Shown: piece after piece, positions 1-64,000 of the stretch
How positions within the stretch are numbered: position 1 is the stretch's first letter
Layout of the letters: the number at the start of each line of letters is the position of its first letter
Assembly (NCBI GenBank): GCA_022750055.1
Contig: JAKIWL010000002.1
Coordinates: 209,042 to 273,041 of the forward strand
DNA length: 64,000 bases
Source of the DNA: Thermoplasmata archaeon
GTDB lineage: Archaea > Thermoplasmatota > Thermoplasmata > Lutacidiplasmatales > UBA184
Direction of reading: 5' to 3'
Translations under genes and position numbers: made by a program
Notes under the pieces: model-generated
The model's database searches: none
What the model saw: only the letters and a program-made list of their open reading frames with translations
What the model was told of the DNA's origin: nothing

Positions 1-15
1 CCCCGAGGCGCCCGC

Positions 16-1299
16 ATGACGCCGGCCTCCAACGGGGGCCTGACCCTGGCGGAGAAGGTGCTCGCCCGGTCCGCGGGCCTGGAGCGCGTCGTCCCCGGTC
101 AGATCATCGAAGGAGCGGTCGACCTTGCGATGATGCACGAACAAGGAGCGCAGACCGTGGCGCCCTTCGCCCAAATGGGGGCGACCCGCGTGTGGGACCC
201 AGAACGGGTCGTCATCGCCATCGACCACTGGGTCCCCGCCTCGACCGAAGGGGCGGCGGTTCTTCACCGCATCCTGAGGAAATTTGCCGCGGAGAAGGGC
301 CTTCCCCATTTCTACGACGTCGGAAATCACGGCATCTGTCATCAGATCCTCGCCGAGAACGGCTGGGTGGTCCCGGGCGACCTCGCGGTCGGCACCGACT
401 CGCATACGAACATGCTCGGCGCGATGGGAGCGGTCGCGGCCGGGATCGGGCCGACGGAGATGGCGGCCGTGCTCGCCCTCGGCAAGATCTGGCTCAAGGT
501 CCCTCCCACGATCCAGATCCGCGCCCGAGGTCATCTCGGGCCGGGCGTCACGGCGAAGGACCTGATCCTCCGGGTGCTCGGGGAGGTGCGGACCACCGGC
601 GCCACGTACAAGTCCGTCGAATTCACCGGCTCGACCATCGACGGGCTGTCGATGCCCGAGCGGTTCACGATGTGCAACATGACTACCGAGATGGGCGCGA
701 AGTGCGGCATGGTCGGCCCGGACGACAAGACGTTCGAATATCTCGAAAAGATCGCGAAGCACCCGATGCACCCGCTCTCCGCCGATGCGGACGCGACCTA
801 CGAGACCCAGGTCGACATCGACGTCGACGGGATGCCCCCGATGGTCGCCTGCCCGTATTCCCCGGACAACGTCCGCCCTCTTCCCGACGTCGCCCGAGAG
901 CACGTCAAGATCGATCAGGCCTTCCTCGGGTCGTGCACGAACGCCCGGATCGAGGACATCCGGGAAGGAGCCGCGCTCATGCGCGGGGAGCGAGTGCACG
1001 CGGGCGTGCGGTTCATCGTCTCGCCGGCTTCGACCTCGATCTACCAGCAGTGCCTGCGCGAAGGATTGATCGAGGTCTTCACGAACGCCGGCGCCGTGTT
1101 CACGAACTCGAGCTGCTCCGCCTGTTTCGGGGGGAACATGGGCATCCTCGCCCCGGAGGAGGTCTGCGCCTCCTCCTCGAACCGGAATTTTCCCGGCCGC
1201 ATGGGCGCGAAGGAGGCCCGCATCTACCTGATGAGCCCGGCCGCCGTCGTCGCCACGGCGATCCGTGGGGAGATCACCGACCCGCGCGAGCTCCAGTAG
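16..1299 (+). CDS. leuC: 3-isopropylmalate dehydratase / homoaconitase large subunit
   Basis: Aconitase-family motifs: GTDSHTNMLGAMGAVAAGIGPTEMA, GSCTNARIEDI, NSSCSACFGGNMG; followed by the small subunit. Substrate (leucine vs lysine-type pathway) not resolvable. Confidence 0.93.
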   Translation: MTPASNGGLTLAEKVLARSAGLERVVPGQIIEGAVDLAMMHEQGAQTVAPFAQMGATRVWDPERVVIAIDHWVPASTEGAAVLHRILRKFAAEKGLPHFYDVGNHGICHQILAENGWVVPGDLAVGTDSHTNMLGAMGAVAAGIGPTEMAAVLALGKIWLKVPPTIQIRARGHLGPGVTAKDLILRVLGEVRTTGATYKSVEFTGSTIDGLSMPERFTMCNMTTEMGAKCGMVGPDDKTFEYLEKIAKHPMHPLSADADATYETQVDIDVDGMPPMVACPYSPDNVRPLPDVAREHVKIDQAFLGSCTNARIEDIREGAALMRGERVHAGVRFIVSPASTSIYQQCLREGLIEVFTNAGAVFTNSSCSACFGGNMGILAPEEVCASSSNRNFPGRMGAKEARIYLMSPAAVVATAIRGEITDPRELQ

Positions 1300-1310
1300 A
1301 GGGGGCGGGG

Positions 1311-1832
1311 TTGCGCGACGTCATCGAAGGGCGCGTCTGGGTCCTTGGGAAGGATGTGGACACCGACCAGATCATCAGCGGCAAGTACCTGACCATCATC
1401 GACCCCGAGGAGCTGAAGAAGCACGTCTTTGAGATCGCCCTCCCCGAGTTCGCTTCGGCGGCACGAGCCGGCGACATCGTCGTCGCCGACGAGAACTTCG
1501 GATGCGGGTCGAGCCGCGAGCACGCCCCCCAAGCGCTCCGGGCTATCGGGGTGAGCGCCCTCCTCGCCGATTCGTTCGCGCGCATCATGTTCCGTAACGC
1601 CATCAACCTCGGTCTCCCGGCCATCGAGCTTCGGGGAGTCCGGGCGCTCTTCGAGAAGGGCGACCTCGCCCGCATCGAGATGGGGGCTGGCCGGATCACG
1701 AACCTCAGGACCGGTCGAACGATCTCGTTTCCTCCGCTCCCCTCCCAGGTCCTCGACCTTCTCGAGGCCGGGGGCCTCGTCGAGACGGTCCGGCGCCGTC
1801 TCATCGCCGAAGGGAAGGCGGCTGCCCAATGA
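1311..1832 (+). CDS. leuD: 3-isopropylmalate dehydratase / homoaconitase small subunit (TTG start)
   Basis: The C-terminal part of the long ORF 192-1832 reads LRDVIEGRVWVLGKDVDTDQIISGKYL...ENFGCGSSREHAP...LLADSFARIMFRNAINLGLP, typical LeuD; in-frame TTG at 1311 (522 nt). Confidence 0.9.
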   Translation: MRDVIEGRVWVLGKDVDTDQIISGKYLTIIDPEELKKHVFEIALPEFASAARAGDIVVADENFGCGSSREHAPQALRAIGVSALLADSFARIMFRNAINLGLPAIELRGVRALFEKGDLARIEMGAGRITNLRTGRTISFPPLPSQVLDLLEAGGLVETVRRRLIAEGKAAAQ

Positions 1833-2962
1833 GAACCGCGGCGTACGAGATCGCCCTCTTCCCGGGCGACGGGACCGGCCCGGAGGTCCTCCGGGAGGGT
1901 CGGAGGGTCCTGGATGCACTCGCCGAGGGGGAGCGGGGCCGATGGAACCTCACCGACTATCTCGGCGGGGGCCAGTACTATCAGACCACGGGCCGGGAGG
2001 TCGACCCGGAATCGTTGGAGGCGGCCCGGCGGGCGGACGCCATCCTCCTCGGCGCCGTCGGCTGGCCCGGGGCGACCCTACCGAACGGCGACCTCGCGGG
2101 GGGAGCCCTCGTCCTCGGGTTGCGCCAATCGTTCGACCTGTTCGCGAACGTGCGCCCCTGCAAGCTCTACGAGGGGGTCCGACACCGGATCAGCGGTGCG
2201 TTCCAGCAGGTCTGGACCCCGAAGAACGTCGACCTCGTCATCGTGCGGGAGAACACGGAAGACCTCTACGCCCCCCTCCGAGGGCGACTCAAGCGGGCCG
2301 ACGAAACCGAGCTGACGGTCGACACGCGGATCATCACGCGGAAGGGGGCGGAGCGCGTGATCCGGCACGCCTACGAACTCGCCCAGCATCGCCCGCAGGG
2401 GGCTCCCGAGGACGGGGTCAAGCGCCTGACCTGCGTCGACAAGTCGAACGTCATGGAGGGATGTCGGTTCTTCCGGGAGACCTTTGACCGCCTCGGCCCG
2501 GAGTACCCCGAGATCGAACGCGACTATGCCTACGTGGATGCGTTCACTCAGTGGCTCATCCGGAACCCCGAGCACTACGACGTCGTCGTCTCCACGAACC
2601 TGATGGGGGACATCATCACCGACCTCGCGAGCGTGCTCCAGGGCGGGATGGGCTTCGCCGCCGGCGGAAATCTGGGGGTGGACCACGGGATGTTCGAACC
2701 CGTCCACGGCTCTTCCCCGAAGCATGCCGGCCGCAACGTCGTCAACCCGTTCGCCACCTTCTTCGCCGTCGAGATGATGCTGCGGTGGCTATCGGAACGC
2801 CACCATGACGATTCCCTCACCCGGCAGGCGGACCGCTTGGAGCGCTCGATCGCCGGTGTCCTACGAGCCCGGTCCGCCCAGACGTACGACCAGGGGGGTA
2901 CGGTCAGCACGAGCGGGGCCGGCGACCGGATCGTCGAGGCCATCCGGGGACTGGCCGCATGA
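1829..2962 (+). CDS. leuB: Isopropylmalate/homoisocitrate/isocitrate dehydrogenase family
   Basis: ALFPGDGTGPEV, IVRENTEDLY, NLMGDIITDLASVLQGGMGFAAGGN, EPVHGSSPKHAGRNVVNP; 4-nt overlap with leuD. Confidence 0.85.
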   Translation: MRTAAYEIALFPGDGTGPEVLREGRRVLDALAEGERGRWNLTDYLGGGQYYQTTGREVDPESLEAARRADAILLGAVGWPGATLPNGDLAGGALVLGLRQSFDLFANVRPCKLYEGVRHRISGAFQQVWTPKNVDLVIVRENTEDLYAPLRGRLKRADETELTVDTRIITRKGAERVIRHAYELAQHRPQGAPEDGVKRLTCVDKSNVMEGCRFFRETFDRLGPEYPEIERDYAYVDAFTQWLIRNPEHYDVVVSTNLMGDIITDLASVLQGGMGFAAGGNLGVDHGMFEPVHGSSPKHAGRNVVNPFATFFAVEMMLRWLSERHHDDSLTRQADRLERSIAGVLRARSAQTYDQGGTVSTSGAGDRIVEAIRGLAA

Positions 2963-4143
2963 CCGAGCGGCGTGAGGTGGCACTCGTCGGCGGTGCGACC
3001 ACGCGCTGGGGGGTCCGCGAGGCGACGTGGAGCGAGCTCGCCCAGGAGGTCGGCGGGGCGCTCTTCCGAGCGATGCCCGAGCTCAAGGCGGGCGACGTCG
3101 ACTCGCTGTTCCTCGGGGCGGCCGAACCGGAGCGATTCGCATTTCAGTCCCACGTGGCCCCGCTCTGCGCGGAGCAGATGGGGCTCACGCCGCACCGCAT
3201 CATCCAGCGGACCGAGCTCGCGTGTGCTTCGGGCCAGTCCGCGATCCGATCTGCGTATGCGGCGATCGCATCGGGGCTCTCCGATATCGCGGTCGCGGTC
3301 GGTGTAGAGAAGATGAATCTCCCCTCGATGGCCGAGGCGAACAGCGCAATGGCCTGCGTCATGGACCGTGCGTGGGACGGGGCCCACGGGGCGACGGCCC
3401 CTCCGTTCTTCGCGATGGTGGCCCAACGGCACATGCTCGAGCACGGGACCACCGAGGACGCCCTCGCGGCCGTGTCGGAGAAGAACCACCGGTTCGCGAA
3501 TGCCAATCCCAGCGCTCAGTTCTACACCAAGACGTTCGACCGCGCCAAGATCCAGCGTCTGCCCTTGGTCGCGCCCCCTCTGCGGCTCGGGGACTGTTCT
3601 TCGATGACCGACGGTGCGGCCGCGGTGGTGCTCGTTTCGAACGCCCTCGCTCGTCGGTATACCGATACGCCGGTGCTGCTCCGCGGGAGCGGCCAGTATT
3701 CGGACTTTCACAACCTCGCCCATGCCGGCTCGTTGACGGATTGGGTCGGACTCAAGCACGCGGCCCGACAAGCCTACGAAATGGCCGGCGTGGGACCCAA
3801 GGACATCGACTTTGCCGAGGTCCACGATTGCTTCACGATCTCAGAGATCGTCGAGTACGAGTCCCTCGGATTCTGCGGGCCGGGCGAAGGCGGACGGTAC
3901 GTGCTCGAGGGTCGATCCGACCTTGGAGGGGAGGTGGTGGTCAATCCTCGGGGGGGGCTGTTGGGATGCGGCCATCCGCTCGGCGCGACGGGGATCGGCC
4001 AAGCGGTCGAGGTGTTCGAGCAGTTCTCCGGGCGCAGCCCGGCCAGCCGTCGGGTACCGGATCCGCGGTGGGCGCTCGTGCACAACCTGAGCGGTAGCGC
4101 GAACGTCCATTCGGTCATGATCTACGAGGGGGCGGCAGCATGA
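2959..4143 (+). CDS. Archaeal thiolase (acetyl-CoA acetyltransferase family)
   Basis: RTELACASGQSAIRSAYAAIASG active-site Cys region; FAEVHDCFTISEI; NPRGGLLGCGHPLGATGIGQ. Confidence 0.92.
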   Translation: MTERREVALVGGATTRWGVREATWSELAQEVGGALFRAMPELKAGDVDSLFLGAAEPERFAFQSHVAPLCAEQMGLTPHRIIQRTELACASGQSAIRSAYAAIASGLSDIAVAVGVEKMNLPSMAEANSAMACVMDRAWDGAHGATAPPFFAMVAQRHMLEHGTTEDALAAVSEKNHRFANANPSAQFYTKTFDRAKIQRLPLVAPPLRLGDCSSMTDGAAAVVLVSNALARRYTDTPVLLRGSGQYSDFHNLAHAGSLTDWVGLKHAARQAYEMAGVGPKDIDFAEVHDCFTISEIVEYESLGFCGPGEGGRYVLEGRSDLGGEVVVNPRGGLLGCGHPLGATGIGQAVEVFEQFSGRSPASRRVPDPRWALVHNLSGSANVHSVMIYEGAAA

Positions 4144-4682
4144 CGCCGGAACCTGCGCACGCTCCCCCGCGTCTGTCCTCGCCCCGGGGGATCCAATCGG
4201 TGGAGACCGAACGCGAGGGCGCACACGCTCCGCCCACGGAATCCAAGGAGACCCCCCCACTTCCATTCCTCCTCGATTTCTTCCCTCTGGAGGGGGAAAA
4301 GCATACTCGGCTCTCCCCGTTCTTTGATTCGCTTCGGAAGGGGCGGCTTACGACCACGCGGTGCGAAAAGGACGACCTCTGGCACTGGCCCCCCAGGGTC
4401 GTCTGCCCGCGTTGCCACTCTGACGATCTCCGATGGAGCGATCTGCCGATGACCGGGCGGGTGTACGCCTTCAGCGCGGTCCTCGCGGGGGCGCCCCTCG
4501 GGATGGAGGCGGAAGTCCCGTTCGTCGTCGGGCTGGTCGACCTCGACGGGGTCCCGTTGCGGCTCTTCGGTCGCATCGCTGGCACGGCTTGGGACCGCTG
4601 CCGGGTCGGGCTCGCCGTGACGGTGGAGCCCTTTGACCTTCCGGACGGGCGGGTCTTTTACCGGTTCCGGGCCCCCGCGTAG
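4140..4682 (+). CDS. DUF35-type Zn-ribbon/OB-fold protein (thiolase partner)
   Basis: RCEKDDLWHWPPRVVCPRCHSDDLRW rubredoxin-like Zn ribbon followed by an OB-like region; 4-nt overlap with the thiolase gene. Confidence 0.85.
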   Translation: MTPEPAHAPPRLSSPRGIQSVETEREGAHAPPTESKETPPLPFLLDFFPLEGEKHTRLSPFFDSLRKGRLTTTRCEKDDLWHWPPRVVCPRCHSDDLRWSDLPMTGRVYAFSAVLAGAPLGMEAEVPFVVGLVDLDGVPLRLFGRIAGTAWDRCRVGLAVTVEPFDLPDGRVFYRFRAPA

Positions 4683-4846
4683 TACGCGCTCGAACGGTCC
4701 GGCTCGCCGAGATCGAGCGGGAGCCTCCGCCGCAGGCGATCGAGGCGGCGATGGAACACGGCCCGTTCACTCTCCGCCCACGGTCCCCCCTCCGAGTGGA
4801 GTGCTCGGGGGGCTCGACGAGGGGAGCAGTTCCCTCGGAGAAAGAG

Positions 4847-4854
4847 TAAATATA
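4847..4854 (+). promoter_or_regulatory. Putative archaeal TATA box for aglB
   Basis: TAAATATA in an otherwise GC-rich intergenic region, ~45 nt upstream of the aglB ATG. Confidence 0.55.
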
Positions 4855-4898
4855 CCGTCCCGGTCTCGCGCGCCGACTTAGTCGGAGCTCTAGGGCGG

Positions 4899-7800
4899 AT
4901 GGAATCGAGATCGGACGGCTGGTGGAGCCGGCACGGTTGGACAGTCCTCGTCCTCGCGGCCGCCTTTTCCATCACGTTCCTCATCCGGACCCTTTGGAAC
5001 CTGCCGCTCTTCGAGCAGTACGGGACCACGTACTACTTCGCGGGCGGGTCCGACTCCTTCTACCACTGGCGCGTCAGCGACTACATCCTCCTGAATCATG
5101 CGAACCTGGTCCACGACCCGCTGCTGAAGTACCCGGCCGGGGCGATCAACCCGCGCGAGCCGCTGTTCGACTGGATGAACGCCGTCTTCGGCCTGCTGTT
5201 CGCTCCGCTGTTCGGCGGGAGCGCCATGTCGGCGGGGATGTTCTCCCTGGAGGTAGCGCCCCCGCTTTGGGCGGCGCTCAGCGTCGTGCCGATCTACCTC
5301 GTAGGCAAGGAGGTGAGCTCCCGACGGATGGGCCTGATCGCCGCGCTGATCTGGCCTTTCCTCGTGGCGAACATCGATTCCTCGACCTTCGGGTATGCGA
5401 ACTACCTGTCGTTCTACACGTTCTTCATCCTGGTCATGATCTACTCGTACCTCCGGACGATCCGGGCGGCCGGGACCCGGCGTTGGGTGACGAGCTACCG
5501 CCACCCCCGCGACATCCTCCGCGGCCTCCGTGACTTCCTGTACTACGAGAAGGCAGCGGTGAAGTGGGCCGTGTTCACCGGCGTGTCGTTCTCCGCGGTC
5601 GTCCTCACCTGGCAGGGATACACCTTCCTCGTCGCCCTCGTCATCGTGTTCGTCATCGTGCAGATGGTCGTCGAGCGGGTGCGTCGGATCGATTCCCTCG
5701 GGCTCTACCTCACGACCTGGATCGTCGGTCTGGTCGGCTTTCCGATCTCGTTTCCGTACTACTTCGCCCAGGGCGACTACCACATCTGGTTCCTCGAACC
5801 GGTCCTGATCTACTTTGGCGCGCTGCTGATCCTGCTTCCCTTCCTCCTGCTCCGCGACCAACCCTGGGTGATCAGCATCCCGGTTCTCGTCCTGACCTCC
5901 GCGGGTGCGCTGGGGGCGCTCGTCGTCGCCGCGCCGGCCCAGTTCGCCGACATCCTTTCAGGTCAGGGCTACTTCGTAAAGACGCTCATCTACTCGACCG
6001 TCGCCGAGGCCCAGGCCCCTTCGATCGACTCGCTGATCGTCGGGTACGGCGTCGTCACCTTCTTCTTCGCCTTCGCCGGGGTCGGGTTTGTCGTCTTCCA
6101 GATGGTCCGGGGCCGCTTCGAGCGCCGGCACCTCTTGTTCCTCCTACTCGGCCTGATCTCGATCTACCTGCCGATCTCGGCGGCCAAATTCTTCTACATC
6201 GGTTCCGCCGCCTTCAGCCTGCTGCCGGCCGAGGCATTGACTCGGGTCCTCGACATCGGAGGGTACCCGACCCTGCGCCGCAACGTCGTCTCGCTCTCCG
6301 ACCGCAGGAGTCAGCTCTCGGCCCTCCGTCGGTCGTTCAAGGCACGCCACGTCCTGGTCTTCCTTCTCGTCCTCGCCATCATCGTGCCCAACGTGTGGTA
6401 CGGCATCGACGCCGGCATCCCGTACAACTCGAAGTCTGGCTACGATAGCCAGGTCTACAACGCCCTCCCGCCGGCACTGCGCGTGTCGCCGACCAACGCT
6501 TCGAGCTATTATTTCGGGGCCGCCGGCAGCTCCCTCGATACCCCGAGCCAGTACGACGAGGCCGGGTACGACTGGTTGGCGACGCAGGACACGAACCTTC
6601 CTGAGCCTCAGCGCCCGGCGCTCGTCAGTTGGTGGGATTATGGGTTCCAGACGATCGCCGAGGGTCACCATCCCTCCGTCGCCGACAACTTCCAAAACGG
6701 CATCGACCCCTCAGGGAACTTCCTGCTCTCCCAGAACGAGTCCGAGGCGATCGGGGTACTCGCCACGACGCTGCTTTCTGCCGAGGCCCAGGCGACGGGT
6801 CAGCCCTATCTCCCGGCGGGCCTGAACGCGGTCCTCGCGGGCGACGGGGTGAACCTCGCAGCCCTCCATCCGCTGCTCGCCAACGCCTCCGCCGACCTGC
6901 CTCTCGTCGAGGCCCATCCGGAACGCTACGTCGCCGTCAACCCCGCGACGATCACGGCGGATAACGCGATGTACGATGCGGTCAGCTACTTCCTGGCCTC
7001 GACCCTGCCCCTGAGCCGGGTCGCCCAGGTCTACAACGACATCCAGGCCTACACGGGGTGGTCGATCCGATACCCGATGGTCGACTCTCGATTGATCCCG
7101 TTCTCCGGGCAGAACACCGGCATCTTCTACGCGCCGGCCGACCTGACCGGGCGCGTGATCGGCCCCGGCGGCGAGCCGACCTCGTACTACACCGTCTCCG
7201 TCGTCGGCTCGGACGGGAACTCCTACCCGGCGGGAACGCTTCCCGCCGGCGTGACCGCGGTCACGTACAACATCAACAATACGCCGGCGTTCTACAACAC
7301 GATGATCTACCACACCTACTTCGGCTATTCTGCCCAAGAGGTCGGACAGGCCGCGGGCGTCCCGTGGCTCTCCCAATCTCAGCAGGAACAGACAGACCCG
7401 CTCCAACCCGGCTGGATGCTCCAACACTTCCAGGTGGTCTATCGGACCGCCTACGCCTGCCCCCAGCCGAACCAGACGGCCGGTTCGAGCTGCTTCCGCG
7501 CGACGAACGTCCCGACCGCCCAGCACATCCAGTCCAAGGAGAAGGGATCGTCGGACCTCTCCCTCGGCTCCTACTTCCAGGGGGGCGAGGCGATCCTACA
7601 GTACTATCCGGGCGTCCCGACCGTCGGCAATGTGGTCCTCCCGAACGGCCGGGCAGTGCCTGATGCCCGGGTCACCGCCTACGACGGGTGGGGGGTACCG
7701 CACATGACGACCTTGACGGGGTCGGACGGCGCGTATTCGCTGATCCTGCCCCCCGGCCGCGATACGATCAACGTGTCGACCGGCTCGCTCAACCTCATCA

Positions 7801-10800
7801 CCCAGGCCGGTGCCACCCACCTCGCTACGTTCAACGTCACGGTGCCCAGCGCCTACGGTCTTTCCGATAGCGCGCCGACGATGGTCCAGCCGCTCGTGAT
7901 CCAGCCCGCGACCGTGGAGGGCTTCCTGAGCTGGTCGGCATCGAACAGTTCCTCGGGCAGTCCGTCCCCTGTCGTGGGGGCCACGGTGGTCCTCTGGGGC
8001 CACAACCTGTCGCGCCTCGCCGGGATCACGGATGCCAGCGGCTCGTTCGGGCTGCGCAACGTGCCCCCCGGCATCTACAATGTCTCGATCGTCTACCGCA
8101 GTTCGAACTTCACCGAGTCAACGGCGACCGCCCTCCCCGGGAAGAACGTCAACGAGACCCTCAGCCTCTCGGAGGGGGAGGTGCGGGGCACCGTGAAGGA
8201 CTCGGCCGGCCGGGTGGCGACCGGCGTGTTGGTCACGGTGAGCGGCGCGCTCGGGGTCATCGCGACCGGCTCGACGAACTCCTCCGGACGCTACCGTATC
8301 GCTGACCTGGGTCCGGGCAACTATACGGTCGTCGCCTCGACGCAGTCCCCCCGGCAGGGCTCGCTCAGCCAGGCCCTGAACCTCGCCACCCCCGGCGCGA
8401 ACAAGACGCTCAACTTTACCATCGTGCCTGTGGGTCCGGTATCGGTCGAGGTCCTGAGGGACGGCACCCCGGTGTCCGGGACTCCGGTGCGGTTCACGCA
8501 GTGGCTACCGCCGGTCGTCTCGGTGGGACCGACGAACAACTCGACCGCCGCCCACGTCACCCAACAGAAGGCGAACTCTACCGTGGTGCTCACGAACGCC
8601 GACGGCGTGGCCGCGGAGCTGCTCCCGGCAGGGAACTACTCGGTCTACGCACTCGGGTACAACGGCTCGGGCTACTTTGCGGGATACTGGTCGGGCCCCA
8701 TCGGTCCCGGCCTGCCGGACCCGCCCCCGATCTCGGTCTATCCGGCCTCGGAACTCTTCGGATCCGTGACCGGGACGGTGAACGCCTCGGTCAGCGTGCC
8801 GATCGAGGTCGCCGCGTACAATCACCTCGGTAAGGTGGTCTGGGCGTTCGCCAATTCGAGCGGCCGCTACGCCCTCTGGCTGCCGAACGGCGAGTACTCC
8901 GTCCTTGCGTTCAGCCCCAACCCGAACCAGGCGGTCCTTGCGAAGGCCGTCGTATCGGGGACCACCCGCCTGGACCTCGTCACGACCCCGACCAGTCTCG
9001 CGACGACGGTCGTGACCGACAACGCGACGGGCCGGCCGATCCTCGGAGCTTCGGTGAACTTTACCCTCGAATCGAACGGCGCCACCGTCGCCGCTACCTC
9101 GGACTCGCACGGCAATGCCTCGGCGGTCCTGCCGAGCGTCCCGCCGCCCTCGAGCCGCGGAGCTCCCCCTGTGTACTGCATCAACGTCACCGCGACGGGC
9201 TACCTCGGAAGTTCGCGCTGCGGAGTGGCGGCCGGAACGCTGCCGACCGGATCGGCCGTCCGTCTCGTGGGCGCGCCCGTCCAGGTGACGATCCTCTTGA
9301 TGGGTCTCCCGGGCGGGGCGTCGGTCCACGTCAACCTCACCGCGACCTCGCCGGGGGCTCGCACCCTCCGCACGAACGGGAGCTCTCCCATCGCGGTCTC
9401 GATCAGCCCAGGGTCGTACTCGGTCACGGCGTGGGCTCCCGGCTCGCCGACCGGGTTCTACTTCCCGGTCGCGGCGACCTCCTTCACCGTGGCCCCCGGT
9501 GCCATCCCGTCCTCCGTGACGGTTCGATTGACCGATCAGGTCGAAAGCCACGGGACCCTGACGGTGCCGGCGGGCGCCTCGGCTCCGAGAGCCCAGGTCG
9601 AGTTCGTTTCCCCCGTGATGAACGAGACCGTCAGCTACGGTGCGCTCGTGAACGGATTCTACCTCGCGCCGGGCAGCTATGAGTTCATCGCGACCGTACC
9701 CGGCCCGCAGGCGAACCAGGGCTGGATCGCCTTTGGAACGGTCAGCTTGAGCCTGACCGGAACCCTCTCCACGGCCTTCCACCTGACCGGGGCCTCGGTC
9801 TCCTTCGAAGGGTCGGTCAACCTTCCCACGATCACCCCACTGACAGCGTCGGCCGTGGTGGCGTTCGTGAGTCCGTCGGGATTCGATTTCCCAGCGTTCG
9901 TCTCGTCGGGGTCGTACAACGCGACCCTGCCGGCGAACGTGACCTATACGCCGTTCTTGAACGTCACGGCCCCGGTCGTGCGAAACAACGTCTCGGTCGT
10001 CGAGGCCCTGAGCGTCCCGAGGGGGCAGGTGTGCGCCGTCCGGCCCGTTGGGACCTCCTGTGACATCACGCTCGTCGGACGAGAGGTCAACCTGACCCTC
10101 GACGGCCTCCTATCCGTGGCGAACTCACCGGCCCTCGTGCCGGGGTCGGTGCTGCTCGAGGGGCCAGCCCCGACGATGCTCCTGACTCGGCTCGTCACGA
10201 GTGCGAACGGCTCCTTTTCCGTCTCGCTCTCGCCGGGCGTCTACACGGTCTACGCGAACTCCACCGGCGGAACGTACGCCCAGCTATCGAGCGTCTCGCT
10301 CGTCTTCGGGAACTCCGAACCGCTGTCCTTGACCCTGAGGCCGGCCTGGACCGCCGCGTTGACCGTCCTGCCTCCCGCGGGTCAGACCGTCGGCCCGGTG
10401 CGATTGTCGATCCAGACGGCGGCCGGCGCCGACCTCGTCCTGCCGGACGTGAGCCTCGGGGCGCCCCTGTCCGTGCCGCTCCCGGTCGGGACCTACCTAG
10501 CGACCGCGAGCGCGAGTTCGAGCCCCTACGGGGTCCCGACCAACGCCACCGCGAGCATCACCTTCAATCTCTTCTCCGGGAATGTGGGCCTCTCCCTCGC
10601 CCTCACCGAGCAGATCGTTCGGGCGGTCGTCCTCTCCATCACCCTTCCGACGAACCTGACCCAATCGATTCTCCTGCCGCCCTCGGGAGGGACCGTCTCC
10701 CTCGGCTTCTCCGTCCACAACACGGGGAACATTCCGGTGAGCGTAACCGTGATCGGGAACCCCTCGACGTGGAATTTTACGATCACCCCGTCGAACTTCA

Positions 10801-11492
10801 CCCTCGGAACCGCCCCCTCGAACTCGAGTGCCAGCGGGGCGTTCTCGGTTCGCGTTCCGGCGGGAACGCCGGTGGTGCACGCGCCGATCCTGCTCATCGC
10901 TGACCTCGCCGGGACCACCCAAAAGGTCGGCCGGTCGGTCCTCCCAGCTCCGGTCTCGATCCAGCCGAGGGCGGGGATCGCCCTCGGTCGGTCGGCGAGC
11001 ATCGACCTCGCGGTCACCCCGACGAGAGTGACGATCCCGCTCTTCGCTCACAACACCGGTAACTTCGTCGAGTCGGTCCGCGTGTCGGTCGTCGACGGGG
11101 CTGCCCTCGCCCAGCAGGGATGGACGAGCCTCGTCCAATCGGCCAGCGCGGCCATCACCGGGCCGCTGTCGATCGCGGTCGCCGGGAATACTTCGGTCTC
11201 GATCGTACTGAACGCTTCCCTCGGCCACGCGATCCCTCCCGGTTCGGTCACGGTGGAGGCGAACGTCCTCAACCAGACCGGGGGGGCCGCCTCGTCGTTG
11301 CTGACCGTCACGATCCCGGTCGTCTCGATCGCGGTGAACGGTTCCTCGATCATCGTGACCGGTCCGAACCTCGGGTCGCCGTCGGCGACACCGGACTGGC
11401 TCGTCCCGCTCCTCTCGTTCGTGCCGGCGATGGCGTTCGTCGTCTTGCTCCTAGCCCAGCGATGGTACTCGACGCGGCGGTGGGTGCGGTGA
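4899..11492 (+). CDS. aglB: Giant STT3/AglB oligosaccharyltransferase with long C-terminal repeat region
   Basis: GGSDSFYHWRVSDY motif near the N-terminus, multiple TM helices, catalytic SWWDYGFQTIAEGHH (WWDYG at nt 6630-6644); from ~nt 7618 many beta-rich CarboxypepD_reg-like repeats (e.g. VVGATVVLWGHNLSRLAGITDASGSFGLRNVPPGIYNVSI) and a C-terminal TM (PDWLVPLLSFVPAMAFVVLLLAQRW). Confidence 0.93.
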   Translation: MESRSDGWWSRHGWTVLVLAAAFSITFLIRTLWNLPLFEQYGTTYYFAGGSDSFYHWRVSDYILLNHANLVHDPLLKYPAGAINPREPLFDWMNAVFGLLFAPLFGGSAMSAGMFSLEVAPPLWAALSVVPIYLVGKEVSSRRMGLIAALIWPFLVANIDSSTFGYANYLSFYTFFILVMIYSYLRTIRAAGTRRWVTSYRHPRDILRGLRDFLYYEKAAVKWAVFTGVSFSAVVLTWQGYTFLVALVIVFVIVQMVVERVRRIDSLGLYLTTWIVGLVGFPISFPYYFAQGDYHIWFLEPVLIYFGALLILLPFLLLRDQPWVISIPVLVLTSAGALGALVVAAPAQFADILSGQGYFVKTLIYSTVAEAQAPSIDSLIVGYGVVTFFFAFAGVGFVVFQMVRGRFERRHLLFLLLGLISIYLPISAAKFFYIGSAAFSLLPAEALTRVLDIGGYPTLRRNVVSLSDRRSQLSALRRSFKARHVLVFLLVLAIIVPNVWYGIDAGIPYNSKSGYDSQVYNALPPALRVSPTNASSYYFGAAGSSLDTPSQYDEAGYDWLATQDTNLPEPQRPALVSWWDYGFQTIAEGHHPSVADNFQNGIDPSGNFLLSQNESEAIGVLATTLLSAEAQATGQPYLPAGLNAVLAGDGVNLAALHPLLANASADLPLVEAHPERYVAVNPATITADNAMYDAVSYFLASTLPLSRVAQVYNDIQAYTGWSIRYPMVDSRLIPFSGQNTGIFYAPADLTGRVIGPGGEPTSYYTVSVVGSDGNSYPAGTLPAGVTAVTYNINNTPAFYNTMIYHTYFGYSAQEVGQAAGVPWLSQSQQEQTDPLQPGWMLQHFQVVYRTAYACPQPNQTAGSSCFRATNVPTAQHIQSKEKGSSDLSLGSYFQGGEAILQYYPGVPTVGNVVLPNGRAVPDARVTAYDGWGVPHMTTLTGSDGAYSLILPPGRDTINVSTGSLNLITQAGATHLATFNVTVPSAYGLSDSAPTMVQPLVIQPATVEGFLSWSASNSSSGSPSPVVGATVVLWGHNLSRLAGITDASGSFGLRNVPPGIYNVSIVYRSSNFTESTATALPGKNVNETLSLSEGEVRGTVKDSAGRVATGVLVTVSGALGVIATGSTNSSGRYRIADLGPGNYTVVASTQSPRQGSLSQALNLATPGANKTLNFTIVPVGPVSVEVLRDGTPVSGTPVRFTQWLPPVVSVGPTNNSTAAHVTQQKANSTVVLTNADGVAAELLPAGNYSVYALGYNGSGYFAGYWSGPIGPGLPDPPPISVYPASELFGSVTGTVNASVSVPIEVAAYNHLGKVVWAFANSSGRYALWLPNGEYSVLAFSPNPNQAVLAKAVVSGTTRLDLVTTPTSLATTVVTDNATGRPILGASVNFTLESNGATVAATSDSHGNASAVLPSVPPPSSRGAPPVYCINVTATGYLGSSRCGVAAGTLPTGSAVRLVGAPVQVTILLMGLPGGASVHVNLTATSPGARTLRTNGSSPIAVSISPGSYSVTAWAPGSPTGFYFPVAATSFTVAPGAIPSSVTVRLTDQVESHGTLTVPAGASAPRAQVEFVSPVMNETVSYGALVNGFYLAPGSYEFIATVPGPQANQGWIAFGTVSLSLTGTLSTAFHLTGASVSFEGSVNLPTITPLTASAVVAFVSPSGFDFPAFVSSGSYNATLPANVTYTPFLNVTAPVVRNNVSVVEALSVPRGQVCAVRPVGTSCDITLVGREVNLTLDGLLSVANSPALVPGSVLLEGPAPTMLLTRLVTSANGSFSVSLSPGVYTVYANSTGGTYAQLSSVSLVFGNSEPLSLTLRPAWTAALTVLPPAGQTVGPVRLSIQTAAGADLVLPDVSLGAPLSVPLPVGTYLATASASSSPYGVPTNATASITFNLFSGNVGLSLALTEQIVRAVVLSITLPTNLTQSILLPPSGGTVSLGFSVHNTGNIPVSVTVIGNPSTWNFTITPSNFTLGTAPSNSSASGAFSVRVPAGTPVVHAPILLIADLAGTTQKVGRSVLPAPVSIQPRAGIALGRSASIDLAVTPTRVTIPLFAHNTGNFVESVRVSVVDGAALAQQGWTSLVQSASAAITGPLSIAVAGNTSVSIVLNASLGHAIPPGSVTVEANVLNQTGGAASSLLTVTIPVVSIAVNGSSIIVTGPNLGSPSATPDWLVPLLSFVPAMAFVVLLLAQRWYSTRRWVR

Positions 11493-12316
11493 GACCCGAG
11501 CGCCCTGCCGTTCGGTTCCCGGCCTTCGCACTCGCCCTAGCGGTCGGCCTTCTCCTAGCGGGGCTGGGCGTGAGCGCGCTCGCTCCGTGGGCGCACGCGG
11601 CGAGCCCGGCCGTCACCGGCTCCATCAGCGGTCCGAGCGACGTCGGGGAATCGCTGACCGCGAACTACACGGTGCACGCGAGCGGCGGGCCCGCCGAGGC
11701 TCCGAACGGCACCACGGTCGGGTCGCTCGTCTATAACGCGACCCTGACCGGTGCCAACACCACCGGCGGCTCGATCACCCCGGCGAGCGGCGTCCTTTCG
11801 AATGGCTCGGCCAAGCTCACGTTGATCGCGCCCAAGGCGGCGGGGTCGCTGACGATCTCGGTCGTCGTCACCTCGAGCTATCAGAAGGTCAACCGGTCGA
11901 ACAACCTAAGCTACTCCGTCCATATCGTCCAACCGTTCCGGCTGAACGCAACCCTCATCCCGGCGACCGGGGTGACCATCGGCCCCCTCTCGCTGACGGT
12001 GACCCTCGACGGGACCCCGGTCGGCCGGATCCACGTTCCGGTGGTCACCTCCGGATCGACCTACCCGATCGCGTTCGCCTTCATCGACCTCACGATCTCG
12101 CCCGGGTGGCATACGTTCGCGATCTCCCTTGCCGCCGAGCACGGGCTCCTGACGTTTCCCGGCGGGGCCCAGCAGTACACGCAGTCGTTCTACGTGATTG
12201 GCCCCGCTCCGGACTACACGATCTGGTACGTCGCCGGCACGGTCGCATTCGTCGGGGCCCTCTTTATATGGTCGACCCGGGTGGCCGCGCGCCGTCGGGG
12301 CCGGGCGAAGAAGTGA
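11489..12316 (+). CDS. Secreted, C-terminally membrane-anchored Ig-like protein (GTG start)
   Basis: Signal-like [37 protein letters not shown], beta-rich domain with several NxS/T, C-terminal TM plus RRRGRAKK; 4-nt overlap with aglB. Confidence 0.75.
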
Positions 12317-12320
12317 GTCC

Positions 12321-12506
12321 GTGGCGCTTCCGACCGTTTCCGTAACCGACCTGCGCTGCACCTCCTGCGGACGCGCGATCGCCGGACGCGGCGCGACCCA
12401 TTTCGTTTGCCCGAGCTGCGGCGTGGCGATCCTCGGTCGATGTGCGCAGTGTCGCGATCAATCGGTGCTCTACCGATGCCCGAACTGCCATTTCGAAGGC
12501 CCCTGA
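12321..12506 (+). CDS. Small archaeal Zn-ribbon protein (HVO_2753/COG2888-like)
   Basis: [51 protein letters not shown], four CxxC pairs; GTG start; just upstream of aEF1B, a common archaeal arrangement. Confidence 0.85.
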
Positions 12507-12519
12507 CCGAACGGACTCG

Positions 12520-12786
12520 ATGGGCGAGGTCGCGGTCCTGTTCCGCCTCATGCCCCGCGGCGTCGAGACGGACATGCGTAGGATGGCCGAGGGGGTCCGG
12601 GCGAGCATCCCTACGGGGGTCACCGTTCGTGGGATGCAGGTCCAGGACATCGCCTACGGCTTGAAGTCGCTCCTCGTGAGCGTCGTGATGTCCGACGTGG
12701 GCGGCCTCCTCCCGGCCGCCGAGGAGGCGCTCGCCAAGGTCTCCGGCGTCGAATCCGTCGAGGTCATGGAAGAGGGCCTCCTTTAG
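12520..12786 (+). CDS. ef1b: Archaeal elongation factor 1-beta
   Basis: 88 aa; YGLKSLLVSVVMSDVGGLLPAAEEALAKVSGVESVEVMEEGLL is typical of aEF1B. Confidence 0.88.
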   Translation: MGEVAVLFRLMPRGVETDMRRMAEGVRASIPTGVTVRGMQVQDIAYGLKSLLVSVVMSDVGGLLPAAEEALAKVSGVESVEVMEEGLL

Positions 12787-12849
12787 GCCGCCTCCCCTCG
12801 CCCGGAGAAAGGAGTTCGGAGGCGACCCAGCGCTCCGACCGGGAACACG

Positions 12850-13383
12850 TCAGTCGAGATTCCGTCGGAACCGTTCCCCGACCTCGTGGGCGAAGCCGTG
12901 TAGGTCGAACGCAAAGCCCGGCGCGGGTGCCACGACGAGGTCGAGACGGGGTCTTCGGATGCGCACGGCGAGTCGACGGGTTGGTTCGACATCCGGGTTC
13001 GGGACGCCGAGCGACTCGAACGTGGCGAGGGGTTCCTGATCCCCGTCACTGATCACCGCCACCACGTCACCGACCACGGTCTCGACGGTGTACGCGCTCC
13101 GCCGGGAGACCTGCCGGCGCCAGGCCCTCGCCCCCTCCGACTCGAGTGCGCGCGCCTCCTCCTCCCAGGGTCCAACGTAGTAGCCAGCGAACCGGGTGTA
13201 TTCGAGGGTCGCGTGGAGCGCGAGGGAGAGATAGCCGAGGAGGAATCCGAAGGTCAGCTCCCGGTTCGCGCTCACCACCAGCTGGGCGCGGCCGTCGAAG
13301 TTTTGGAGCGCGCGCCGAGCAGGAACGGGGACGATCTCGGTATTCGGGGGGATCGTCTGAAAGATAGGTTCCCCCGGCGACAT
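12850..13383 (-). CDS. Hypothetical protein
   Basis: 177-aa ORF in a strand-consistent gap between genes; no recognised motif. Confidence 0.6.
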   Translation of the reverse strand: MSPGEPIFQTIPPNTEIVPVPARRALQNFDGRAQLVVSANRELTFGFLLGYLSLALHATLEYTRFAGYYVGPWEEEARALESEGARAWRRQVSRRSAYTVETVVGDVVAVISDGDQEPLATFESLGVPNPDVEPTRRLAVRIRRPRLDLVVAPAPGFAFDLHGFAHEVGERFRRNLD

Positions 13384-13405
13384 CTCAACGGGTCAGGGTG
13401 GACCC

Positions 13406-14275
13406 CTACTTCACCTTCGTTCGCCTCGGGGGAGGGCCAGCGCGGGCCGAGGGACCTGCCATCGCTCCGGAGAGGTCCATCAGCCCTGACCCGAGCCACT
13501 GCCCCCCGTCGACGGCCAGGACCTGGCCGGTGATGTAGCTCGATCGAGGACCGACCAGGAACGCGACCGCATCCGCGATCTCCTCCGGTGTCCCGAAGCG
13601 ACCCAGGGGAACCGTCCGCTCTACCGTTCGAACGACCTGCGGGCTGACCCAGAGCTGTCGGTCGGTCCCTTCGGTGTGGACGGGACCCGGGGCGACCGCG
13701 TTCACGCGGATACCGAAGGGGGCCCACTCGACGGCCAGGGTGCGGGTCAGCGAGACCACCCCGGCCTTCGCGGCGGCCGAATGGGCCGTTCCCGGGGCGG
13801 CGAGCCACGCGTAGGAGGCGACGATGTTGACGATGGCCGAGGCGGGGCCCTCCTTCAGCAGCGGGAACGTCGCCCGCGAGACCAGGAAGGTCCCGTCGAG
13901 AACGATCCCCACGACGGCCCGCCAACCGTTCGGAGTGAGCTGGGCCGTAGGTGCGACGAAGTTCCCCGCCGCGTTGTTCACGACCACGTCGAGGCGCCCG
14001 AACTCGTCGCGGATCCGCCCCACCAGCCGCTCGACCGACTTCTCGTCCCGTACTTCGGTCGGGACCGAAAGGGCCCGCGCGCCGGTCGCGTGGATCGCCG
14101 CAAGGCCCTGGCGCAGATGGCGCGGGTCCCGGCTGGCGATCGTGAGATCGTGACCCCCTCTTGCGAGGCGGAGCGCAATGGCGAGCCCGAGCCCCGTCCC
14201 GCCCCCCGTCACCAGCGCCACCGGGCGAGCTGAGCCCGCTCCCCTTCGCCCGCGGACCGCCTTTCGGAGAGGCAT
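13406..14275 (-). CDS. SDR-family oxidoreductase
   Basis: ALVTGGGTGLGLAIALRLA Rossmann motif, NNAAGN, AAKAGVVSLTRTLAVEWAPFGIRVNAVAPGP; the expected Tyr in YxxxK appears replaced (HSAAAKAG). Confidence 0.88.
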   Translation of the reverse strand: MPLRKAVRGRRGAGSARPVALVTGGGTGLGLAIALRLARGGHDLTIASRDPRHLRQGLAAIHATGARALSVPTEVRDEKSVERLVGRIRDEFGRLDVVVNNAAGNFVAPTAQLTPNGWRAVVGIVLDGTFLVSRATFPLLKEGPASAIVNIVASYAWLAAPGTAHSAAAKAGVVSLTRTLAVEWAPFGIRVNAVAPGPVHTEGTDRQLWVSPQVVRTVERTVPLGRFGTPEEIADAVAFLVGPRSSYITGQVLAVDGGQWLGSGLMDLSGAMAGPSARAGPPPRRTKVK

Positions 14276-14444
14276 GGGCTAGCAAAGTGGCCGACGTAGA
14301 AATCGTCGGCGGTGGGGGCGCTCGACCATGCGGCTCCCCTCCGATGGCCCGTGGCCGACTTGACATGTACTGTCGTGAGTATCCTGACGGAGGTACCCGA
14401 TCAGCACTCGGTCGGGCCCTGCCTTCGGTCGCTGGAAACCTAGC

Positions 14445-14690
14445 ATGCTGATCGAGCGGGTGTTCGACATCGGGGGAGCCGTGTGCGTGGGCCTCGGAAT
14501 CTCGCTCGCCTACGGATTCGTCGCCACCGGGATGGCATATGACGAACTCGTCCTCTCGGGGGGACTCTCTGCTGGATTCGGCGTCCTCTTCCTCCGGGTC
14601 GGGAGGGCGGCCCGTCGTCACCGCCGCGAGCTTCTTCAGGTGGGACAGGAAGGGATCGGGTTCGGGGCAGGTGGGCCCCCGAAGCGCTGA
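14445..14690 (+). CDS. Small membrane protein (hypothetical)
   Basis: 81-aa ORF with two hydrophobic segments (GGAVCVGLGISLAYGFVATGMAY; LSGGLSAGFGVLFLRVG). Confidence 0.4.
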   Translation: MLIERVFDIGGAVCVGLGISLAYGFVATGMAYDELVLSGGLSAGFGVLFLRVGRAARRHRRELLQVGQEGIGFGAGGPPKR

Positions 14691-14706
14691 CGGACGCCTC
14701 CGCGGC

Positions 14707-14733
14707 GATCCCGGGGTTCATGCCCCAGGGATC
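14707..14733. other. Hairpin GATCCC-GGGG-TTCATG-CCCC-A-GGGATC
   Basis: 10-bp inverted repeat with a single bulged A, in the intergenic region upstream of tRNA-His. Confidence 0.45.
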
Positions 14734-14823
14734 ACGCTACGGGCCCTGGCGAGCCTCCTGGGAAGCGGTTCGCTCGACGGTTCGTCCGAAAGCTTTTCAT
14801 TCCCTCCGCGGTCCCGAGGGTGC

Positions 14824-14931
14824 GGCCGGGATGGGGTAGTTTGGCCTATCCTGGGGGACTGTGGATCCCTCGACCCGGGTTCAAAAGGAGACGGGGCCAA
14901 CCCCCGTCCCCAGAGAGTCTCGGTCCCGGCC
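14824..14931 (+). tRNA. tRNA-His(GTG) with a non-canonical intron-like insertion in the T-loop (about 14886-14917)
   Basis: G-1 (14824), acceptor GCCGGGA (14825-14831) pairs with TCCCGGC (14924-14930), C73 at 14931; D-arm GGGTAGTTTGGCCTATCC; anticodon arm GGGGA-CTGTGGA-TCCCT (anticodon GTG); T-stem CCGGG (14875-14879) pairs with CTCGG (14919-14923) only after removing ~32 nt, restoring loop TTCAAAT. No encoded CCA. Confidence 0.88.
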
Positions 14932-15804
14932 CTACCGGCGGCGAGCGCGAGGCCGAGCAGGCGCGGCCCTCGCCGCTGGATCCGCCAGGACCTCGGGCAG
15001 CGCCGTGAGAGTGTAGTCCGCCCAGGCCGCTCCCCAACGTCGAAGGTCGTCCGGCGTGAGGGTCCAGCCGAGCAGGCTGGACGCCCGACCGATCGCAACC
15101 ACCCCTTCCGAGCCGTGGGCGACCTCCATGTCGAACCGTGAATCTCCGACGAGGAAGATCGGCGCCCCGGGGTATCGCCGGTGGAACTCCAAAAGATGCT
15201 CCCGCTTGGTCCCTTGCCCGGAACCGAGGACCTCCTCGAACCAGTATCGCAGCCCCTCCCGCTCGAGCATGAGGTCGGCCATCTCCCGTTCGGCGCCGGT
15301 CGAGACGGCCATCGTCCATCGTTCGGCCGAGAGTCGTTTCAGGAGTTTGGGCATCTCCGGGAAGATCCCGGCCACGGCGTAGGCTTCGGCGACCTTGCGT
15401 TGGTGAAATATCTTGGCGGTCTGGTTCCGAAGGTCGACCGGCGCGGCCGGGTAGAGCTGGGAGAGCTGCGCTTCGAAGGGCATCCCGGTGGTCGCCAGGT
15501 AGTGGAGCCTCCCCTCGGCCGCGGGGGTCCCGAACGCGCGGAAGAGAACGTCGGCCGCGACGTCGGCGATCAATCCGATGTCATCGAGGATCGTGCCATC
15601 GAGGTCGAACAGGACGAGCCCGCGCTCGATCGAACGGGGAGCGACCTCGGGTTCGTCCTGGATCACCGTGTGCGCCATCTCGGCGTACTGGCTGGTCGAG
15701 AGGCTCGGAGGGGTGGGGCCGGCCATGGGAAGATCCACCGGCGTGCGAGGGTCCTGCCCCTCGGGCGTCCCCGTCGACGGGTGGTTCGTCTTTGCCCTCG
15801 GCAC
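14932..15804 (-). CDS. HAD-superfamily phosphatase
   Basis: LVLFDLDGTILDD, TMAVSTGAEREM, PIFLVGDSRFDMEVA; N-terminal ~50 aa may be overextended. Confidence 0.85.
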   Translation of the reverse strand: MPRAKTNHPSTGTPEGQDPRTPVDLPMAGPTPPSLSTSQYAEMAHTVIQDEPEVAPRSIERGLVLFDLDGTILDDIGLIADVAADVLFRAFGTPAAEGRLHYLATTGMPFEAQLSQLYPAAPVDLRNQTAKIFHQRKVAEAYAVAGIFPEMPKLLKRLSAERWTMAVSTGAEREMADLMLEREGLRYWFEEVLGSGQGTKREHLLEFHRRYPGAPIFLVGDSRFDMEVAHGSEGVVAIGRASSLLGWTLTPDDLRRWGAAWADYTLTALPEVLADPAARAAPARPRARRR

Positions 15805-15913
15805 GGTCCGCCGTGTCCCTGTCGCACTTTAGTTCGCGCCTGTTGGGTCGCGACTCGGCTTCCCTTTCAAGTAGGGCCGTAGGCTGCCGCCCGCCGACGC
15901 AGGACGGGATTCC

Positions 15914-17230
15914 GTGCATCCGAGCGACGCGATTCGAGGTAGCAAGTCGAGCCTCTTGAAAGGGAGGCGGATCGTACTGGGGGTCTCCGGTTCGATCGCG
16001 GCGGTGGAGGTCCCGCGCATCGTCCGAGAGATCCTTCGCCACGGCGCGGAGGTTCGCATCGTCGCCAGCCCGGACGCCCTGAAGATCATCACGGAAGAGG
16101 CCTTGACCTTCGCCTCGGGACATCCGACCGTTCGAACGCTGACCGGTCAGGTCGAGCACGTCTCCCTCCTCGGCCCCGGAGAGGGCCGGGCCGACCTCCT
16201 GCTGATCGCTCCGGCGACCGCGAACACGATCTCGAAGGTCGCCCACGGGATCGACGACACTCCCGTCACCTCGTTCGCTTCGATCGCCCTCGGTGGCCGC
16301 GTGCCCATCTTGCTGGCCCCGGCGATGCACGCCCACATGTCCGAAAATCCCGCGATCCAGGAGAATCTCACCCGACTCCGGTCCTGGGGCGTGGAGGTGA
16401 TCGCGACGCAGACCGCCGAGGGCGAGGAGAAGCTGGCGGCTCCCGAAGACATCGCCGCCGCGGTGCTCCATCGACTGGCGCGGGGCCCCTGGGCCGGTCG
16501 TCCGGTCGTCGTCATCGGAGGCGCAAGCCGGGAACCGATCGACGAAGTCCGCTCGATCACGAACGAGAGCAGCGGCGAGACGGCCGTCGCCCTGGCGGTC
16601 CAGGCCCACTTTCGCGGCGCGGAGGTCGCCTTCTGGGCCGGAGGGTTGACGGTCCCGCTGCCGGCATTCCTCACGGTACAACGTTGGATCAGCGTCGGGG
16701 ACCTGCTGAAGCTGTCGAATCGGGAGTCCGCCCGATTGAATCACGCCGACGCGATCCTCGTCCCGGCGGCCCTGTCGGATTTCACCCTGCCAGCACGAGC
16801 CGGGAAGATCCCCTCGCGGGGGACACCGAGCCTCCACCTCGAGTTGAAGCCGAGCCCAAAGGTTCTGCGGCGCCTGCGCCAGCTCGCCCCCCCTCCGACC
16901 CTTCTGATCGGGTTCAAGTTGGAGGTCGGCCGCGACGAGGCGGGCCTCGCGCGTGCCGCCGGTGCCCTCCTCGAGGAAACGCAGCTCGACCTCGTTGTGG
17001 CCAACGACCGGGCTACGATCGGGCAGGCGCGCGCGACCTACCTGATGGTCGGGGCAAAGGGCGAACGACACTGGGTCTCGGGGTCGAAATTCGAGGCCGC
17101 CGGAAGGCTCTGGGACGACCTTGCGGCGTTGCTAGCCAACGCGGGAGCTCGCCCGAGTGGAGGCGCCCCGTCCCGCTCCCGGCCGCGGCATCGAAGCTCC
17201 GGGATCCGCCGTCGGAGCGCCCGCCGCTAG
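15914..17230 (+). CDS. coaBC: Bifunctional phosphopantothenoylcysteine decarboxylase/phosphopantothenate-cysteine ligase
   Basis: ILGVSGSIAA-type N-terminus (IVLGVSGSIAAVEVPRIVREI), LLIAPATANTISKVAHGI, APAMHAHM, VVVIGGASREPIDEVRSITNESSGETAVALA. Confidence 0.93.
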   Translation: MHPSDAIRGSKSSLLKGRRIVLGVSGSIAAVEVPRIVREILRHGAEVRIVASPDALKIITEEALTFASGHPTVRTLTGQVEHVSLLGPGEGRADLLLIAPATANTISKVAHGIDDTPVTSFASIALGGRVPILLAPAMHAHMSENPAIQENLTRLRSWGVEVIATQTAEGEEKLAAPEDIAAAVLHRLARGPWAGRPVVVIGGASREPIDEVRSITNESSGETAVALAVQAHFRGAEVAFWAGGLTVPLPAFLTVQRWISVGDLLKLSNRESARLNHADAILVPAALSDFTLPARAGKIPSRGTPSLHLELKPSPKVLRRLRQLAPPPTLLIGFKLEVGRDEAGLARAAGALLEETQLDLVVANDRATIGQARATYLMVGAKGERHWVSGSKFEAAGRLWDDLAALLANAGARPSGGAPSRSRPRHRSSGIRRRSARR

Positions 17231-17289
17231 TTCGCGCCCGCCCCCCTTTATAGGCGGCCCGTTTCGGCGGCGGCCGGGGGTTCTTCTCG

Positions 17290-18447
17290 ATGGTCAAGCT
17301 CGCTGAGTGGATGGGCAAGGGGATCTTCCGGAAGCACGGCATACCGACCCCGGTCGGCGTGGTCGTTCGGTCGGCTGAAGAAGCCGAGGCCGCCACCCGG
17401 ACCGGGCGAGTGCCGCTCCCCTGCGTCGTGAAGGCCCAGGTCTTGGCGGGCGGCCGAGGGAAGGGCGGAGCGGTCCAGTTTGCGAACACGCCGGCCGAGG
17501 CCGCCCTCGCCACCCGGTCCATCCTGGCGCTCGAGTTCAAGGGCGAGAAGGTTCGCGAGGTCCTCCTCGAGCAGAAGGTCTCGATCCTCCGGGAGTTCTA
17601 CCTCTCGTTCGCCCTCGACCGAAGCCTTCGCATGCCCATCCTGATGGCGAGCGCCCAGGGGGGTGTGGAGGTCGAATCCGTGCCCGAAGAGGCGATCCTG
17701 CGGATCCCGATCCACCCGTTCGTCGGCCTAGCTGGCTATGAGCGCCGGCAGGTGATTCGGCTGTTCGGACTGAGCGGGCCGGCGGCGAAGTCCCTGGACG
17801 ACCTCCTCGACCGGGCCTGGGGGGTCTTCCAGTCAGAGGACGCCGAACTCGTAGAGATCAACCCTCTCGGCCTCGTCGGGTCCGGGGTCATCGCGCTGGA
17901 CGCGAAGGTGGTCATTGAGGACGACGCCGCGTTCCGGCATCCGGAGTATTCCGAGGTCCGGGACGACCGGACCCCGCTCGAGGAGATCGCGCGGGAGAAA
18001 GGGATCGCCTTCGTCCAACTGGACGGCAACATCGGCGTCATTGCGAACGGGGCCGGGCTCACGATGGCAACCCTCGACGTCCTCGCCGAATTCGGCGGGC
18101 GGCCGGGGGTCTTCCTCGACCTGGGGGGCACCGACGACCCCGGGAAGGTAACCGAGGCGTTCCTCCTGATGGCGAAGGCGATGCCTCGTGCCGTGTTCCT
18201 CAACATCTTCGGGGGAGTGACGCGCTGCGACACCGTCGCGACGGGCCTCGTCGAGGCGATGAAGCAGGTGCCGGCCTCCGAACGATTCCCGCTGGTCGCT
18301 CGGATCCGCGGGAACAACGAAGCCGAGGGTGTCGCGATCCTGAAATCGGCCGGAGTCACGTCGCTCTCCGACCTCAAGGAGTCCGTGCAGGCGACCGTCC
18401 GAGCGGCCGAGGTCCCGGTCGAGGCGCCGCGGGGGACGGTCGCATGA
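17290..18447 (+). CDS. sucC: Succinate-CoA ligase beta subunit
   Basis: ATP-grasp: KAQVLAGGRGKGGAV; NGAGLTMATLD; FLDLGGTDDPGKV; NIFGGVTRCD. Confidence 0.95.
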   Translation: MVKLAEWMGKGIFRKHGIPTPVGVVVRSAEEAEAATRTGRVPLPCVVKAQVLAGGRGKGGAVQFANTPAEAALATRSILALEFKGEKVREVLLEQKVSILREFYLSFALDRSLRMPILMASAQGGVEVESVPEEAILRIPIHPFVGLAGYERRQVIRLFGLSGPAAKSLDDLLDRAWGVFQSEDAELVEINPLGLVGSGVIALDAKVVIEDDAAFRHPEYSEVRDDRTPLEEIAREKGIAFVQLDGNIGVIANGAGLTMATLDVLAEFGGRPGVFLDLGGTDDPGKVTEAFLLMAKAMPRAVFLNIFGGVTRCDTVATGLVEAMKQVPASERFPLVARIRGNNEAEGVAILKSAGVTSLSDLKESVQATVRAAEVPVEAPRGTVA

Positions 18448-19328
18448 GCGTGCTGGTGGACGCCGACACAAGGGTGGTCGTTCAGGGGATCACGGGTCAT
18501 CAGGGAACGGTCCACACGCGGCAGATGAAGCTGTTCGGGACCCGGGTCGTCGCGGGGACGACGCCGGGGAAAGGCGGGACCGAAGTGGAAGGGGTCCCGG
18601 TCTACGACTCGGTCCGAGAGGCCGTCGGTGCCACCGGCGCGAACGCCTCGTGCATCTTCGTTCCCGCGCCGTTTGCGCGGGATGCCTATCTCGAGGCGGT
18701 GGACGCGGGGATCCGGACCTCCGTCATCGTGACGGAACACATCCCGTTCCATGACATGCTCTCCATGTACCATTACGGACTGTCTCGCGGGTCCCGGATC
18801 ATCGGACCGAACTGCCCCGGGATCGCCTCGCCGGGGAAGGCCAAGGTGGGGATCATCCCGAACGTTGTGTTCCGGCCCGGTCGGGTCGGGGTGATCTCGC
18901 GGTCCGGAACGCTCACCTACGAGATCGTGAGCGGCATCAAGGAACACGGCCTGGGTCAGAGCACCTGCGTCGGCCTCGGGGGGGACCCGGTCATCGGGAC
19001 GAGCTTCGTCGACGCGCTGCCCTGGTTCGAAAAGGACTCCGACACGGACGTCATCGTGCTCGTCGGCGAGATCGGGGGGACCGCCGAGGAGGACGCGGCC
19101 CAGGCGATCCGCAGTCAGGTCACGAAACCCGTCGTCGCCTACGTCGCGGGTCGATCGGCCCCCCCGGGGAAGCGGATGGGGCACGCCGGCGCGATCATCG
19201 CACGCGGCAAGGGGACCGCCGAGAGCAAGGTCGCGGCGCTGCGAGCGGCCGGGGCCACGGTGGCGACGTTCCCTTACGAGATTCCCGAGCTGGTGGCGAC
19301 CCAGCTGAAGGCCCTCGAGCATCGATGA
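18444..19328 (+). CDS. sucD: Succinate-CoA ligase alpha subunit
   Basis: [64 protein letters not shown]. Confidence 0.95.
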
Positions 19329-19552
19329 GCCCCTCGCCGGGCCCCCAGCCGACGGCCGCGGGCGAGGCGGACCGATGCTGCGTCCCCGGATGCGAGGAAA
19401 CCGCGCTCCGGCACCTGTCGCTCGCCGAGGCGCGCCGGGCGTTCCGGGAGCTCCCCGAGCAGGGCCGTAGCGCCCCGCTCTGTCGGGCCCACTACAAGGA
19501 GTGGAAGAAGCGGACGAAGGAGTCGCGCACCCTCGACCGCCTCGCGTGGTAG
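19325..19552 (+). CDS. Small Cys/His protein, possible Zn-binding
   Basis: 75 aa; CCVPGCEETALRHLSLAEARRAF...CRAHYKEWKKR; overlaps the sucD stop by 4 nt. Confidence 0.65.
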   Translation: MSPSPGPQPTAAGEADRCCVPGCEETALRHLSLAEARRAFRELPEQGRSAPLCRAHYKEWKKRTKESRTLDRLAW

Positions 19553-19627
19553 CGCGCGCGATCGTAGAGCCCGAATGCTCCGGCCGGTCGCGGGTGGCCC
19601 CCCATCGTGGCCGCCCCCGGGGTGGGA

Positions 19628-19735
19628 CTACTGCTTACGCATCTTCTGAGCCCGCATGCGCCGGCGCATCCGCTTCTTGCGCCATTTCCAACGCATGTGG
19701 CCGCGTTTCTTCCAGACGCGTGAGCTCCGTTTCAT
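19628..19735 (-). CDS. rpl41e: 50S ribosomal protein eL41 (35 aa; not in supplied ORF track)
   Basis: Reverse complement translates to MKRSSRVWKKRGHMRWKWRKKRMRRRMRAQKMRKQ*, the Arg/Lys/Trp-rich eL41 pattern; TATA-like CCTTTTAAG ~40 nt upstream (19775-19783). Confidence 0.88.
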   Translation of the reverse strand: MKRSSRVWKKRGHMRWKWRKKRMRRRMRAQKMRKQ

Positions 19736-19827
19736 TCCGTTCGGGTCCGAGGCGGCGCGAGTTACTTATCCTCGCTTAAAAGGCTAACCCTCGATTTCTC
19801 GACGGTGGCGCCCCGACCGGCCCGATT

Positions 19828-20244
19828 TCAGCCGAGACCCAGCCGTACTACCCCGGAGGGGGTCAAGAGGCGCTCGCCCCATTCCTCAGGAGCATACAGG
19901 AAGCCGCCCGCGCTGACTGCCAGCCGGCGCCAGCCGACTCCCTGCTCGTCGAACCGGGTCGACTCGGCGGCCGCTTCGACCGCGGTCCCGGGGGGCCGGG
20001 GAGCGGAGACCACGCCGTCCCGCGCGATGACGAGTCCCTCCCCCGTGAGGTCCAGCAAGAGCCAGGACCGCGGCAGCACCAGGGTCAGTCGAAGGATCTT
20101 CGGCCGGAACTGGCTCTCGCTCTCGGTCTCCGTCCGGTGGTAGACGGCGAGCTCGGTCCCGTCCCAATCGACCAGCCGGTCGAACGAGAAGCTCTTCCGG
20201 TTGAACTCGAGCACGTTCATCTCGAGGTCGGCGTCGTCGACCAA
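19828..20244 (-). CDS. Hypothetical protein
   Basis: 138-aa ORF just downstream of top6A on the same strand; no recognised motif. Confidence 0.6.
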   Translation of the reverse strand: MVDDADLEMNVLEFNRKSFSFDRLVDWDGTELAVYHRTETESESQFRPKILRLTLVLPRSWLLLDLTGEGLVIARDGVVSAPRPPGTAVEAAAESTRFDEQGVGWRRLAVSAGGFLYAPEEWGERLLTPSGVVRLGLG

Positions 20245-20280
20245 CTCGTTGTCCTCCCTGCCTCGCCTCGGACCCCGACG

Positions 20281-21420
20281 CTATCGGAGCACTCCGAGCT
20301 CCGTGAGCTTCTCTGGAAGGTAGGTGTCCGTCACGTAGTTGAGGCCGTACTTGGCGAGGGATTGCTGTTCGGCCTTCTTGCCGTTCTTCAACATGAGCTC
20401 GATCTCCGAACGCCACTCGGGGGTGGCGAAGCGCGGGTCCGTGAGCTCGGCCTGTAGGGCGCGGACGTCCTGCTCGCTCAGCGCGTCGGAGGGGAGCTTG
20501 TAGTTCTCGATGTCGGAGGCGGTCACGCCGAGGAACTCCGCCTGGGGCGTGGCCAGGTATTGGGAGATGTGGGCGGTCTTGATCGCCCCGTACGCCACGC
20601 TCGCAAAGATTCGGAACGACCAGGGGTCCCCGTCGGTGAAAACGACGACCGGAAGCTTGAGCTCCTCGCTCATCCGCTTGAGGAATCGGCGGGTGGAGCG
20701 GGCCGGCTGGCCCTTCAGGTGCAGGAGTACCGCGTCGTGCTTCTCATCGAATCCGTTCTCCGCGAGCCGGTCGACCATGCCACCGCATTCGATCGCGATG
20801 ACGAAACGGGCGTTCGTCGAAACGAACTCGATCTTCTCCCTCTCGACGTTGAACGGGAGGGCGTAACCGCCGTCGCCGACGTCGTCCCGGCAATTGATCT
20901 TCTTCACGACACCCTTTCGGTTGGTCTCGCGGATCGTCAGGTCCCCTATCACCGACGCCCCGTTCTCCTCGGGATGAAGGCGGAAGTCCTCCCGCAGTCG
21001 TCCACAGAGGACCTCGAGGTCCTCGATGAGCAGGTTCGACTCGTCCTCGCTATGGAACTTCGACTCCTCCCAGCCCTCGGAGATGTAGTACAGCTCCCGT
21101 AACGTCGAGGTCTTCGACTCCCGGGCCATCTCGTTGATGAAATCGACGAGGTAGAACGTCCGAAGGAGCATCAAGGCGCCGTCGAGCTTGCGGGCGCTTC
21201 GGGTACCCAGGGCCCGCCCGAGCCTCCAGACGCCCTCTCGCATCTGGAACTGGATGTTCTGCTTGGTACGCAGCGGAAGGCGCATCCTCGGGATCTCCCC
21301 CTCGGAGAGCTGCTCATAGATCTCCGAGGCGAGCTTGCGGGTCGGAGCGAGCGCCTCCGTCGGGGCGTGCTCCGGGGGCCTATTCCTCGTCTTCGACGCG
21401 GGCGCTCGCTTCGGCGGCAT
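20281..21420 (-). CDS. top6A: DNA topoisomerase VI subunit A
   Basis: [14 protein letters not shown] catalytic-Tyr region, [44 protein letters not shown] Toprim. Confidence 0.95.
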
Positions 21421-23395
21421 CGTAGTCCACCTCCGTCTCCCCCGAGGGGGTCGGTTCCGTTAGGCCGGCCTCGGCGGCCTCAATGATGGCTCTCGGAAGT
21501 CGGACGTCCCAGTCGCCGGGAAGCGGCTCCGCACCGAGGAGGTGGCCCTCATCGATGCCGGCGACGAACCAGGACGCATCCGACGCGTCGACCTCCGTCC
21601 CGCTCGGGAACTCGACCGTCACCTGGGTCTTGGCGCTGGGCCGTAGCTTCGGCAGGGTCCACCAGGCCCGTCCCAACTCCGGATCGGTCCCCTCCGGGAT
21701 CGGGTCGAAGGAGGCCCGCCCAAGGAGCTCTGGCGGCAGTTCAACGAAGAGCTCGAGGACCCGAGCGCGGGGGGTGTAGTTCGTGATCTCGGTGGCGAGA
21801 CGGACCGTTTTCGGGTCGGTCGATTGGGTCGTCTCCACGTTGAGGACGTCCATGATCTTCGTGATGACAGGAGTGAGGTCGGGGACCGGCCGGTCGACGA
21901 GAGCGCTCGCCTTCGCCGCGAGCTTCGGCAGGATCTTGAGGATGATGTCGAACTTCTCCTGCGCGAACGCCCGCCGGTTTCGTCGGGACAGGTGGGTCCG
22001 AAGGTGGCGAGCCGCCACTTGGAGGGCCAGAGTGAGCTCCTTGTCGAGCTCGGGATCCTCGGCGACCGCCTCCTTCGCCTCGCTGGTGAACGGGAGCTTC
22101 GTCGAGGCCACATGGACGAGCAGCAATCCGGGACCCGTCGGGAGACCGGAGCCGCCTTTCTGGTCGAGACCATAGCGCCGCCAGTCGAGGGTCTGGACGG
22201 CGTTGGTGATGGCGCACGCGCCCTGTTGGAACAGGAGCGGGACCCGGTTTGCGAATCGCAGGAGCTGTACCGGCTGGTCGCTCGGCAGGTTCCCGCCGTA
22301 GACGAGTCCCACTTCCACGAGGAACGGGAACCCGGCGCGGACCTTCGGGGGACGGCTGACCGGAGGAGCGTAGAACTCGGGCCGGACCTCCCCGAGGACG
22401 TTGCGCAGCCCCCGCTTGATCAGCACGGGGCCGATCGGGGAAAGCGATTCGGCCGACGGCGGAAGCAGGCGGACCGCGTGCATGGCGCCGAGCAGTGACT
22501 CGAGCCGATCGCCGTGGACCGACCCCGGCGACTCCCGGCCGTTCAGTCCGGCCTTGGCGAGGATCTCCGACGCGGCCCTCGGGGACACTCCGGCGAACTC
22601 CTTCGGCAAGAGCTCGGAGAGGGTCCGGGACCCCGAGGCCTTCAGGCGGAACGCGAGCTCGCCGAGCTCGAGGCCATACGGATGCGGTGGCACTTCCTTC
22701 GGGACCGGCGGGACGTCGTTCGAGACCCGCTCATAGGTGATCCGCGTCCCGTCCGGCTCGACGAGGAGGAGGCGAGCGTGGGGATTCACGATCGCGGTCC
22801 CCCGAAGGTATTCGAACGGGGACTGTCGTCCTCGTTGGTACTTCGCCTTGAGGACCAGTTCGACGCGCGTTCCGCTCTCCCGGTCCCAGAGCAAGAGGTC
22901 ATCGGAGACGACTTTGGGGAGGTTCTTTTGAGTGTCGATCAAGAGCTCGAGGACGTGGGCGGCCTCCTCCTCCCGCACCTTGGAGATGACGCGGGCGGGC
23001 CGGGCGCTCGTGAGGCCGGCATACAGGACGGCGGCCGAGATCCCGATCCCCTGTTGGCCGCGGGATTGCCGGTTCGCATGGAACCGCGACCCATACAGGA
23101 GCCGCCCGAACACGTTCGGGATCTCGCGTCTCAGGATCCCCGGTCCGTTGTCCGAGACGGAGACCTGGAGGCGCTCGGGACCGGACTTCGCGATCTCCAC
23201 CTGCACATCCGGGAGGACGCGGGCCTCCTCGCAGGCATCCAGGGCATTGTCGACCCCCTCCTTGACCGTCGTGAGCAGGGCCCGAAGCGGATTGTCGAAG
23301 CCCAGGATCTGGCGGTTCCGTTCAAAGAACTCCGCCACCGAGATCTCGCGCTGCTTGGAGGCGAGTTCCTCGGCGAGGGTGCGGACCCTGGGCAC
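21380..23395 (-). CDS. top6B: DNA topoisomerase VI subunit B
   Basis: GHKL ATPase: [10 protein letters not shown]-like [43 protein letters not shown]; overlaps top6A. Confidence 0.95.
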
Positions 23396-23483
23396 GAACG
23401 TCGTAGGGACGGGTTCCGCCTATAAGGGTCCCGTTCGACGGGCGCGAATCGGTCGATGACGGACGGCGTCCGGGCGTCGGAGG

Positions 23484-24302
23484 CTACGCGGACCCGGTCG
23501 GCTCGCTCGGGCGCTGCGTCAGATCGCGAAGCACCGGACGCAACGGGCGCCACCGTTCGGCCTGGGTGAGGTCGAGTTCGACTACTTCGATCCGTTCTTC
23601 GGGGCGGCCCGATGGCGCTACGATAGCCCTGCCCCGTAGCAGCTCACCGCGAGCATCCAGGGCGATCGACCCACCGCCGAAGACTAGGCCGTCCTCCACC
23701 CCGACGCGGTTCACATACACGACGGGGAGTCCGTTCTCGATCGCCCGGGCCGGGAGGATCCGGTCGAACAGTCGTCGGGAGGTCACGGGGGCGGCCGAGA
23801 TCGCGACAAGGAGTTCCGCCCCTCGGACAGCCAACTCTCGCGAGACCTCCGGAAAGAACAGGTCATAGCAGATCTCGAGGCCGATCGAGGAACCTCCCCA
23901 TCGAACGGGACGACTGGTGTTCGTGGCCGTGAACAGGCCTCCCTCCTCGAACGGCCCAAAGGTGGGCAGGAAGCGCTTGGACTGGGTGGCGTTCGTTCCG
24001 TCCGCCCCGAAAAGGAGGGCGGCGTTGTGGGTCTCCCCGGGGCGGTCAGTGGAGCGCACGGGCGCCCCGACGACGATCGACGTGCGGGAGCGTTGGGCGA
24101 AGGCCGACAGTCGTTGATGCACGGCGTCTCCGTGGGTCACAGATAGCTGGCGAACGCGATCCCCGACCCGGTAACCCGAAAGGAAGAGCTCCGGGAAGAC
24201 GGCGAGGTCGACCGGTTCCAGCTCGATGGTCCGCTCGAGCCGATCGAGGTTGGCCCCGAGGTCCCCGAGGGTCGGGGCGAGCTCCGCGAGCATAAGCCGC
24301 AT
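23484..24302 (-). CDS. Carbon-nitrogen hydrolase (nitrilase superfamily)
   Basis: LAVFPELFLSGY, SKRFLPTFGPFEE, GLEICYDLFFPE (E-K-C triad). Start set at internal ATG 24302; upstream ORF part is spurious. Confidence 0.9.
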   Translation of the reverse strand: MRLMLAELAPTLGDLGANLDRLERTIELEPVDLAVFPELFLSGYRVGDRVRQLSVTHGDAVHQRLSAFAQRSRTSIVVGAPVRSTDRPGETHNAALLFGADGTNATQSKRFLPTFGPFEEGGLFTATNTSRPVRWGGSSIGLEICYDLFFPEVSRELAVRGAELLVAISAAPVTSRRLFDRILPARAIENGLPVVYVNRVGVEDGLVFGGGSIALDARGELLRGRAIVAPSGRPEERIEVVELDLTQAERWRPLRPVLRDLTQRPSEPTGSA

Positions 24303-24769
24303 CAGTAGAAGTGCCGGCGGACCAGAAGGAGGTAGACGAAGACCACGAGGAGGACGAGAAAGAGGTACGTGATCGAGGCCGTGAAGAACAGGAAGGCGAG
24401 CCCGCCGAACGCGACCGCGACGGTGGTGTAGAGGGCCCACGCCTCCTGGCGCCAGAGCGCCGTGGCCAACGCGAGGAAGATCGCGCCGAGGAGGATGAGG
24501 AGGGCGGCCCCGATCGCATCGACGGAATGTACGATCAGGACGTCGTTGGGCACGACGGGGCCGCCGTAGTACCGCAGGAGGAAGAGGCCCCCGGCGAGGA
24601 GGAGGACGATGCCGAGGATCCCGATCAGCACCGCGACGATCGCTACCCCGACCGGCAGGGTAGGGCGGGATCGGATCGGGGCCCACTGGGGGGGAAGGTG
24701 ACCGATCTCCGGGGACGGGCCGGCACCGTAGCCCGATGAGGAGCCTTCCGGACCGGACCCAGCGCGCAT
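24302..24769 (-). CDS. Integral membrane protein (hypothetical)
   Basis: Four hydrophobic segments (VAIVAVLIGILGIVLLLAGGLFLL ... YLFLVLLVVFVYLLLV); abuts the nitrilase gene. Confidence 0.7.
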   Translation of the reverse strand: MRAGSGPEGSSSGYGAGPSPEIGHLPPQWAPIRSRPTLPVGVAIVAVLIGILGIVLLLAGGLFLLRYYGGPVVPNDVLIVHSVDAIGAALLILLGAIFLALATALWRQEAWALYTTVAVAFGGLAFLFFTASITYLFLVLLVVFVYLLLVRRHFY

Positions 24770-24858
24770 CGAACGGCAAACCTCCCGAGGGTTCCTAACG
24801 TTTCTCGTCGAGCAGACGAGGGGGCTCGGCGGCCCGTTCGACGGTCCCGACCGGGGAC

Positions 24859-25914
24859 CTAGAACCGGCGGGCGGCGGCCCCGCGGGCCAGCCACTCGAG
24901 CAAGGTCCGGTAGGGACCGTTCGGCAGCGCCGCGAGGGCATGCACCGCCTGCTCACCCCAGGACTCCGCTGCGAGGGCGACGGTCTGGGCCGCGGTGGTC
25001 CGGTCGGACAGGGAGCGCAGCCTCCACAGGTCTCCGGGCTGCTTGCGTCGCTGCACGAACAGCCGTTCGAACTCGTCCTGTTCCGCTCCCGTCAGACCCC
25101 CGTAGGTCTCCAGCGAGACGAGGGTCGGGTTTCCCTCCCGAAGGTCGGTGTAGAGGGGCTTCCCTAGCAGGTCGGGATCCCCGTAGACGTCGAGAAGGTC
25201 GTCGCGGATCTGGAAGGCGACGCCCAAGGCGCGCCCATAGTGTTCGCAGGCTTCCTGAACGGGGGCGCTCGCTTCGGCGATCTCCGCGACCGACCCGAGC
25301 GCCGCCGCTACGATCGCCGCGGTCTTGCGCTCGATCACGCGGAAGTAATGCTCCCGCCCGGTGGTGAGGTCGAACCGGCTCGAGTCCTGGAGGACCTCCC
25401 CTTCGACGAGGGCCGCGCAGGCCTCCCCGCAGCGCAGGATGATGGACCGGGGGTACTCGGCCGCGAGCTCGAACGCCCGGACGAACAGGTAATCGCCCGT
25501 TACGATCGCCGACGGGAGGCCGAACGCCCTCGGCATCGAGGGGCGCCCGCGGCGCATCTCGGCATGGTCGATCACGTCGTCGTGGACGAGGGTCGCGGTG
25601 TGGATCAACTGGAACGCGGCGGCGAGGGAATAGATCGAACGGGCCGAGTCGAGTCCGAGGGCGCGGGCGGTGGCCGCCATCAGCAGGGGCCGCACCCGCT
25701 TGCCCCCAGCGCTCAGCGCGTACGTCGCGGCGTCGGTGAGCCGCGGGTAGGTGGAACGCAGGACCTGCTGGATCCGCTGGTCGATCTCGGCGAGGTCAGA
25801 GGTCAGGACCGGCAGTAGGTCGACGAGCGATTCCGGCGCCTCCTCGCCGAGGGTCCGGCTCACGAGGTTCTCGAGCGAGGACTCCGGCGCCTCGGAGCGG
25901 CCAGGTCGGCTCAC
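24859..25914 (-). CDS. Geranylgeranyl/polyprenyl diphosphate synthase (GTG start)
   Basis: GGKRVRPLL, LVHDDVIDHAEMRRGRPS (DDxxD), FQIRDDLLDVYGD (second Asp-rich motif). Confidence 0.93.
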   Translation of the reverse strand: MSRPGRSEAPESSLENLVSRTLGEEAPESLVDLLPVLTSDLAEIDQRIQQVLRSTYPRLTDAATYALSAGGKRVRPLLMAATARALGLDSARSIYSLAAAFQLIHTATLVHDDVIDHAEMRRGRPSMPRAFGLPSAIVTGDYLFVRAFELAAEYPRSIILRCGEACAALVEGEVLQDSSRFDLTTGREHYFRVIERKTAAIVAAALGSVAEIAEASAPVQEACEHYGRALGVAFQIRDDLLDVYGDPDLLGKPLYTDLREGNPTLVSLETYGGLTGAEQDEFERLFVQRRKQPGDLWRLRSLSDRTTAAQTVALAAESWGEQAVHALAALPNGPYRTLLEWLARGAAARRF

Positions 25915-27020
25915 GAGTTGCCCCCCAATCGGCCGGGCCAGCGCAGCCGCATCATCGCATCGAGACCTGAAGCTCCGATATATCGCATTCCGAAGTCGAG
26001 CAGGGCGTCGGTGCTCGCCACCCGGTCGCCGAGGCGCTTCAGCCGGTGGCCCCGGGCGAGCGGTCGGAACAGGTGTTCTTTCCAACGCCGGTCGTACTCG
26101 GCGAGGGGCACTCCCTCGCGGACGTGCTCCGCCGCCACCTGCCCGGCGTCCCAGCCCGAGATCATCGCCGTCGGGATCCCGCCGCCGTTCGTGGCCATGA
26201 CGAGGTTCGCCGCATCCCCGACGAACAGCGCACAGCCCCGCACGGCGGATCCCGGGGGTGCCCCGATCGGAACCCACCAACAGGTCGGGTCCTCCGCGGG
26301 CGGGAGCCCCAAGGAGCGGACGAACCGATCGAGGAGCCGGCCGAGCGTGGCCCCACGCGAAAGGCGAGTCACGCCGAGGCCGACGTTCGCGGCACCGGCC
26401 TTCGGTATCGTCCACGCATACCCGCCCGGCGCGACCGAGCCGAAGAAGAGGTCGATCTCCGGAGGGAACTCCCCGACCGAGCTGGCCGTGATCATTCGGT
26501 AGAGCTGTCGGGCCGGGGCGAAGCCCGCACCCCTCGCTACGGTCGAGAGCGGGCCGTCGGCCCCAACGACGACCTTCGCCTCGATCGCGGCCCCGGAGGC
26601 CATCGTGACGCTCCCTCCTCGGACCCGGGTCACGCCCGACGGAAACCGAAGTTCCGCACCGGCCCCCTCGGCGTGGAGGGCGAGGGCCTTATCGAAGGAT
26701 CGTCGGGCCACGCTGAATCCTCGGAGTGGGAAGCGGTAGCGCCGTCCGCCGGGTGCGATGCAGGACATCGAATTCGTCTCCCGAAGCACCGAGCCCGATG
26801 GGATCTCGTAGGCCGCCCGGATCACGTCCGGGAACGGGAAGATGTCGGCGAGCTCCTCGGGCGCCGGAAGGAACTCCCCGCATTGGACCGGTTGGCCGAG
26901 CTCGGCTCGTTGGTCGACGAGCAGGGTCCGGGCGCCCCCGGAAGCGGCGGCGCGGGCCGCGAGGCTGCCGGCGGGCCCAGCTCCCACCACGACGACATCG
27001 TAGCGCTCGGCGGTCGTCAT
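25911..27020 (-). CDS. Geranylgeranyl reductase family FAD protein
   Basis: YDVVVVGAGPAGSLAARAAA, GADGPLSTVARGAG, CALFVGDAANLVMATNGGGIPTAMISGWDAG. Confidence 0.92.
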   Translation of the reverse strand: MTTAERYDVVVVGAGPAGSLAARAAASGGARTLLVDQRAELGQPVQCGEFLPAPEELADIFPFPDVIRAAYEIPSGSVLRETNSMSCIAPGGRRYRFPLRGFSVARRSFDKALALHAEGAGAELRFPSGVTRVRGGSVTMASGAAIEAKVVVGADGPLSTVARGAGFAPARQLYRMITASSVGEFPPEIDLFFGSVAPGGYAWTIPKAGAANVGLGVTRLSRGATLGRLLDRFVRSLGLPPAEDPTCWWVPIGAPPGSAVRGCALFVGDAANLVMATNGGGIPTAMISGWDAGQVAAEHVREGVPLAEYDRRWKEHLFRPLARGHRLKRLGDRVASTDALLDFGMRYIGASGLDAMMRLRWPGRLGGNS

Positions 27021-28549
27021 CCGCCCACGAACACGAACTGGCTCGCCGCGGCCTGGATCCCGCTGAGGACGGGGCCGGGGTAGATCCCGAGGGCGACGAT
27101 ACCGACGGTGATGAGGAGGATCGCGGCCCCCCGGCCCCAGCCGATCCCAGCGGCCGGGGCCGGCACGGCGGCGGGGGCGTCGGTCGGAGCGGGCGGATCG
27201 AGGTAGATCGTCTTGAGGATCCGGGCGTAATAGAACACCGACAGCGCGCTGTTGAGCAGCCCCGCGACCGCGAGCCAAACGAAGGGCCCCTTGGCCTGCA
27301 CGGCGGAGCTGAACAGGACGAACTTCGACACGAACCCGATCGTGAGAGGGACCCCCGCGAGCGATAGGAGCATGAGGGCAAAGGAGAGGGAGAGGTACGG
27401 CCTGCGCGGGCCGAGCCCCCGCCAATCCTCGATGAGGGGCCCGACCCCGAGGGAGGCTACCGCGGCGACGACGAGGAACGCGCCGGTCTTCATGAAGACG
27501 TGGGCGAGGACCTGGAACGTGGCCCCCGCCACGGCGGGCCCGGACGCGACGGCGACGCCGATCAGCATGTACCCCGCCTGGGAGATGGAGGAGTAGGCAA
27601 GCAGTCGCTTCATCTCTTTCTGCAGGAGAGCCAGCAGGTTTCCCACGGTCATCGTCAGGACGGCGGCGATGCCGAGGGTCAGCTGGAGGGCCGACGCGAA
27701 CCCTCTCGGGCCGAGCGCCGGGGTGTGTCCGAGGATGAGGAGGGGAGCGAGGAAGACGAGGAAGAAGGCGAAGATCCCCATCTTTTTCGTGCCGCCGGCG
27801 AGGAAGGCCGAGACATCGGTGGGCGCGCCATCGTAGACGTCGACGGCCCACGCATGGAACGGAACGGCCGTGACCTTGAACCCGAGGCCGGCGATCAGCA
27901 GGGCATACCCAACGAGGGCGAGCGTCGGGTACCCGATCGGGGTCGCGGCAGGGCCGAGGCCGTAGAAGCTCGTTCCGCCGTAGGCACCGAACAGGAGCGA
28001 CGCTCCGAAGAACGACAGCGCCGTCGACAGGGCCCCAATGATGTAGAACTTCATGGCCGCCTCTAGGTGCCGGGCCTCCTTCCGAGAGTAGCCGACCATC
28101 AGGTAGGTCGAGATGCTCGCGAGCTCGATCGCGAGGAGCAGGAAGATGAGGTCCGCTGACAGCGCCACGAGCAACATGCCCAGCGTCGCGAGGAGGAGGA
28201 GGCCGAAGAACACGGCCGAGCCCGCCTCTGCGGAGGGTCGGGAGAGGCTCGCGAGCGAGACGAAGAAGGCGGCCAGAAGGAAGATCGCCTGGAAGACCAG
28301 GCCGAGGCTCGTGAAGGAGGTGATGCCGGGTCCGAGCGGGGCGTCGAGGACGCCCGCGGGCAGGGTCGAAAGCCCGCTCAGCACGGGGGTCCCCAGGTCG
28401 GCGAGCACGAGGGCGAACGCCACCGCGCTCGCGCCGGTCGCGATCCCGCCGAACGCCTCGAGTCGGCGGACCCCGAGCACATCGGCAAGGAAGACGAGGA
28501 GAGCGGCCGCGAGTACGACGAACTCCGGGGCGTACGCGAGGGGATCCAT
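27017..28549 (-). CDS. nuoN: Complex I-like subunit N
   Basis: Antiporter-like fold; LLAIELASISTYLMVGY, MKRLLAYSSISQAGYMLIG; last nuo gene. Confidence 0.93.
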   Translation of the reverse strand: MDPLAYAPEFVVLAAALLVFLADVLGVRRLEAFGGIATGASAVAFALVLADLGTPVLSGLSTLPAGVLDAPLGPGITSFTSLGLVFQAIFLLAAFFVSLASLSRPSAEAGSAVFFGLLLLATLGMLLVALSADLIFLLLAIELASISTYLMVGYSRKEARHLEAAMKFYIIGALSTALSFFGASLLFGAYGGTSFYGLGPAATPIGYPTLALVGYALLIAGLGFKVTAVPFHAWAVDVYDGAPTDVSAFLAGGTKKMGIFAFFLVFLAPLLILGHTPALGPRGFASALQLTLGIAAVLTMTVGNLLALLQKEMKRLLAYSSISQAGYMLIGVAVASGPAVAGATFQVLAHVFMKTGAFLVVAAVASLGVGPLIEDWRGLGPRRPYLSLSFALMLLSLAGVPLTIGFVSKFVLFSSAVQAKGPFVWLAVAGLLNSALSVFYYARILKTIYLDPPAPTDAPAAVPAPAAGIGWGRGAAILLITVGIVALGIYPGPVLSGIQAAASQFVFVGG

Positions 28550-28563
28550 CTGCGGTTTGCCCC

Positions 28564-30033
28564 CTACGGCCAGCCCTGGATGGGCGAGTTCACGATGACC
28601 TGGACGAGGAGGCTCGGCACTACCCCATAGAGGACGATGAGGGCGGCCAGGATCGACATGGCTGCGAGCTCGAAGCTCGGCGGCTCATGCACGTTCGCCG
28701 GGATCCCCTTCGGGGGACCGAAGAGCATCCGTTGCATGAGCCACATGTAGAATGCGGCTGTGACGACGAGGATGAGGAGAGGGAGGAGGACCCAGTAGCT
28801 GATCCGGTCCCAGGCGGCGAGGAGCGCTCCAAATTCGGCCGGGAAGCTGATGAGGGCGGGCAGGCCGAGCGAGGCGAGCGAGCCGACCATCACCAGCGTC
28901 GACAGGGCCGGAGTCCGCGGCGTGATCCCACCGATGGCGTTGATGTCCCGGGTCCCGAAGGTGTGATGGACGCTGCCCGAGACCATGAAGAGGAGCGCGC
29001 TCACGATCCCGTGCGCGAACATCAGGAGGACGGCCGCCGTGACCCCGAGGGAGGAGCCGACGGCGATCGCGAGTAGCACGATTCCCATGTGGTTGATCGA
29101 CGAGTAGGCGACCAGGCGCTTGAGGTCCCGTTGGGCGAGGGCGACGACCGACCCCCAGACGATGGAGGCGATCGCGACGGCGTACAGCAGGGGGGCGAGG
29201 TGGCCGAGCCCGGTGGGCAGGAGCTCGACCGCCCAGCGGATCAATCCGTACGCCCCGAGCTTCAACAGGAGGCCCGCGAGCAGGACCGAGCCCCCCGTGG
29301 GCGCCTCGACGTGGGCGTCCGGAAGCCAGGTGTGGAACGGGACGATCGGGAATTTCACCCCGAAGCCGAAGAACAGTCCGAGGAACAGGAACACCTGCGT
29401 CGTCGCGCCGAGCGCGCGGGCCGGGCCATACAGGCTCGTGAAGTCGAAGGAGGCCGCACCCGAGTAGAACGCGACGGCAAGCAGCGAGACCAGCATGACG
29501 ATCGACGCAACGTGGGTGTAGACAAAGAACTTCAACGCCGCGTAGCGGCGTCGGGGCCCGCCCCAGTAGCCGATCAGGAAGAACATCGGGATGAGGACCG
29601 CTTCCCAAAAGAGGAAGAACAGCAGGATGTCGAGGGCGACGAAGACGCCGTAGCATCCGAGGCACGTGAGCAGGACGAGGCCGAACCAGAGGGCCGGCTC
29701 CTTTTCCTCGCGCCAGGAGTAGACCACCGTGGCGACCAGGAGGAACGCCGTCAGCAGGACGAGAACCAGCGAGATCCCGTCGATCCCAACGGCGTAGTTG
29801 ACGGTCAGCCAGGAGATCGAGATCCAGGGGTAGGTTTCGGGGTCGTTATACTGCGGGACGCCGCCGGCTCCGAACCCGGCCCATTGCGTGAAGCTCGCGA
29901 GGAGGAGGAGGACCTCGACCAGGAAGACGACCGAGCCGGCGAGGGCGACGTAGCGCGCCCACCGACCAGAAAGGAAGGTGAGCAGCGTGCTCGCGAGGAG
30001 CGTCGCGAGAAGGATCGACAGGACCGGGAGCAC
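28564..30033 (-). CDS. nuoM: Complex I-like subunit M
   Basis: FFLFWEAVLIPMFFLIGYWGG, PFHTWLPDAHVEAPTGGSVLLAGLLLKLGAYG, DLKRLVAYSSINHMG. Confidence 0.95.
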   Translation of the reverse strand: MLPVLSILLATLLASTLLTFLSGRWARYVALAGSVVFLVEVLLLLASFTQWAGFGAGGVPQYNDPETYPWISISWLTVNYAVGIDGISLVLVLLTAFLLVATVVYSWREEKEPALWFGLVLLTCLGCYGVFVALDILLFFLFWEAVLIPMFFLIGYWGGPRRRYAALKFFVYTHVASIVMLVSLLAVAFYSGAASFDFTSLYGPARALGATTQVFLFLGLFFGFGVKFPIVPFHTWLPDAHVEAPTGGSVLLAGLLLKLGAYGLIRWAVELLPTGLGHLAPLLYAVAIASIVWGSVVALAQRDLKRLVAYSSINHMGIVLLAIAVGSSLGVTAAVLLMFAHGIVSALLFMVSGSVHHTFGTRDINAIGGITPRTPALSTLVMVGSLASLGLPALISFPAEFGALLAAWDRISYWVLLPLLILVVTAAFYMWLMQRMLFGPPKGIPANVHEPPSFELAAMSILAALIVLYGVVPSLLVQVIVNSPIQGWP

Positions 30034-30034
30034 G

Positions 30035-32020
30035 TTACCCCCCTCCTACGGTCTGGAGGAGCCACGGCGCCAGGAAGACGAGGAGCAAGAGGAATCCTAC
30101 GAGCCCTCCGACGACGTAGGCCGCATAATCCGAGACCACGCCGGTCTGCACGCGCCGCAGGCCGTCGGATAGGCCGGCAAAGAGCCGCTCGAAGCCTCGG
30201 ACCGTCCCGTCGATGACGTACCGCTCGACGAAGTCGGCCGCGCGTGCGACCGTGTACGTGGCCCGGAGGCCGATCCAGTCGTATCCGGCTTTGAAATAGT
30301 ATCGGTGAAGGAGCAGCGCCCGGACCCGGGCCGCCCACGTGCTCTCGGAGAGTTCGAAGACCCGACCCCCTCCCCAAAACGAGTAGGCGAGTCCGAACCC
30401 ACAGGCGACGAGGCCCACGGAGACTGCCGAGAGGGCCAGGTCCGCACCCCGGAACGTTGGAGGAACCCCTATCCCAGGCAGCAGCGAGGCGAAGGCGGGG
30501 TCGAAGACGAGGGCTCCCGCCCCGATCGCGAGGGCAGAAAGGACGACGAGGGGCAGGCGCATCGTCCACCCCGGTTCGTGGGCGTGCGGGAGCGTCGCGT
30601 CGCGGGGGCCATCGCCCCCGAAGGCGAGAAACCAGGCTCGGAAGATGTAGTAGGCGGTTAGAAAGACCGTGAGGAGGGCGAGCAGGAAGAACGGCCAGTA
30701 CTGCGGGTGGGTCCCGAGCGTCGCGTAGACCGAGCCGAGTATGTCGTCCTTCGAAAAGAACCCGGAGGACCCGGGGAATCCCGATAGGGAGAGCGCGCCG
30801 ATAGCGAACGCCGCCGCCGTGAGCGGCATCGTCTTTCGGAGCCCGCCCATCTTGAACAGGTCCTGGGTACCGACTGCATGGATCACCGAGCCGGCGGCGA
30901 GGAACAGGAGGGCCTTGAAGAACGCATGGGTGAACAGATGGTAGAGTCCGACCATCGTAAAGCCCGCGCCGACCGCGAAGACCATGTAGCCGAGCTGGGA
31001 GATCGTCGAGTACGCGATGACCCGCTTGATGTCCGGGTTCACCACCGCCATCGTGGCTGCGAAGAACGTCGTGAACCCGCCCACCGCGACGATCGCGAGT
31101 TGGTCGGTCGGGGTGAACCCAAGGAAAAGGGAGACCACCGCGAGCAGGTAGACGCCGGCGGCGACCATCGTGGCGGCGTGGATGAGGGCACTCACGGTCG
31201 TCGGGCCCTCCATCGCATCGGGGAGCCAGACGTGCAAGGGGAACTGGGCTGACTTGCCGGCGGCGCCACCGAGCATCATCAGACCGGCGACCGTCAGCAG
31301 CGGCGTGTTGCCGCCCATCGCCCCCGCGAGGAACGGCGCGCTGCCGTTCGTGAACTTGAACCCGCCGGCGGCCCACCCCGGCGCCGAGCCGCTCGTCGCG
31401 TAGACCGCGAAATAGATGAAGATCCCGAGGAGGAAGAGCACGTCCCCGACACGCGTCACGAGGAAGGCCTCCTTGGCCGCACTGGCCGCGCTCGGTTTCT
31501 CGTAGTAGAACCCGATGAGGAAGTACGAGCAGACCCCGACGAGCTCCCAGAACAGGAAGAACTCGAGCAGGTTGTCCGAGAGGACGAGGCCGGTCATCGC
31601 CGTGAGGAACAGCGAGAGCTCGGCGTAGTAGCGTGCGAGACCCGAGTCGTGGTGCATGTACTCGATCGAGTAGAGCAGCACCAGGAAGCCGACGACCGTG
31701 ACCACGAGGAGCATCAGGGCCGAGATCGGGTCGACGAGGATGCCGATGTCGAGCTGGACGCCGTTCGGGAAGGTCCCGGGGGATCCGGGGATGGAGATCC
31801 AGGTGACGCTCGAATCGGTGTAGGAACCCGGGGCGAGCATCTCCCCGATCGCGACCAGGATACCGACGACCATCGCAGCGAATGAGAACGCGACGGCGAC
31901 CCAGCCTCCCCATTCGAGCCGGGCCATCCGCCGGCCTCCAACGCCGACGATCACGAACGCCACGGCGGTGAGCGTGGGGATCAACCAGGCCCAACCGAAT
32001 GCGACGTCGAATCCCGACAC
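30035..32020 (-). CDS. nuoL: Complex I-like subunit L
   Basis: FFLFWELVGVCSYFLIGFYYEKPSA, FPLHVWLPDAMEGPTTVSALIHAATMVAAGVYL, DIKRVIAYSTISQLGYM. Confidence 0.95.
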   Translation of the reverse strand: MSGFDVAFGWAWLIPTLTAVAFVIVGVGGRRMARLEWGGWVAVAFSFAAMVVGILVAIGEMLAPGSYTDSSVTWISIPGSPGTFPNGVQLDIGILVDPISALMLLVVTVVGFLVLLYSIEYMHHDSGLARYYAELSLFLTAMTGLVLSDNLLEFFLFWELVGVCSYFLIGFYYEKPSAASAAKEAFLVTRVGDVLFLLGIFIYFAVYATSGSAPGWAAGGFKFTNGSAPFLAGAMGGNTPLLTVAGLMMLGGAAGKSAQFPLHVWLPDAMEGPTTVSALIHAATMVAAGVYLLAVVSLFLGFTPTDQLAIVAVGGFTTFFAATMAVVNPDIKRVIAYSTISQLGYMVFAVGAGFTMVGLYHLFTHAFFKALLFLAAGSVIHAVGTQDLFKMGGLRKTMPLTAAAFAIGALSLSGFPGSSGFFSKDDILGSVYATLGTHPQYWPFFLLALLTVFLTAYYIFRAWFLAFGGDGPRDATLPHAHEPGWTMRLPLVVLSALAIGAGALVFDPAFASLLPGIGVPPTFRGADLALSAVSVGLVACGFGLAYSFWGGGRVFELSESTWAARVRALLLHRYYFKAGYDWIGLRATYTVARAADFVERYVIDGTVRGFERLFAGLSDGLRRVQTGVVSDYAAYVVGGLVGFLLLLVFLAPWLLQTVGGG

Positions 32021-32030
32021 GGCCCTCCCT

Positions 32031-32348
32031 TCAGAACTTCAGCGTCGCGGCCTCCGCGACGTTGATCGATCCGCGCAGTCGGTTCAGGGCGAGGACGATC
32101 GCGAGGCCCACCGCGACCTCGGTGGCAGCGAGCCCGATCACGACGACCGCGATCGCCTGACCGGTCAATCCGCCGGTCGCGCCCGCGAACGCCGCGAAGT
32201 ACACGAAATTCAACACGGCCGCGTTGATCGCGATCTCGATCGAGATGAGGAGGAGGATGAAGTTGCGCCGGGTCAGGATGCCGAACAGGCCGATCGAGAG
32301 GAGCGCTCCGGACAACGCGAGCAGGCCGGCCGGCGAGAACGCGCTCAT
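32031..32348 (-). CDS. nuoK: Complex I-like subunit K
   Basis: ILLLISIEIAINAAVLNFV and ATEVAVGLAIVLAL, both NuoK-typical. Confidence 0.9.
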   Translation of the reverse strand: MSAFSPAGLLALSGALLSIGLFGILTRRNFILLLISIEIAINAAVLNFVYFAAFAGATGGLTGQAIAVVVIGLAATEVAVGLAIVLALNRLRGSINVAEAATLKF

Positions 32349-32857
32349 TCGCGGCCCTCGCGAACGAGGTAGATCGCCCCGGCGAGCGCGCTGAGCATCA
32401 CGAGGCCGAGGAGCAGAAGCCACGGGCCGTCGGCGTTGAACAGGGTCTGGGACAGGAGCGTGGGGTCGTACGCATGCACGACCACGCCGTTCTGGGGAAG
32501 CTCTTCCGACCCGAGGGCGAGGAACGTCAAGGTGAGTCCCGCCAGCACGATCGGGCCGGGGCCGATCCCGGTCGCCGCCTCCCTGGAGAAGATGCGTTTG
32601 CGGGTGACCATGACCCCGAACAGGAGGAGGATCGTCACCGCGCCCGCATAGACCCCGAGCTGGAGCACGCCGAGGAAGGGAGCCTGCAGGAGGAAGTACA
32701 GCGCCGACAGGTCAACGAAAAACAACGCGATCCAGATGATCGTGTGGACCAGCTCGCGCGTTAGGAGCGCGAGGAGAGCCGTGACGACCGCGACGACGGC
32801 GATCGCGAGGAACGCGAGTTCCTCGAGGATCAAGGGTGAGTCCCCCAGAACAGGCAT
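32345..32857 (-). CDS. nuoJ: Complex I-like subunit J
   Basis: TIIWIALFFVDLSALYFLLQAPFLGVLQLGVYAGAVTILLLFGVMV; TM-rich; 4-nt overlap with nuoK. Confidence 0.88.
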   Translation of the reverse strand: MPVLGDSPLILEELAFLAIAVVAVVTALLALLTRELVHTIIWIALFFVDLSALYFLLQAPFLGVLQLGVYAGAVTILLLFGVMVTRKRIFSREAATGIGPGPIVLAGLTLTFLALGSEELPQNGVVVHAYDPTLLSQTLFNADGPWLLLLGLVMLSALAGAIYLVREGRE

Positions 32858-33642
32858 TCCTTCGGGCAGACCGAGATGCACGTGCCGCAGCGTACGCAGT
32901 CCGAATCGTTGATGACGGGCTCCTTCCAGATTCGCTTCGGGAGCCGTTCGCCGGGCTTGGCCGTCGGCTTCGGGATGTCGAGCATCGTGATGCATTGCGT
33001 CGGGCAGTCCCGCGCGCAGGCGTTGCAGCCGATGCACAGCGGGCCCTCGAGGAGGATCGCGTCCTCGTTCTCCGGGCGCTCGAGGCGGATGGGGTTCATC
33101 GGGAGCTTCCGCTCGAAGACCTCGTAGAGCTGCTGCGGGGAGAAGACCATCTCCGAGCGCTTCGACGTCGCGAGCTCGTAGCGGGTCGTCATCGTCAGGC
33201 AGCCCTCCGGGCAGGCATCCGAACAGAACCCGCAGTAGCTACACTTGCCGTAGTCGATCTGGGGGCATTTTTTCGGATGCTTCGGGTCCCCGCCGGGGAC
33301 GGTCACCATGTCGATGCACAGGTCCGGACAGCTGAACGCGCACAGATTGCAGGAGATGCACGTCGCGATGTTCAGGGCGTGGACGCCCCGGTAGTTGTCC
33401 CAGACCCGACCGATCCCGATCGGCTCGCCCGAGGCGACCCGGACCCGGTCGCGGAATTGGGGGTCTTCGAGCCGTTCGAACGGGTAGACGATCGTAGAGG
33501 GCCGAACGAGGCTCTTCAGGAACTGCCGCGCCGCCGTGGCGAGCGGTTTCGCGATCCAGAGCGCCGAGCTGGGTCCCTCGGTACGCCGTTCCTTCATTTC
33601 GGAGGATGCCATCTGCGGCCTACCTTCCCATCCCTGGGACAC
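32830..33642 (-). CDS. nuoI: Complex I-like subunit I with four [4Fe-4S] motifs
   Basis: CISCNLCAFSCP, CSYCGFCSDACP, CIGCNACARDCP, CVRCGTCISVCP in one ORF, between nuoH and nuoJ. Confidence 0.92.
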   Translation of the reverse strand: MSQGWEGRPQMASSEMKERRTEGPSSALWIAKPLATAARQFLKSLVRPSTIVYPFERLEDPQFRDRVRVASGEPIGIGRVWDNYRGVHALNIATCISCNLCAFSCPDLCIDMVTVPGGDPKHPKKCPQIDYGKCSYCGFCSDACPEGCLTMTTRYELATSKRSEMVFSPQQLYEVFERKLPMNPIRLERPENEDAILLEGPLCIGCNACARDCPTQCITMLDIPKPTAKPGERLPKRIWKEPVINDSDCVRCGTCISVCPKECLFWGTHP

Positions 33643-34714
33643 AGCCGATCACGGGGAGGCACCGGGAGACGACCACGAGGGCCGCAAGGAAGACCGAGAG
33701 GAGGGAGAGCGGGACCATCCGCATCCAACCGACCCGTAGCAGCTGGTCGGTCCGCACCCGGGGCAACGAAGCGCGTACCCAGACGAAGAGCCCGAACACG
33801 AGGTAGGTCTTCACCATGAACCAGACGATCCCCGCGAGGGGGAAGTTCGTCAGGGCGCTCGGAACGTACGAGGGAAGGGTCCAGCCGCCCAGGAAGAGGA
33901 GCACGATGAGGATGCTCCCGATGAGGGCGCGCAGGTAATCGGCGAGCATGAAGAACGCAAAGAGCATCCCGCCGTACTCGGTGTTCCACCCCTCGACGAG
34001 CTCCGCCTCGGCTTCGGGCAGGTCGAACGGGATGCGCTCCATCTCGGCGAGCATCCCGGCGACGAACACGACGAGCGCGAGGAACAACGGGGCCCAGAAC
34101 CAGTAGTTGCGCTGTTCGGCGACGATGGTCGTGAGGTCGAAGCTCCCCGACAGCACGATCACCGCGACGACGGCGATCAGGATCGGGACCTCGTAGGCGA
34201 TCATCTGGGCCGCCGACCGCATCCCTCCCATGAGCGAGTACTTGTTGTTCGACGACCAGGCGCTAACGAAGATGAACAGCGGAGCGAAGGAGAAGATGAC
34301 GAGCGCAAGGAGGAGGGAGAGCGGCAGCGAGCCGTTGTCCCAGCCGGTAGAGATCGGCAGCACGCCGAAGATGACGAGCGAGCTCACGAGGTAGGCAGTC
34401 GGACCGGAGTAGAAGCCGAGGACATCCGCCTCGCGGGGTGGGTAGGTGTTCTTGCGGAACAGCTTCAGCCCGTCGGCGAAATTCTGCAGTAGCCCGGCGT
34501 ACCCCACGTGCATCGCCCCGCGCCGGTCCATGAACCGACCGAGCAGCTTGCGCTCGTACCAGATGAGCAGGATCGTGTTCAACATGCTCGCGGCGAGGAG
34601 GATCGCTCCGAAGATCGCATCGGCCACGAGCACGACGAGCCACGCCGGGGCGAACGCCCCGAAGAGAGCGGAGGCCAGCAGGCTCGCGACCCCGTAGAGG
34701 CTTTGCACCGCCAT
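33620..34714 (-). CDS. nuoH: Complex I-like subunit H
   Basis: ERKLLGRFMDRRGAMHVGYAGLLQNFADGLKLFRKN; DLPEAEAELVEGWNTEYGGMLFAFFMLADY. Confidence 0.95.
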   Translation of the reverse strand: MAVQSLYGVASLLASALFGAFAPAWLVVLVADAIFGAILLAASMLNTILLIWYERKLLGRFMDRRGAMHVGYAGLLQNFADGLKLFRKNTYPPREADVLGFYSGPTAYLVSSLVIFGVLPISTGWDNGSLPLSLLLALVIFSFAPLFIFVSAWSSNNKYSLMGGMRSAAQMIAYEVPILIAVVAVIVLSGSFDLTTIVAEQRNYWFWAPLFLALVVFVAGMLAEMERIPFDLPEAEAELVEGWNTEYGGMLFAFFMLADYLRALIGSILIVLLFLGGWTLPSYVPSALTNFPLAGIVWFMVKTYLVFGLFVWVRASLPRVRTDQLLRVGWMRMVPLSLLSVFLAALVVVSRCLPVIGCVPGMGR

Positions 34715-34732
34715 CCTGCGACCGTCCTCCCC

Positions 34733-35878
34733 CTATCGGTCGACCTCGCCGACGCAGACGTCGACGCTCCCTAAGATAGGGGGGATGTCGGCGACCCGGT
34801 AGCCTACGAGATACTTCTTGACGGCGCTCAAGTTCACGAAGACCGGGGAGCGGAACTTCACCCGGTAGGGATGTTCTCCCCCTTCGTTGACCACATAGGC
34901 AGCCGCCTCTCCGTGGGGTTCCTCGATCGCCGAGAAGCCGAGCCCCTTCGGGTAGCTCCGCTTGACGAGGTAGCCCTCGCGTCCGATTGGGGCGTACGGG
35001 GCCCCGAGCCAGCGTGGGACGTGCTCGGCCATGACGGGCCCCGGGTGGCCGTCGAGCCAGTCCACGACCTGCCGGAGGATCCGGACCGACTGGCGCATCT
35101 CCTGCAGGCGGACCAGGTAGCGACCGGTGACATCCGCGGAATCTGCGCGGGCGACGTCGAACTCGAGCTGGTCATAGACGGCGTAGGGCCGATCCTTGCG
35201 AAGGTCGCGAGCGACCCCTGCGGCGCGCAGCATGGGCCCGGTGACGCCGTAGGTGACGCAATCGTTCGCCTTGAGGACCCCGATGTCATCACATCGACGA
35301 CGGAAGATGTCCGACCCCAGGCACAAGCGGTCGTACTCGACGAAGCGGTCCATCAACCAATCCATCGTCTGGCGGACCTGGGCGGTCGTCCCGGGCGGGA
35401 GGTCGTTTCGCACCCCGCCGACCCGCATGTACTCGTAGGTCAGGCGCCCGCCGGTGAAGCTCTGGAAGATATCGAGCAGGAGGTCGCGGTCCCGCATCCC
35501 ATACAGGAACGGGCTCATCAGCCCGAGGTCCTGCACGAATGCCGCGTACCACATGATGTGCGACGCGAGCCGCTGCATCTCCTCGGTCAACACCCGGATG
35601 TACTCCGCGCGCTCCGGGGGTGTGACATGGAGGGCCTGCTCGGCGGCCTGGATGTACAGATGCTCCCAGGCGATCCCGGCGACGTAGCAGGTCCGGTCCA
35701 TCAGCGTGATGATCTCGTTGTAATGGCGGTCCTCGCTGATCTTCTCGATCCCTCGGTGCAGGTAGCCCATCTCCGGGTCGGCGTCGAGGATGATCTCCCC
35801 CTCGATCCGAACCCGCAGGTTCCACAGGCCGTGCGTCATGGGGTGCTGCGGCCCCATGTTGATCCACATCTCAGACAT
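34733..35878 (-). CDS. nuoD: Complex I-like subunit D
   Basis: INMGPQHPMTHGLWNLRV, EMGYLHRGIEKISEDR, PHGEAAAYVV, C-terminal GSVDVCVGEVDR. Confidence 0.95.
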   Translation of the reverse strand: MSEMWINMGPQHPMTHGLWNLRVRIEGEIILDADPEMGYLHRGIEKISEDRHYNEIITLMDRTCYVAGIAWEHLYIQAAEQALHVTPPERAEYIRVLTEEMQRLASHIMWYAAFVQDLGLMSPFLYGMRDRDLLLDIFQSFTGGRLTYEYMRVGGVRNDLPPGTTAQVRQTMDWLMDRFVEYDRLCLGSDIFRRRCDDIGVLKANDCVTYGVTGPMLRAAGVARDLRKDRPYAVYDQLEFDVARADSADVTGRYLVRLQEMRQSVRILRQVVDWLDGHPGPVMAEHVPRWLGAPYAPIGREGYLVKRSYPKGLGFSAIEEPHGEAAAYVVNEGGEHPYRVKFRSPVFVNLSAVKKYLVGYRVADIPPILGSVDVCVGEVDR

Positions 35879-36347
35879 GCCGGACCTTCACCTCGAGTTC
35901 CTCCGGTTCGTGGAGCTTGAACGAGCGAAGAAGAGGGTGGAACTCGTAGCCGTCCGGCATGAGCAGGTGCCGCAGGTCCGGGTGGTGGTCGAATCGGATC
36001 CCCACCATCTCCCACGCCTCTCGCTCGTGCCAGTTGGCCGAGGGCCAGACTGATGTGGCGCTCTCGAGATGCGGGTCGGACGCGTCGACACGGGTGCTGA
36101 GCAGCAGGTAGTCTCGCTCGGTGTCCGACCAGAGCGCGTACACCACCTCGCGCTCGGACTTCCAATCGACCCCCGCGACGAAGGACAGGTGGTGAAACGA
36201 ACGGTCGTCCCGCAGAAAGCGGAACAGCTCCAGGGCCGCGGCGGGGGGGAAGAGGACCCGCCCCGCGAGCCCCTCGAAGGGCTCGACCGTGATCCCCCGG
36301 TCGGGGAACCGTTGCTGGATCCGTTGATTCAACTCGTCGGTCGCCAT
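35871..36347 (-). CDS. nuoC: Complex I-like subunit C
   Basis: WPSANWHEREAWEMVGIRFDHHPDLRHLLMPDGYEFHPLLRSF (30-kDa subunit signature). Confidence 0.93.
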   Translation of the reverse strand: MATDELNQRIQQRFPDRGITVEPFEGLAGRVLFPPAAALELFRFLRDDRSFHHLSFVAGVDWKSEREVVYALWSDTERDYLLLSTRVDASDPHLESATSVWPSANWHEREAWEMVGIRFDHHPDLRHLLMPDGYEFHPLLRSFKLHEPEELEVKVRHV

Positions 36348-36383
36348 GCCATCCTCTCCGACGTCGCGGGGCGGAGCCGCCGC

Positions 36384-36995
36384 CTACTCGCCGCGCTCCC
36401 GGATGAGTTCCTCGAGCTTGAGGATCCCGTCGAGCAGCGCCTCTGGGCGAGGAGGGCACCCGGCGATGTAGATGTCGACCGGAACGAGCTTGTCCACTCC
36501 GGGAACCACCGAATACGCAGTCCGGAACGGTCCGCCGCCGGTGGCGCAGTTGCCCATGGCGATGACCCACTTCGGTTCGGGCATCTGTTCGTACAGGGTG
36601 ATCAGTTTGTGCGCAACCTTCCAGGTCACGGTCCCGTTGACGATGAGCAGGTCGCACTGGCGGGGGGAGGACCGCGGGACTATCCCGAATCGCTCGGCGT
36701 CGAAGCGCGCCCCGAAGGCGCTCGCGAACTCGATCGCACAGCAGGCGAGGCCCCAGTGGAGCGGGAAGAGCGAATTGCGGCCCGCCCAGTTGAAGACGGG
36801 CCGAATGAGCTTGCCTTGGGCCTGCTCGGCGATCAGGGAGCTCAACGCCTCCTTGGCGGCCGGAATGAACTGCTCGGTTCGGAGTCCTTCGATCTCGATG
36901 AACGGGACCGCCGGCTCAAGCGCGGCCGACGAAGGAGTCCCGCTGGCGGAGGGCGAGGGGGCCGGCGCGGAGACGGACGCGGACGGGGCGCTCAT
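36384..36995 (-). CDS. nuoB: Complex I-like subunit B
   Basis: [69 protein letters not shown]. Confidence 0.95.
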
Positions 36996-37357
36996 ACCAC
37001 CCAGCGCTTCTCGCCCGAGAGGGCGTAGTAGATTCCGGCGAGCGCGAGCGCGGTGAATCCGGAGGCGATGAGGACCGGGTACAGCGACGAGTTCACTCCT
37101 CGAAACGTCAGCGCCCAGAGCGCGAGGATGAACCCGAGGATGTCGACCGCGACGAAGACGATCGCGAACGTGTAGTGCTGGGTCGGAAAGTCGATCTGCG
37201 CTTCGCCTTCGGCCTCCTCGCCGCACTCGTACGTGGTCAGCCGAAGGTAGGAGCGGCGGGCCTTGGCGCCGAGGAGCCGATTGGCGATGAGCGACCCGAC
37301 GCCGAACGCCCCCGAGATGGCGACAAAGACGAGGAAAGTCAGGATATCTGCCCCCAT
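36992..37357 (-). CDS. nuoA: Complex I-like subunit A
   Basis: [42 protein letters not shown]. Confidence 0.92.
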
Positions 37358-37410
37358 CTTCTTCCCTCCTACGGCTAACGGTGAGACCGACGGTTCTACG
37401 ACGATTCCAG

Positions 37411-37420
37411 CATATTTAAG
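37411..37420 (-). promoter_or_regulatory. Putative TATA box for the nuo operon
   Basis: Minus strand CTTAAATATG ~55 nt upstream of the nuoA ATG; purine-rich GGAGGGAAGAAG just before the start. Confidence 0.55.
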
Positions 37421-37598
37421 ACTCGCTCGGCGAGCGGCGATTTCACACGCCGGCTGAGTGGCGAGGCCACTTCCGGCCGCGCTCCGCGGGCCGGTGGCGC
37501 CGAGCGTTGGCTCTAGAAGAGCGCGGGTGTCCCAAGGGACCCGGACGGGCCCCAACGGGTCTGACCCGGGAGGAATCCGGTTTGCGAGCTCACGACGG

Positions 37599-38426
37599 TC
37601 AGGGCTCGTGGAACGAGGCCCGTCGCTTCTCTCGGAACGCACGGATCCCTTCCGGAAGCTCCTTGCCGCGGGCGGCCTCGAGCGCTCCGCGTCGCTCCAG
37701 GGTGAGCTGCGATTCGAGGCTCTGCGAAAAAGCGCTCACCATGAGCCGTTTCATCCATCCGTAGGCGAACGTGGGACCCTCGGCCAGCTCGGTGGCACGT
37801 TCCCAGGTCCGGCGGTCGAGGTCGGAGCTGGCCACCACCTCGTGGACCAACCCGAGCTCGCGAGCTCGGAGCGCCGGGACCCGCGCGTGGGTGAACAAGA
37901 GTTCCTGGGCGACCCCGATCCCGAGAAAATGGGGTAGGAAGTACGTCAGCCCGCCGTCGGGAACCGCCCCCAACGCCGGGAAGGCCGGGACCAACAGCGC
38001 CTGCTCCGAGGCGATTCTCCAGTCGGCGGAGAGAGCGAGGGATAGCCCCCCTCCGGCGGCGACCCCGGGGATCGACGCGACCACGGGCTTGCGCATCCCG
38101 AGAACCTCGCGGACCGAGAGCTCCTGCTCGCCCGTCAGTTCATGAAAGAGCCTCGGCAGGTCACCCGCGCGTCGGGCCTCGTCCATCACAGCCACATCCC
38201 CTCCCGCCGAGAACGCCCCACCGGAACCGGTGAGGATGACCGCGCGGACGGACTCCTCCAGCGCGGCTGCCTGAAGCTGCTCCCGCAACGCTCGAAACGA
38301 TGGCACGTCGAGGGCGTTGAGGCGTTCGGGCCGGTCGATGCGGATCTCCCGGACCGCGCCGATGGTGCGGACCCGGATCGGCCCGGGTTCGCTCGCGCCT
38401 TCAGACGCTGCCAGAGCTTCCTCTAT
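37599..38426 (-). CDS. Enoyl-CoA hydratase/isomerase family; 5' boundary uncertain
   Basis: Conserved N-term IRVRTIGAVREIRIDRPERLNALDVPSFRALREQL lies upstream of the track's GTG 'start' (38306); GSGGAFSAGGDVAVMDE; IPGVAAGGGLSLALSADWRIAS. End 38426 is a non-standard ATA candidate; in-frame TAA at 38460-38462. Confidence 0.82.
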   Translation of the reverse strand: MEEALAASEGASEPGPIRVRTIGAVREIRIDRPERLNALDVPSFRALREQLQAAALEESVRAVILTGSGGAFSAGGDVAVMDEARRAGDLPRLFHELTGEQELSVREVLGMRKPVVASIPGVAAGGGLSLALSADWRIASEQALLVPAFPALGAVPDGGLTYFLPHFLGIGVAQELLFTHARVPALRARELGLVHEVVASSDLDRRTWERATELAEGPTFAYGWMKRLMVSAFSQSLESQLTLERRGALEAARGKELPEGIRAFREKRRASFHEP

Positions 38427-38443
38427 CGGCGGTGAGCCGCCGC

Positions 38444-39721
38444 TCAGGGACCGGGGGCCTTACGCTTCGGTAGAGAGGAGAGATCCACGTCGGGGGGTGG
38501 AGAACCGGGAGGTGGGGCGCCCGGTCCAGCTGCCGTCGTCGAGGGGGGGGAGGGGCCCACGGACGGGGTGGTCGACGGTCGGGACGGAGCAGACGGCGGT
38601 GCCGCATCGTCCAGTTCCGGGATCGCCGGGGTGTCGAGGCCGCCGGACCCTCCCCGACTGACCATCGCACTCGAGGCGTCCGTTTCCGCCTTGATCTCCT
38701 CTTCGATCGTCTTGATCTCGGTCATGAGCTCATCCTGTCGAGGGATGGGTCCGAGGATATCGTCCATCGTGCCGACCTGCTTCTGAAGTTCCTCCATCGT
38801 GTTCAGGCTGCGATCCGGGACCGTCCGCGAGGTGCCCAGGTACTCCGACGCCCCTTCCATCAGCCGGGAGAATTCGAACGGGAACAGGATCTTCGTCGCC
38901 TGACCATCTCCGAGGGAGGCGATCGTGTCGAGGGAGATCACTGTGAGGGCCTTCGCGTCGAGCGTACCGGCCCCGAGGGAGAGGATCCGCAGCCGTTGGG
39001 ATTCCCCCTGTGCCTCCAGGATCGTGGCGACCCGCCCGCCCTCCGCCTCGAGGATCTTGGATTGGCGTACGCCCTCGGCCTGCAGGATCCGGGAGCGCTT
39101 GTTCCCTTCCGCGACGAGGATGGCGGACCGCTTCTCTCCATCGGCCCGGAGGACGGCGGCGCGCCGCTGACGTTCGGCGGACGTTTGCTCCTCCATCGCG
39201 GCCTTGACCGGTCCGACCGGATCGACCTCTTTGATCTCGACCGCCTCGACCCGGACCCCCCAACGGTCCGTGGATTCATCGAGGATGTCCCGCAGTCGCG
39301 TGTTGATCCGCTCGCGATTGTAGAGGACCTCATCGAGTTCCATGTCGCCGATCACGGACCTCAGGGTCGTCTGGGCGAGTGCGACCACCGCCACGTGATA
39401 GTCCTGGACCTGGAACAGCGACTTGGGAGCGTCGACGACCTTGATGTAGATGATCGCGTCGACGTTCGTCGGGGAGTTGTCCTTCGTGATGACCTCCTGT
39501 CGGGGCACCTCTAGGACCTGCGTACGCAGGTCGATCTTGACGACCTGGGAGAGGGGGCTCACCCGGTTGAGTCCAGGATTGAGTAAGCGCTTGTAGGACC
39601 CAAGGGTAGTCACGATACCCTGCTGATAGGGTAAGATCTGGTAGAGCACTCGGCTCAGAATCACGAAGAGTGCGAGGACGGCGATGAGGACGCCGACAAA
39701 CTCCCAAACCGGGTCGACCAT
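38444..39721 (-). CDS. SPFH/Band 7 (stomatin-like) membrane protein
   Basis: N-terminal TM, YQQGIVTTLGSYKRLLNPGLNRVSPL, VLEVPRQEVITKDNSPTNVDAIIYIKVVD, coiled region, Pro-rich tail. Confidence 0.92.
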   Translation of the reverse strand: MVDPVWEFVGVLIAVLALFVILSRVLYQILPYQQGIVTTLGSYKRLLNPGLNRVSPLSQVVKIDLRTQVLEVPRQEVITKDNSPTNVDAIIYIKVVDAPKSLFQVQDYHVAVVALAQTTLRSVIGDMELDEVLYNRERINTRLRDILDESTDRWGVRVEAVEIKEVDPVGPVKAAMEEQTSAERQRRAAVLRADGEKRSAILVAEGNKRSRILQAEGVRQSKILEAEGGRVATILEAQGESQRLRILSLGAGTLDAKALTVISLDTIASLGDGQATKILFPFEFSRLMEGASEYLGTSRTVPDRSLNTMEELQKQVGTMDDILGPIPRQDELMTEIKTIEEEIKAETDASSAMVSRGGSGGLDTPAIPELDDAAPPSAPSRPSTTPSVGPSPPSTTAAGPGAPPPGSPPPDVDLSSLPKRKAPGP

Positions 39722-40032
39722 GCTGGATCCTCGTTTCCACCGCTGCTAGGCGGATACGGGCGCCAGCATTCCAATCCTACTTATCGATGCTCCCCATCAA
39801 AGGCCCGATCTCGAAGTGGGCCACCCAAACCGACGGTGCACCACTCCCGGCGTCGAGACGTGCACGGCGGTGTCGGACCAGCACCGTCTCGCCGAGCGCA
39901 CTTGCCAAGCAGAGTGATCGGGGTCGAACGTGGGGCCCCACCGCGGCGAGACTGCTGCGGACCATCGGGCGAGGCTTTCGGTTTCGGTCCAGGTCTCAGG
40001 CCGATGAGACTGCGGTCCAGCGCCCGAGAGGA

Positions 40033-40251
40033 TCAGGCAGCGTTCTTCGAGGGCGCCGGCGGTCGGTGGCCCCGCCCGAGCCTCCAACCGATGATCGCCC
40101 CCAAGACTCCCATCACGATCGCGCCGAGGACGAGGTACTCGATCGATGCAGTCAACCGGCTGAGGTCGACGAAGCCGAACTGTTGGCCGAGTAGTACGAG
40201 AGCCAGCCCCAGGACGATTCCACAGCCGGTTCCTCGGGTCAGCGCGCTCAT
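40033..40251 (-). CDS. Small two-TM membrane protein
   Basis: 72 aa; GIVLGLALVLLGQQFGFVD and IEYLVLGAIVMGVLGAIIGWRLG; overlaps the next gene by 4 nt. Confidence 0.65.
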   Translation of the reverse strand: MSALTRGTGCGIVLGLALVLLGQQFGFVDLSRLTASIEYLVLGAIVMGVLGAIIGWRLGRGHRPPAPSKNAA

Positions 40252-40943
40252 GACTCTGCCTCCTCCACCTTCGGGTCCGGGCTCTTGGCTTTCGAGTCGG
40301 CCGTCGACGGTGCCGGAGCGGCGGGCCTGGGCTCCTTGGGCGGGGCGGGTTCCCTCCCCGAGGTCAGCAGCCCATAGGTTTCATACACCACGATGAGGAC
40401 CAGAATGATCGGAATCGCGGCGAGAACCTTCAGGGGAGCTGAGGCGTGCACGTAAAAGTCCTGGTTCCAGAGGGCGGTACTCGTCGGGGTGAGGAGGCTC
40501 ACCGTGAGCCGGAAGGTCCCCTCGAGCAGGTAGTCGAGCGCCCCCGCCTGCCAGGCCATCGTAAAGGTACCGTTGTTCGTGGGCTGTGGGTTGGAATCGA
40601 CCACGTCGCGGGTCGAAAGGGCGTAGCCGAAGTACAACATCTGGAGCCGAGCGTCGCTCACATTGTAGTTACTCGTGCTCGACCAATGGTAGACCAGCGT
40701 GATCGTCGAGGCGAAGTTCGTCGATAGGGCGGAGGAGGCCGTAGTGGCCGAGGTCACGTTCGTCCCGTCCCATGTCACGTAGGCCCGGATCGGTCCCCCC
40801 GAGGCGGCTGGAATGAAAGCGGTCAGACCGGCGTTGTGCGAGAGGTTCGGTCGGGCACTGCCGGTGAGGATGCTCCCCAATGCGAGGATCAGTACGAACA
40901 GGAGGGCCGCAGTGGCCCCGCGCGTGTCACGCCGACGTCCCAT
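40248..40943 (-). CDS. Secreted membrane-anchored protein (hypothetical)
   Basis: N-terminal signal-like TM, beta-rich ectodomain with NxS/T, C-terminal TM VLAAIPIILVLIVVYETYGLL. Confidence 0.7.
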   Translation of the reverse strand: MGRRRDTRGATAALLFVLILALGSILTGSARPNLSHNAGLTAFIPAASGGPIRAYVTWDGTNVTSATTASSALSTNFASTITLVYHWSSTSNYNVSDARLQMLYFGYALSTRDVVDSNPQPTNNGTFTMAWQAGALDYLLEGTFRLTVSLLTPTSTALWNQDFYVHASAPLKVLAAIPIILVLIVVYETYGLLTSGREPAPPKEPRPAAPAPSTADSKAKSPDPKVEEAES

Positions 40944-41019
40944 CTGAGTGGCGCCACCGTCGACCTGGGTTATGTAGGTTCGTACCCGAGTGTGCTGGGC
41001 CGCTCACTAGGGGGCAACG

Positions 41020-41490
41020 TTAGTTCGTGGGAGCTTTGTCCAACGGCTCGACCCAGACGGAGACCCCTTCACCGCGAACGATCCGAACCGGAGTGCCGGC
41101 CGGGATGGGAGCGCTCGACGATGCGGACCAGATCTCGGAACGGACCCGGACCTTTCCCTTCAACGTGTTCGGGACGATCGGGACCGTGACCATCGCCGTC
41201 TCGCCTTGGAGTCCCGCCGAGGTCGTGGTCATCGGCTTATGGATGGGGGCCACCCACTGATAGTATGGGATCTCCATGACGCCTGCGACGACCGCGCCGA
41301 CGAGGACCACGATGGGGCCGATGGGGCTGTCCAAGAGCGTCGTCGGGAGGAAGAGGTACAGGAATCCCCCCAGCAGAAGGATCGTGCCGGGTATGAAAAG
41401 GAGCGCGCCCGGGTGGGCGAACTCCAGCGCGAACAAGATCAGGCCCACCACCAGCAGGGCCACGCCAATGACAGGGTCCACGACGACCAT
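41020..41490 (-). CDS. NfeD-like membrane protein
   Basis: VVVDPVIGVALLVVGLILFALEFAHPGALLFIPGTILLLGGFLYLF TM region followed by an OB-like domain (GETAMVTVPI...GKVRVRSEIWSASS...GTPVRIVRGEGVSVWVEP). Confidence 0.85.
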   Translation of the reverse strand: MVVVDPVIGVALLVVGLILFALEFAHPGALLFIPGTILLLGGFLYLFLPTTLLDSPIGPIVVLVGAVVAGVMEIPYYQWVAPIHKPMTTTSAGLQGETAMVTVPIVPNTLKGKVRVRSEIWSASSSAPIPAGTPVRIVRGEGVSVWVEPLDKAPTN

Positions 41491-41579
41491 GAGAGGTGGC
41501 CGACCCAGCCCCAGGCTCGATAAAGGCTAGAGGGGCCGAGGTGAATCGCTCCGGGGGGCAGCCCGCCTCGGGCCCCTGG

Positions 41580-42173
41580 CTATCGGATGTAGTTCGACGT
41601 CGAGGCCCGGTCGAAACCGGGGACGATCTTCAGGCGTTGCCCGCGCCCGGAAGGTGCCTGCTGAAGGAACGGGTACATGCTCCACATGTCGCCCTCCGCC
41701 ATGCGGGTCGCCGGATGTCCCGGACCGAAGGCCACGCGGGCGACGCGGGCTGTGACCGGCCGGACCTCGCGCTCGGACAGGTAGCCGAGAGCGTGGAGAT
41801 ACTCGTGCGCCAAGACCACGAAGACGAAGGAGTTGAATTCCCGAAGGGTCCGAGCGTGTAGACGCATCGTCTCGACCAATCCCTCGTTGAGGACGATCAG
41901 GTTGCCGGTGACGGGCCAGTACGCGCCAAGCGACGGCGGCAGGTCGGACAGGGCGAGCCCGAGTCCAGTGCGCTCCAATCCGAGGACCGACCGCGTCGTA
42001 TCGCGAACTACACGGAAGACCCGATCGAAATCCATCGAACTGTCGAGGGCTTCCACGAACGCGGGCGCGGGGGAGAGCGCATCTCGAGCGGGGACCGGTC
42101 CGTTCGGCGAGTGCGGGGGGGCGCCCGGGCCCAGAGTCGTCGCGAACATCCTAAGCTTCCTGCGATGCGGCAA
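41580..42173 (-). CDS. Putative Zn metallopeptidase-like protein
   Basis: FVFVVLAHEYLHALGYLSE (HExxH) ; remainder unassigned. Confidence 0.65.
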   Translation of the reverse strand: MPHRRKLRMFATTLGPGAPPHSPNGPVPARDALSPAPAFVEALDSSMDFDRVFRVVRDTTRSVLGLERTGLGLALSDLPPSLGAYWPVTGNLIVLNEGLVETMRLHARTLREFNSFVFVVLAHEYLHALGYLSEREVRPVTARVARVAFGPGHPATRMAEGDMWSMYPFLQQAPSGRGQRLKIVPGFDRASTSNYIR

Positions 42174-42302
42174 TGGGGGCCGAGGCTTATCAACCGTCGG
42201 TTACGGCGGAGTAACCGTCGTCGGCAGGCTCGTCAGGGCACCGTTCGGACTCTCGGCCAGCGCGTGCGCAGGCTTTTGGCGGCCGCGTCGTGGGGCGGTC
42301 GG

Positions 42303-43088
42303 ATGCCCGACCCCCAAGAGATGCTCTACCCGACGAAGAAGGATCACGTCGAGGACCGGCGCAAGGACGCGGGTCATCGCAAGCTCCTCGACGAATTCTT
42401 CGACCACCCGACCCTGATGACGATCTCCCGACTGATCACCCAGGGCCAGTTCGAATCGCTCGATTATCCGATCTCCACCGGGAAGGAGGGCGGCGTATTT
42501 CGGGCCTCGCTACCGGGCGGATTCCGGGCCGTCAAGGTGTACCGGATCGGGAACACGATGTTCCGTCATCTCCCCCCCTCGGTCCTCGAGGAGCTTCTGA
42601 AGGAGGCGAGCGCTCACAATCGGTCCCAGCTGATCTTCGCTTGGACCCGGAGGGAGCACACCATCCTTCGCAAGATGGCGGGAGTCGGGATCCGCTGCCC
42701 CCAACCCTACGGATACCTTCGCAATGTCCTCGTCATGGAGCTCGTCGGGACCGATGGGATCGCTTCGGCCCCCCTGCAAGAGTCCGTCGTGGCGGATCCC
42801 GCCCGCCTCTACCAGGAGCTGATCGTCGAGATCCGTCGCATGGTCGTGGACGCCCGGCTCGTGCACGGCGACCTGTCGCCCTATAATGTTCTTCTTCACG
42901 ATGGCCATCCGGTGCTGATCGACGTGGCCCAGTCGATCTCGGCCCAGCACCCTCAATCTCGGGAGCTCCTCGAGCGGGACGTCCGCAATTTTGCGAAGTA
43001 CTTCATCAAGCAAGGGGTGGAGACGTCGACGGAACAGATGCTCGCCGAGGTGGGCGCCTCGGAGGTCTGGAAGGAGGAGGCAGGCTGA
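42303..43088 (+). CDS. rio1: RIO1-type serine/threonine protein kinase
   Basis: STGKEGGVFRASLPGGFRAVKVYRIGNTMF, ARLVHGDLSPYNVLLHDGHPVLIDVAQSI. Confidence 0.94.
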   Translation: MPDPQEMLYPTKKDHVEDRRKDAGHRKLLDEFFDHPTLMTISRLITQGQFESLDYPISTGKEGGVFRASLPGGFRAVKVYRIGNTMFRHLPPSVLEELLKEASAHNRSQLIFAWTRREHTILRKMAGVGIRCPQPYGYLRNVLVMELVGTDGIASAPLQESVVADPARLYQELIVEIRRMVVDARLVHGDLSPYNVLLHDGHPVLIDVAQSISAQHPQSRELLERDVRNFAKYFIKQGVETSTEQMLAEVGASEVWKEEAG

Positions 43089-43663
43089 TGCCGGTGCTCT
43101 ACGTTCGGATCCCCGAGGACCGCGTCGGAGCGGCGATCGGTCCGGGCGGGTCGGTGAAGCGGGCCCTGGCCGCGAGCACCCACACCGACATCGCGGTGGG
43201 CGCGGACGACGGAGAGTTCCGGATCGCCGGGCCGGACGACGCCGACCCTCTCTCCGTCCTCAAGGCCCGGGACGTCCTCCTCGCGATCGGTCGCGGTTTC
43301 TCGCCCGAGCGGGCTCGCCGCCTCCTGCGGGACGACGCCTATCTCGCGGTCCTTGACATCAAGCTCGTCAGCGGGAAACGCGGGAAATCCCAGATGTGGC
43401 GGATCCGCTCCCGGCTGATCGGGACCCATGGGAAGGCTCGCGAACGGATCGAGGAGCTCTCGGGCTGCTCGGTGAGCGTGTATGGCTCCACCGTGGCGAT
43501 CATCGGCAGAGAACGCGAGCTCGAGCGAGCCACGCAGGCCGTCGAGCTCCTGTTGCACGGTAGCGAGCACTCCACCGTGTTCCATATGCTGGCGCGCCAG
43601 CGGCGCGACGACGCGCGCGAGGCCGCCTCCAATCCCCTCCCGATCCCTGACCTACCCGACTAG
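43088..43663 (+). CDS. Archaeal KH-domain RNA-binding protein (Pno1/Dim2-like)
   Basis: IPEDRVGAAIGPGGSVKRALAAST and RLIGTHGKARERIEELSGCSVSVYGSTVAIIG; TGATG overlap with rio1. Confidence 0.9.
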   Translation: MPVLYVRIPEDRVGAAIGPGGSVKRALAASTHTDIAVGADDGEFRIAGPDDADPLSVLKARDVLLAIGRGFSPERARRLLRDDAYLAVLDIKLVSGKRGKSQMWRIRSRLIGTHGKARERIEELSGCSVSVYGSTVAIIGRERELERATQAVELLLHGSEHSTVFHMLARQRRDDAREAASNPLPIPDLPD

Positions 43664-43674
43664 AGGGCGGTCCG

Positions 43675-44880
43675 GTGGCGAAGATCGTTCCCCTCGCCGA
43701 GCCCGACCTGAGCTGGGCAAAGGAGCGGTTCGCTCGCTACTACCGCTCCGCCACCGCCGAGCCACCGACGGACCTACCCCGCCGGGAGTTCGCGGCGTTC
43801 CCATTCGCCCAGGAGACGGTGATGCGCCGGCACGCGTCGTTGACCACCCCGGCGGAGTTCCGGGCCTTCCTTCGGGAGACCGTGCCGCGCCACGTCTACT
43901 ACTCGTCGGCCTACTACGAACATCCGGACCACCCGACGATGGCGGCCAAGGAGTGGCTCGGCGCGGACCTGATCTTCGACCTCGACGCCGACCACCTCCG
44001 TGGGTCGGCCCCTCTTGGGTACGCCGACCAGCTTGCGCTCGTCAAGAAGCAGCTGGTCCGGCTCTACGACGACTTCCTCCTGGGGGATTTCGGCGTCGAC
44101 CCCGACCACGCGGCGATCGTGTTCTCCGGAGGCCGAGGGTACCACGTGCACGTGCGTGACCCCCGATTCTGGCGATTGATCAGTTCCGAGCGACGCGAGC
44201 TGGTCGACTACCTGTCGGGTACGGAGGCCGACGTTTCGGACTGGATCTTGGAGGCGCGGCACCGGGACGATGCAAACCCCCGGGCCCGCAAGTTCCGCCA
44301 GTTGGCTCCCGCAGACGCCCCCGGCTGGCGGGGCCGGACCACCCGCGGCCTGTTCGAGCTTCTGCATCGGTGGGAGTCTAAGGGGGCGGCCGTCGCGGAG
44401 GCCGAGCTGGTCCGGGCCGGGGCGGAGGCACGGGCCGCGAAGTCGATCGCCCGCTTTCTCGTCGAGCAGGGGGGAGCGGCCCGGATCCGGGAGGGTCTGA
44501 GCCTCGAAGCGTTTCCCAAGAAGGTGCCCACGGAGCTCCTCGAAGCGGTCCTTCGTAGCGCGGCGGTGGAGATGCAAGGGGAGACGGACGCCCCGGTGAC
44601 GACGGACGTGCACAGGCTGATCCGGCTCCCCGGGTCGTTGCACGGGGGGACGGGGTTCCGGGTCGTGTCGCTCGATCGGGACGGCCTGGACCGGTTCGAG
44701 CCCCTTCGCGACGCGGTCATTCCGGGCCCGGACCTTCCGTTGACCGGGGTCCGGCTACTGGAAGGCGTGGACTACCCGTTCGAGCCGGCGGTCCAGGGAG
44801 CTCCTGGAGAGGCCCTCGACGTCGCGGAGGTGGTCGCGTTGTTCCTCATCCTGCGGGGGGAGGCAACGCTTCGGCCTTGA
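43675..44880 (+). CDS. priS: Archaeal DNA primase small (catalytic) subunit (GTG start)
   Basis: YYSSAYYEHP, ADLIFDLDADHL catalytic Asp motif, AAIVFSGGRGYHVHVRD, HRLIRLPGSLHGGTGFRV. Confidence 0.93.
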   Translation: MAKIVPLAEPDLSWAKERFARYYRSATAEPPTDLPRREFAAFPFAQETVMRRHASLTTPAEFRAFLRETVPRHVYYSSAYYEHPDHPTMAAKEWLGADLIFDLDADHLRGSAPLGYADQLALVKKQLVRLYDDFLLGDFGVDPDHAAIVFSGGRGYHVHVRDPRFWRLISSERRELVDYLSGTEADVSDWILEARHRDDANPRARKFRQLAPADAPGWRGRTTRGLFELLHRWESKGAAVAEAELVRAGAEARAAKSIARFLVEQGGAARIREGLSLEAFPKKVPTELLEAVLRSAAVEMQGETDAPVTTDVHRLIRLPGSLHGGTGFRVVSLDRDGLDRFEPLRDAVIPGPDLPLTGVRLLEGVDYPFEPAVQGAPGEALDVAEVVALFLILRGEATLRP

Positions 44881-45829
44881 CGGGGACCACGAGGCGGCCG
44901 ATCTTCTCGATGGACCCCTCGATGCTATCCCCGGCGGCGAGCCGGCGGGACTCCTTCTCGAACTCGTAGCCCGGAGTCCCTCCCAGGCTCCCGAGGGAGA
45001 TGAGGTCGCCCGGTTCGAGCGTGATCCCCTTGGTCAGATGCTCGATCACCTGGGGGATGCGGAAGATGTAATCGGCGGTGTCACCGGACTGACGGACCGT
45101 ACCCCCGACCTTGAGCTCCATCCGGAGCGGGTACGGGTCGCCTACCTCCTCCTTGGGGATGACCCACGGTCCGACGGCCATGCTCGCGTCGAACCCCTTG
45201 CCCATGACCCAGTCGACCGCCCCTCCGGGAGGGTACTGAAGGTCGCGGTAGCCCATGTCGAGGGCGATCGTGTAGCCGGCCACGTGGTCCATCGCCTTCG
45301 CGGCGCTCACGTGCTTGCCCCGCAACCCGATGACCGCGGCGAGCTCGAGCTCGACGTCGGGGAAGGTCCCCGCGGGATGGAGCACGAGCGGCTCGTTGGG
45401 CCCCACGAGGCTGTTGAAGAAGCGCGTGAAGGCGAACGGCTGGGTGGGCGCCGGCTTGCCCTGTTCGGCCACATGGGACCGGGAGTTCGTGGCGAGGCAG
45501 TAGATCTTCGAGCCCGAGATCACCGGAGCGAGCAGTCGGACGCCTTCCTCGGGCTTGAACAGAAAGCGCGCCCCGGTGGCGGCCCGGGGGGTCCAGCCGG
45601 CCTTGCGGCGTCGGTCGATGTACTCGAGGATCTTGCGGGTGATGTCGACGGACTCCGGGCCGCCCTGGAAGAAGGCCCGCATGTCACGGAACCGGCTCGG
45701 GTCGGCTCCCTTGATCGGGTTCACCCCGAAGAAGTCCCGGCAGGCCGTATCGAGGTCGATGAACTCGTTCTGGTCGGTGATCATCCCGAAATGGAACTGG
45801 TCGGCGAGGACGAAGTGAACGAGTCGCAC
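44846..45829 (-). CDS. Fumarylacetoacetate hydrolase family protein
   Basis: FPDVELELAAVIGLRGKHVSAAKAMDHVAGYTIALDMGYRDLQ; LEPGDLISLGSLGGTPGYEF. Confidence 0.88.
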   Translation of the reverse strand: MRLVHFVLADQFHFGMITDQNEFIDLDTACRDFFGVNPIKGADPSRFRDMRAFFQGGPESVDITRKILEYIDRRRKAGWTPRAATGARFLFKPEEGVRLLAPVISGSKIYCLATNSRSHVAEQGKPAPTQPFAFTRFFNSLVGPNEPLVLHPAGTFPDVELELAAVIGLRGKHVSAAKAMDHVAGYTIALDMGYRDLQYPPGGAVDWVMGKGFDASMAVGPWVIPKEEVGDPYPLRMELKVGGTVRQSGDTADYIFRIPQVIEHLTKGITLEPGDLISLGSLGGTPGYEFEKESRRLAAGDSIEGSIEKIGRLVVPVKAEALPPPAG

Positions 45830-45864
45830 GGGAACCCTCGAGGGGGCGGGACGCCGCCGGAAAC

Positions 45865-46542
45865 TTAAGGTCCCGGCTCCACGGAGCCGTGGACCGGCCC
45901 GTAGGTCAGGACGACCCCGGCGCCGAGCGGCTCGGCCCGCTCAAACCGCAGGGGGACCGCGGAAGCCTGGTCCGGGGTTTCCGGTCCGAGGGCGAGGCTG
46001 GGGGCCGTCCTACCTCCGATCACGACCGGCGCCACGTAGACGGTGACCCGGTCGAACGAGCCGGACCGCAGCACGCTCGCGATCACGTTCCCCCCGCCTT
46101 CGACCAGCACCGACCGGAGGCCCCGTCCCGCGAGGAGAGACCAGAGCCGATCCAGCTCCACGCGTTCTCGGCCCGCGACGAGCATCTCCGCGGTCGCCGG
46201 GAAGCGGCGCTCGCACCGCTCGGAAACGGCGATCAGGGTGGGCTGCGATCCGTCTAGGACGCGCGATCCCTCGGGGGTCCGCCCCATCGAGTCGAGGATG
46301 ATGCGGACCGGACCGGGTCCCGGCGGTTCGCTGAGCAGGTCCCAATGAACGCGCAGCGACGGGTCATCGGCGAGGACCGTTCCGGCACCGACCAGGATCG
46401 CGCTCGATGCCGCACGCAATCTTTGGACCCGTCGAAGGTCCTCGGGCCCGGAGAGCATGGCCCGCCGCCCTCCGGCATAGGCAAGCCGACCATCGAGCGA
46501 GATCGCACAGTTGACGAAGACCTTCGGACGGCTTGCCGTCAC
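45865..46542 (-). CDS. RibD C-terminal-type reductase (2,5-diamino-6-ribosylaminopyrimidinone phosphate reductase)
   Basis: KVFVNCAISLDGRLAYAGGRRAMLSGPEDLRRVQRLRAASSAILVGAGTVLADDPSL; LVEGGGNVIASVL. Confidence 0.88.
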   Translation of the reverse strand: MTASRPKVFVNCAISLDGRLAYAGGRRAMLSGPEDLRRVQRLRAASSAILVGAGTVLADDPSLRVHWDLLSEPPGPGPVRIILDSMGRTPEGSRVLDGSQPTLIAVSERCERRFPATAEMLVAGRERVELDRLWSLLAGRGLRSVLVEGGGNVIASVLRSGSFDRVTVYVAPVVIGGRTAPSLALGPETPDQASAVPLRFERAEPLGAGVVLTYGPVHGSVEPGP

Positions 46543-48038
46543 CCTGCGCCCCCGGTCAGGTCGCGGAGCTCCTGTTCGAGGCCGCGGATGTCGATCCCCT
46601 CGGTCCCGAGGTCCTTCAGATTCGCCTCTACGTTCGCGGCCGCGCCCTCCACCGCCGCGCGCAACAGGCTGCGTCCCGTGACGAGGTCACTGAGGATCGC
46701 CGGTTTCACCCGACCTCGGATCCGGTCGAAGAGGTCCGCGGCCGAGCGAGCCAGTTTCGCCGTCTCCAGCGGCACTTCCGTCGCCTTCCGAAGCGCGGCG
46801 CGGTGTCGCTGCCGCGCCTCGACGTTGTCGGGGTGGGCCTTTCGTTCTTTTCGGCTTGCCCGGACCGCCTCGTACGATTCGGAGTCCTCGTTGACGAGCT
46901 CGAGAAGTCTCGCTCGCGTGCGCTCGAGCTCGCTGATCGCCTCGTCGAATTCCGGGTCCGGCCCGTCCGAGGGGCGCGAGTAGCGCGCCACCATCTCCCC
47001 GAGCGCGGTCCCGAATGCGGCGGACGCGGCCGCGACGCTCCCGCCGCCGGGAGTCGGCGTCCGCGCCGCGACCCGCGCGGCGAATTCGGTCAGGGAGATC
47101 CCACTGAGGGGCCCGGAGTTCCCTGCGGACAGAGTGGAGGAAGCCGACTGCATGCGACGCTCCAGGATGGCCGAACGGTCGAAGTGCTCGAGGGCGAGAT
47201 AGTGATAGGCCGCATCGAGGAGCGCATCCTCCGGGATGAGTCCTACTACCTCCGACCCAACGACGGTCGTGTTCCGCTTGCGTGCCTCCGCCCGAACGGC
47301 CTCCAGGGCAACGTGGACCGGGGTCCGACGGTAGTCGACCAGGTTCATCGAGACCTGCGCCTGATTCCGCGCGGCGATCTCCATCCCCAGGGCCTTGACG
47401 GCGGGGAGGCCCCCATCCCGCTCCCGGATCGCGTGGGCGATCGATTTCGCGACCGTCACGTCTCCTGTGGACAGGTAGGCGTTGTACGCGATCAGGACGG
47501 GCCGCGCCCCGATCGCTACGATGCCGGCGGTCGGATGGACCCGGGCTTCGCCGAAGTCGGGCCGGCGGTCCGGGTTCGACGCGATCTCTTCCCGGATGCC
47601 CTCGAACCCACCTCGGCGGACCTGGGCGAGGTCCGCCCGGTCGGGCCGCCGAGCGGATTCCGCGTAGAGATAGACGGGGAGCCCGAGCTCGGTCCAGACC
47701 CGCTTGGCGAGGCGTTCCGATAGCGCCACGGCTTCCGGCAAGGTGGTCTCCCCGAACGGAACGATCGGGACGACATCGACCGCCCCCATTCTCGGATGCT
47801 CGCCGGTATGGTGGTTGAGGTCGATCAGCTCGATGGCCACGCGGACCATCCGGAAGAGGGCCTCGAGGAGCGGTTCTGACTCGCCCGCTAGGCTCACCAC
47901 CGAACGGTTGTGGGAAGGGTCGGACTCGACATCGAGGACGGCCACCCCCGCCACGGACCGACCGGCCTGGACGATCCGGTCGACCCGCGATGCGTCGCGT
48001 CCCTCCGAGAAGTTCGGGACGGCCTCGAACAGCTTCAC
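46539..48038 (-). CDS. ftcD: Fused glutamate formimidoyltransferase-formimidoyltetrahydrofolate cyclodeaminase
   Basis: VPNFSEGRDASRVDRI, DHNHHTGEHPRMGAVDVVPIVP-type motif, then cyclodeaminase-like LTEFAARVAARTPTPGGGSVAAASAAFGTALGEMVARYS. Confidence 0.93.
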   Translation of the reverse strand: MKLFEAVPNFSEGRDASRVDRIVQAGRSVAGVAVLDVESDPSHNRSVVSLAGESEPLLEALFRMVRVAIELIDLNHHTGEHPRMGAVDVVPIVPFGETTLPEAVALSERLAKRVWTELGLPVYLYAESARRPDRADLAQVRRGGFEGIREEIASNPDRRPDFGEARVHPTAGIVAIGARPVLIAYNAYLSTGDVTVAKSIAHAIRERDGGLPAVKALGMEIAARNQAQVSMNLVDYRRTPVHVALEAVRAEARKRNTTVVGSEVVGLIPEDALLDAAYHYLALEHFDRSAILERRMQSASSTLSAGNSGPLSGISLTEFAARVAARTPTPGGGSVAAASAAFGTALGEMVARYSRPSDGPDPEFDEAISELERTRARLLELVNEDSESYEAVRASRKERKAHPDNVEARQRHRAALRKATEVPLETAKLARSAADLFDRIRGRVKPAILSDLVTGRSLLRAAVEGAAANVEANLKDLGTEGIDIRGLEQELRDLTGGAG

Positions 48039-49057
48039 GCGCCTCCGAACCCGTCGAGCTGGCTTTGTCTACGGCCATCCGCCGGAACCGCTACCGACGG
48101 CGCGTGGCGCGCCCTCGCCAGGGCGGCGTGGACGCGATCGGCGGAGAACCCCCGACCCTGAACGAGGATTCGATCCACGGAGGGAATGTCGATGGGGTGG
48201 AACGAGAGCTCTCCGATCGGGGCCACCTCGGGGGTCCGGAAGATCGCTGCCGCAGCTTCGAGCTCGTTGGGTTCGAGGTTCGCGGCCCGCAACGTTGCGT
48301 CCCATCCGAGATGCTGGCGAACGAGCTGGAGCCCCTTCTTGGGCCCGTACCCCTTCGCTCCGTCGTTGAAGTCGGTCCCGACGATCAGGCCCAACAGGAG
48401 GAGCTCCTCGGCAGAGATCCCGAGCTCCTCGAGCAGCTTTTCTCGTTCGATGAGGTGGGCGGCGGGCTGGTCGCCCCCGCGTCCCCGCGCCGCCAACCCC
48501 CGCACCAGGCGCGGGGCACCGAAGAGCAGACTATCGTAATCCTCGGAACCCGCTGCCCAGACCCGGCCTTCGGAGGCCATCCGCGCCGCCTGCGCTTCCC
48601 CCTCCGAGGGGGCTTGAACGGTCGGGACCCCCAGCGCCTGCAGGAGCTCGACCGCCTCCGCGGCCATCGGCCGGGTGAAACGGGAGGTCGCCGCCGCCTT
48701 CTTGCGGGCCGTCTCCCAGTCCTGTCGTTCGACGGCGTCCTTCCATTCGGCCTCCGCCCGCTCCTTCGCGCGGAACCGCGCACCGAGGGTTCCCGCCTTG
48801 AGGTCGGGGGGTTTGCCGTCGAAGACCCAGACCGGTCGGACACCCTGCGCGAGCAACGAGGTGGTCCGGTAGAGGACGCCGATCAGATGGCTCGTGGCGT
48901 GCCCTTGGGGGTCGGAGAACGGCTGGCCGTCTCGCTGCCGGATCGTGGCCAAGAACTGGTAGACCGCATTGTTCCCGTCGACCGCGAGGAGGCGCCCCGA
49001 CAGGGTAGACCAGGGGACCTCCACGGAATGCACAATGTCGCCGAACGGCAGTCCCAC
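48035..49057 (-). CDS. fen: Flap endonuclease 1
   Basis: LLAVDGNNAVYQFLATIRQRDGQP, FDGKPPDLKAGTL, APSEGEAQAARMA, SEDYDSLLFGAPRLVR, GTDFNDGAKGYGPKKGL; PIP-box-like QSQLDGFG at the C-terminus. Confidence 0.95.
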   Translation of the reverse strand: MGLPFGDIVHSVEVPWSTLSGRLLAVDGNNAVYQFLATIRQRDGQPFSDPQGHATSHLIGVLYRTTSLLAQGVRPVWVFDGKPPDLKAGTLGARFRAKERAEAEWKDAVERQDWETARKKAAATSRFTRPMAAEAVELLQALGVPTVQAPSEGEAQAARMASEGRVWAAGSEDYDSLLFGAPRLVRGLAARGRGGDQPAAHLIEREKLLEELGISAEELLLLGLIVGTDFNDGAKGYGPKKGLQLVRQHLGWDATLRAANLEPNELEAAAAIFRTPEVAPIGELSFHPIDIPSVDRILVQGRGFSADRVHAALARARHAPSVAVPADGRRQSQLDGFGGA

Positions 49058-49136
49058 GCGAGGCGGAACGGGGGACAGTACTTGTGGGTTATCGAAGGCG
49101 CAACGCGAGTCTTCTAAGTACTGGGGGGTCTACGCG

Positions 49137-49928
49137 GTGATCGGGGAACCGATGCCGGCTACCTGGATCGACGAGGGAGCGCCGGTGCTCGAGCCGGGGG
49201 CTATCGTGCTTTCGAGCTTCCCGAGCGCTGGCCTCGCCGCCACCGTGGCGGCCCATTACATCGTCCAAACGCTCTCCCTGCCTCGGATCGGACTCGTCGA
49301 CAGTCCCGATGGGTCGTCGATCGCGATCGTCCAGTCCGGTCGAGTCCAACCGGCGGTCCGCATCCACGGTCGCAAGGACCTCGCGGTCGTCCTCTCCGAG
49401 CTCCCCGTGGGGCCCACGGCCGGCCCGGAGATCGCCCGGATGATCCTCAGCGGAGCCGAGGACCGAAAGGCTCGACTCGTGGTCGGCCTGGAGGGAGTCT
49501 TCCCGCACCCCACGAGCGTCGCGGAGGCGGAGCCGCCCGAGCAGTTCGTCTGGGCGGCCCTGTCCCGGCCCGAACCGACGCTCATGGCGCAACTGAAGGG
49601 GGCCGAGGCTCGGATCCTCGAGGATGGGGTCATCGGCGGGGTCTCAGGAGCCCTGCTGGTCGAGGGGATCCGCCGGACCGTTCCCGTCTCGGTCCTCCTT
49701 GTGAGCGCCCGCCAGTCCGAAGAGGGCTTTCCGGACCACCGGGCCGGCGCGTCGCTCATCGAGACCCTGGACCGTCTGCTTCCGAGCCTGAAGATTGATA
49801 CCGGACCGCTCCGCACCCAGGCGGAGATGATCGAGAAGGCGCTGCGGTCGGCCCTTCGGGGCCGGGGCCACAAGCCGACGGAACCCGGCGAATCGCTCCC
49901 GCCGTCCGAACCGACGATCTACGGCTGA
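49137..49928 (+). CDS. PAC2 family (proteasome assembly chaperone-like) protein
   Basis: GAIVLSSFPSAGLAATVAAHYIVQTLSLPRIG; GVIGGVSGALLVEGI. Start GTG 49137 or ATG 49152. Confidence 0.85.
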   Translation: MIGEPMPATWIDEGAPVLEPGAIVLSSFPSAGLAATVAAHYIVQTLSLPRIGLVDSPDGSSIAIVQSGRVQPAVRIHGRKDLAVVLSELPVGPTAGPEIARMILSGAEDRKARLVVGLEGVFPHPTSVAEAEPPEQFVWAALSRPEPTLMAQLKGAEARILEDGVIGGVSGALLVEGIRRTVPVSVLLVSARQSEEGFPDHRAGASLIETLDRLLPSLKIDTGPLRTQAEMIEKALRSALRGRGHKPTEPGESLPPSEPTIYG

Positions 49929-49939
49929 TCCTCGTGAGG

Positions 49940-50107
49940 CTATCCGAACGTTTCCCGATAGGTCAGGAGGTAGAGGCCCCCGGCGACCATCGTCGAGACA
50001 AGGATCAGGAAGGACAGGGGGTTGGACGCGAACTTCCAGACCGTCACCGCGATCAGGACCGCCGGGATGAGAAAGGTGAAGAACGCCGTGACCACCCGGC
50101 CATCCAT
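49940..50107 (-). CDS. 55-aa two-TM membrane protein (not in supplied ORF track)
   Basis: Reverse complement translates to MDGRVVTAFFTFLIPAVLIAVTVWKFASNPLSFLILVSTMVAGGLYLLTYRETFG*; fills the gap between neighbouring genes. Confidence 0.65.
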   Translation of the reverse strand: MDGRVVTAFFTFLIPAVLIAVTVWKFASNPLSFLILVSTMVAGGLYLLTYRETFG

Positions 50108-50159
50108 GGCGGGCTCGACGCCCTCCCCCTCTTAAGGCTTGGTCGGGACGCTGGTCTGC

Positions 50160-51083
50160 CTACCCAACGCGGGGGGGCAGGGGCCCGTCGGGCGGGAGGA
50201 CTTCGATCGTCAACTCGACCCCTTCGGCCGGGGAGTTAGCCGTCGCCGGCGCGAGGCGGGGACCGGTCGGCATCAACGGGTCTCGTTCCAGGGCCTCGAT
50301 GTCGAACGGAACCGGGCGGACAATCGGAACGCTCCGTGCCAGGGCCGCCATCCGCTCGGAGTTCAGGACCGCCTCGGCCGGCTGGATCAACTCGCGCTCG
50401 ATGAGCCGGGCCACCACCTCCCCCCAATACCGGTCGATCTGACTGATGGGCAGGTGGCGTTCGCTTCGCACTAGCGCTTCGTTATCGAGGACCTGCAGGG
50501 TCGCGTGCCCCCGTTGCTGCCGCTCGACAAACGCGTCGAGGAAATGCAGGCGGGCGAGGGCTCGGTCGGCGAGGGCGCGTCGGTGCCCCTCGCATTCGAA
50601 GGGCTTGATCGCGAAGACCTTCAAGGCCGAAGCGCTGCGCGCGGCGGCCTCGATGAGATAGGGTAGGGCTCCGGTCCCTGTGCCCCCGCCGAGGCTCGCG
50701 ACGATCGTGACGAAGTTGGCTCCTTCGAACAGCCGTTGGAGGACGGGCTCGGCGGAGCGGGCGAGTTCGCCCCCGACTTGCACCGACCCTCCGGTTTCGG
50801 GCCGGGCGCCGCTCTCGGGGCCGAGGCAGATCCGCCGGTCGAACTCCTCCATCTCCTGGACGCGAGGATCGCAATTGATCGCGACGGTCTCCAGGTACGG
50901 AAGGTGCCTCGCCGCGACCGCCCGGGCGACCCGGATTCCCCCGCCCCCGACGGCCGCGAGGACGAACCGAATATCCTGACCGAGCCGCAGCGTCTCGAAC
51001 CCTTCGGATTCGTACCCTTCGGCGGTCCCCAACTCATCGACGCGGTCTCCGTGTTGTTGTTCTCTTTCGTACATCGCACCCAC
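50160..51083 (-). CDS. Divergent FtsZ/tubulin-like GTPase
   Basis: LAAVGGGGIRVARAV, VAINCDP, ESGARPETG, VASLGGGTGTGALPYL (tubulin signature), KPFECEGHRR; the T7 position reads AVLNSERMAAL and the C-terminal domain is short. Confidence 0.88.
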   Translation of the reverse strand: MGAMYEREQQHGDRVDELGTAEGYESEGFETLRLGQDIRFVLAAVGGGGIRVARAVAARHLPYLETVAINCDPRVQEMEEFDRRICLGPESGARPETGGSVQVGGELARSAEPVLQRLFEGANFVTIVASLGGGTGTGALPYLIEAAARSASALKVFAIKPFECEGHRRALADRALARLHFLDAFVERQQRGHATLQVLDNEALVRSERHLPISQIDRYWGEVVARLIERELIQPAEAVLNSERMAALARSVPIVRPVPFDIEALERDPLMPTGPRLAPATANSPAEGVELTIEVLPPDGPLPPRVG

Positions 51084-51116
51084 CCCTGTTTCGTCGGATC
51101 CGGCTCGCCTGGGGAT

Positions 51117-51620
51117 CTACCGGCCCACGACCCCCCGACGCTCCAGCTCCTCCGCACTCCGTCCGAGCTCCCGGATCCGATTCTTCGCTTCGGCCGCGTC
51201 TCGGATCGAGGCGCGAGACCGGGCGACCGTTTCCAAGACCTTGAGCTCCAGTTCGCCGCGACGGACGAGCAGGGCGAGGAGGTCTTCCAAGTCCTGACCG
51301 TTCGACACGATTTCGCCGTAGGCTCGGTAGGTCTCGATCTCCTCCCCTCGCAGGCGGACCGGGACCTCCACGAGTCCCGATTCGCTACCCGGGGCGGCGG
51401 GGGCGTGGACGGCCAACGCGGCACGGTCCCGTAGGAAGACGCGGAGCGCCTGCCGCACGAGCTCCGACCGGCTTCGGAACTCGCCGTTCGCAACGAACGA
51501 GTCCACCAGCTGGAGCTCTCGGCGGTTGCACCGAAGTGCGATCCGCTCATCCTCGGGGCCGACCTTCGGTTCCCGGGACCCGCGGTCCTGGGCCGGACGT
51601 CGGAGCTGTTTGTCGAACAC
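51117..51620 (-). CDS. Ribbon-helix-helix DNA-binding protein upstream of the FtsZ-like gene (GTG start)
   Basis: RIALRCNRRELQLVDSFVANGEFRSRSELVRQALRVFLRD RHH pattern plus a C-terminal helical region; TATA-like TTTAAGTA ~30 nt upstream. Confidence 0.8.
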   Translation of the reverse strand: MFDKQLRRPAQDRGSREPKVGPEDERIALRCNRRELQLVDSFVANGEFRSRSELVRQALRVFLRDRAALAVHAPAAPGSESGLVEVPVRLRGEEIETYRAYGEIVSNGQDLEDLLALLVRRGELELKVLETVARSRASIRDAAEAKNRIRELGRSAEELERRGVVGR

Positions 51621-51800
51621 GACGGGTCCGAGCTATGCAAATTTCCTCTACTTAAACCAGACCTTCGGACCGTCTCGGAGAGTGCTCGGAGTCCGAATTC
51701 ATGGGCCGACCGACGTGTCGAACAAAATTACGGAGGGCTAGATTGCGAGAAACCTCGGCAAGTTCCGCAGTATAACTGGCCCACAAAGGGAGCCGGATCG

Positions 51801-51820
51801 GCCCGCCGGGGCAGGCGGGC
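51801..51820. other. Intergenic hairpin GCCCGCC-GGGGCA-GGCGGGC
   Basis: 7-bp perfect inverted repeat in the ~300-nt gap between the RHH gene and the next gene. Confidence 0.4.
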
Positions 51821-51915
51821 TTCGTCGCTCCGACGCGGTCCTGACCTCCTCTCTGAGTTTGCTCTACCTCGCGGGCGATGACCGGGAACGGTCGGGGTCG
51901 GCTCTAAACGGCGGA

Positions 51916-52965
51916 CTACGGACTCTTCGACGATTCGAGGGGGGGAGCGGAGGCCGGGGCGTTCTGGGCGAGGCTCTTCCCACACTTCCAGCAGGTCGAC
52001 TCGTTCGGGTACACCACCGCGCCGCAGTTCGGGCAGGTTCGCTCGGCGAGCCCGGAGGGAGACCGCGGAGTGGCAGACGAGGTCGGGGGCACGGGTCCCG
52101 AGGTGGGGAGATCGGGCGGCAGGGCGACGCGGGACCGGCCTCGGTTCGCCTCGCGATTCTTCAATAGAACGTAGATGAGGAGCCCGATGTAGAACACGAT
52201 CCCCGGGTAGATGAAGATCACTTCGTACGCGGCGGGAAGGATGAATTCGGTCGTGGCGAGGTAATTCCCCGACACCGGCCCTTGAACCCCGGTGTATCCA
52301 CCGTTGACAAAGAGCCAGACCCAGGTGTAGGCCTTCGGGGCCGAGGCATTGGAGATAGCCAGCGCGAGGTTCCACCACCAGACATCCGTTCCCGGCAGTG
52401 CCTGGGAGTACGTCACCGTGACCGCCGCGCCGGGGGTCTGGAGGAACGTGTGGTTCAGGACGTAGAACGCGTAGCCGGCCGGACAACTTGGAGAGCGATT
52501 CCCCGTCGCCCCCGGGCAATCGGAAATGAACAGTTCGAGGAAGCGGGCGCTCTCGCTCGGGGGAAGGTTTTTAGGGTCGACCGTGGCGGAGAAGTTGTAG
52601 ACGCCTCCCGGATTCCCATCGAAGGGCGTGACCCTCGCGTCGTGAACCGCCGGTGCGCCATTGCCGAACGGGAACGCGGGGTTCGAACTCGCGGCCGGAC
52701 TGGGGACCCGGAGTTCGCCCGCGTACGCGGCGGAGAAAATCGGAGCGCTAACGAGGAGGACGGCGAACGCGGCGATGGCGAGCTGGCGGGGGCGCTTCCA
52801 CCCGAGGTAGATAGGGAGGGCCGCCCCGAAGACAAGGAGTACGGCGATCGCGACATACGGTCCGAGGTAGAACAGGCTCGCGACGAGTGTCGAGATGGCG
52901 AGGGCCATCAGGAGGGCGCGGCCTTCCTTGCGGGTGCCGAACTGCTTCCAGCCACCCGGACCCAT
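51916..52965 (-). CDS. Multi-TM membrane protein with C-terminal cytosolic Zn ribbon
   Basis: Several TM segments, ectodomain, then TCPNCGAVVYPNESTCWKCGKSL. Start at ATG 52965 preferred over 53043. Confidence 0.78.
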   Translation of the reverse strand: MGPGGWKQFGTRKEGRALLMALAISTLVASLFYLGPYVAIAVLLVFGAALPIYLGWKRPRQLAIAAFAVLLVSAPIFSAAYAGELRVPSPAASSNPAFPFGNGAPAVHDARVTPFDGNPGGVYNFSATVDPKNLPPSESARFLELFISDCPGATGNRSPSCPAGYAFYVLNHTFLQTPGAAVTVTYSQALPGTDVWWWNLALAISNASAPKAYTWVWLFVNGGYTGVQGPVSGNYLATTEFILPAAYEVIFIYPGIVFYIGLLIYVLLKNREANRGRSRVALPPDLPTSGPVPPTSSATPRSPSGLAERTCPNCGAVVYPNESTCWKCGKSLAQNAPASAPPLESSKSP

Positions 52966-52990
52966 GGACCCTCGAACGAGCCACGCACCC

Positions 52991-53000
52991 CATATAAGCC
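52991..53000. promoter_or_regulatory. Near-palindromic TATA element between divergent genes
   Basis: CATATAAG(CC), reading CTTATATG on the minus strand; ~30 nt from both the minus ATG (52965) and the plus ATG (53027). Confidence 0.55.
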
Positions 53001-53026
53001 ATGAGGGAACTTCTGCTTGTATCACC

Positions 53027-54328
53027 ATGCCTCGGGCGCTCATCGTGCTGGACGGGCTAGGTGATCGCCCGAATCCTGAGAGCGCTTCCCGGACGCCGCT
53101 CGAGGCCGCCCATACGCCGAACCTGGACGCGCTCGCCGCCCGCGGCCAGCTCGGTCAGGTCGTCCTGATGGGCCCCGGAATCGCGCCCGAGTCCGATGCC
53201 GGGGTGCTCTCGCTCCTGGGCCTCGACCCCCGGACCGAGTCGCCCGGTCGGGGAGTACTCGAGGCGCTGGGATCGGGCATCGACCTGTCGCCGGGTGACG
53301 TAGCGTGGCGGCTGAACTTTGCCACCTCGGACGGCGAGGGCCGGATCCTGGATGCTCGAGTCGGGCGGTCCCTCTCGACGTCGGAGTCCAGCTCCCTCGC
53401 CCGCTCCCTGACCGAAGCCGACCTGCTCGAGGCCGACCGGGTCCGCGCGGAGGTCCGCTCTACCGTCGGACACCGTGGCGTCCTGTGGATGCACCCCCTC
53501 GACGGACGGGTCCTGTCCGCCGAGCTTTCGAATTCGGACCCGTTCTACGAAAAGGTCGGGGGAACCGGTCAGGCTCGGAAGGTGTCCGAACCTCGGCTCC
53601 GGCCGGTCCGACCGCTCGACTCGACGCCAGAGGCGGCCCGGACCGCCCAGCTCGTGGACCGGTTCCTCGCGGCGGCCGCTCCCGTCCTCGCCGGTCACTC
53701 GACGAACGCTCGCCGGGCGATGTCCGGGAAGAGGGTCGCGAACGCCCTTCTTCTGCGCAGCGCGGGAGCCCTCCCGAGCGTTCCTGCTCGTTCGTTCCTG
53801 GAACGAACCGGCATCGAGGCCGCCGCCGTCACGGAAATGCCGGTCGAGCGAGGGATCGCCCGCTGGTTGGGGATGACGGATCGGTTCGTGGGGCCGATGG
53901 GTCCGGACCGGGACGCGGCGCTGGCGGATCGGGCCCGCATCACATCGAGCGCGCTCCTGGAGCACGAGTTCGTCTACGTCCATTTGAAAGGACCCGATGA
54001 ACCCGGCCACGATGGCGACGCCCCCGCGAAGAAGGAGGTCATCGAAGCGCTCGATCGCTCCTTTTTCGGTCCCTTCCTCGATTCGGAGCCCTGGGAGATG
54101 GAGCGGATCGTCGTGACGGCCGACCACGCCACTCCCTGCTCGCTGCGGGCCCATTCCGACGATGCGGTCCCCTTACTGCTCTCGGGGGCGGGCGTCGCGC
54201 CAGGATCACGGACGGCCACGACGAACGTCACGAAGTTCGGGGAAGGGGCGTGTTCGCGAGGGCCCCTCGGGACGATGCGAGGCGCGGACGTCCTGCCGCT
54301 CCTGCTTCGCCCGGAGCGACCCGCGTGA
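53027..54328 (+). CDS. apgM: Archaeal cofactor-independent phosphoglycerate mutase
   Basis: ALIVLDGLGDRPNPES, TPLEAAHTPNLDALAARGQLG, GPGIAPESDAGVLSLLG, VHLKGPDEPGHDGD, VTADHATPCSLRAHSDDAVPLLL. Confidence 0.95.
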   Translation: MPRALIVLDGLGDRPNPESASRTPLEAAHTPNLDALAARGQLGQVVLMGPGIAPESDAGVLSLLGLDPRTESPGRGVLEALGSGIDLSPGDVAWRLNFATSDGEGRILDARVGRSLSTSESSSLARSLTEADLLEADRVRAEVRSTVGHRGVLWMHPLDGRVLSAELSNSDPFYEKVGGTGQARKVSEPRLRPVRPLDSTPEAARTAQLVDRFLAAAAPVLAGHSTNARRAMSGKRVANALLLRSAGALPSVPARSFLERTGIEAAAVTEMPVERGIARWLGMTDRFVGPMGPDRDAALADRARITSSALLEHEFVYVHLKGPDEPGHDGDAPAKKEVIEALDRSFFGPFLDSEPWEMERIVVTADHATPCSLRAHSDDAVPLLLSGAGVAPGSRTATTNVTKFGEGACSRGPLGTMRGADVLPLLLRPERPA

Positions 54329-55347
54329 AGAGCCTTGCGGTCGTGGTCCCGAGGCGAACGGGCGAGCAGACCCGTCGATTGCTCTCGGAGGGTGGCTGGC
54401 TCCGGTCCGACCTGAAGATCGACGCCGACCCAGAGCGAGTCGCGTTCCCGGTGTCGGGCTATCCCAAGGCTCCGATCCCCGACGCGCTCACGGAGGAACG
54501 GGAATTTCGTGTCCTCCGATCGGCCTCGGCGAGATCGTATCGGGACCTTGTATCCCTTCCCGCCCCGGAGAAAGGGCTGCTGCCCAGGGCGTTCGATGTG
54601 ATCGGGGACCTCGTCGTCATCCGCCTTCCGAAGGAGCTCGAGGCGAGGGGGACGCAGATCGGAGAGGCCCTCCTCCAGTTCGTCCCGGGGGCCCGATTGG
54701 TCGGCCTAGACCGGGGGGTACAGGGAGTGGAACGCCGGCGCTCCCTGGAGCGGCTCGCGGGGACCGGACCGTGGACGACGCGCCACGCGGAGAACGGACT
54801 CACGCTCGACGTGGATCTCCAGCGGGCCTATTTCTCCCCCCGACTAGCACGCGAGCACGCCCGCGTCGCTTCGGCGGTGGCCCAAGGCGAACGAGTATTC
54901 GACCTGTGCTGCGGGGTCGGCTCGTTCTCGCTCACGATCGCCCGCGATGGCAAGGCGAAGGAGATCGTCGCGGTCGACCTGAATCCGGAGGCGATCGCGC
55001 TCGGACGATCGAGTGCCCAACGGCTGGGCCTATCCGACCGGATCCGGTTCGAGTCCGTCCCGGTGGAACAGTTTGTCGTCGGGGCGGGAACGGCCGATCG
55101 CGTGATTTTCAATCTGCCCCGCGAAGGAATTAAGTATCTACCCCAGGTGGGAACCACCGTCGAACCCGGTGGCTCGCTCTACTATTACGAGGTGACGGAA
55201 GTGGAGCAGGAGGGCCGCCGCCCCAGGGAGCTCGTTGGGACCCTCGAGGGCGCGGGTGGCCGATGGGTCGCCGTCCGAGACCGTCGGGTCCACCCGTACG
55301 CCCCGACCCTCGACCTTCGGGTCTATGAGATGCAGAGGACGCGTTGA
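54325..55347 (+). CDS. Trm5-like tRNA (guanine37-N1) methyltransferase (GTG start)
   Basis: VFDLCCGVGSFSLTIARDGKAKEIVAVDLNPEAIALG SAM-binding; RVIFNLPREGIKYLP (Trm5-type NLP motif). Confidence 0.88.
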   Translation: MKSLAVVVPRRTGEQTRRLLSEGGWLRSDLKIDADPERVAFPVSGYPKAPIPDALTEEREFRVLRSASARSYRDLVSLPAPEKGLLPRAFDVIGDLVVIRLPKELEARGTQIGEALLQFVPGARLVGLDRGVQGVERRRSLERLAGTGPWTTRHAENGLTLDVDLQRAYFSPRLAREHARVASAVAQGERVFDLCCGVGSFSLTIARDGKAKEIVAVDLNPEAIALGRSSAQRLGLSDRIRFESVPVEQFVVGAGTADRVIFNLPREGIKYLPQVGTTVEPGGSLYYYEVTEVEQEGRRPRELVGTLEGAGGRWVAVRDRRVHPYAPTLDLRVYEMQRTR

Positions 55348-57707
55348 CGACGCCCCCACTCGTCATCGGGCTCGCCGAAGTTTCGCGCTCCGACCACGCG
55401 CTTGTCGGAGGGAAGGCGAGCAAGCTCGGCGAGGTGGTCCGACAAGGGTTGCCCGTCCCTCCCGGGATCGTGATCACGACTCGGGTCTACTCCTCGTTCG
55501 TCGAGTCCACCGGGATCGGGCCGGCCATCGCCGCCGCGCTCGCGTCGATCGACCCGAGCCGGCCGGAGACGGTCGAACCGGCGTCGCAGGCCATCCGAGA
55601 GCAGTTCGAACACACCGAATTCCCCTCCGAACTCCGGCAGAGTCTAGAGGCCGCACTCCATTCGTTCGAAAAAGAACACTCCGTCGAGTGGTGCGCCGTC
55701 CGATCGTCGGCCACGGCCGAGGATCTGGAAGGGGCCTCGTTCGCGGGCCTTCAGGAAACCTACCTGAACGTGCGCGGAACCGAAGCGATCCTCACCGCGA
55801 TCCGCCGCTGCTGGGGTTCGCTGTTCACTCCCCGGGTGCTGGTCTATCGGGCCAAGAAGGGATTCGACCACTCCCAAGTGGAGCTCGCTGTCCTCGTGCA
55901 AAAGATGGTCGAGGCGACCACGAGCGGGATCCTCTTCACCCGGGACCCGAACACGGGGGAGAACCACATGATCATCGAGGCCGGCTGGGGCCTCGGGGAG
56001 GCGATCGTCGGCGGAGAGGTGACCCCGGACCACTACGTGGTCGACGGTGCGTCCCAACGGATCATCCAAAAGCAGGTGAGCGAACAGGCCTTTCGGTTGG
56101 TGCGGGCCGAGCCGACCGGCAACCGAAAGGAGGACATTCCGGCGGCCGACCGCGGCCGACAGAAGCTCTCGGACGAGCGGATCCAGCGCCTGGCGTCGTT
56201 GGCGCGGGTGATCGAGTCTCACTATCGGCGACCGATGGACGTCGAGTGGTGCGCGGACGCCCATTCCTTGTACATTGTCCAGGCGCGCCCGATAACCACG
56301 ATCCCTTCGGGGGTCTTCCAGAACGAGCGTCCGAGGGGTTCGACGACGCCCTCGAGCGAGGGGGCCGGGGAGGCCGCTCCGCTCGTGCGTGGGTTCGGGG
56401 CCAGTCCCGGCGTCGCCGGTGGAACCGTGCGGATCCTCCGGACGGCGTCCGAGATGAACCGGTTGCGCCCCGGGGAGGTCCTGGTGACCACCATGACCAC
56501 GCCGGACATGGTCCCGGCCATGGCCCAGGCCGGGGCCATCGTGACCGACGAAGGCGGGATGACCTGCCACGCCGCTATCGTTTCCCGGGAGCTCGGAGTG
56601 CCTTGCGTCGTTGGAACCCGACAGGCCACGACGCGGCTTTCGGAGGGTTCGTCGGTCTCTGTCGACGGGAAGGCCGGGGCGGTTTACGAGGGGCTTGCGC
56701 GCGCCGAACAGGCGAAGGCGAACCGGCCCCCGTCCGGCACCGCCTCGTCCGATGGTTCCCACGCCAGCGTTCCGGTCACGGCGACGAAGATCTACGTGAA
56801 CGTCGGAGTGCCCGAGAAGGCGGTGGAATACGCTCGCCTACCGGTCCAGGGGGTAGGGCTGATGCGGATCGAGTTCATCTTTACCGCCCACGTCCGGGAG
56901 CACCCTCTCTCGCTCCTCCAGAAGGGGAAGAAGGACGAGCTCGTCGCGCGTCTGGCCGAGGGCATCGCCCAGGTCTGCCAGGCGTTCCACCCGCGCCCGG
57001 TGATCGTGCGCACCTCCGACTTCAAGACGAACGAGTACCGCGGGATGCCCGGAGGAGAGCCGTTCGAACCGAACGAGGAGAACCCGATGATCGGCTGGCG
57101 GGGGTGTTCGCGCTACATCTCCCCGGTCTTCCGCCCCGCCTTCCTCGCCGAGCTCGAGGCGATCCAGAAGGTCCGGGTCGACAAGGGGCTGAAGAACGCG
57201 ATGGTGATGCTGCCGTTCGTCCGCAACACCTGGGAGCTCGAGGAGATCGCCGGCATGATGCGGGACGCGGGGCTGAGGCGCTCGCGCGATTTCCAGCTCT
57301 ACCTGATGGCCGAGGTACCCTCTACCGTCCTGCTCGCGCGCGAGTTCTCGCAGCACTGCGACGGCTTTTCGATCGGTTCCAACGACCTCACCCAGCTCGT
57401 CCTCGGGGCGGACCGGGACTCCGAGACCCTCGGCCGCATGGGCTATTTCGACGAGCGGGATCCGGCGGTCCTGCGCGCGGTCGAGATGCTGATCGAAGGC
57501 GCGCACGCGTCCGGCCGCACGGTCGGCATCTGCGGGCAGGGTCCGAGCGTCTATCCGGAGTTCGCCGAATTCCTCGTCCGCAAGGGGATCGACTCGATCT
57601 CCTTGAACGCGGACACTGTGGTCACCACGATCCGTTCGATCGCGGCGCTGGAGCAGCGCATGAAGCTCGACGGGCTACGCCGCTCCGACTTCGGACCGGC
57701 CCGCTAG
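55344..57707 (+). CDS. ppsA: Phosphoenolpyruvate synthase (TTG start)
   Basis: ALVGGKASKLGEVVRQGLPVPPGIVIT, VRSSATAEDLEGASFAGLQETYLNV, TDEGGMTCHAAIVSRELGVPCVVGT, GSNDLTQLVLGADRDS. Confidence 0.95.
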   Translation: MTTPPLVIGLAEVSRSDHALVGGKASKLGEVVRQGLPVPPGIVITTRVYSSFVESTGIGPAIAAALASIDPSRPETVEPASQAIREQFEHTEFPSELRQSLEAALHSFEKEHSVEWCAVRSSATAEDLEGASFAGLQETYLNVRGTEAILTAIRRCWGSLFTPRVLVYRAKKGFDHSQVELAVLVQKMVEATTSGILFTRDPNTGENHMIIEAGWGLGEAIVGGEVTPDHYVVDGASQRIIQKQVSEQAFRLVRAEPTGNRKEDIPAADRGRQKLSDERIQRLASLARVIESHYRRPMDVEWCADAHSLYIVQARPITTIPSGVFQNERPRGSTTPSSEGAGEAAPLVRGFGASPGVAGGTVRILRTASEMNRLRPGEVLVTTMTTPDMVPAMAQAGAIVTDEGGMTCHAAIVSRELGVPCVVGTRQATTRLSEGSSVSVDGKAGAVYEGLARAEQAKANRPPSGTASSDGSHASVPVTATKIYVNVGVPEKAVEYARLPVQGVGLMRIEFIFTAHVREHPLSLLQKGKKDELVARLAEGIAQVCQAFHPRPVIVRTSDFKTNEYRGMPGGEPFEPNEENPMIGWRGCSRYISPVFRPAFLAELEAIQKVRVDKGLKNAMVMLPFVRNTWELEEIAGMMRDAGLRRSRDFQLYLMAEVPSTVLLAREFSQHCDGFSIGSNDLTQLVLGADRDSETLGRMGYFDERDPAVLRAVEMLIEGAHASGRTVGICGQGPSVYPEFAEFLVRKGIDSISLNADTVVTTIRSIAALEQRMKLDGLRRSDFGPAR

Positions 57708-58570
57708 TCCGCGGGGGCCCGCGGGGGCCGCCAGCGAGGCGGGGTGGCCGGGCCGGGTCGCGGAAGGTCGAGTTCCACGTCACGGGGGAGCACGTACTCA
57801 CTCCGCTCTCCGATCGGACGGTACCCGATCTGCCCAAGGCGCGTGACGAGCCGTCGGTCCCCCGAGAGGGTTCCGACAGGTAGCCTATCGGTCGCGGCGG
57901 CGTTCAGCCTCGCATGATCAGCGAGGGCGATCGCCGCCTCCATCCCATCCTCCCCAGGCGCCGGCGTGGCCATATGGAGGCCCGTCACGCGCCCATCCGA
58001 GTACAGGATCGCGGAGGAAACGTCGGTCCCGTCCCCCCGTGCTACCAGAGGGACGAACGACTCCGACGGGTTAGGGTGGAACGCGAGGACGTCGAACGCG
58101 CGGGCCAATTCGTCTCGCTCGGCCGGGCCGCCCCAGAACGGGAGGATCCGACCGATCTCCGAAGGTGGCAACGCCTCGACCGTGAACGGACCCGACCTCC
58201 GGGCCCCTCCTGCGGGTGAGGCCGAGGCCATCAACGCGACCGGATCCATGCTCCGACGGAATCCAAATCGCCGGAAGCCTTCGTCGAGATGGCTGGCGGC
58301 GGGGGTTCGAAGGAGAATGCGGGGTCGGAGCGCCCGCTGGAAGTAGTGGTCGAGCGCTCGTTCGAAGAAGGCCGCCTGACGCTCGGGCCCGACGCTGTCG
58401 ACCGCCACGTAGTTGAACCGGGGGGCGAGCGCCCGCTCGTGGGTGACCAGGCTGGCCCCGCTCAGTTCGATCGAGTATCCACCCATCGCGAGGACGAACG
58501 CCTTCTCGGCGGCGAGCACGCCCTCCCCGGAGCCCTCGACATCGATCGGGTCGGGCATCGACGACGGCAC
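57704..58570 (-). CDS. Putative GNAT-like acetyltransferase (two-half protein)
   Basis: 288 aa; HLDEGFRRFGFRRSMDPV and VTRLGQIGYRPIGERSEYVLPR resemble GNAT C-terminal ends; weak. Confidence 0.5.
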   Translation of the reverse strand: MPSSMPDPIDVEGSGEGVLAAEKAFVLAMGGYSIELSGASLVTHERALAPRFNYVAVDSVGPERQAAFFERALDHYFQRALRPRILLRTPAASHLDEGFRRFGFRRSMDPVALMASASPAGGARRSGPFTVEALPPSEIGRILPFWGGPAERDELARAFDVLAFHPNPSESFVPLVARGDGTDVSSAILYSDGRVTGLHMATPAPGEDGMEAAIALADHARLNAAATDRLPVGTLSGDRRLVTRLGQIGYRPIGERSEYVLPRDVELDLPRPGPATPPRWRPPRAPAD

Positions 58571-58701
58571 ACGTCACCCCTTAAGGAAGTTCGCCGCCCT
58601 CCGGCGAGCCGGAGCGACCCCCCCGGCTCGGCGAAGGAGGGCCGTCTCGACACCCCTAATTACTCGACTTTCCCTCGCGCTCGCCGCTGGAGTCCTCGAG
58701 C

Positions 58702-60609
58702 GTGGTGCGGTCGGTGATCGGTCCTGGAAGCGCCATCACGGTCCTCGGGGCCGGCAACATGGGAAGCGGAATCGCCCAGGCCTGTGCCCAGGCAGGCTTC
58801 TCGGTTCGGGTTCGCGATGTGGACGACGGGATGCTCGAGCGCGGCCGCGGACTCATCGGGAAGACGCTCGAAGGGGGCATCCAGAGGAAGAAGCTCACCC
58901 CGGCACGCCGCGACGAGATCCTTTCCCGGATCATATGGACCCGCGACGTCGGCGAGGCCGTTCGGGGAGCGGCGCTCGTCATCGAAGCGGTCTACGAGGA
59001 AGAATCGGTCAAACGGCCCCTCTTCCGAGAGGTGGGGGAGCTCGCCCCGGCCGAGGCCATCGTCGCGACGAACACCTCGAGCCTATCGGTCACCGGGCTT
59101 TCGGAGGGCTTCCCGGGCCCGCACCGTTTTGCCGGCCTCCACTTCTTCTTCCCGGCGGCGATCAACAAGCTCCTCGAGGTGATCGGGGGTGAACGGACCG
59201 ACCCGGCGACTCTCGCAGAGCTCGAGCGCTTCGGATACCGGCTGAAGAAGGTCCCGATCCGTGTGAAGGATTCTGCGGGTTTCGCGGTCAACCGCTACTT
59301 CGTGCCGTACCTCAATGAATCGGCTCGCCTCGCTGAGGAGCACGTCGCGAGCCTGGCCACGATCGAAGAGGTGGGACGAACCACCTTCGGGACGACCCTC
59401 GGGCCGTTCGAGCTGATGAACGTGACCGGCATTCCGATCGCCTACCACTCCGAAGGTTCCCTCGCCGCCGCCTTCGGGTCCCCCTACACCCCGTCGGCCC
59501 TGCTGAAGAGCCAGTTCGAATCGGGCGGCCCCTGGCCCTGGAAGGATACGGCGGTCGAGCCGGACCGCAAGCCCGCGGTCCGAGAGCGTCTCTTGGGTCT
59601 CGTGTTCGGGATCGCCGCCGAGCTCGTCGAGGAGGGGGTCGCGTCCGCCGAGGCGACGGATCGCGGCGCACGGGTCGGCCTGCGATGGCCCAAGGGACCC
59701 TTCGAACTCCTGAACGAGGTGGGGCTGAGCGTTGCCGATCGGCTCGTCGCCCAATTTGCCGATCCTTGGAAGGGAGCGTTCCCCGTCGCGCCGACCCTCA
59801 CGCGCCTCGCGAAGGGTGGGAGCGTTGCCTGGCCCTTGTCGAACGTCCGGGTGGAGCGGCGCGGGGCGGTGGACTGGGTCCTCCTAGACCGACCCGAAGT
59901 CCTCAACTCCCTCAATTCGGGTGTGCTCGCCGACCTGGACCACGCCTTCGAGGGCCTCGAGCGAGACCCGAGCGTGCGATGTGTGGTCCTGAGCGGTTCC
60001 TCCCCCGTGTTCGCCGCCGGCGCCGACATCGCCGAGATGGAGCGCAAGGATCTCCCCGAGGGCCGAGCCTTCGGGTTCTCGGGCCAGGCGGTCTGCAAGC
60101 GGATCGAGGAGTTCCGGACCCCGGTCATCGCGTTCGTCGAGGGATACGCGCTCGGAGGGGGCCTAGAGATCGCCCTCGCCTGCGATTTCATCGTGGCCGC
60201 CGACGGGGCGAAGCTCGGTCTCCCCGAGGCCACCGTGGGCATCCATCCGGGCTTCGGAGGGGCGAGCCGGCTGACCCGGCTCATCGGGAGGGCACGGACG
60301 AAGCTGCTCGTCTATTCCGCGGAGGCGGTCGATGCTTCGGAGGCACTCCGGATGGGATTCGTCGCCCGGACCCTTCCAAAGGAGACCGCGGTCGAGGAGG
60401 TGCAGATGCTCGCCTCCACGATCGCCTCTCGGGCTCCCCTCGCGATCGCTTGGGTCAAGGCCGTGATCAACCGCGGCGCGGACTCCTCCCTCGATGCCTC
60501 CCTGCGCCTCGAGGGAGAGTCGGCCGGTCATACCTTCGCGACGGCTGACCGGACCGAAGGGATGCGCGCCTTCCTGGAACGACGGCCGGCGAAGTTCCAA
60601 GGACGATAG
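58702..60609 (+). CDS. Fused 3-hydroxyacyl-CoA dehydrogenase / enoyl-CoA hydratase
   Basis: VLGAGNMGSGIAQACAQAGFSVRVRD, GLHFFFPAAINKLLEVI, then DRPEVLNSLNSGVLADLDHAF, FAAGADIAEM, GYALGGGLEIALACDFIVAA. Confidence 0.95.
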   Translation: MVRSVIGPGSAITVLGAGNMGSGIAQACAQAGFSVRVRDVDDGMLERGRGLIGKTLEGGIQRKKLTPARRDEILSRIIWTRDVGEAVRGAALVIEAVYEEESVKRPLFREVGELAPAEAIVATNTSSLSVTGLSEGFPGPHRFAGLHFFFPAAINKLLEVIGGERTDPATLAELERFGYRLKKVPIRVKDSAGFAVNRYFVPYLNESARLAEEHVASLATIEEVGRTTFGTTLGPFELMNVTGIPIAYHSEGSLAAAFGSPYTPSALLKSQFESGGPWPWKDTAVEPDRKPAVRERLLGLVFGIAAELVEEGVASAEATDRGARVGLRWPKGPFELLNEVGLSVADRLVAQFADPWKGAFPVAPTLTRLAKGGSVAWPLSNVRVERRGAVDWVLLDRPEVLNSLNSGVLADLDHAFEGLERDPSVRCVVLSGSSPVFAAGADIAEMERKDLPEGRAFGFSGQAVCKRIEEFRTPVIAFVEGYALGGGLEIALACDFIVAADGAKLGLPEATVGIHPGFGGASRLTRLIGRARTKLLVYSAEAVDASEALRMGFVARTLPKETAVEEVQMLASTIASRAPLAIAWVKAVINRGADSSLDASLRLEGESAGHTFATADRTEGMRAFLERRPAKFQGR

Positions 60610-60633
60610 ACCCGTTTCTCCCCGCGCGGCGCG

Positions 60634-60654
60634 CCCCCCACCGGGAGCGGGGGG
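60634..60654. terminator. GC hairpin between convergent genes, possible bidirectional terminator
   Basis: CCCCCC-ACCGGGAGC-GGGGGG between the HADH-ECH stop (60609) and the gcvH stop (60663). Confidence 0.35.
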
Positions 60655-60662
60655 ACGCAGTC

Positions 60663-61061
60663 CTAGTGGGACGAGGGAGCCGAGACCACGAAGGCGTCGT
60701 AGGCGTCGGCCGAGACGAGCGCCGTCTCGTCGACCGGTCCGGCGGCCTTCAGCCGAAAGATCCATCCCTTGCCGTACGGGTCCTGGTTGATGAGCCCCGG
60801 GGTCGCTTTCAGGCCCTCGTTGACCGCCGTGATCGTTCCGGCCGCTGGAGCGTACACGTCCGCGACGGTCTTGACGGACTCGAGGACGAGGATCGACTCA
60901 CCCTTGGCGACGCTCCGACCGACCTTCGGGAGGTCGACGAACACGATGTCGGTGAGCTCGGATTGCGCGTGGTCGGTGATGCCGATGAGGAGCTCGGGGC
61001 CGTCGGTCCGAACCCACTCGTGGCTCTTCGTGTAGCGTCGGTCGACGGGCGTCGCGCTCAA
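60663..61061 (-). CDS. gcvH: Glycine cleavage system H protein
   Basis: YTKSHEWVRTDG, GITDHAQSELTDIVFVDLPKVG, LESVKTVADVYAP lipoyl-Lys motif. Confidence 0.94.
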   Translation of the reverse strand: MSATPVDRRYTKSHEWVRTDGPELLIGITDHAQSELTDIVFVDLPKVGRSVAKGESILVLESVKTVADVYAPAAGTITAVNEGLKATPGLINQDPYGKGWIFRLKAAGPVDETALVSADAYDAFVVSAPSSH

Positions 61062-62290
61062 GTCCCTCCTTCCCAGCTCTCCGAATACTTACGTTGGGCC
61101 TCGGTCGGTTCGTCGATGGTGGCACCGAGCGGGGCGAGGGCGGCCCGCGCGACCGCCTGGTCGATCTCTTCCGGCACGGGGAGGACCCGAAGCGGGAGGG
61201 TCAGACCGTGCTTGGCGATCCGCTCGGCCGACAGGGCCTGGAGGGCGAAGCTCAGGTCCATGATCTCAACGGGATGGCCCTGCCCCGCCGCCAGGTTGAC
61301 GAGCCGGCCCTCGGCGATCAGGTAGGCGCGCCGTCCGTCGGGGAATCGGTACTCCTCCACCTGCGGCCGGACCCGTCGGTGCTCGACCGCCATGCCCTCG
61401 AGGTCGGTCTTGGACACTTCCACATCGAAGTGTCCGGCGTTCGCAAGCAGGCAGCCATCCTTCAACACCCGCAGGTGTTCGGCGCGGACGATGTCCCGGT
61501 TCCCGGTGACCGTCACGATCAGGTCCGCGACCCGCGCCGCGTCGAGCATCGGGCGGACCTGGAACCCTTCCAGGCGGGCCTCGAGGGCCCGGACCGGGTC
61601 GATCTCGGTGACGATCACCTCGGCGCCCAACCCTCGCAAGCGCGACGCGATCCCCTGGCCGGACCAGCCGTACCCTGCGACGACCGCCACCCGGCCCGCG
61701 ATGAGAAGGTTCGTGGCACCGAAGAGGCCGTCCAGCACCGACTGGCCGCAGCCATAGCGGTTATCGAACAGGTGCTTCATCGGAGCGTCGTTCACATCGA
61801 TCGCGGGGAAGCGCAACTTGCCCGACCGTTCGAGGGCGCGCAGGCGGGTGACCCCGGTGGTCGTCTCCTCGGTGGATCCCCGGATCGATCCGCGATCGGG
61901 CAGGTCCGTGTGCGCAAGGGCGACCAGGTCCGCGCCGTCGTCGACGATCACCTGCGGACCGGCGTCGAGCATCGCCCGAACCCCGGCCCGATACTCCGCG
62001 ACCGACTCGCCCTTGCGAGCGTGGGTATCCACCCCTTCGGATTGCAGCGCGGCCACCGCATCGTCGTCCGTGGAGAGTGGGTTACCCGCGGCGAGATGGA
62101 CCGAGGCCCCGCCTGCCTGGAGCGCGAGCGCGAGCGCCGCCGTCTTCGCCTCCACGTGCAGGACCAGGGAGAGCGTGAGTCCGGCGAACGGGCGCTCGGT
62201 CTGGAAGCGGGCTCGGATGCCCTCTAGGACGGGCATGTGGGAGCGGGCCCAGCCGACCTTGAGCCGTCCGACCGAATCGTCGCCCGCCAT
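61058..62290 (-). CDS. ahcY: Adenosylhomocysteinase
   Basis: HVEAKTAALALALQAGGASVHLAAGNPLSTDD, DDGADLV, GYGWSGQGIASRLRGLGAEVIVTEIDP, LANAGHFDVE. Confidence 0.95.
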   Translation of the reverse strand: MAGDDSVGRLKVGWARSHMPVLEGIRARFQTERPFAGLTLSLVLHVEAKTAALALALQAGGASVHLAAGNPLSTDDDAVAALQSEGVDTHARKGESVAEYRAGVRAMLDAGPQVIVDDGADLVALAHTDLPDRGSIRGSTEETTTGVTRLRALERSGKLRFPAIDVNDAPMKHLFDNRYGCGQSVLDGLFGATNLLIAGRVAVVAGYGWSGQGIASRLRGLGAEVIVTEIDPVRALEARLEGFQVRPMLDAARVADLIVTVTGNRDIVRAEHLRVLKDGCLLANAGHFDVEVSKTDLEGMAVEHRRVRPQVEEYRFPDGRRAYLIAEGRLVNLAAGQGHPVEIMDLSFALQALSAERIAKHGLTLPLRVLPVPEEIDQAVARAALAPLGATIDEPTEAQRKYSESWEGGT

Positions 62291-62358
62291 CCGGATATCG
62301 GGCCGCCGATGGCCTCGCCCGGGTTAAAGCGATATGGGAGGTCTTGACCGAACGCGCG

Positions 62359-64000
62359 CTACTGGGTCACGGCCCCGCAGAACGGACAGACGAGGTAGCC
62401 CGAGGGGATCTCCTTCCCACAGTTCGCGCACGTGATCAGGCCGGCCGCGGCCGGCGGGGCCTCCTCCACGGGCTCGGGCGGCGGTGCCGGCTTCGGGGCC
62501 ATCGGCTTCGGCGCGGCGGCGGGCGCGGTCCCCGAGGAGGGGGGTGGTCGGCGAGCCGGTGGGGCACGCGGCCGAGGAGCCTCCGGGGTGGTGCTCTCGC
62601 GAGGCGCGCCCATGCCCACCCGCGAGCCCTGAGCCTGCTGCATCTTCCACTGACCGAACGGAACGTAGGTGCTCTGACGCTTCCACCAGTCCCAGAAGGA
62701 GCCTTCGGAATAGCTGTCCCCGAGCGCCTTCCGACCCTCGGTCCGGAACCGCTCCACGAAGTCTGCGTATCCCTGGCGTTCGGGGTCGTCCTTCTCCTCC
62801 CCGGCGCGCCCGAGCAGAGTGGCGGCGCACTCCGGACAGACCGCTGAGTTCCCCGGGATGGTCGAGCCGCACCGGCTGCACCGCACGCGGTCCGATTCGA
62901 ACTCGGCGCCGCATTCGGGGCAGGCGAGGGCCGTCTCGGGGATCATGGCTCCGCACTCGCCGCACTCCACCATCTTGCCCTTCGCCTTCTGGACGGAGAT
63001 CAACAGGAACAGGCCGATGCCCGCGACGATGGCGGCCACGATAGCGAGCCAGATCCACAGCGGGAGACCGAAGAAGCTCTGGTCGTACCAGGGGGTCGTG
63101 TTCGAGCCGGGAGGCGAGGCGATCGTGAAGGGCGTGGTCGCGTTGTACCAGACCGTGCGACCCGCGTGGTAGACGCTCGCGTGGACGTTGTACGTTCCCG
63201 GCGGGAGCGCGGTCTCGATCGATACGACGGTCGGCGTGCTCCCTTGTGTGATCGACTTCCCGAGGACCAGGGCGAAGGTGGCCCCGGTGGTGGACCGGCC
63301 CGTGACGTTGAGGATCGCGCCGCCGGTCCCGTAGTAGGCGACCTGCGAGTCAAACGTGTAGGAGCTGCCCGGGACCAGCGTCCCGGTCAATCCGGTCCCA
63401 CTGAAGGAGATGTACGCGGGGACCACGTGGACCGACAGGTTCGTGGTGGCGGCCATATGGCCCGGTTGCCAGTTGAGGTCCACCGCGAAGGTGCTGTTCA
63501 GATTCGGGTCCTTGATGACGTAGGTGAGGTTGGCCAGAACGAGCCAGTTGAACTTGACCTGCACGCTCCCTCCGGGTGCGATCGACCCCAGCGACTGGAT
63601 GGGGGACGACGCGGCCGGGAAACTCGGGCTGAGCCAGAACAACGTCGCGAACACGTCCGTCGCCGTCCCGGTCCCGGTGTTGCGGACCGTGTCAAGAACG
63701 GTTACGTTCTCACCGATGGCCACCGTGTCGTTGGTGACGGGTTGGGCGTTCGAAGTAAGCGTCGGCGAGGTCCAGGAAACGATCACCCGATAGGTAGGGA
63801 ACACGACCGTCGGGGTCTGAACCGGGCCGGTCGCGTTCGGGCCACGTGGCTGCATGTGATACGGGTAGGGGGTAACCGAGGCGTAGATCCACTGAGAGAT
63901 CGCTTGGCTCCCGGGGTTCGCGGTCACGTCGACGTGGTAGGCCCCGAGGAAGTTCCCATCGGGAAGGGAGGCGGCCGACAGGTTGCCTGAGGCCAGGAGG
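62359..64000 (-). CDS. Secreted CARDB/Ig-like membrane protein with three cytosolic Zn ribbons (5'-partial at window edge)
   Basis: Frame stays open past 63927 to the window end (LLASGNLSAASLPDGNFLGAYHVDVTANPGSQ...); ectodomain, TM LPLWIWLAIVAAIVAGIGLFLLI, then CGECGAMIPETALACPECG, CSRCGSTIPGNSAVCPEC, C-terminal CANCGKEIPSGYLVCPFCG. Confidence 0.85.
   Translation of the reverse strand, partial: LLASGNLSAASLPDGNFLGAYHVDVTANPGSQAISQWIYASVTPYPYHMQPRGPNATGPVQTPTVVFPTYRVIVSWTSPTLTSNAQPVTNDTVAIGENVTVLDTVRNTGTGTATDVFATLFWLSPSFPAASSPIQSLGSIAPGGSVQVKFNWLVLANLTYVIKDPNLNSTFAVDLNWQPGHMAATTNLSVHVVPAYISFSGTGLTGTLVPGSSYTFDSQVAYYGTGGAILNVTGRSTTGATFALVLGKSITQGSTPTVVSIETALPPGTYNVHASVYHAGRTVWYNATTPFTIASPPGSNTTPWYDQSFFGLPLWIWLAIVAAIVAGIGLFLLISVQKAKGKMVECGECGAMIPETALACPECGAEFESDRVRCSRCGSTIPGNSAVCPECAATLLGRAGEEKDDPERQGYADFVERFRTEGRKALGDSYSEGSFWDWWKRQSTYVPFGQWKMQQAQGSRVGMGAPRESTTPEAPRPRAPPARRPPPSSGTAPAAAPKPMAPKPAPPPEPVEEAPPAAAGLITCANCGKEIPSGYLVCPFCGAVTQ

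Follow-up and report, generated by a model that had tools for sequence, protein, structure and literature searches.

The archaeal oligosaccharyltransferase AglB encoded in the 64,000-nucleotide stretch of Thermoplasmata DNA analyzed here (the window) is a 2197-residue protein in which an STT3-type enzyme is fused to a long Ig-like ectodomain and a C-terminal transmembrane (TM) helix. We give roughly even chances to the reading that this ectodomain is a glycosylated scaffold, anchored in the membrane at both ends and fused to an oligosaccharyltransferase (OST), which acts together with the product of the adjoining gene in a role separable from catalysis. In the mechanism we propose, a single-chain OST would double as a large surface glycoprotein. 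Judging from its family and motifs, its GT-C membrane domain and WWDYG-bearing domain would transfer lipid-linked glycans to the Asn of N-x-S/T in exported proteins. Beyond them, the chain is predicted to form about a dozen Ig-like domains before re-entering the membrane, leaving the ectodomain tethered at both ends as an arch. AglB would, in cis or in trans, N-glycosylate this ectodomain, which with a co-translated small Ig/CARDB membrane protein would form a structural surface scaffold. The scaffold role may be separable from catalysis because a methanogen family keeps ectodomain and partner without the active site.

Domain layout of the giant AglB

The reading frame at positions 4899-11492 of the forward strand runs without a stop over 2197 codons, from AglB/STT3 sequence into about 1,240 further residues. 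A GT-C multi-TM domain occupies residues ~1-510 (4899-6428, +), as indicated by hydropathy, predicted helices and Foldseek, whose top matches are to Archaeoglobus fulgidus AglB (AfAglB; 7e9s, 8e-18). Pfam STT3 matches residues 50-445 with 25.8 bits, above its cut-off of 24.5; an AglB_core-like match at residues 568-621 lies under its cut-off, and the NCBIfam model TIGR04154 scores 234 bits (2.8e-69), short of its curated cut-off of 450 bits. This is the sole STT3 match in its genome (94% complete, 1.52 Mb), where a second was searched for and none was found.

The sequon-rich extracellular extension spans residues 906-2142 (7614-11324, +) and comprises roughly a dozen Ig/prealbumin-like beta domains. 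Six stretches match CarboxypepD_reg, the best at residues 1095-1174 (8181-8420, +). AlphaFold models the extension as all-beta with a mean pLDDT of 80.5; the model of residues 1-1180 is weaker (mean 67.5, poor near the catalytic loop), and the prediction gives domain folds with low confidence in their arrangement (pTM 0.42). A C-terminal TM helix at residues 2168-2192 (11400-11474, +), indicated by hydropathy and the AlphaFold model, is followed by a basic tail. The initial annotation had described an STT3 protein continuing without a stop into a long region of CarboxypepD_reg/Ig-like repeats and a final TM helix, and the reading frame, Pfam and AlphaFold bear this out. It had placed the start of the extension at about nucleotide 7618; the extension is real, with the small correction that the catalytic domain and a conserved junction reach about residue 1000, past which sequence conservation falls.

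Catalytic motifs

Alignment with AfAglB locates the first acidic motif, GSDSFYH, with D52 (5046-5066, +), the TIXE-type motif TVAE with E370 (5997-6008, +) and WWDYG at residues 578-582 (6630-6644, +); D52 and E370 match their AfAglB counterparts. GSDSFYH and WWDYG had both been reported in the STT3 part at the outset, and both are present. Where AfAglB has the Asp of its second acidic motif, in a DHH stretch, the window AglB has Asn168 (5400-5402, +), so its catalytic competence is putative. As noted from the window and from loci L033, L042, L055 and L056, Asn is found at this position in most members of the protein's family and Asp in a few; other Thermoplasmata families carry still other residues. 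Just after residue 683, DNAMYDAV resembles, by eye, a DM-type motif and is a possible candidate for the DK/MI-type Ser/Thr pocket.

Distribution of the fusion and its operon partner

The search for STT3-extension fusions in related genomes that had been suggested with the initial annotation finds the same fusion in hundreds of genomes, single-contig ones included, throughout the class Thermoplasmata as well as in several further families of Thermoplasmatota. Nearly all complete genes in the genus, family and class of the window carry it. A chimeric assembly or mis-joined reading frames had been raised as an alternative; with the identical architecture reproduced in independent assemblies, single-contig genomes among them, we consider this possibility negligible.

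Most family members are about 2,180-2,240 residues long, and those elsewhere in the class whose enzyme is intact have 2,030-2,180; intact forms across the class seldom fall outside about 2,030-2,240, as identity drops to ~30%. Evolution is faster in the extension than in the core, and between families the extensions can be aligned over their full length (hhalign 6e-65 and 7e-44). The C-terminal TM helix is present in all complete giant ORFs measured. An expandable repeat stalk is ruled out by the nearly fixed length. Outside the class, other Thermoplasmatota families have forms of 2,300-3,200 residues, with families f36 and f42 near 3,190 (L104, L105 and L160-L165); L104 and L105 have ~340-370 extra residues ahead of the STT3 domain. 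Short AglBs of 1,023-1,426 residues occur in eleven other families of the phylum (e.g. L173-L180 and L184-L191), and no C-terminal TM helix was found in them. The giant form is thus widespread in the phylum, not universal.

Directly downstream of aglB lies a gene for a 275-residue protein (11489-12316, +) with a signal/TM segment, two Ig-like domains and a C-terminal TM helix; its GTG start overlaps the aglB stop codon (GTGA). A partner of ~275 residues occupies this place throughout the class (the catalytically dead family described below is no exception), and the junction is mostly a 4-base NTGA overlap (ATGA or GTGA). Partner profiles from different lineages match one another (5e-34, 2e-28 and 1e-14). 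With the window copy no Pfam or NCBIfam model reaches its cut-off; the relatives yield only CARDB, their second Ig-like domain being CARDB-like. The remaining neighbors of aglB in the window are not shared beyond the family. Searches next to the short AglBs found no partner, and none adjoins the ~3,190-residue forms of f36 and f42; a different gene, encoding a ~400-residue single-TM protein, follows the latter in the loci checked.

Sequons of the ectodomain

Sequons, defined as N-x-S/T where x is not P, were counted against three controls: 500 shuffles, the reversed motif and the soluble-protein genes of the window. Residues 907-2165 contain 41 sequons, compared with 14.1 +/- 3.2 after shuffling (maximum 24 among the 500 shuffles) and with 18 occurrences of the reversed motif, so that the extension is as sequon-rich as had been proposed from the letters alone. 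The soluble-protein genes hold 21 sequons where 22 are expected, and the surplus is therefore a property of exported sequence. Base composition as the source of the sequons is ruled out by these three controls. Enrichment is seen also in the window's other exported segments (13 sequons, 5.9 expected) and so is not unique to AglB. Elsewhere in the window, a 522-residue single-TM protein (62359-63927, reverse strand) has 9 sequons against 3.0 expected and is likely another exported glycoprotein.

Among 22 relatives, conservation of Asn is 0.47 within sequons and 0.35 outside them, and that of the +2 Ser/Thr is 0.67 and 0.47, respectively. Sequons fall in 196 alignment columns in at least one sequence; 11 columns are shared by at least 80% of the relatives and 75 are found in one sequence only. 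What seems to be retained is sequon density, not position.

This turnover of positions, together with the enrichment of the partner and of the other exported segments, would also suit a passive stalk whose sequons reflect nothing but a general, dense N-glycosylation of exported proteins, with no scaffold role. We regard this explanation as unlikely: near-fixed length, alignment from end to end over the class and retention without catalysis point to a selected function.

Lineages that lost the active site

One family, f8, carries mcrA in the genomes tested and is for this reason taken as methanogenic; by inference it is probably Methanomethylophilaceae. The giant protein finds a match in 45/45 of its genomes, mostly as open frames of 1,830-2,030 residues. 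Both WWDYG and TIXE, the motif of the catalytic Glu, are missing from all 21 f8 ORFs read; genus g34 of the family (L159), unlike these, has kept the catalytic motifs. A second STT3 was not found in f8 genomes, each of which has one STT3-related locus, and a partner-like gene is present at nearly all loci checked. Motif loss is seen a second time in genome G194 of family f20 (L111), which reads WNGYG. The giant homologues at L110 and L133-L152 (f8) and at L111, all in mcrA-positive genomes and none accompanied by another STT3 match, are from their motifs apparent pseudo-oligosaccharyltransferases.

Sequon enrichment fades in these lineages. The ratio of observed to shuffled sequons in the extension is 2.44 where the motifs are intact and 1.29 where they are lost (Mann-Whitney p 2e-9; the sequences are not independent), that of the partner is 2.75 and 1.25, and the ratio of observed to reversed motifs in the core ectodomain is 2.42 and 0.89. 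Because the loss of catalysis amounts to about two events (f8 and genus g40), this contrast is phylogenetically confounded. Intact members of the sister family f20 have extensions enriched merely 1.48-fold, no different from the dead ones (p=0.39), and partners enriched 3.09-fold; a strict rule that an active enzyme has a sequon-rich extension fails in this family. The idea in the initial annotation that enzyme and acceptor sites share one chain stands as far as dense acceptor-like sites are concerned, and the fading enrichment in lineages without catalytic motifs lends self-glycosylation indirect support.

Non-catalytic subunits of the eukaryotic OST complex play accessory roles, and the extension and partner could likewise be OST accessory parts that dock to the translocon or hold acceptors near the active site, their sequons a by-product of incidental exposure. 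Fusion in cis and an operonic partner would be expected of such parts; the core-proximal domains, up to about residue 1000, are conserved along with the catalytic part, and the repeat region weakly matches the profile of NOMO2, which has similar prealbumin-type repeats. This account is possible, if rather improbable, given that all 21 ORFs read from the family without catalytic motifs retain the ectodomain, that nearly all checked there retain a partner-like gene, and that active short AglBs of the same phylum have neither the extension nor the partner. Ectodomain and partner, kept in the dead family and missing from the active short AglBs, therefore track each other and not catalysis. Since ectodomain, C-terminal TM helix and partner co-occur, outlive catalysis and are dispensable to active short AglBs, a structural role is favored over an accessory one, and the stalk probably has a structural job of its own. 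A point against the scaffold reading is that OSTs are usually not abundant. The surface scaffold or stalk suggested at the outset fits the domain layout; its class-wide spread, the partner gene and its persistence without catalysis had been missed.

Comparison with known systems

A search of openly readable papers turned up no description of the fusion architecture, the operon partner or the dead lineage. If the scaffold reading is true, it puts forward a named protein as candidate for the coat of acidophilic archaea that lack a wall, and the dead lineage becomes a natural experiment in which the enzyme is separated from its ectodomain. The published view that AglB is present in all sequenced archaea but two (PMC8993221) would then also need qualifying, as AglB in the methanogen family seems to exist only in inactive form. 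In its broadest version, the scaffold reading casts giant AglB and its partner as the chief surface scaffold, and thereby the exterior protein layer, of Thermoplasmatota that have no S-layer: the enzyme would be the very coat that it glycosylates, and its scaffold role would weigh so heavily that the methanogen family retained a pseudo-oligosaccharyltransferase after abandoning N-glycosylation. We consider this version doubtful.

The window AglB shares the GT-C domain, the GxD, TIXE and WWDYG motifs and the fold with AfAglB-L (3waj, 7e9s) and the TIGR04154 subfamily of archaeal STT3 proteins. It differs from the archaeosortase A system-associated STT3 proteins that TIGR04154 describes in scoring under the cut-off, and from AfAglB-L, whose chain stops with a globular domain of 369 residues (PMC3703281), in its ~1,240 further residues and C-terminal TM helix. 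The short AglBs of other Thermoplasmatota families share the catalytic core with WWDYG, while a C-terminal TM helix and partner were not detected in them.

Among the extension's neighbors in Foldseek are pilins, adhesins and the S-layer stalk SlaB. A tandem beta-sandwich shaft is common to the extension, the Sulfolobus SlaB stalk and the Cna_B/prealbumin shafts of adhesins or pilins; the SlaB and Cna_B shafts, however, are not enzyme-fused, and whole-chain TM-scores are low, so the likeness is one of domain type only. The S-layer anchor role also proposed for the extension has no direct support, and by analogy only this beta-shaft likeness to SlaB would speak for it.

Two Thermoplasmatales studied by cryo-electron tomography, Cuniculiplasma and Oxyplasma, have no S-layer and no S-layer genes; they are covered by an unordered exterior protein layer of ~20 nm whose constituents were not identified (PMC12448462). 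With its two ends tethered, a chain of about a dozen domains of ~4 nm each could reach a height of some 20 nm, and the thickness of this layer, likely glycoprotein, would thus be compatible with a doubly tethered chain as long as the giant AglB. In S-layer-less Thermoplasmatales, molecules like the giant AglB are candidate components of the ~20 nm coat.

Follow-up and report, generated by a model that had tools for sequence, protein, structure and literature searches.

Position 59/60, in the T-loop, is already among the known intron sites of archaeal tRNA genes (PMC4090602), and intron-rich tRNA sets have been described in Thermoproteales and in Asgard archaea (PMC8450103, PMC11291895). Alpha'2 splicing endonucleases are rated as narrow in specificity in reviews (PMC6379350), and a review of 2014 knew of no alpha2 archaeon with non-canonical introns other than Korarchaeum (PMC4033280). 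The possession of many non-canonical tRNA introns has so far been tied to endonucleases with special loops, a link that the family described here makes directly testable. In the open-access literature, our searches turned up no description of T-loop introns for Lutacidiplasmatales or for any other Thermoplasmatota. Here, we report a tRNA-His(GTG) gene with a 32-nt T-loop intron from a genome of Ca. Lutacidiplasmatales (Thermoplasmata), a lineage of uncultured acid-soil archaea. The kind of feature was already known; the novelty lies in the lineage, in how strongly its introns are concentrated at a single site, and in an endonuclease that is not of the expected type.

The interrupted tRNA-His gene

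The window (the whole stretch of DNA analysed, 64 kb) belongs to a MAG-like assembly of 1.52 Mb, ~94% complete, in 5 contigs. Features at the locus, with the evidence for each, were as follows.

14789..14798 (+), promoter-like AAAGCTTTTC, BRE/TATA-like, ~30 bases upstream of tRNA-His (AAA..TTTT block conserved in 30 orthologues)
14824..14931 (+), tRNA-His(GTG) gene including encoded G-1 and C73 (sequence, covariance model, orthologues)
14824..14885 (+), exon 1, G-1 to A59, with the anticodon GTG at 14861-14863 (columns near-invariant, n = 44)
14880..14883 (+), 5' strand of the central helix of the bulge-helix-bulge (BHB), formed by T-loop U54 U55 C56 A57, with its partner AGAG at 14912-14915
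14884..14886 (+), 5' splice-site bulge AA|A (AA|N in 44/44 relatives)
14886..14917 (+), intron, 32 nt, at position 59/60 in the T-loop (same site in 30/30 genus loci and 64/64 signature genes)
14887..14911 (+), intron hairpin, 14887-14896 with 14902-14911, loop 14897-14901 (fold, covariation)
14916..14918 (+), 3' splice-site bulge AG|T (AN|T in 44/44 relatives)
14918..14931 (+), exon 2, U60 to C73 (fold and exon conservation)
14932..15804 (-), HAD-family hydrolase gene, convergent, its end abutting the tRNA-His gene (Pfam HAD_2; neighbour in 30/30 loci)

The acceptor stem has 7 bp (GCCGGGA, 14825-14831, with TCCCGGC, 14924-14930), G-1 is at 14824 and C73 at 14931, and the T-stem pairs CCGGG (14875-14879) with CTCGG (14919-14923), including one G-U. 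Taking out 14886-14917 gave the T-loop TTCAAAT, a closed T-stem and a complete tRNA-His, with all the marks of a functional one (G-1, C73, GTG anticodon, full cloverleaf) present in sequence and fold. The original prediction had placed a tRNA-His(GTG) with a T-loop insert at exactly these coordinates, which sequence, fold and covariance model confirmed; its expectation that removing the insert closes the T-arm and restores TTCAAAT was borne out, and the stop codon of the HAD gene begins at 14932, where it had the tRNA gene meet that stop. Elsewhere in the window (4899-11492) lies a 2197-aa open reading frame with a WWDYG motif that by eye resembles an AglB/STT3 oligosaccharyltransferase, extended by a very long stretch of repeats.

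A covariance model was built from seven tRNAs of this genome that also have an interrupted T-loop, with tRNA-His left out. This leave-one-out model matched 14825-14931 at 63.4 bits (E = 9e-13, the E-values from the covariance search being rough) and gave no other match anywhere in the window (64 kb) up to E = 10. The Rfam tRNA model gave no match at the tRNA-His locus or across the window, because it cannot bridge the intron, and ARAGORN called tRNA-His but misplaced its 3' end to 14915. The suggested covariance-model check of the T-arm was thus split: the own-genome model accepted it, whereas the standard Rfam model missed the gene. Given the blindness of Rfam and the wrong end from ARAGORN, annotations of these soil archaea may lack some of their tRNA genes. 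The other check proposed at the outset, for an intact second tRNA-His, found none among tRNA matches or by full-length search of the genome (~94% complete, 5 contigs).

T-loop introns in the genome and its relatives

Introns at 59/60 were found in at least 13 tRNAs of the window's genome, namely, His, Asn(GTT), Gly(TCC), Arg(TCT), Arg(TCG), Ser(GCT), Ser(GGA), Ser(CGA), Gln(CTG), Asp(GTC), Ala(GGC), Glu(CTC) and Leu(TAG), and the tRNA-His intron is therefore not the isolated oddity that it had seemed. The twelve besides His were mostly missed or shortened by the Rfam tRNA model. D-loop introns occurred in the same genome in initiator Met, Arg(GCG), Pro(TGG) and Leu(TAG), and introns near 37/38 in Tyr, Met and Leu(TAA); tRNA-Leu(TAG) (C4:11881-12025, minus strand) apparently has two introns, in the D-arm and the T-loop. 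No genes for tRNA-Trp, Lys(TTT), Pro(CGG) or Ala(TGC) turned up in the genome (~94% complete); they may lie in its missing part or be concealed by further introns.

We surveyed 395 Thermoplasmatota genomes with a T-loop-intron model, scoring nine candidates per genome, so that counts are lower bounds. All 28 genomes of the family gave at least 5 strong matches (5-9), and outside it 45 genomes gave 1-4 and 322 none, a contrast somewhat exaggerated by training of the model on the window's genome. When individual loci were read, many other Thermoplasmata proved to have genuine T-loop introns, in small numbers per genome. In taking most euryarchaeal introns to lie at 37/38, the original prediction thus overlooks a widespread minority site in Thermoplasmatota. 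Short T-loop introns (20-24 nt) were seen in tRNA-Lys and tRNA-Arg(TCT) of other Thermoplasmata, and a 31-nt, unrelated-looking intron at 59/60 in their tRNA-His.

How the introns arose is a separate matter from whether they function. All 13 share one site and a common 3' end that fits the T-loop, as would follow if introns had recently spread among the tRNA genes of each genome, a route suggested for Thermoproteales. Introns of different isotypes were no more alike within a genome than between genomes (p = 0.48), whereas those of the same isotype in different species were more alike than others (p = 2e-6). By the same comparison (p = 0.48), we found no transposed introns of the Thermoproteales type (near-alike across isotypes in one genome). 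The same isotypes, moreover, are interrupted in the window's genome and in two relatives of the same genus (G021 and G028). Recent spread is thus unlikely, and the pattern shows no sign of it; any spreading may instead have come before the family radiated. Old gains, probably near the base of the family, followed by vertical descent, would fit these comparisons. The T-loop appears to be a favoured intron site because, whatever the tRNA, one half of the splice motif is already provided by the near-universal UUCRAA.

Splice motif, conservation and covariation

The predicted splice motif is a nearly canonical BHB with one non-standard central pair. Its outer helix is the T-stem, its inner helix is the intron hairpin, and two 3-nt bulges with a 4-bp helix between them allow a cut after the second base of each bulge. 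Under this rule, the bulge positions would set both cuts at 59/60 without ambiguity. In the central helix, UUCA (54-57) faces AGAG with 3/4 standard pairs, the A57.A mismatch adjoining the 5' bulge, and a U.G pair at the end of the helix in the window's copy. At the mismatch site, 29/44 relatives have a standard pair (UUCA/UGAG), 13/44 have A.G and 2/44, including the window's copy, have A.A; across the genome, the fourth pair is non-standard in 8 of the 13 T-loop introns. The imperfection that the original prediction saw in the BHB comes down to this one mismatch (A57.A), and its margin of about 1 nt on the splice sites falls away under the BHB rule. The hairpin that it had seen in the insert also stood, and is longer than first described, with 10 positions and 9 pairs between its strands (GGAGACGGGG and CCCCGTCCCC).

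An intron of 29-32 nt lies exactly at 59/60 in 30/30 tRNA-His loci of the genus, and all 64 tRNA-His genes with the exon signature of the lineage carry one (a structure-based count over named genomes). Of the tRNA-His genes from other archaea (n = 53), 48 were without an intron and 5, from other Thermoplasmata, had a different one at 59/60. In 44 gap-free genes, the exons were near-invariant and the intron variable. The 14 pairs of the BHB and hairpin were standard in 89.9% of cells in these 44 genes, with 48 double-changed cells versus 20.3 in shuffles, and a covariation score of 0.209 versus 0.103 +/- 0.010 when shuffled (0/500 shuffles as high). Because the 44 genes are phylogenetically related and shuffles ignore kinship, only the control with partners slid, at 0.037-0.089, corrects for it. 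In 133 distinct T-loop-intron genes, G57 stood opposite an intron C in 23/23 cases and A57 opposite C in 0/110, and exon base 57 and the intron thus co-vary as expected of a splice motif. The AAA..TTTT block ~30 bases upstream is kept in 30 orthologues, and a convergent HAD homologue lies beside tRNA-His in 30/30 loci.

Two readings without splicing were weighed against these data. That the 32-nt insert is kept in the mature tRNA as an extension of the T-loop would fit its hairpin, which is stable in the predicted fold. A retained T-loop insert would, on the other hand, destroy the D-loop/T-loop elbow contact. The bulges keep fixed places (AA|N and AN|T in 44/44), the 3' end of the insert covaries with exon base 57, one insert design recurs at one site in 13 tRNAs, and genes for EndA and RtcB are present, all of which make retention very improbable. 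That the locus is a pseudogene broken by insertion, with the true tRNA-His gene elsewhere, would fit the miss by the standard Rfam model and the mismatch in the central helix, and is the least probable reading of all given near-invariant exons, an intron in all same-lineage orthologues, a conserved promoter, structure-preserving changes and the lack of another tRNA-His in the ~94% complete genome.

By contrast, a functional tRNA-His whose T-loop holds a non-canonical intron is supported by the intron in all orthologues examined in the lineage, near-invariant exons, strong covariation within the intron, the conserved promoter and synteny, the lack of a second copy, and the presence of EndA and RtcB. 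Against it stands the central helix of the window's copy, with 3/4 standard pairs, as the nearest enzymes that have been studied, those of Archaeoglobus fulgidus and Thermoplasma acidophilum, count as narrow in specificity. We consider it almost certain that this is a working gene, its T-loop intron presumably cut by an alpha'2 endonuclease and its exons joined by RtcB; transcription, splicing at 59/60 and the enzymes responsible are what we infer from sequence. The pre-tRNA would fold with the T-stem as outer helix, U54-A57 and AGAG as central helix and the intron hairpin as inner helix, the endonuclease would cut at A59|A and G|U60, and RtcB would then ligate the exons, giving the normal TTCAAAT T-loop.

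Splicing enzymes and comparison with known systems

The splicing endonuclease is encoded by one gene, in which two N-terminal and two catalytic domains lie in a single frame (two PF02778 and two PF01974 stretches). Its second repeat aligned end to end with the Methanocaldococcus jannaschii enzyme and was collinear with those of relatives that have few T-loop introns. By gene arrangement, the enzyme is of the alpha'2 type, and the second repeat is the predicted catalytic one. No gene for a second subunit was found in the genome. Relative to M. jannaschii and Archaeoglobus fulgidus, we saw no long insertion that would correspond to a CSL or ASL (an extra loop with a lysine, close to the active site), a result that draws on loop-free comparison enzymes, the ARMAN-2 and Aeropyrum pernix chains lying outside the residue-by-residue alignment. 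The broad-specificity architecture raised in the original prediction, as one that could handle relaxed motifs, is thus absent: the enzyme is an alpha'2 type with no CSL or ASL. An RtcB ligase gene is present in the genome.

These features are compatible with the T-loop being the main intron site of the family, served by an ordinary alpha'2 enzyme, with one design fitting any tRNA and the "narrow" class accepting A.G or A.A as the fourth pair, a proposal that we hold to be evenly balanced between right and wrong. If true, it would run against the rule, as proposed, that an abundance of non-canonical introns is accompanied by an enzyme whose loop broadens its specificity.

By sequence, the best relatives with solved structures include the alpha'2 endonucleases of A. 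fulgidus and T. acidophilum, which, like the enzyme here, have two fused repeats of which the second is catalytic. Both are rated narrow (PMC6379350), whereas the enzyme here must serve at least 13 T-loop introns. Korarchaeum cryptofilum likewise combines non-canonical introns with an alpha2-type endonuclease, but its enzyme is said to carry a specific loop (PMC4033280), and none was seen here by alignment. Thermoproteales resemble this genome in having BHB introns at non-canonical sites in many tRNAs per genome. They differ in origin, with introns transposed between isotypes there and apparently inherited vertically here, and in the enzyme, which in crenarchaea is of the (alpha beta)2 type and bears a crenarchaea-specific loop, whereas that found here is alpha'2 and loop-free. 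Atabeyarchaeia and Freyarchaeia are likewise an uncultured lineage in which non-canonical introns were recently found, there in most tRNAs (PMC11291895): introns occur in 92-95% of their tRNA genes, over half of which have several (PMC11291895), whereas those of the window's genome occur in a minority of the tRNA genes found, mostly one each and mostly at 59/60.
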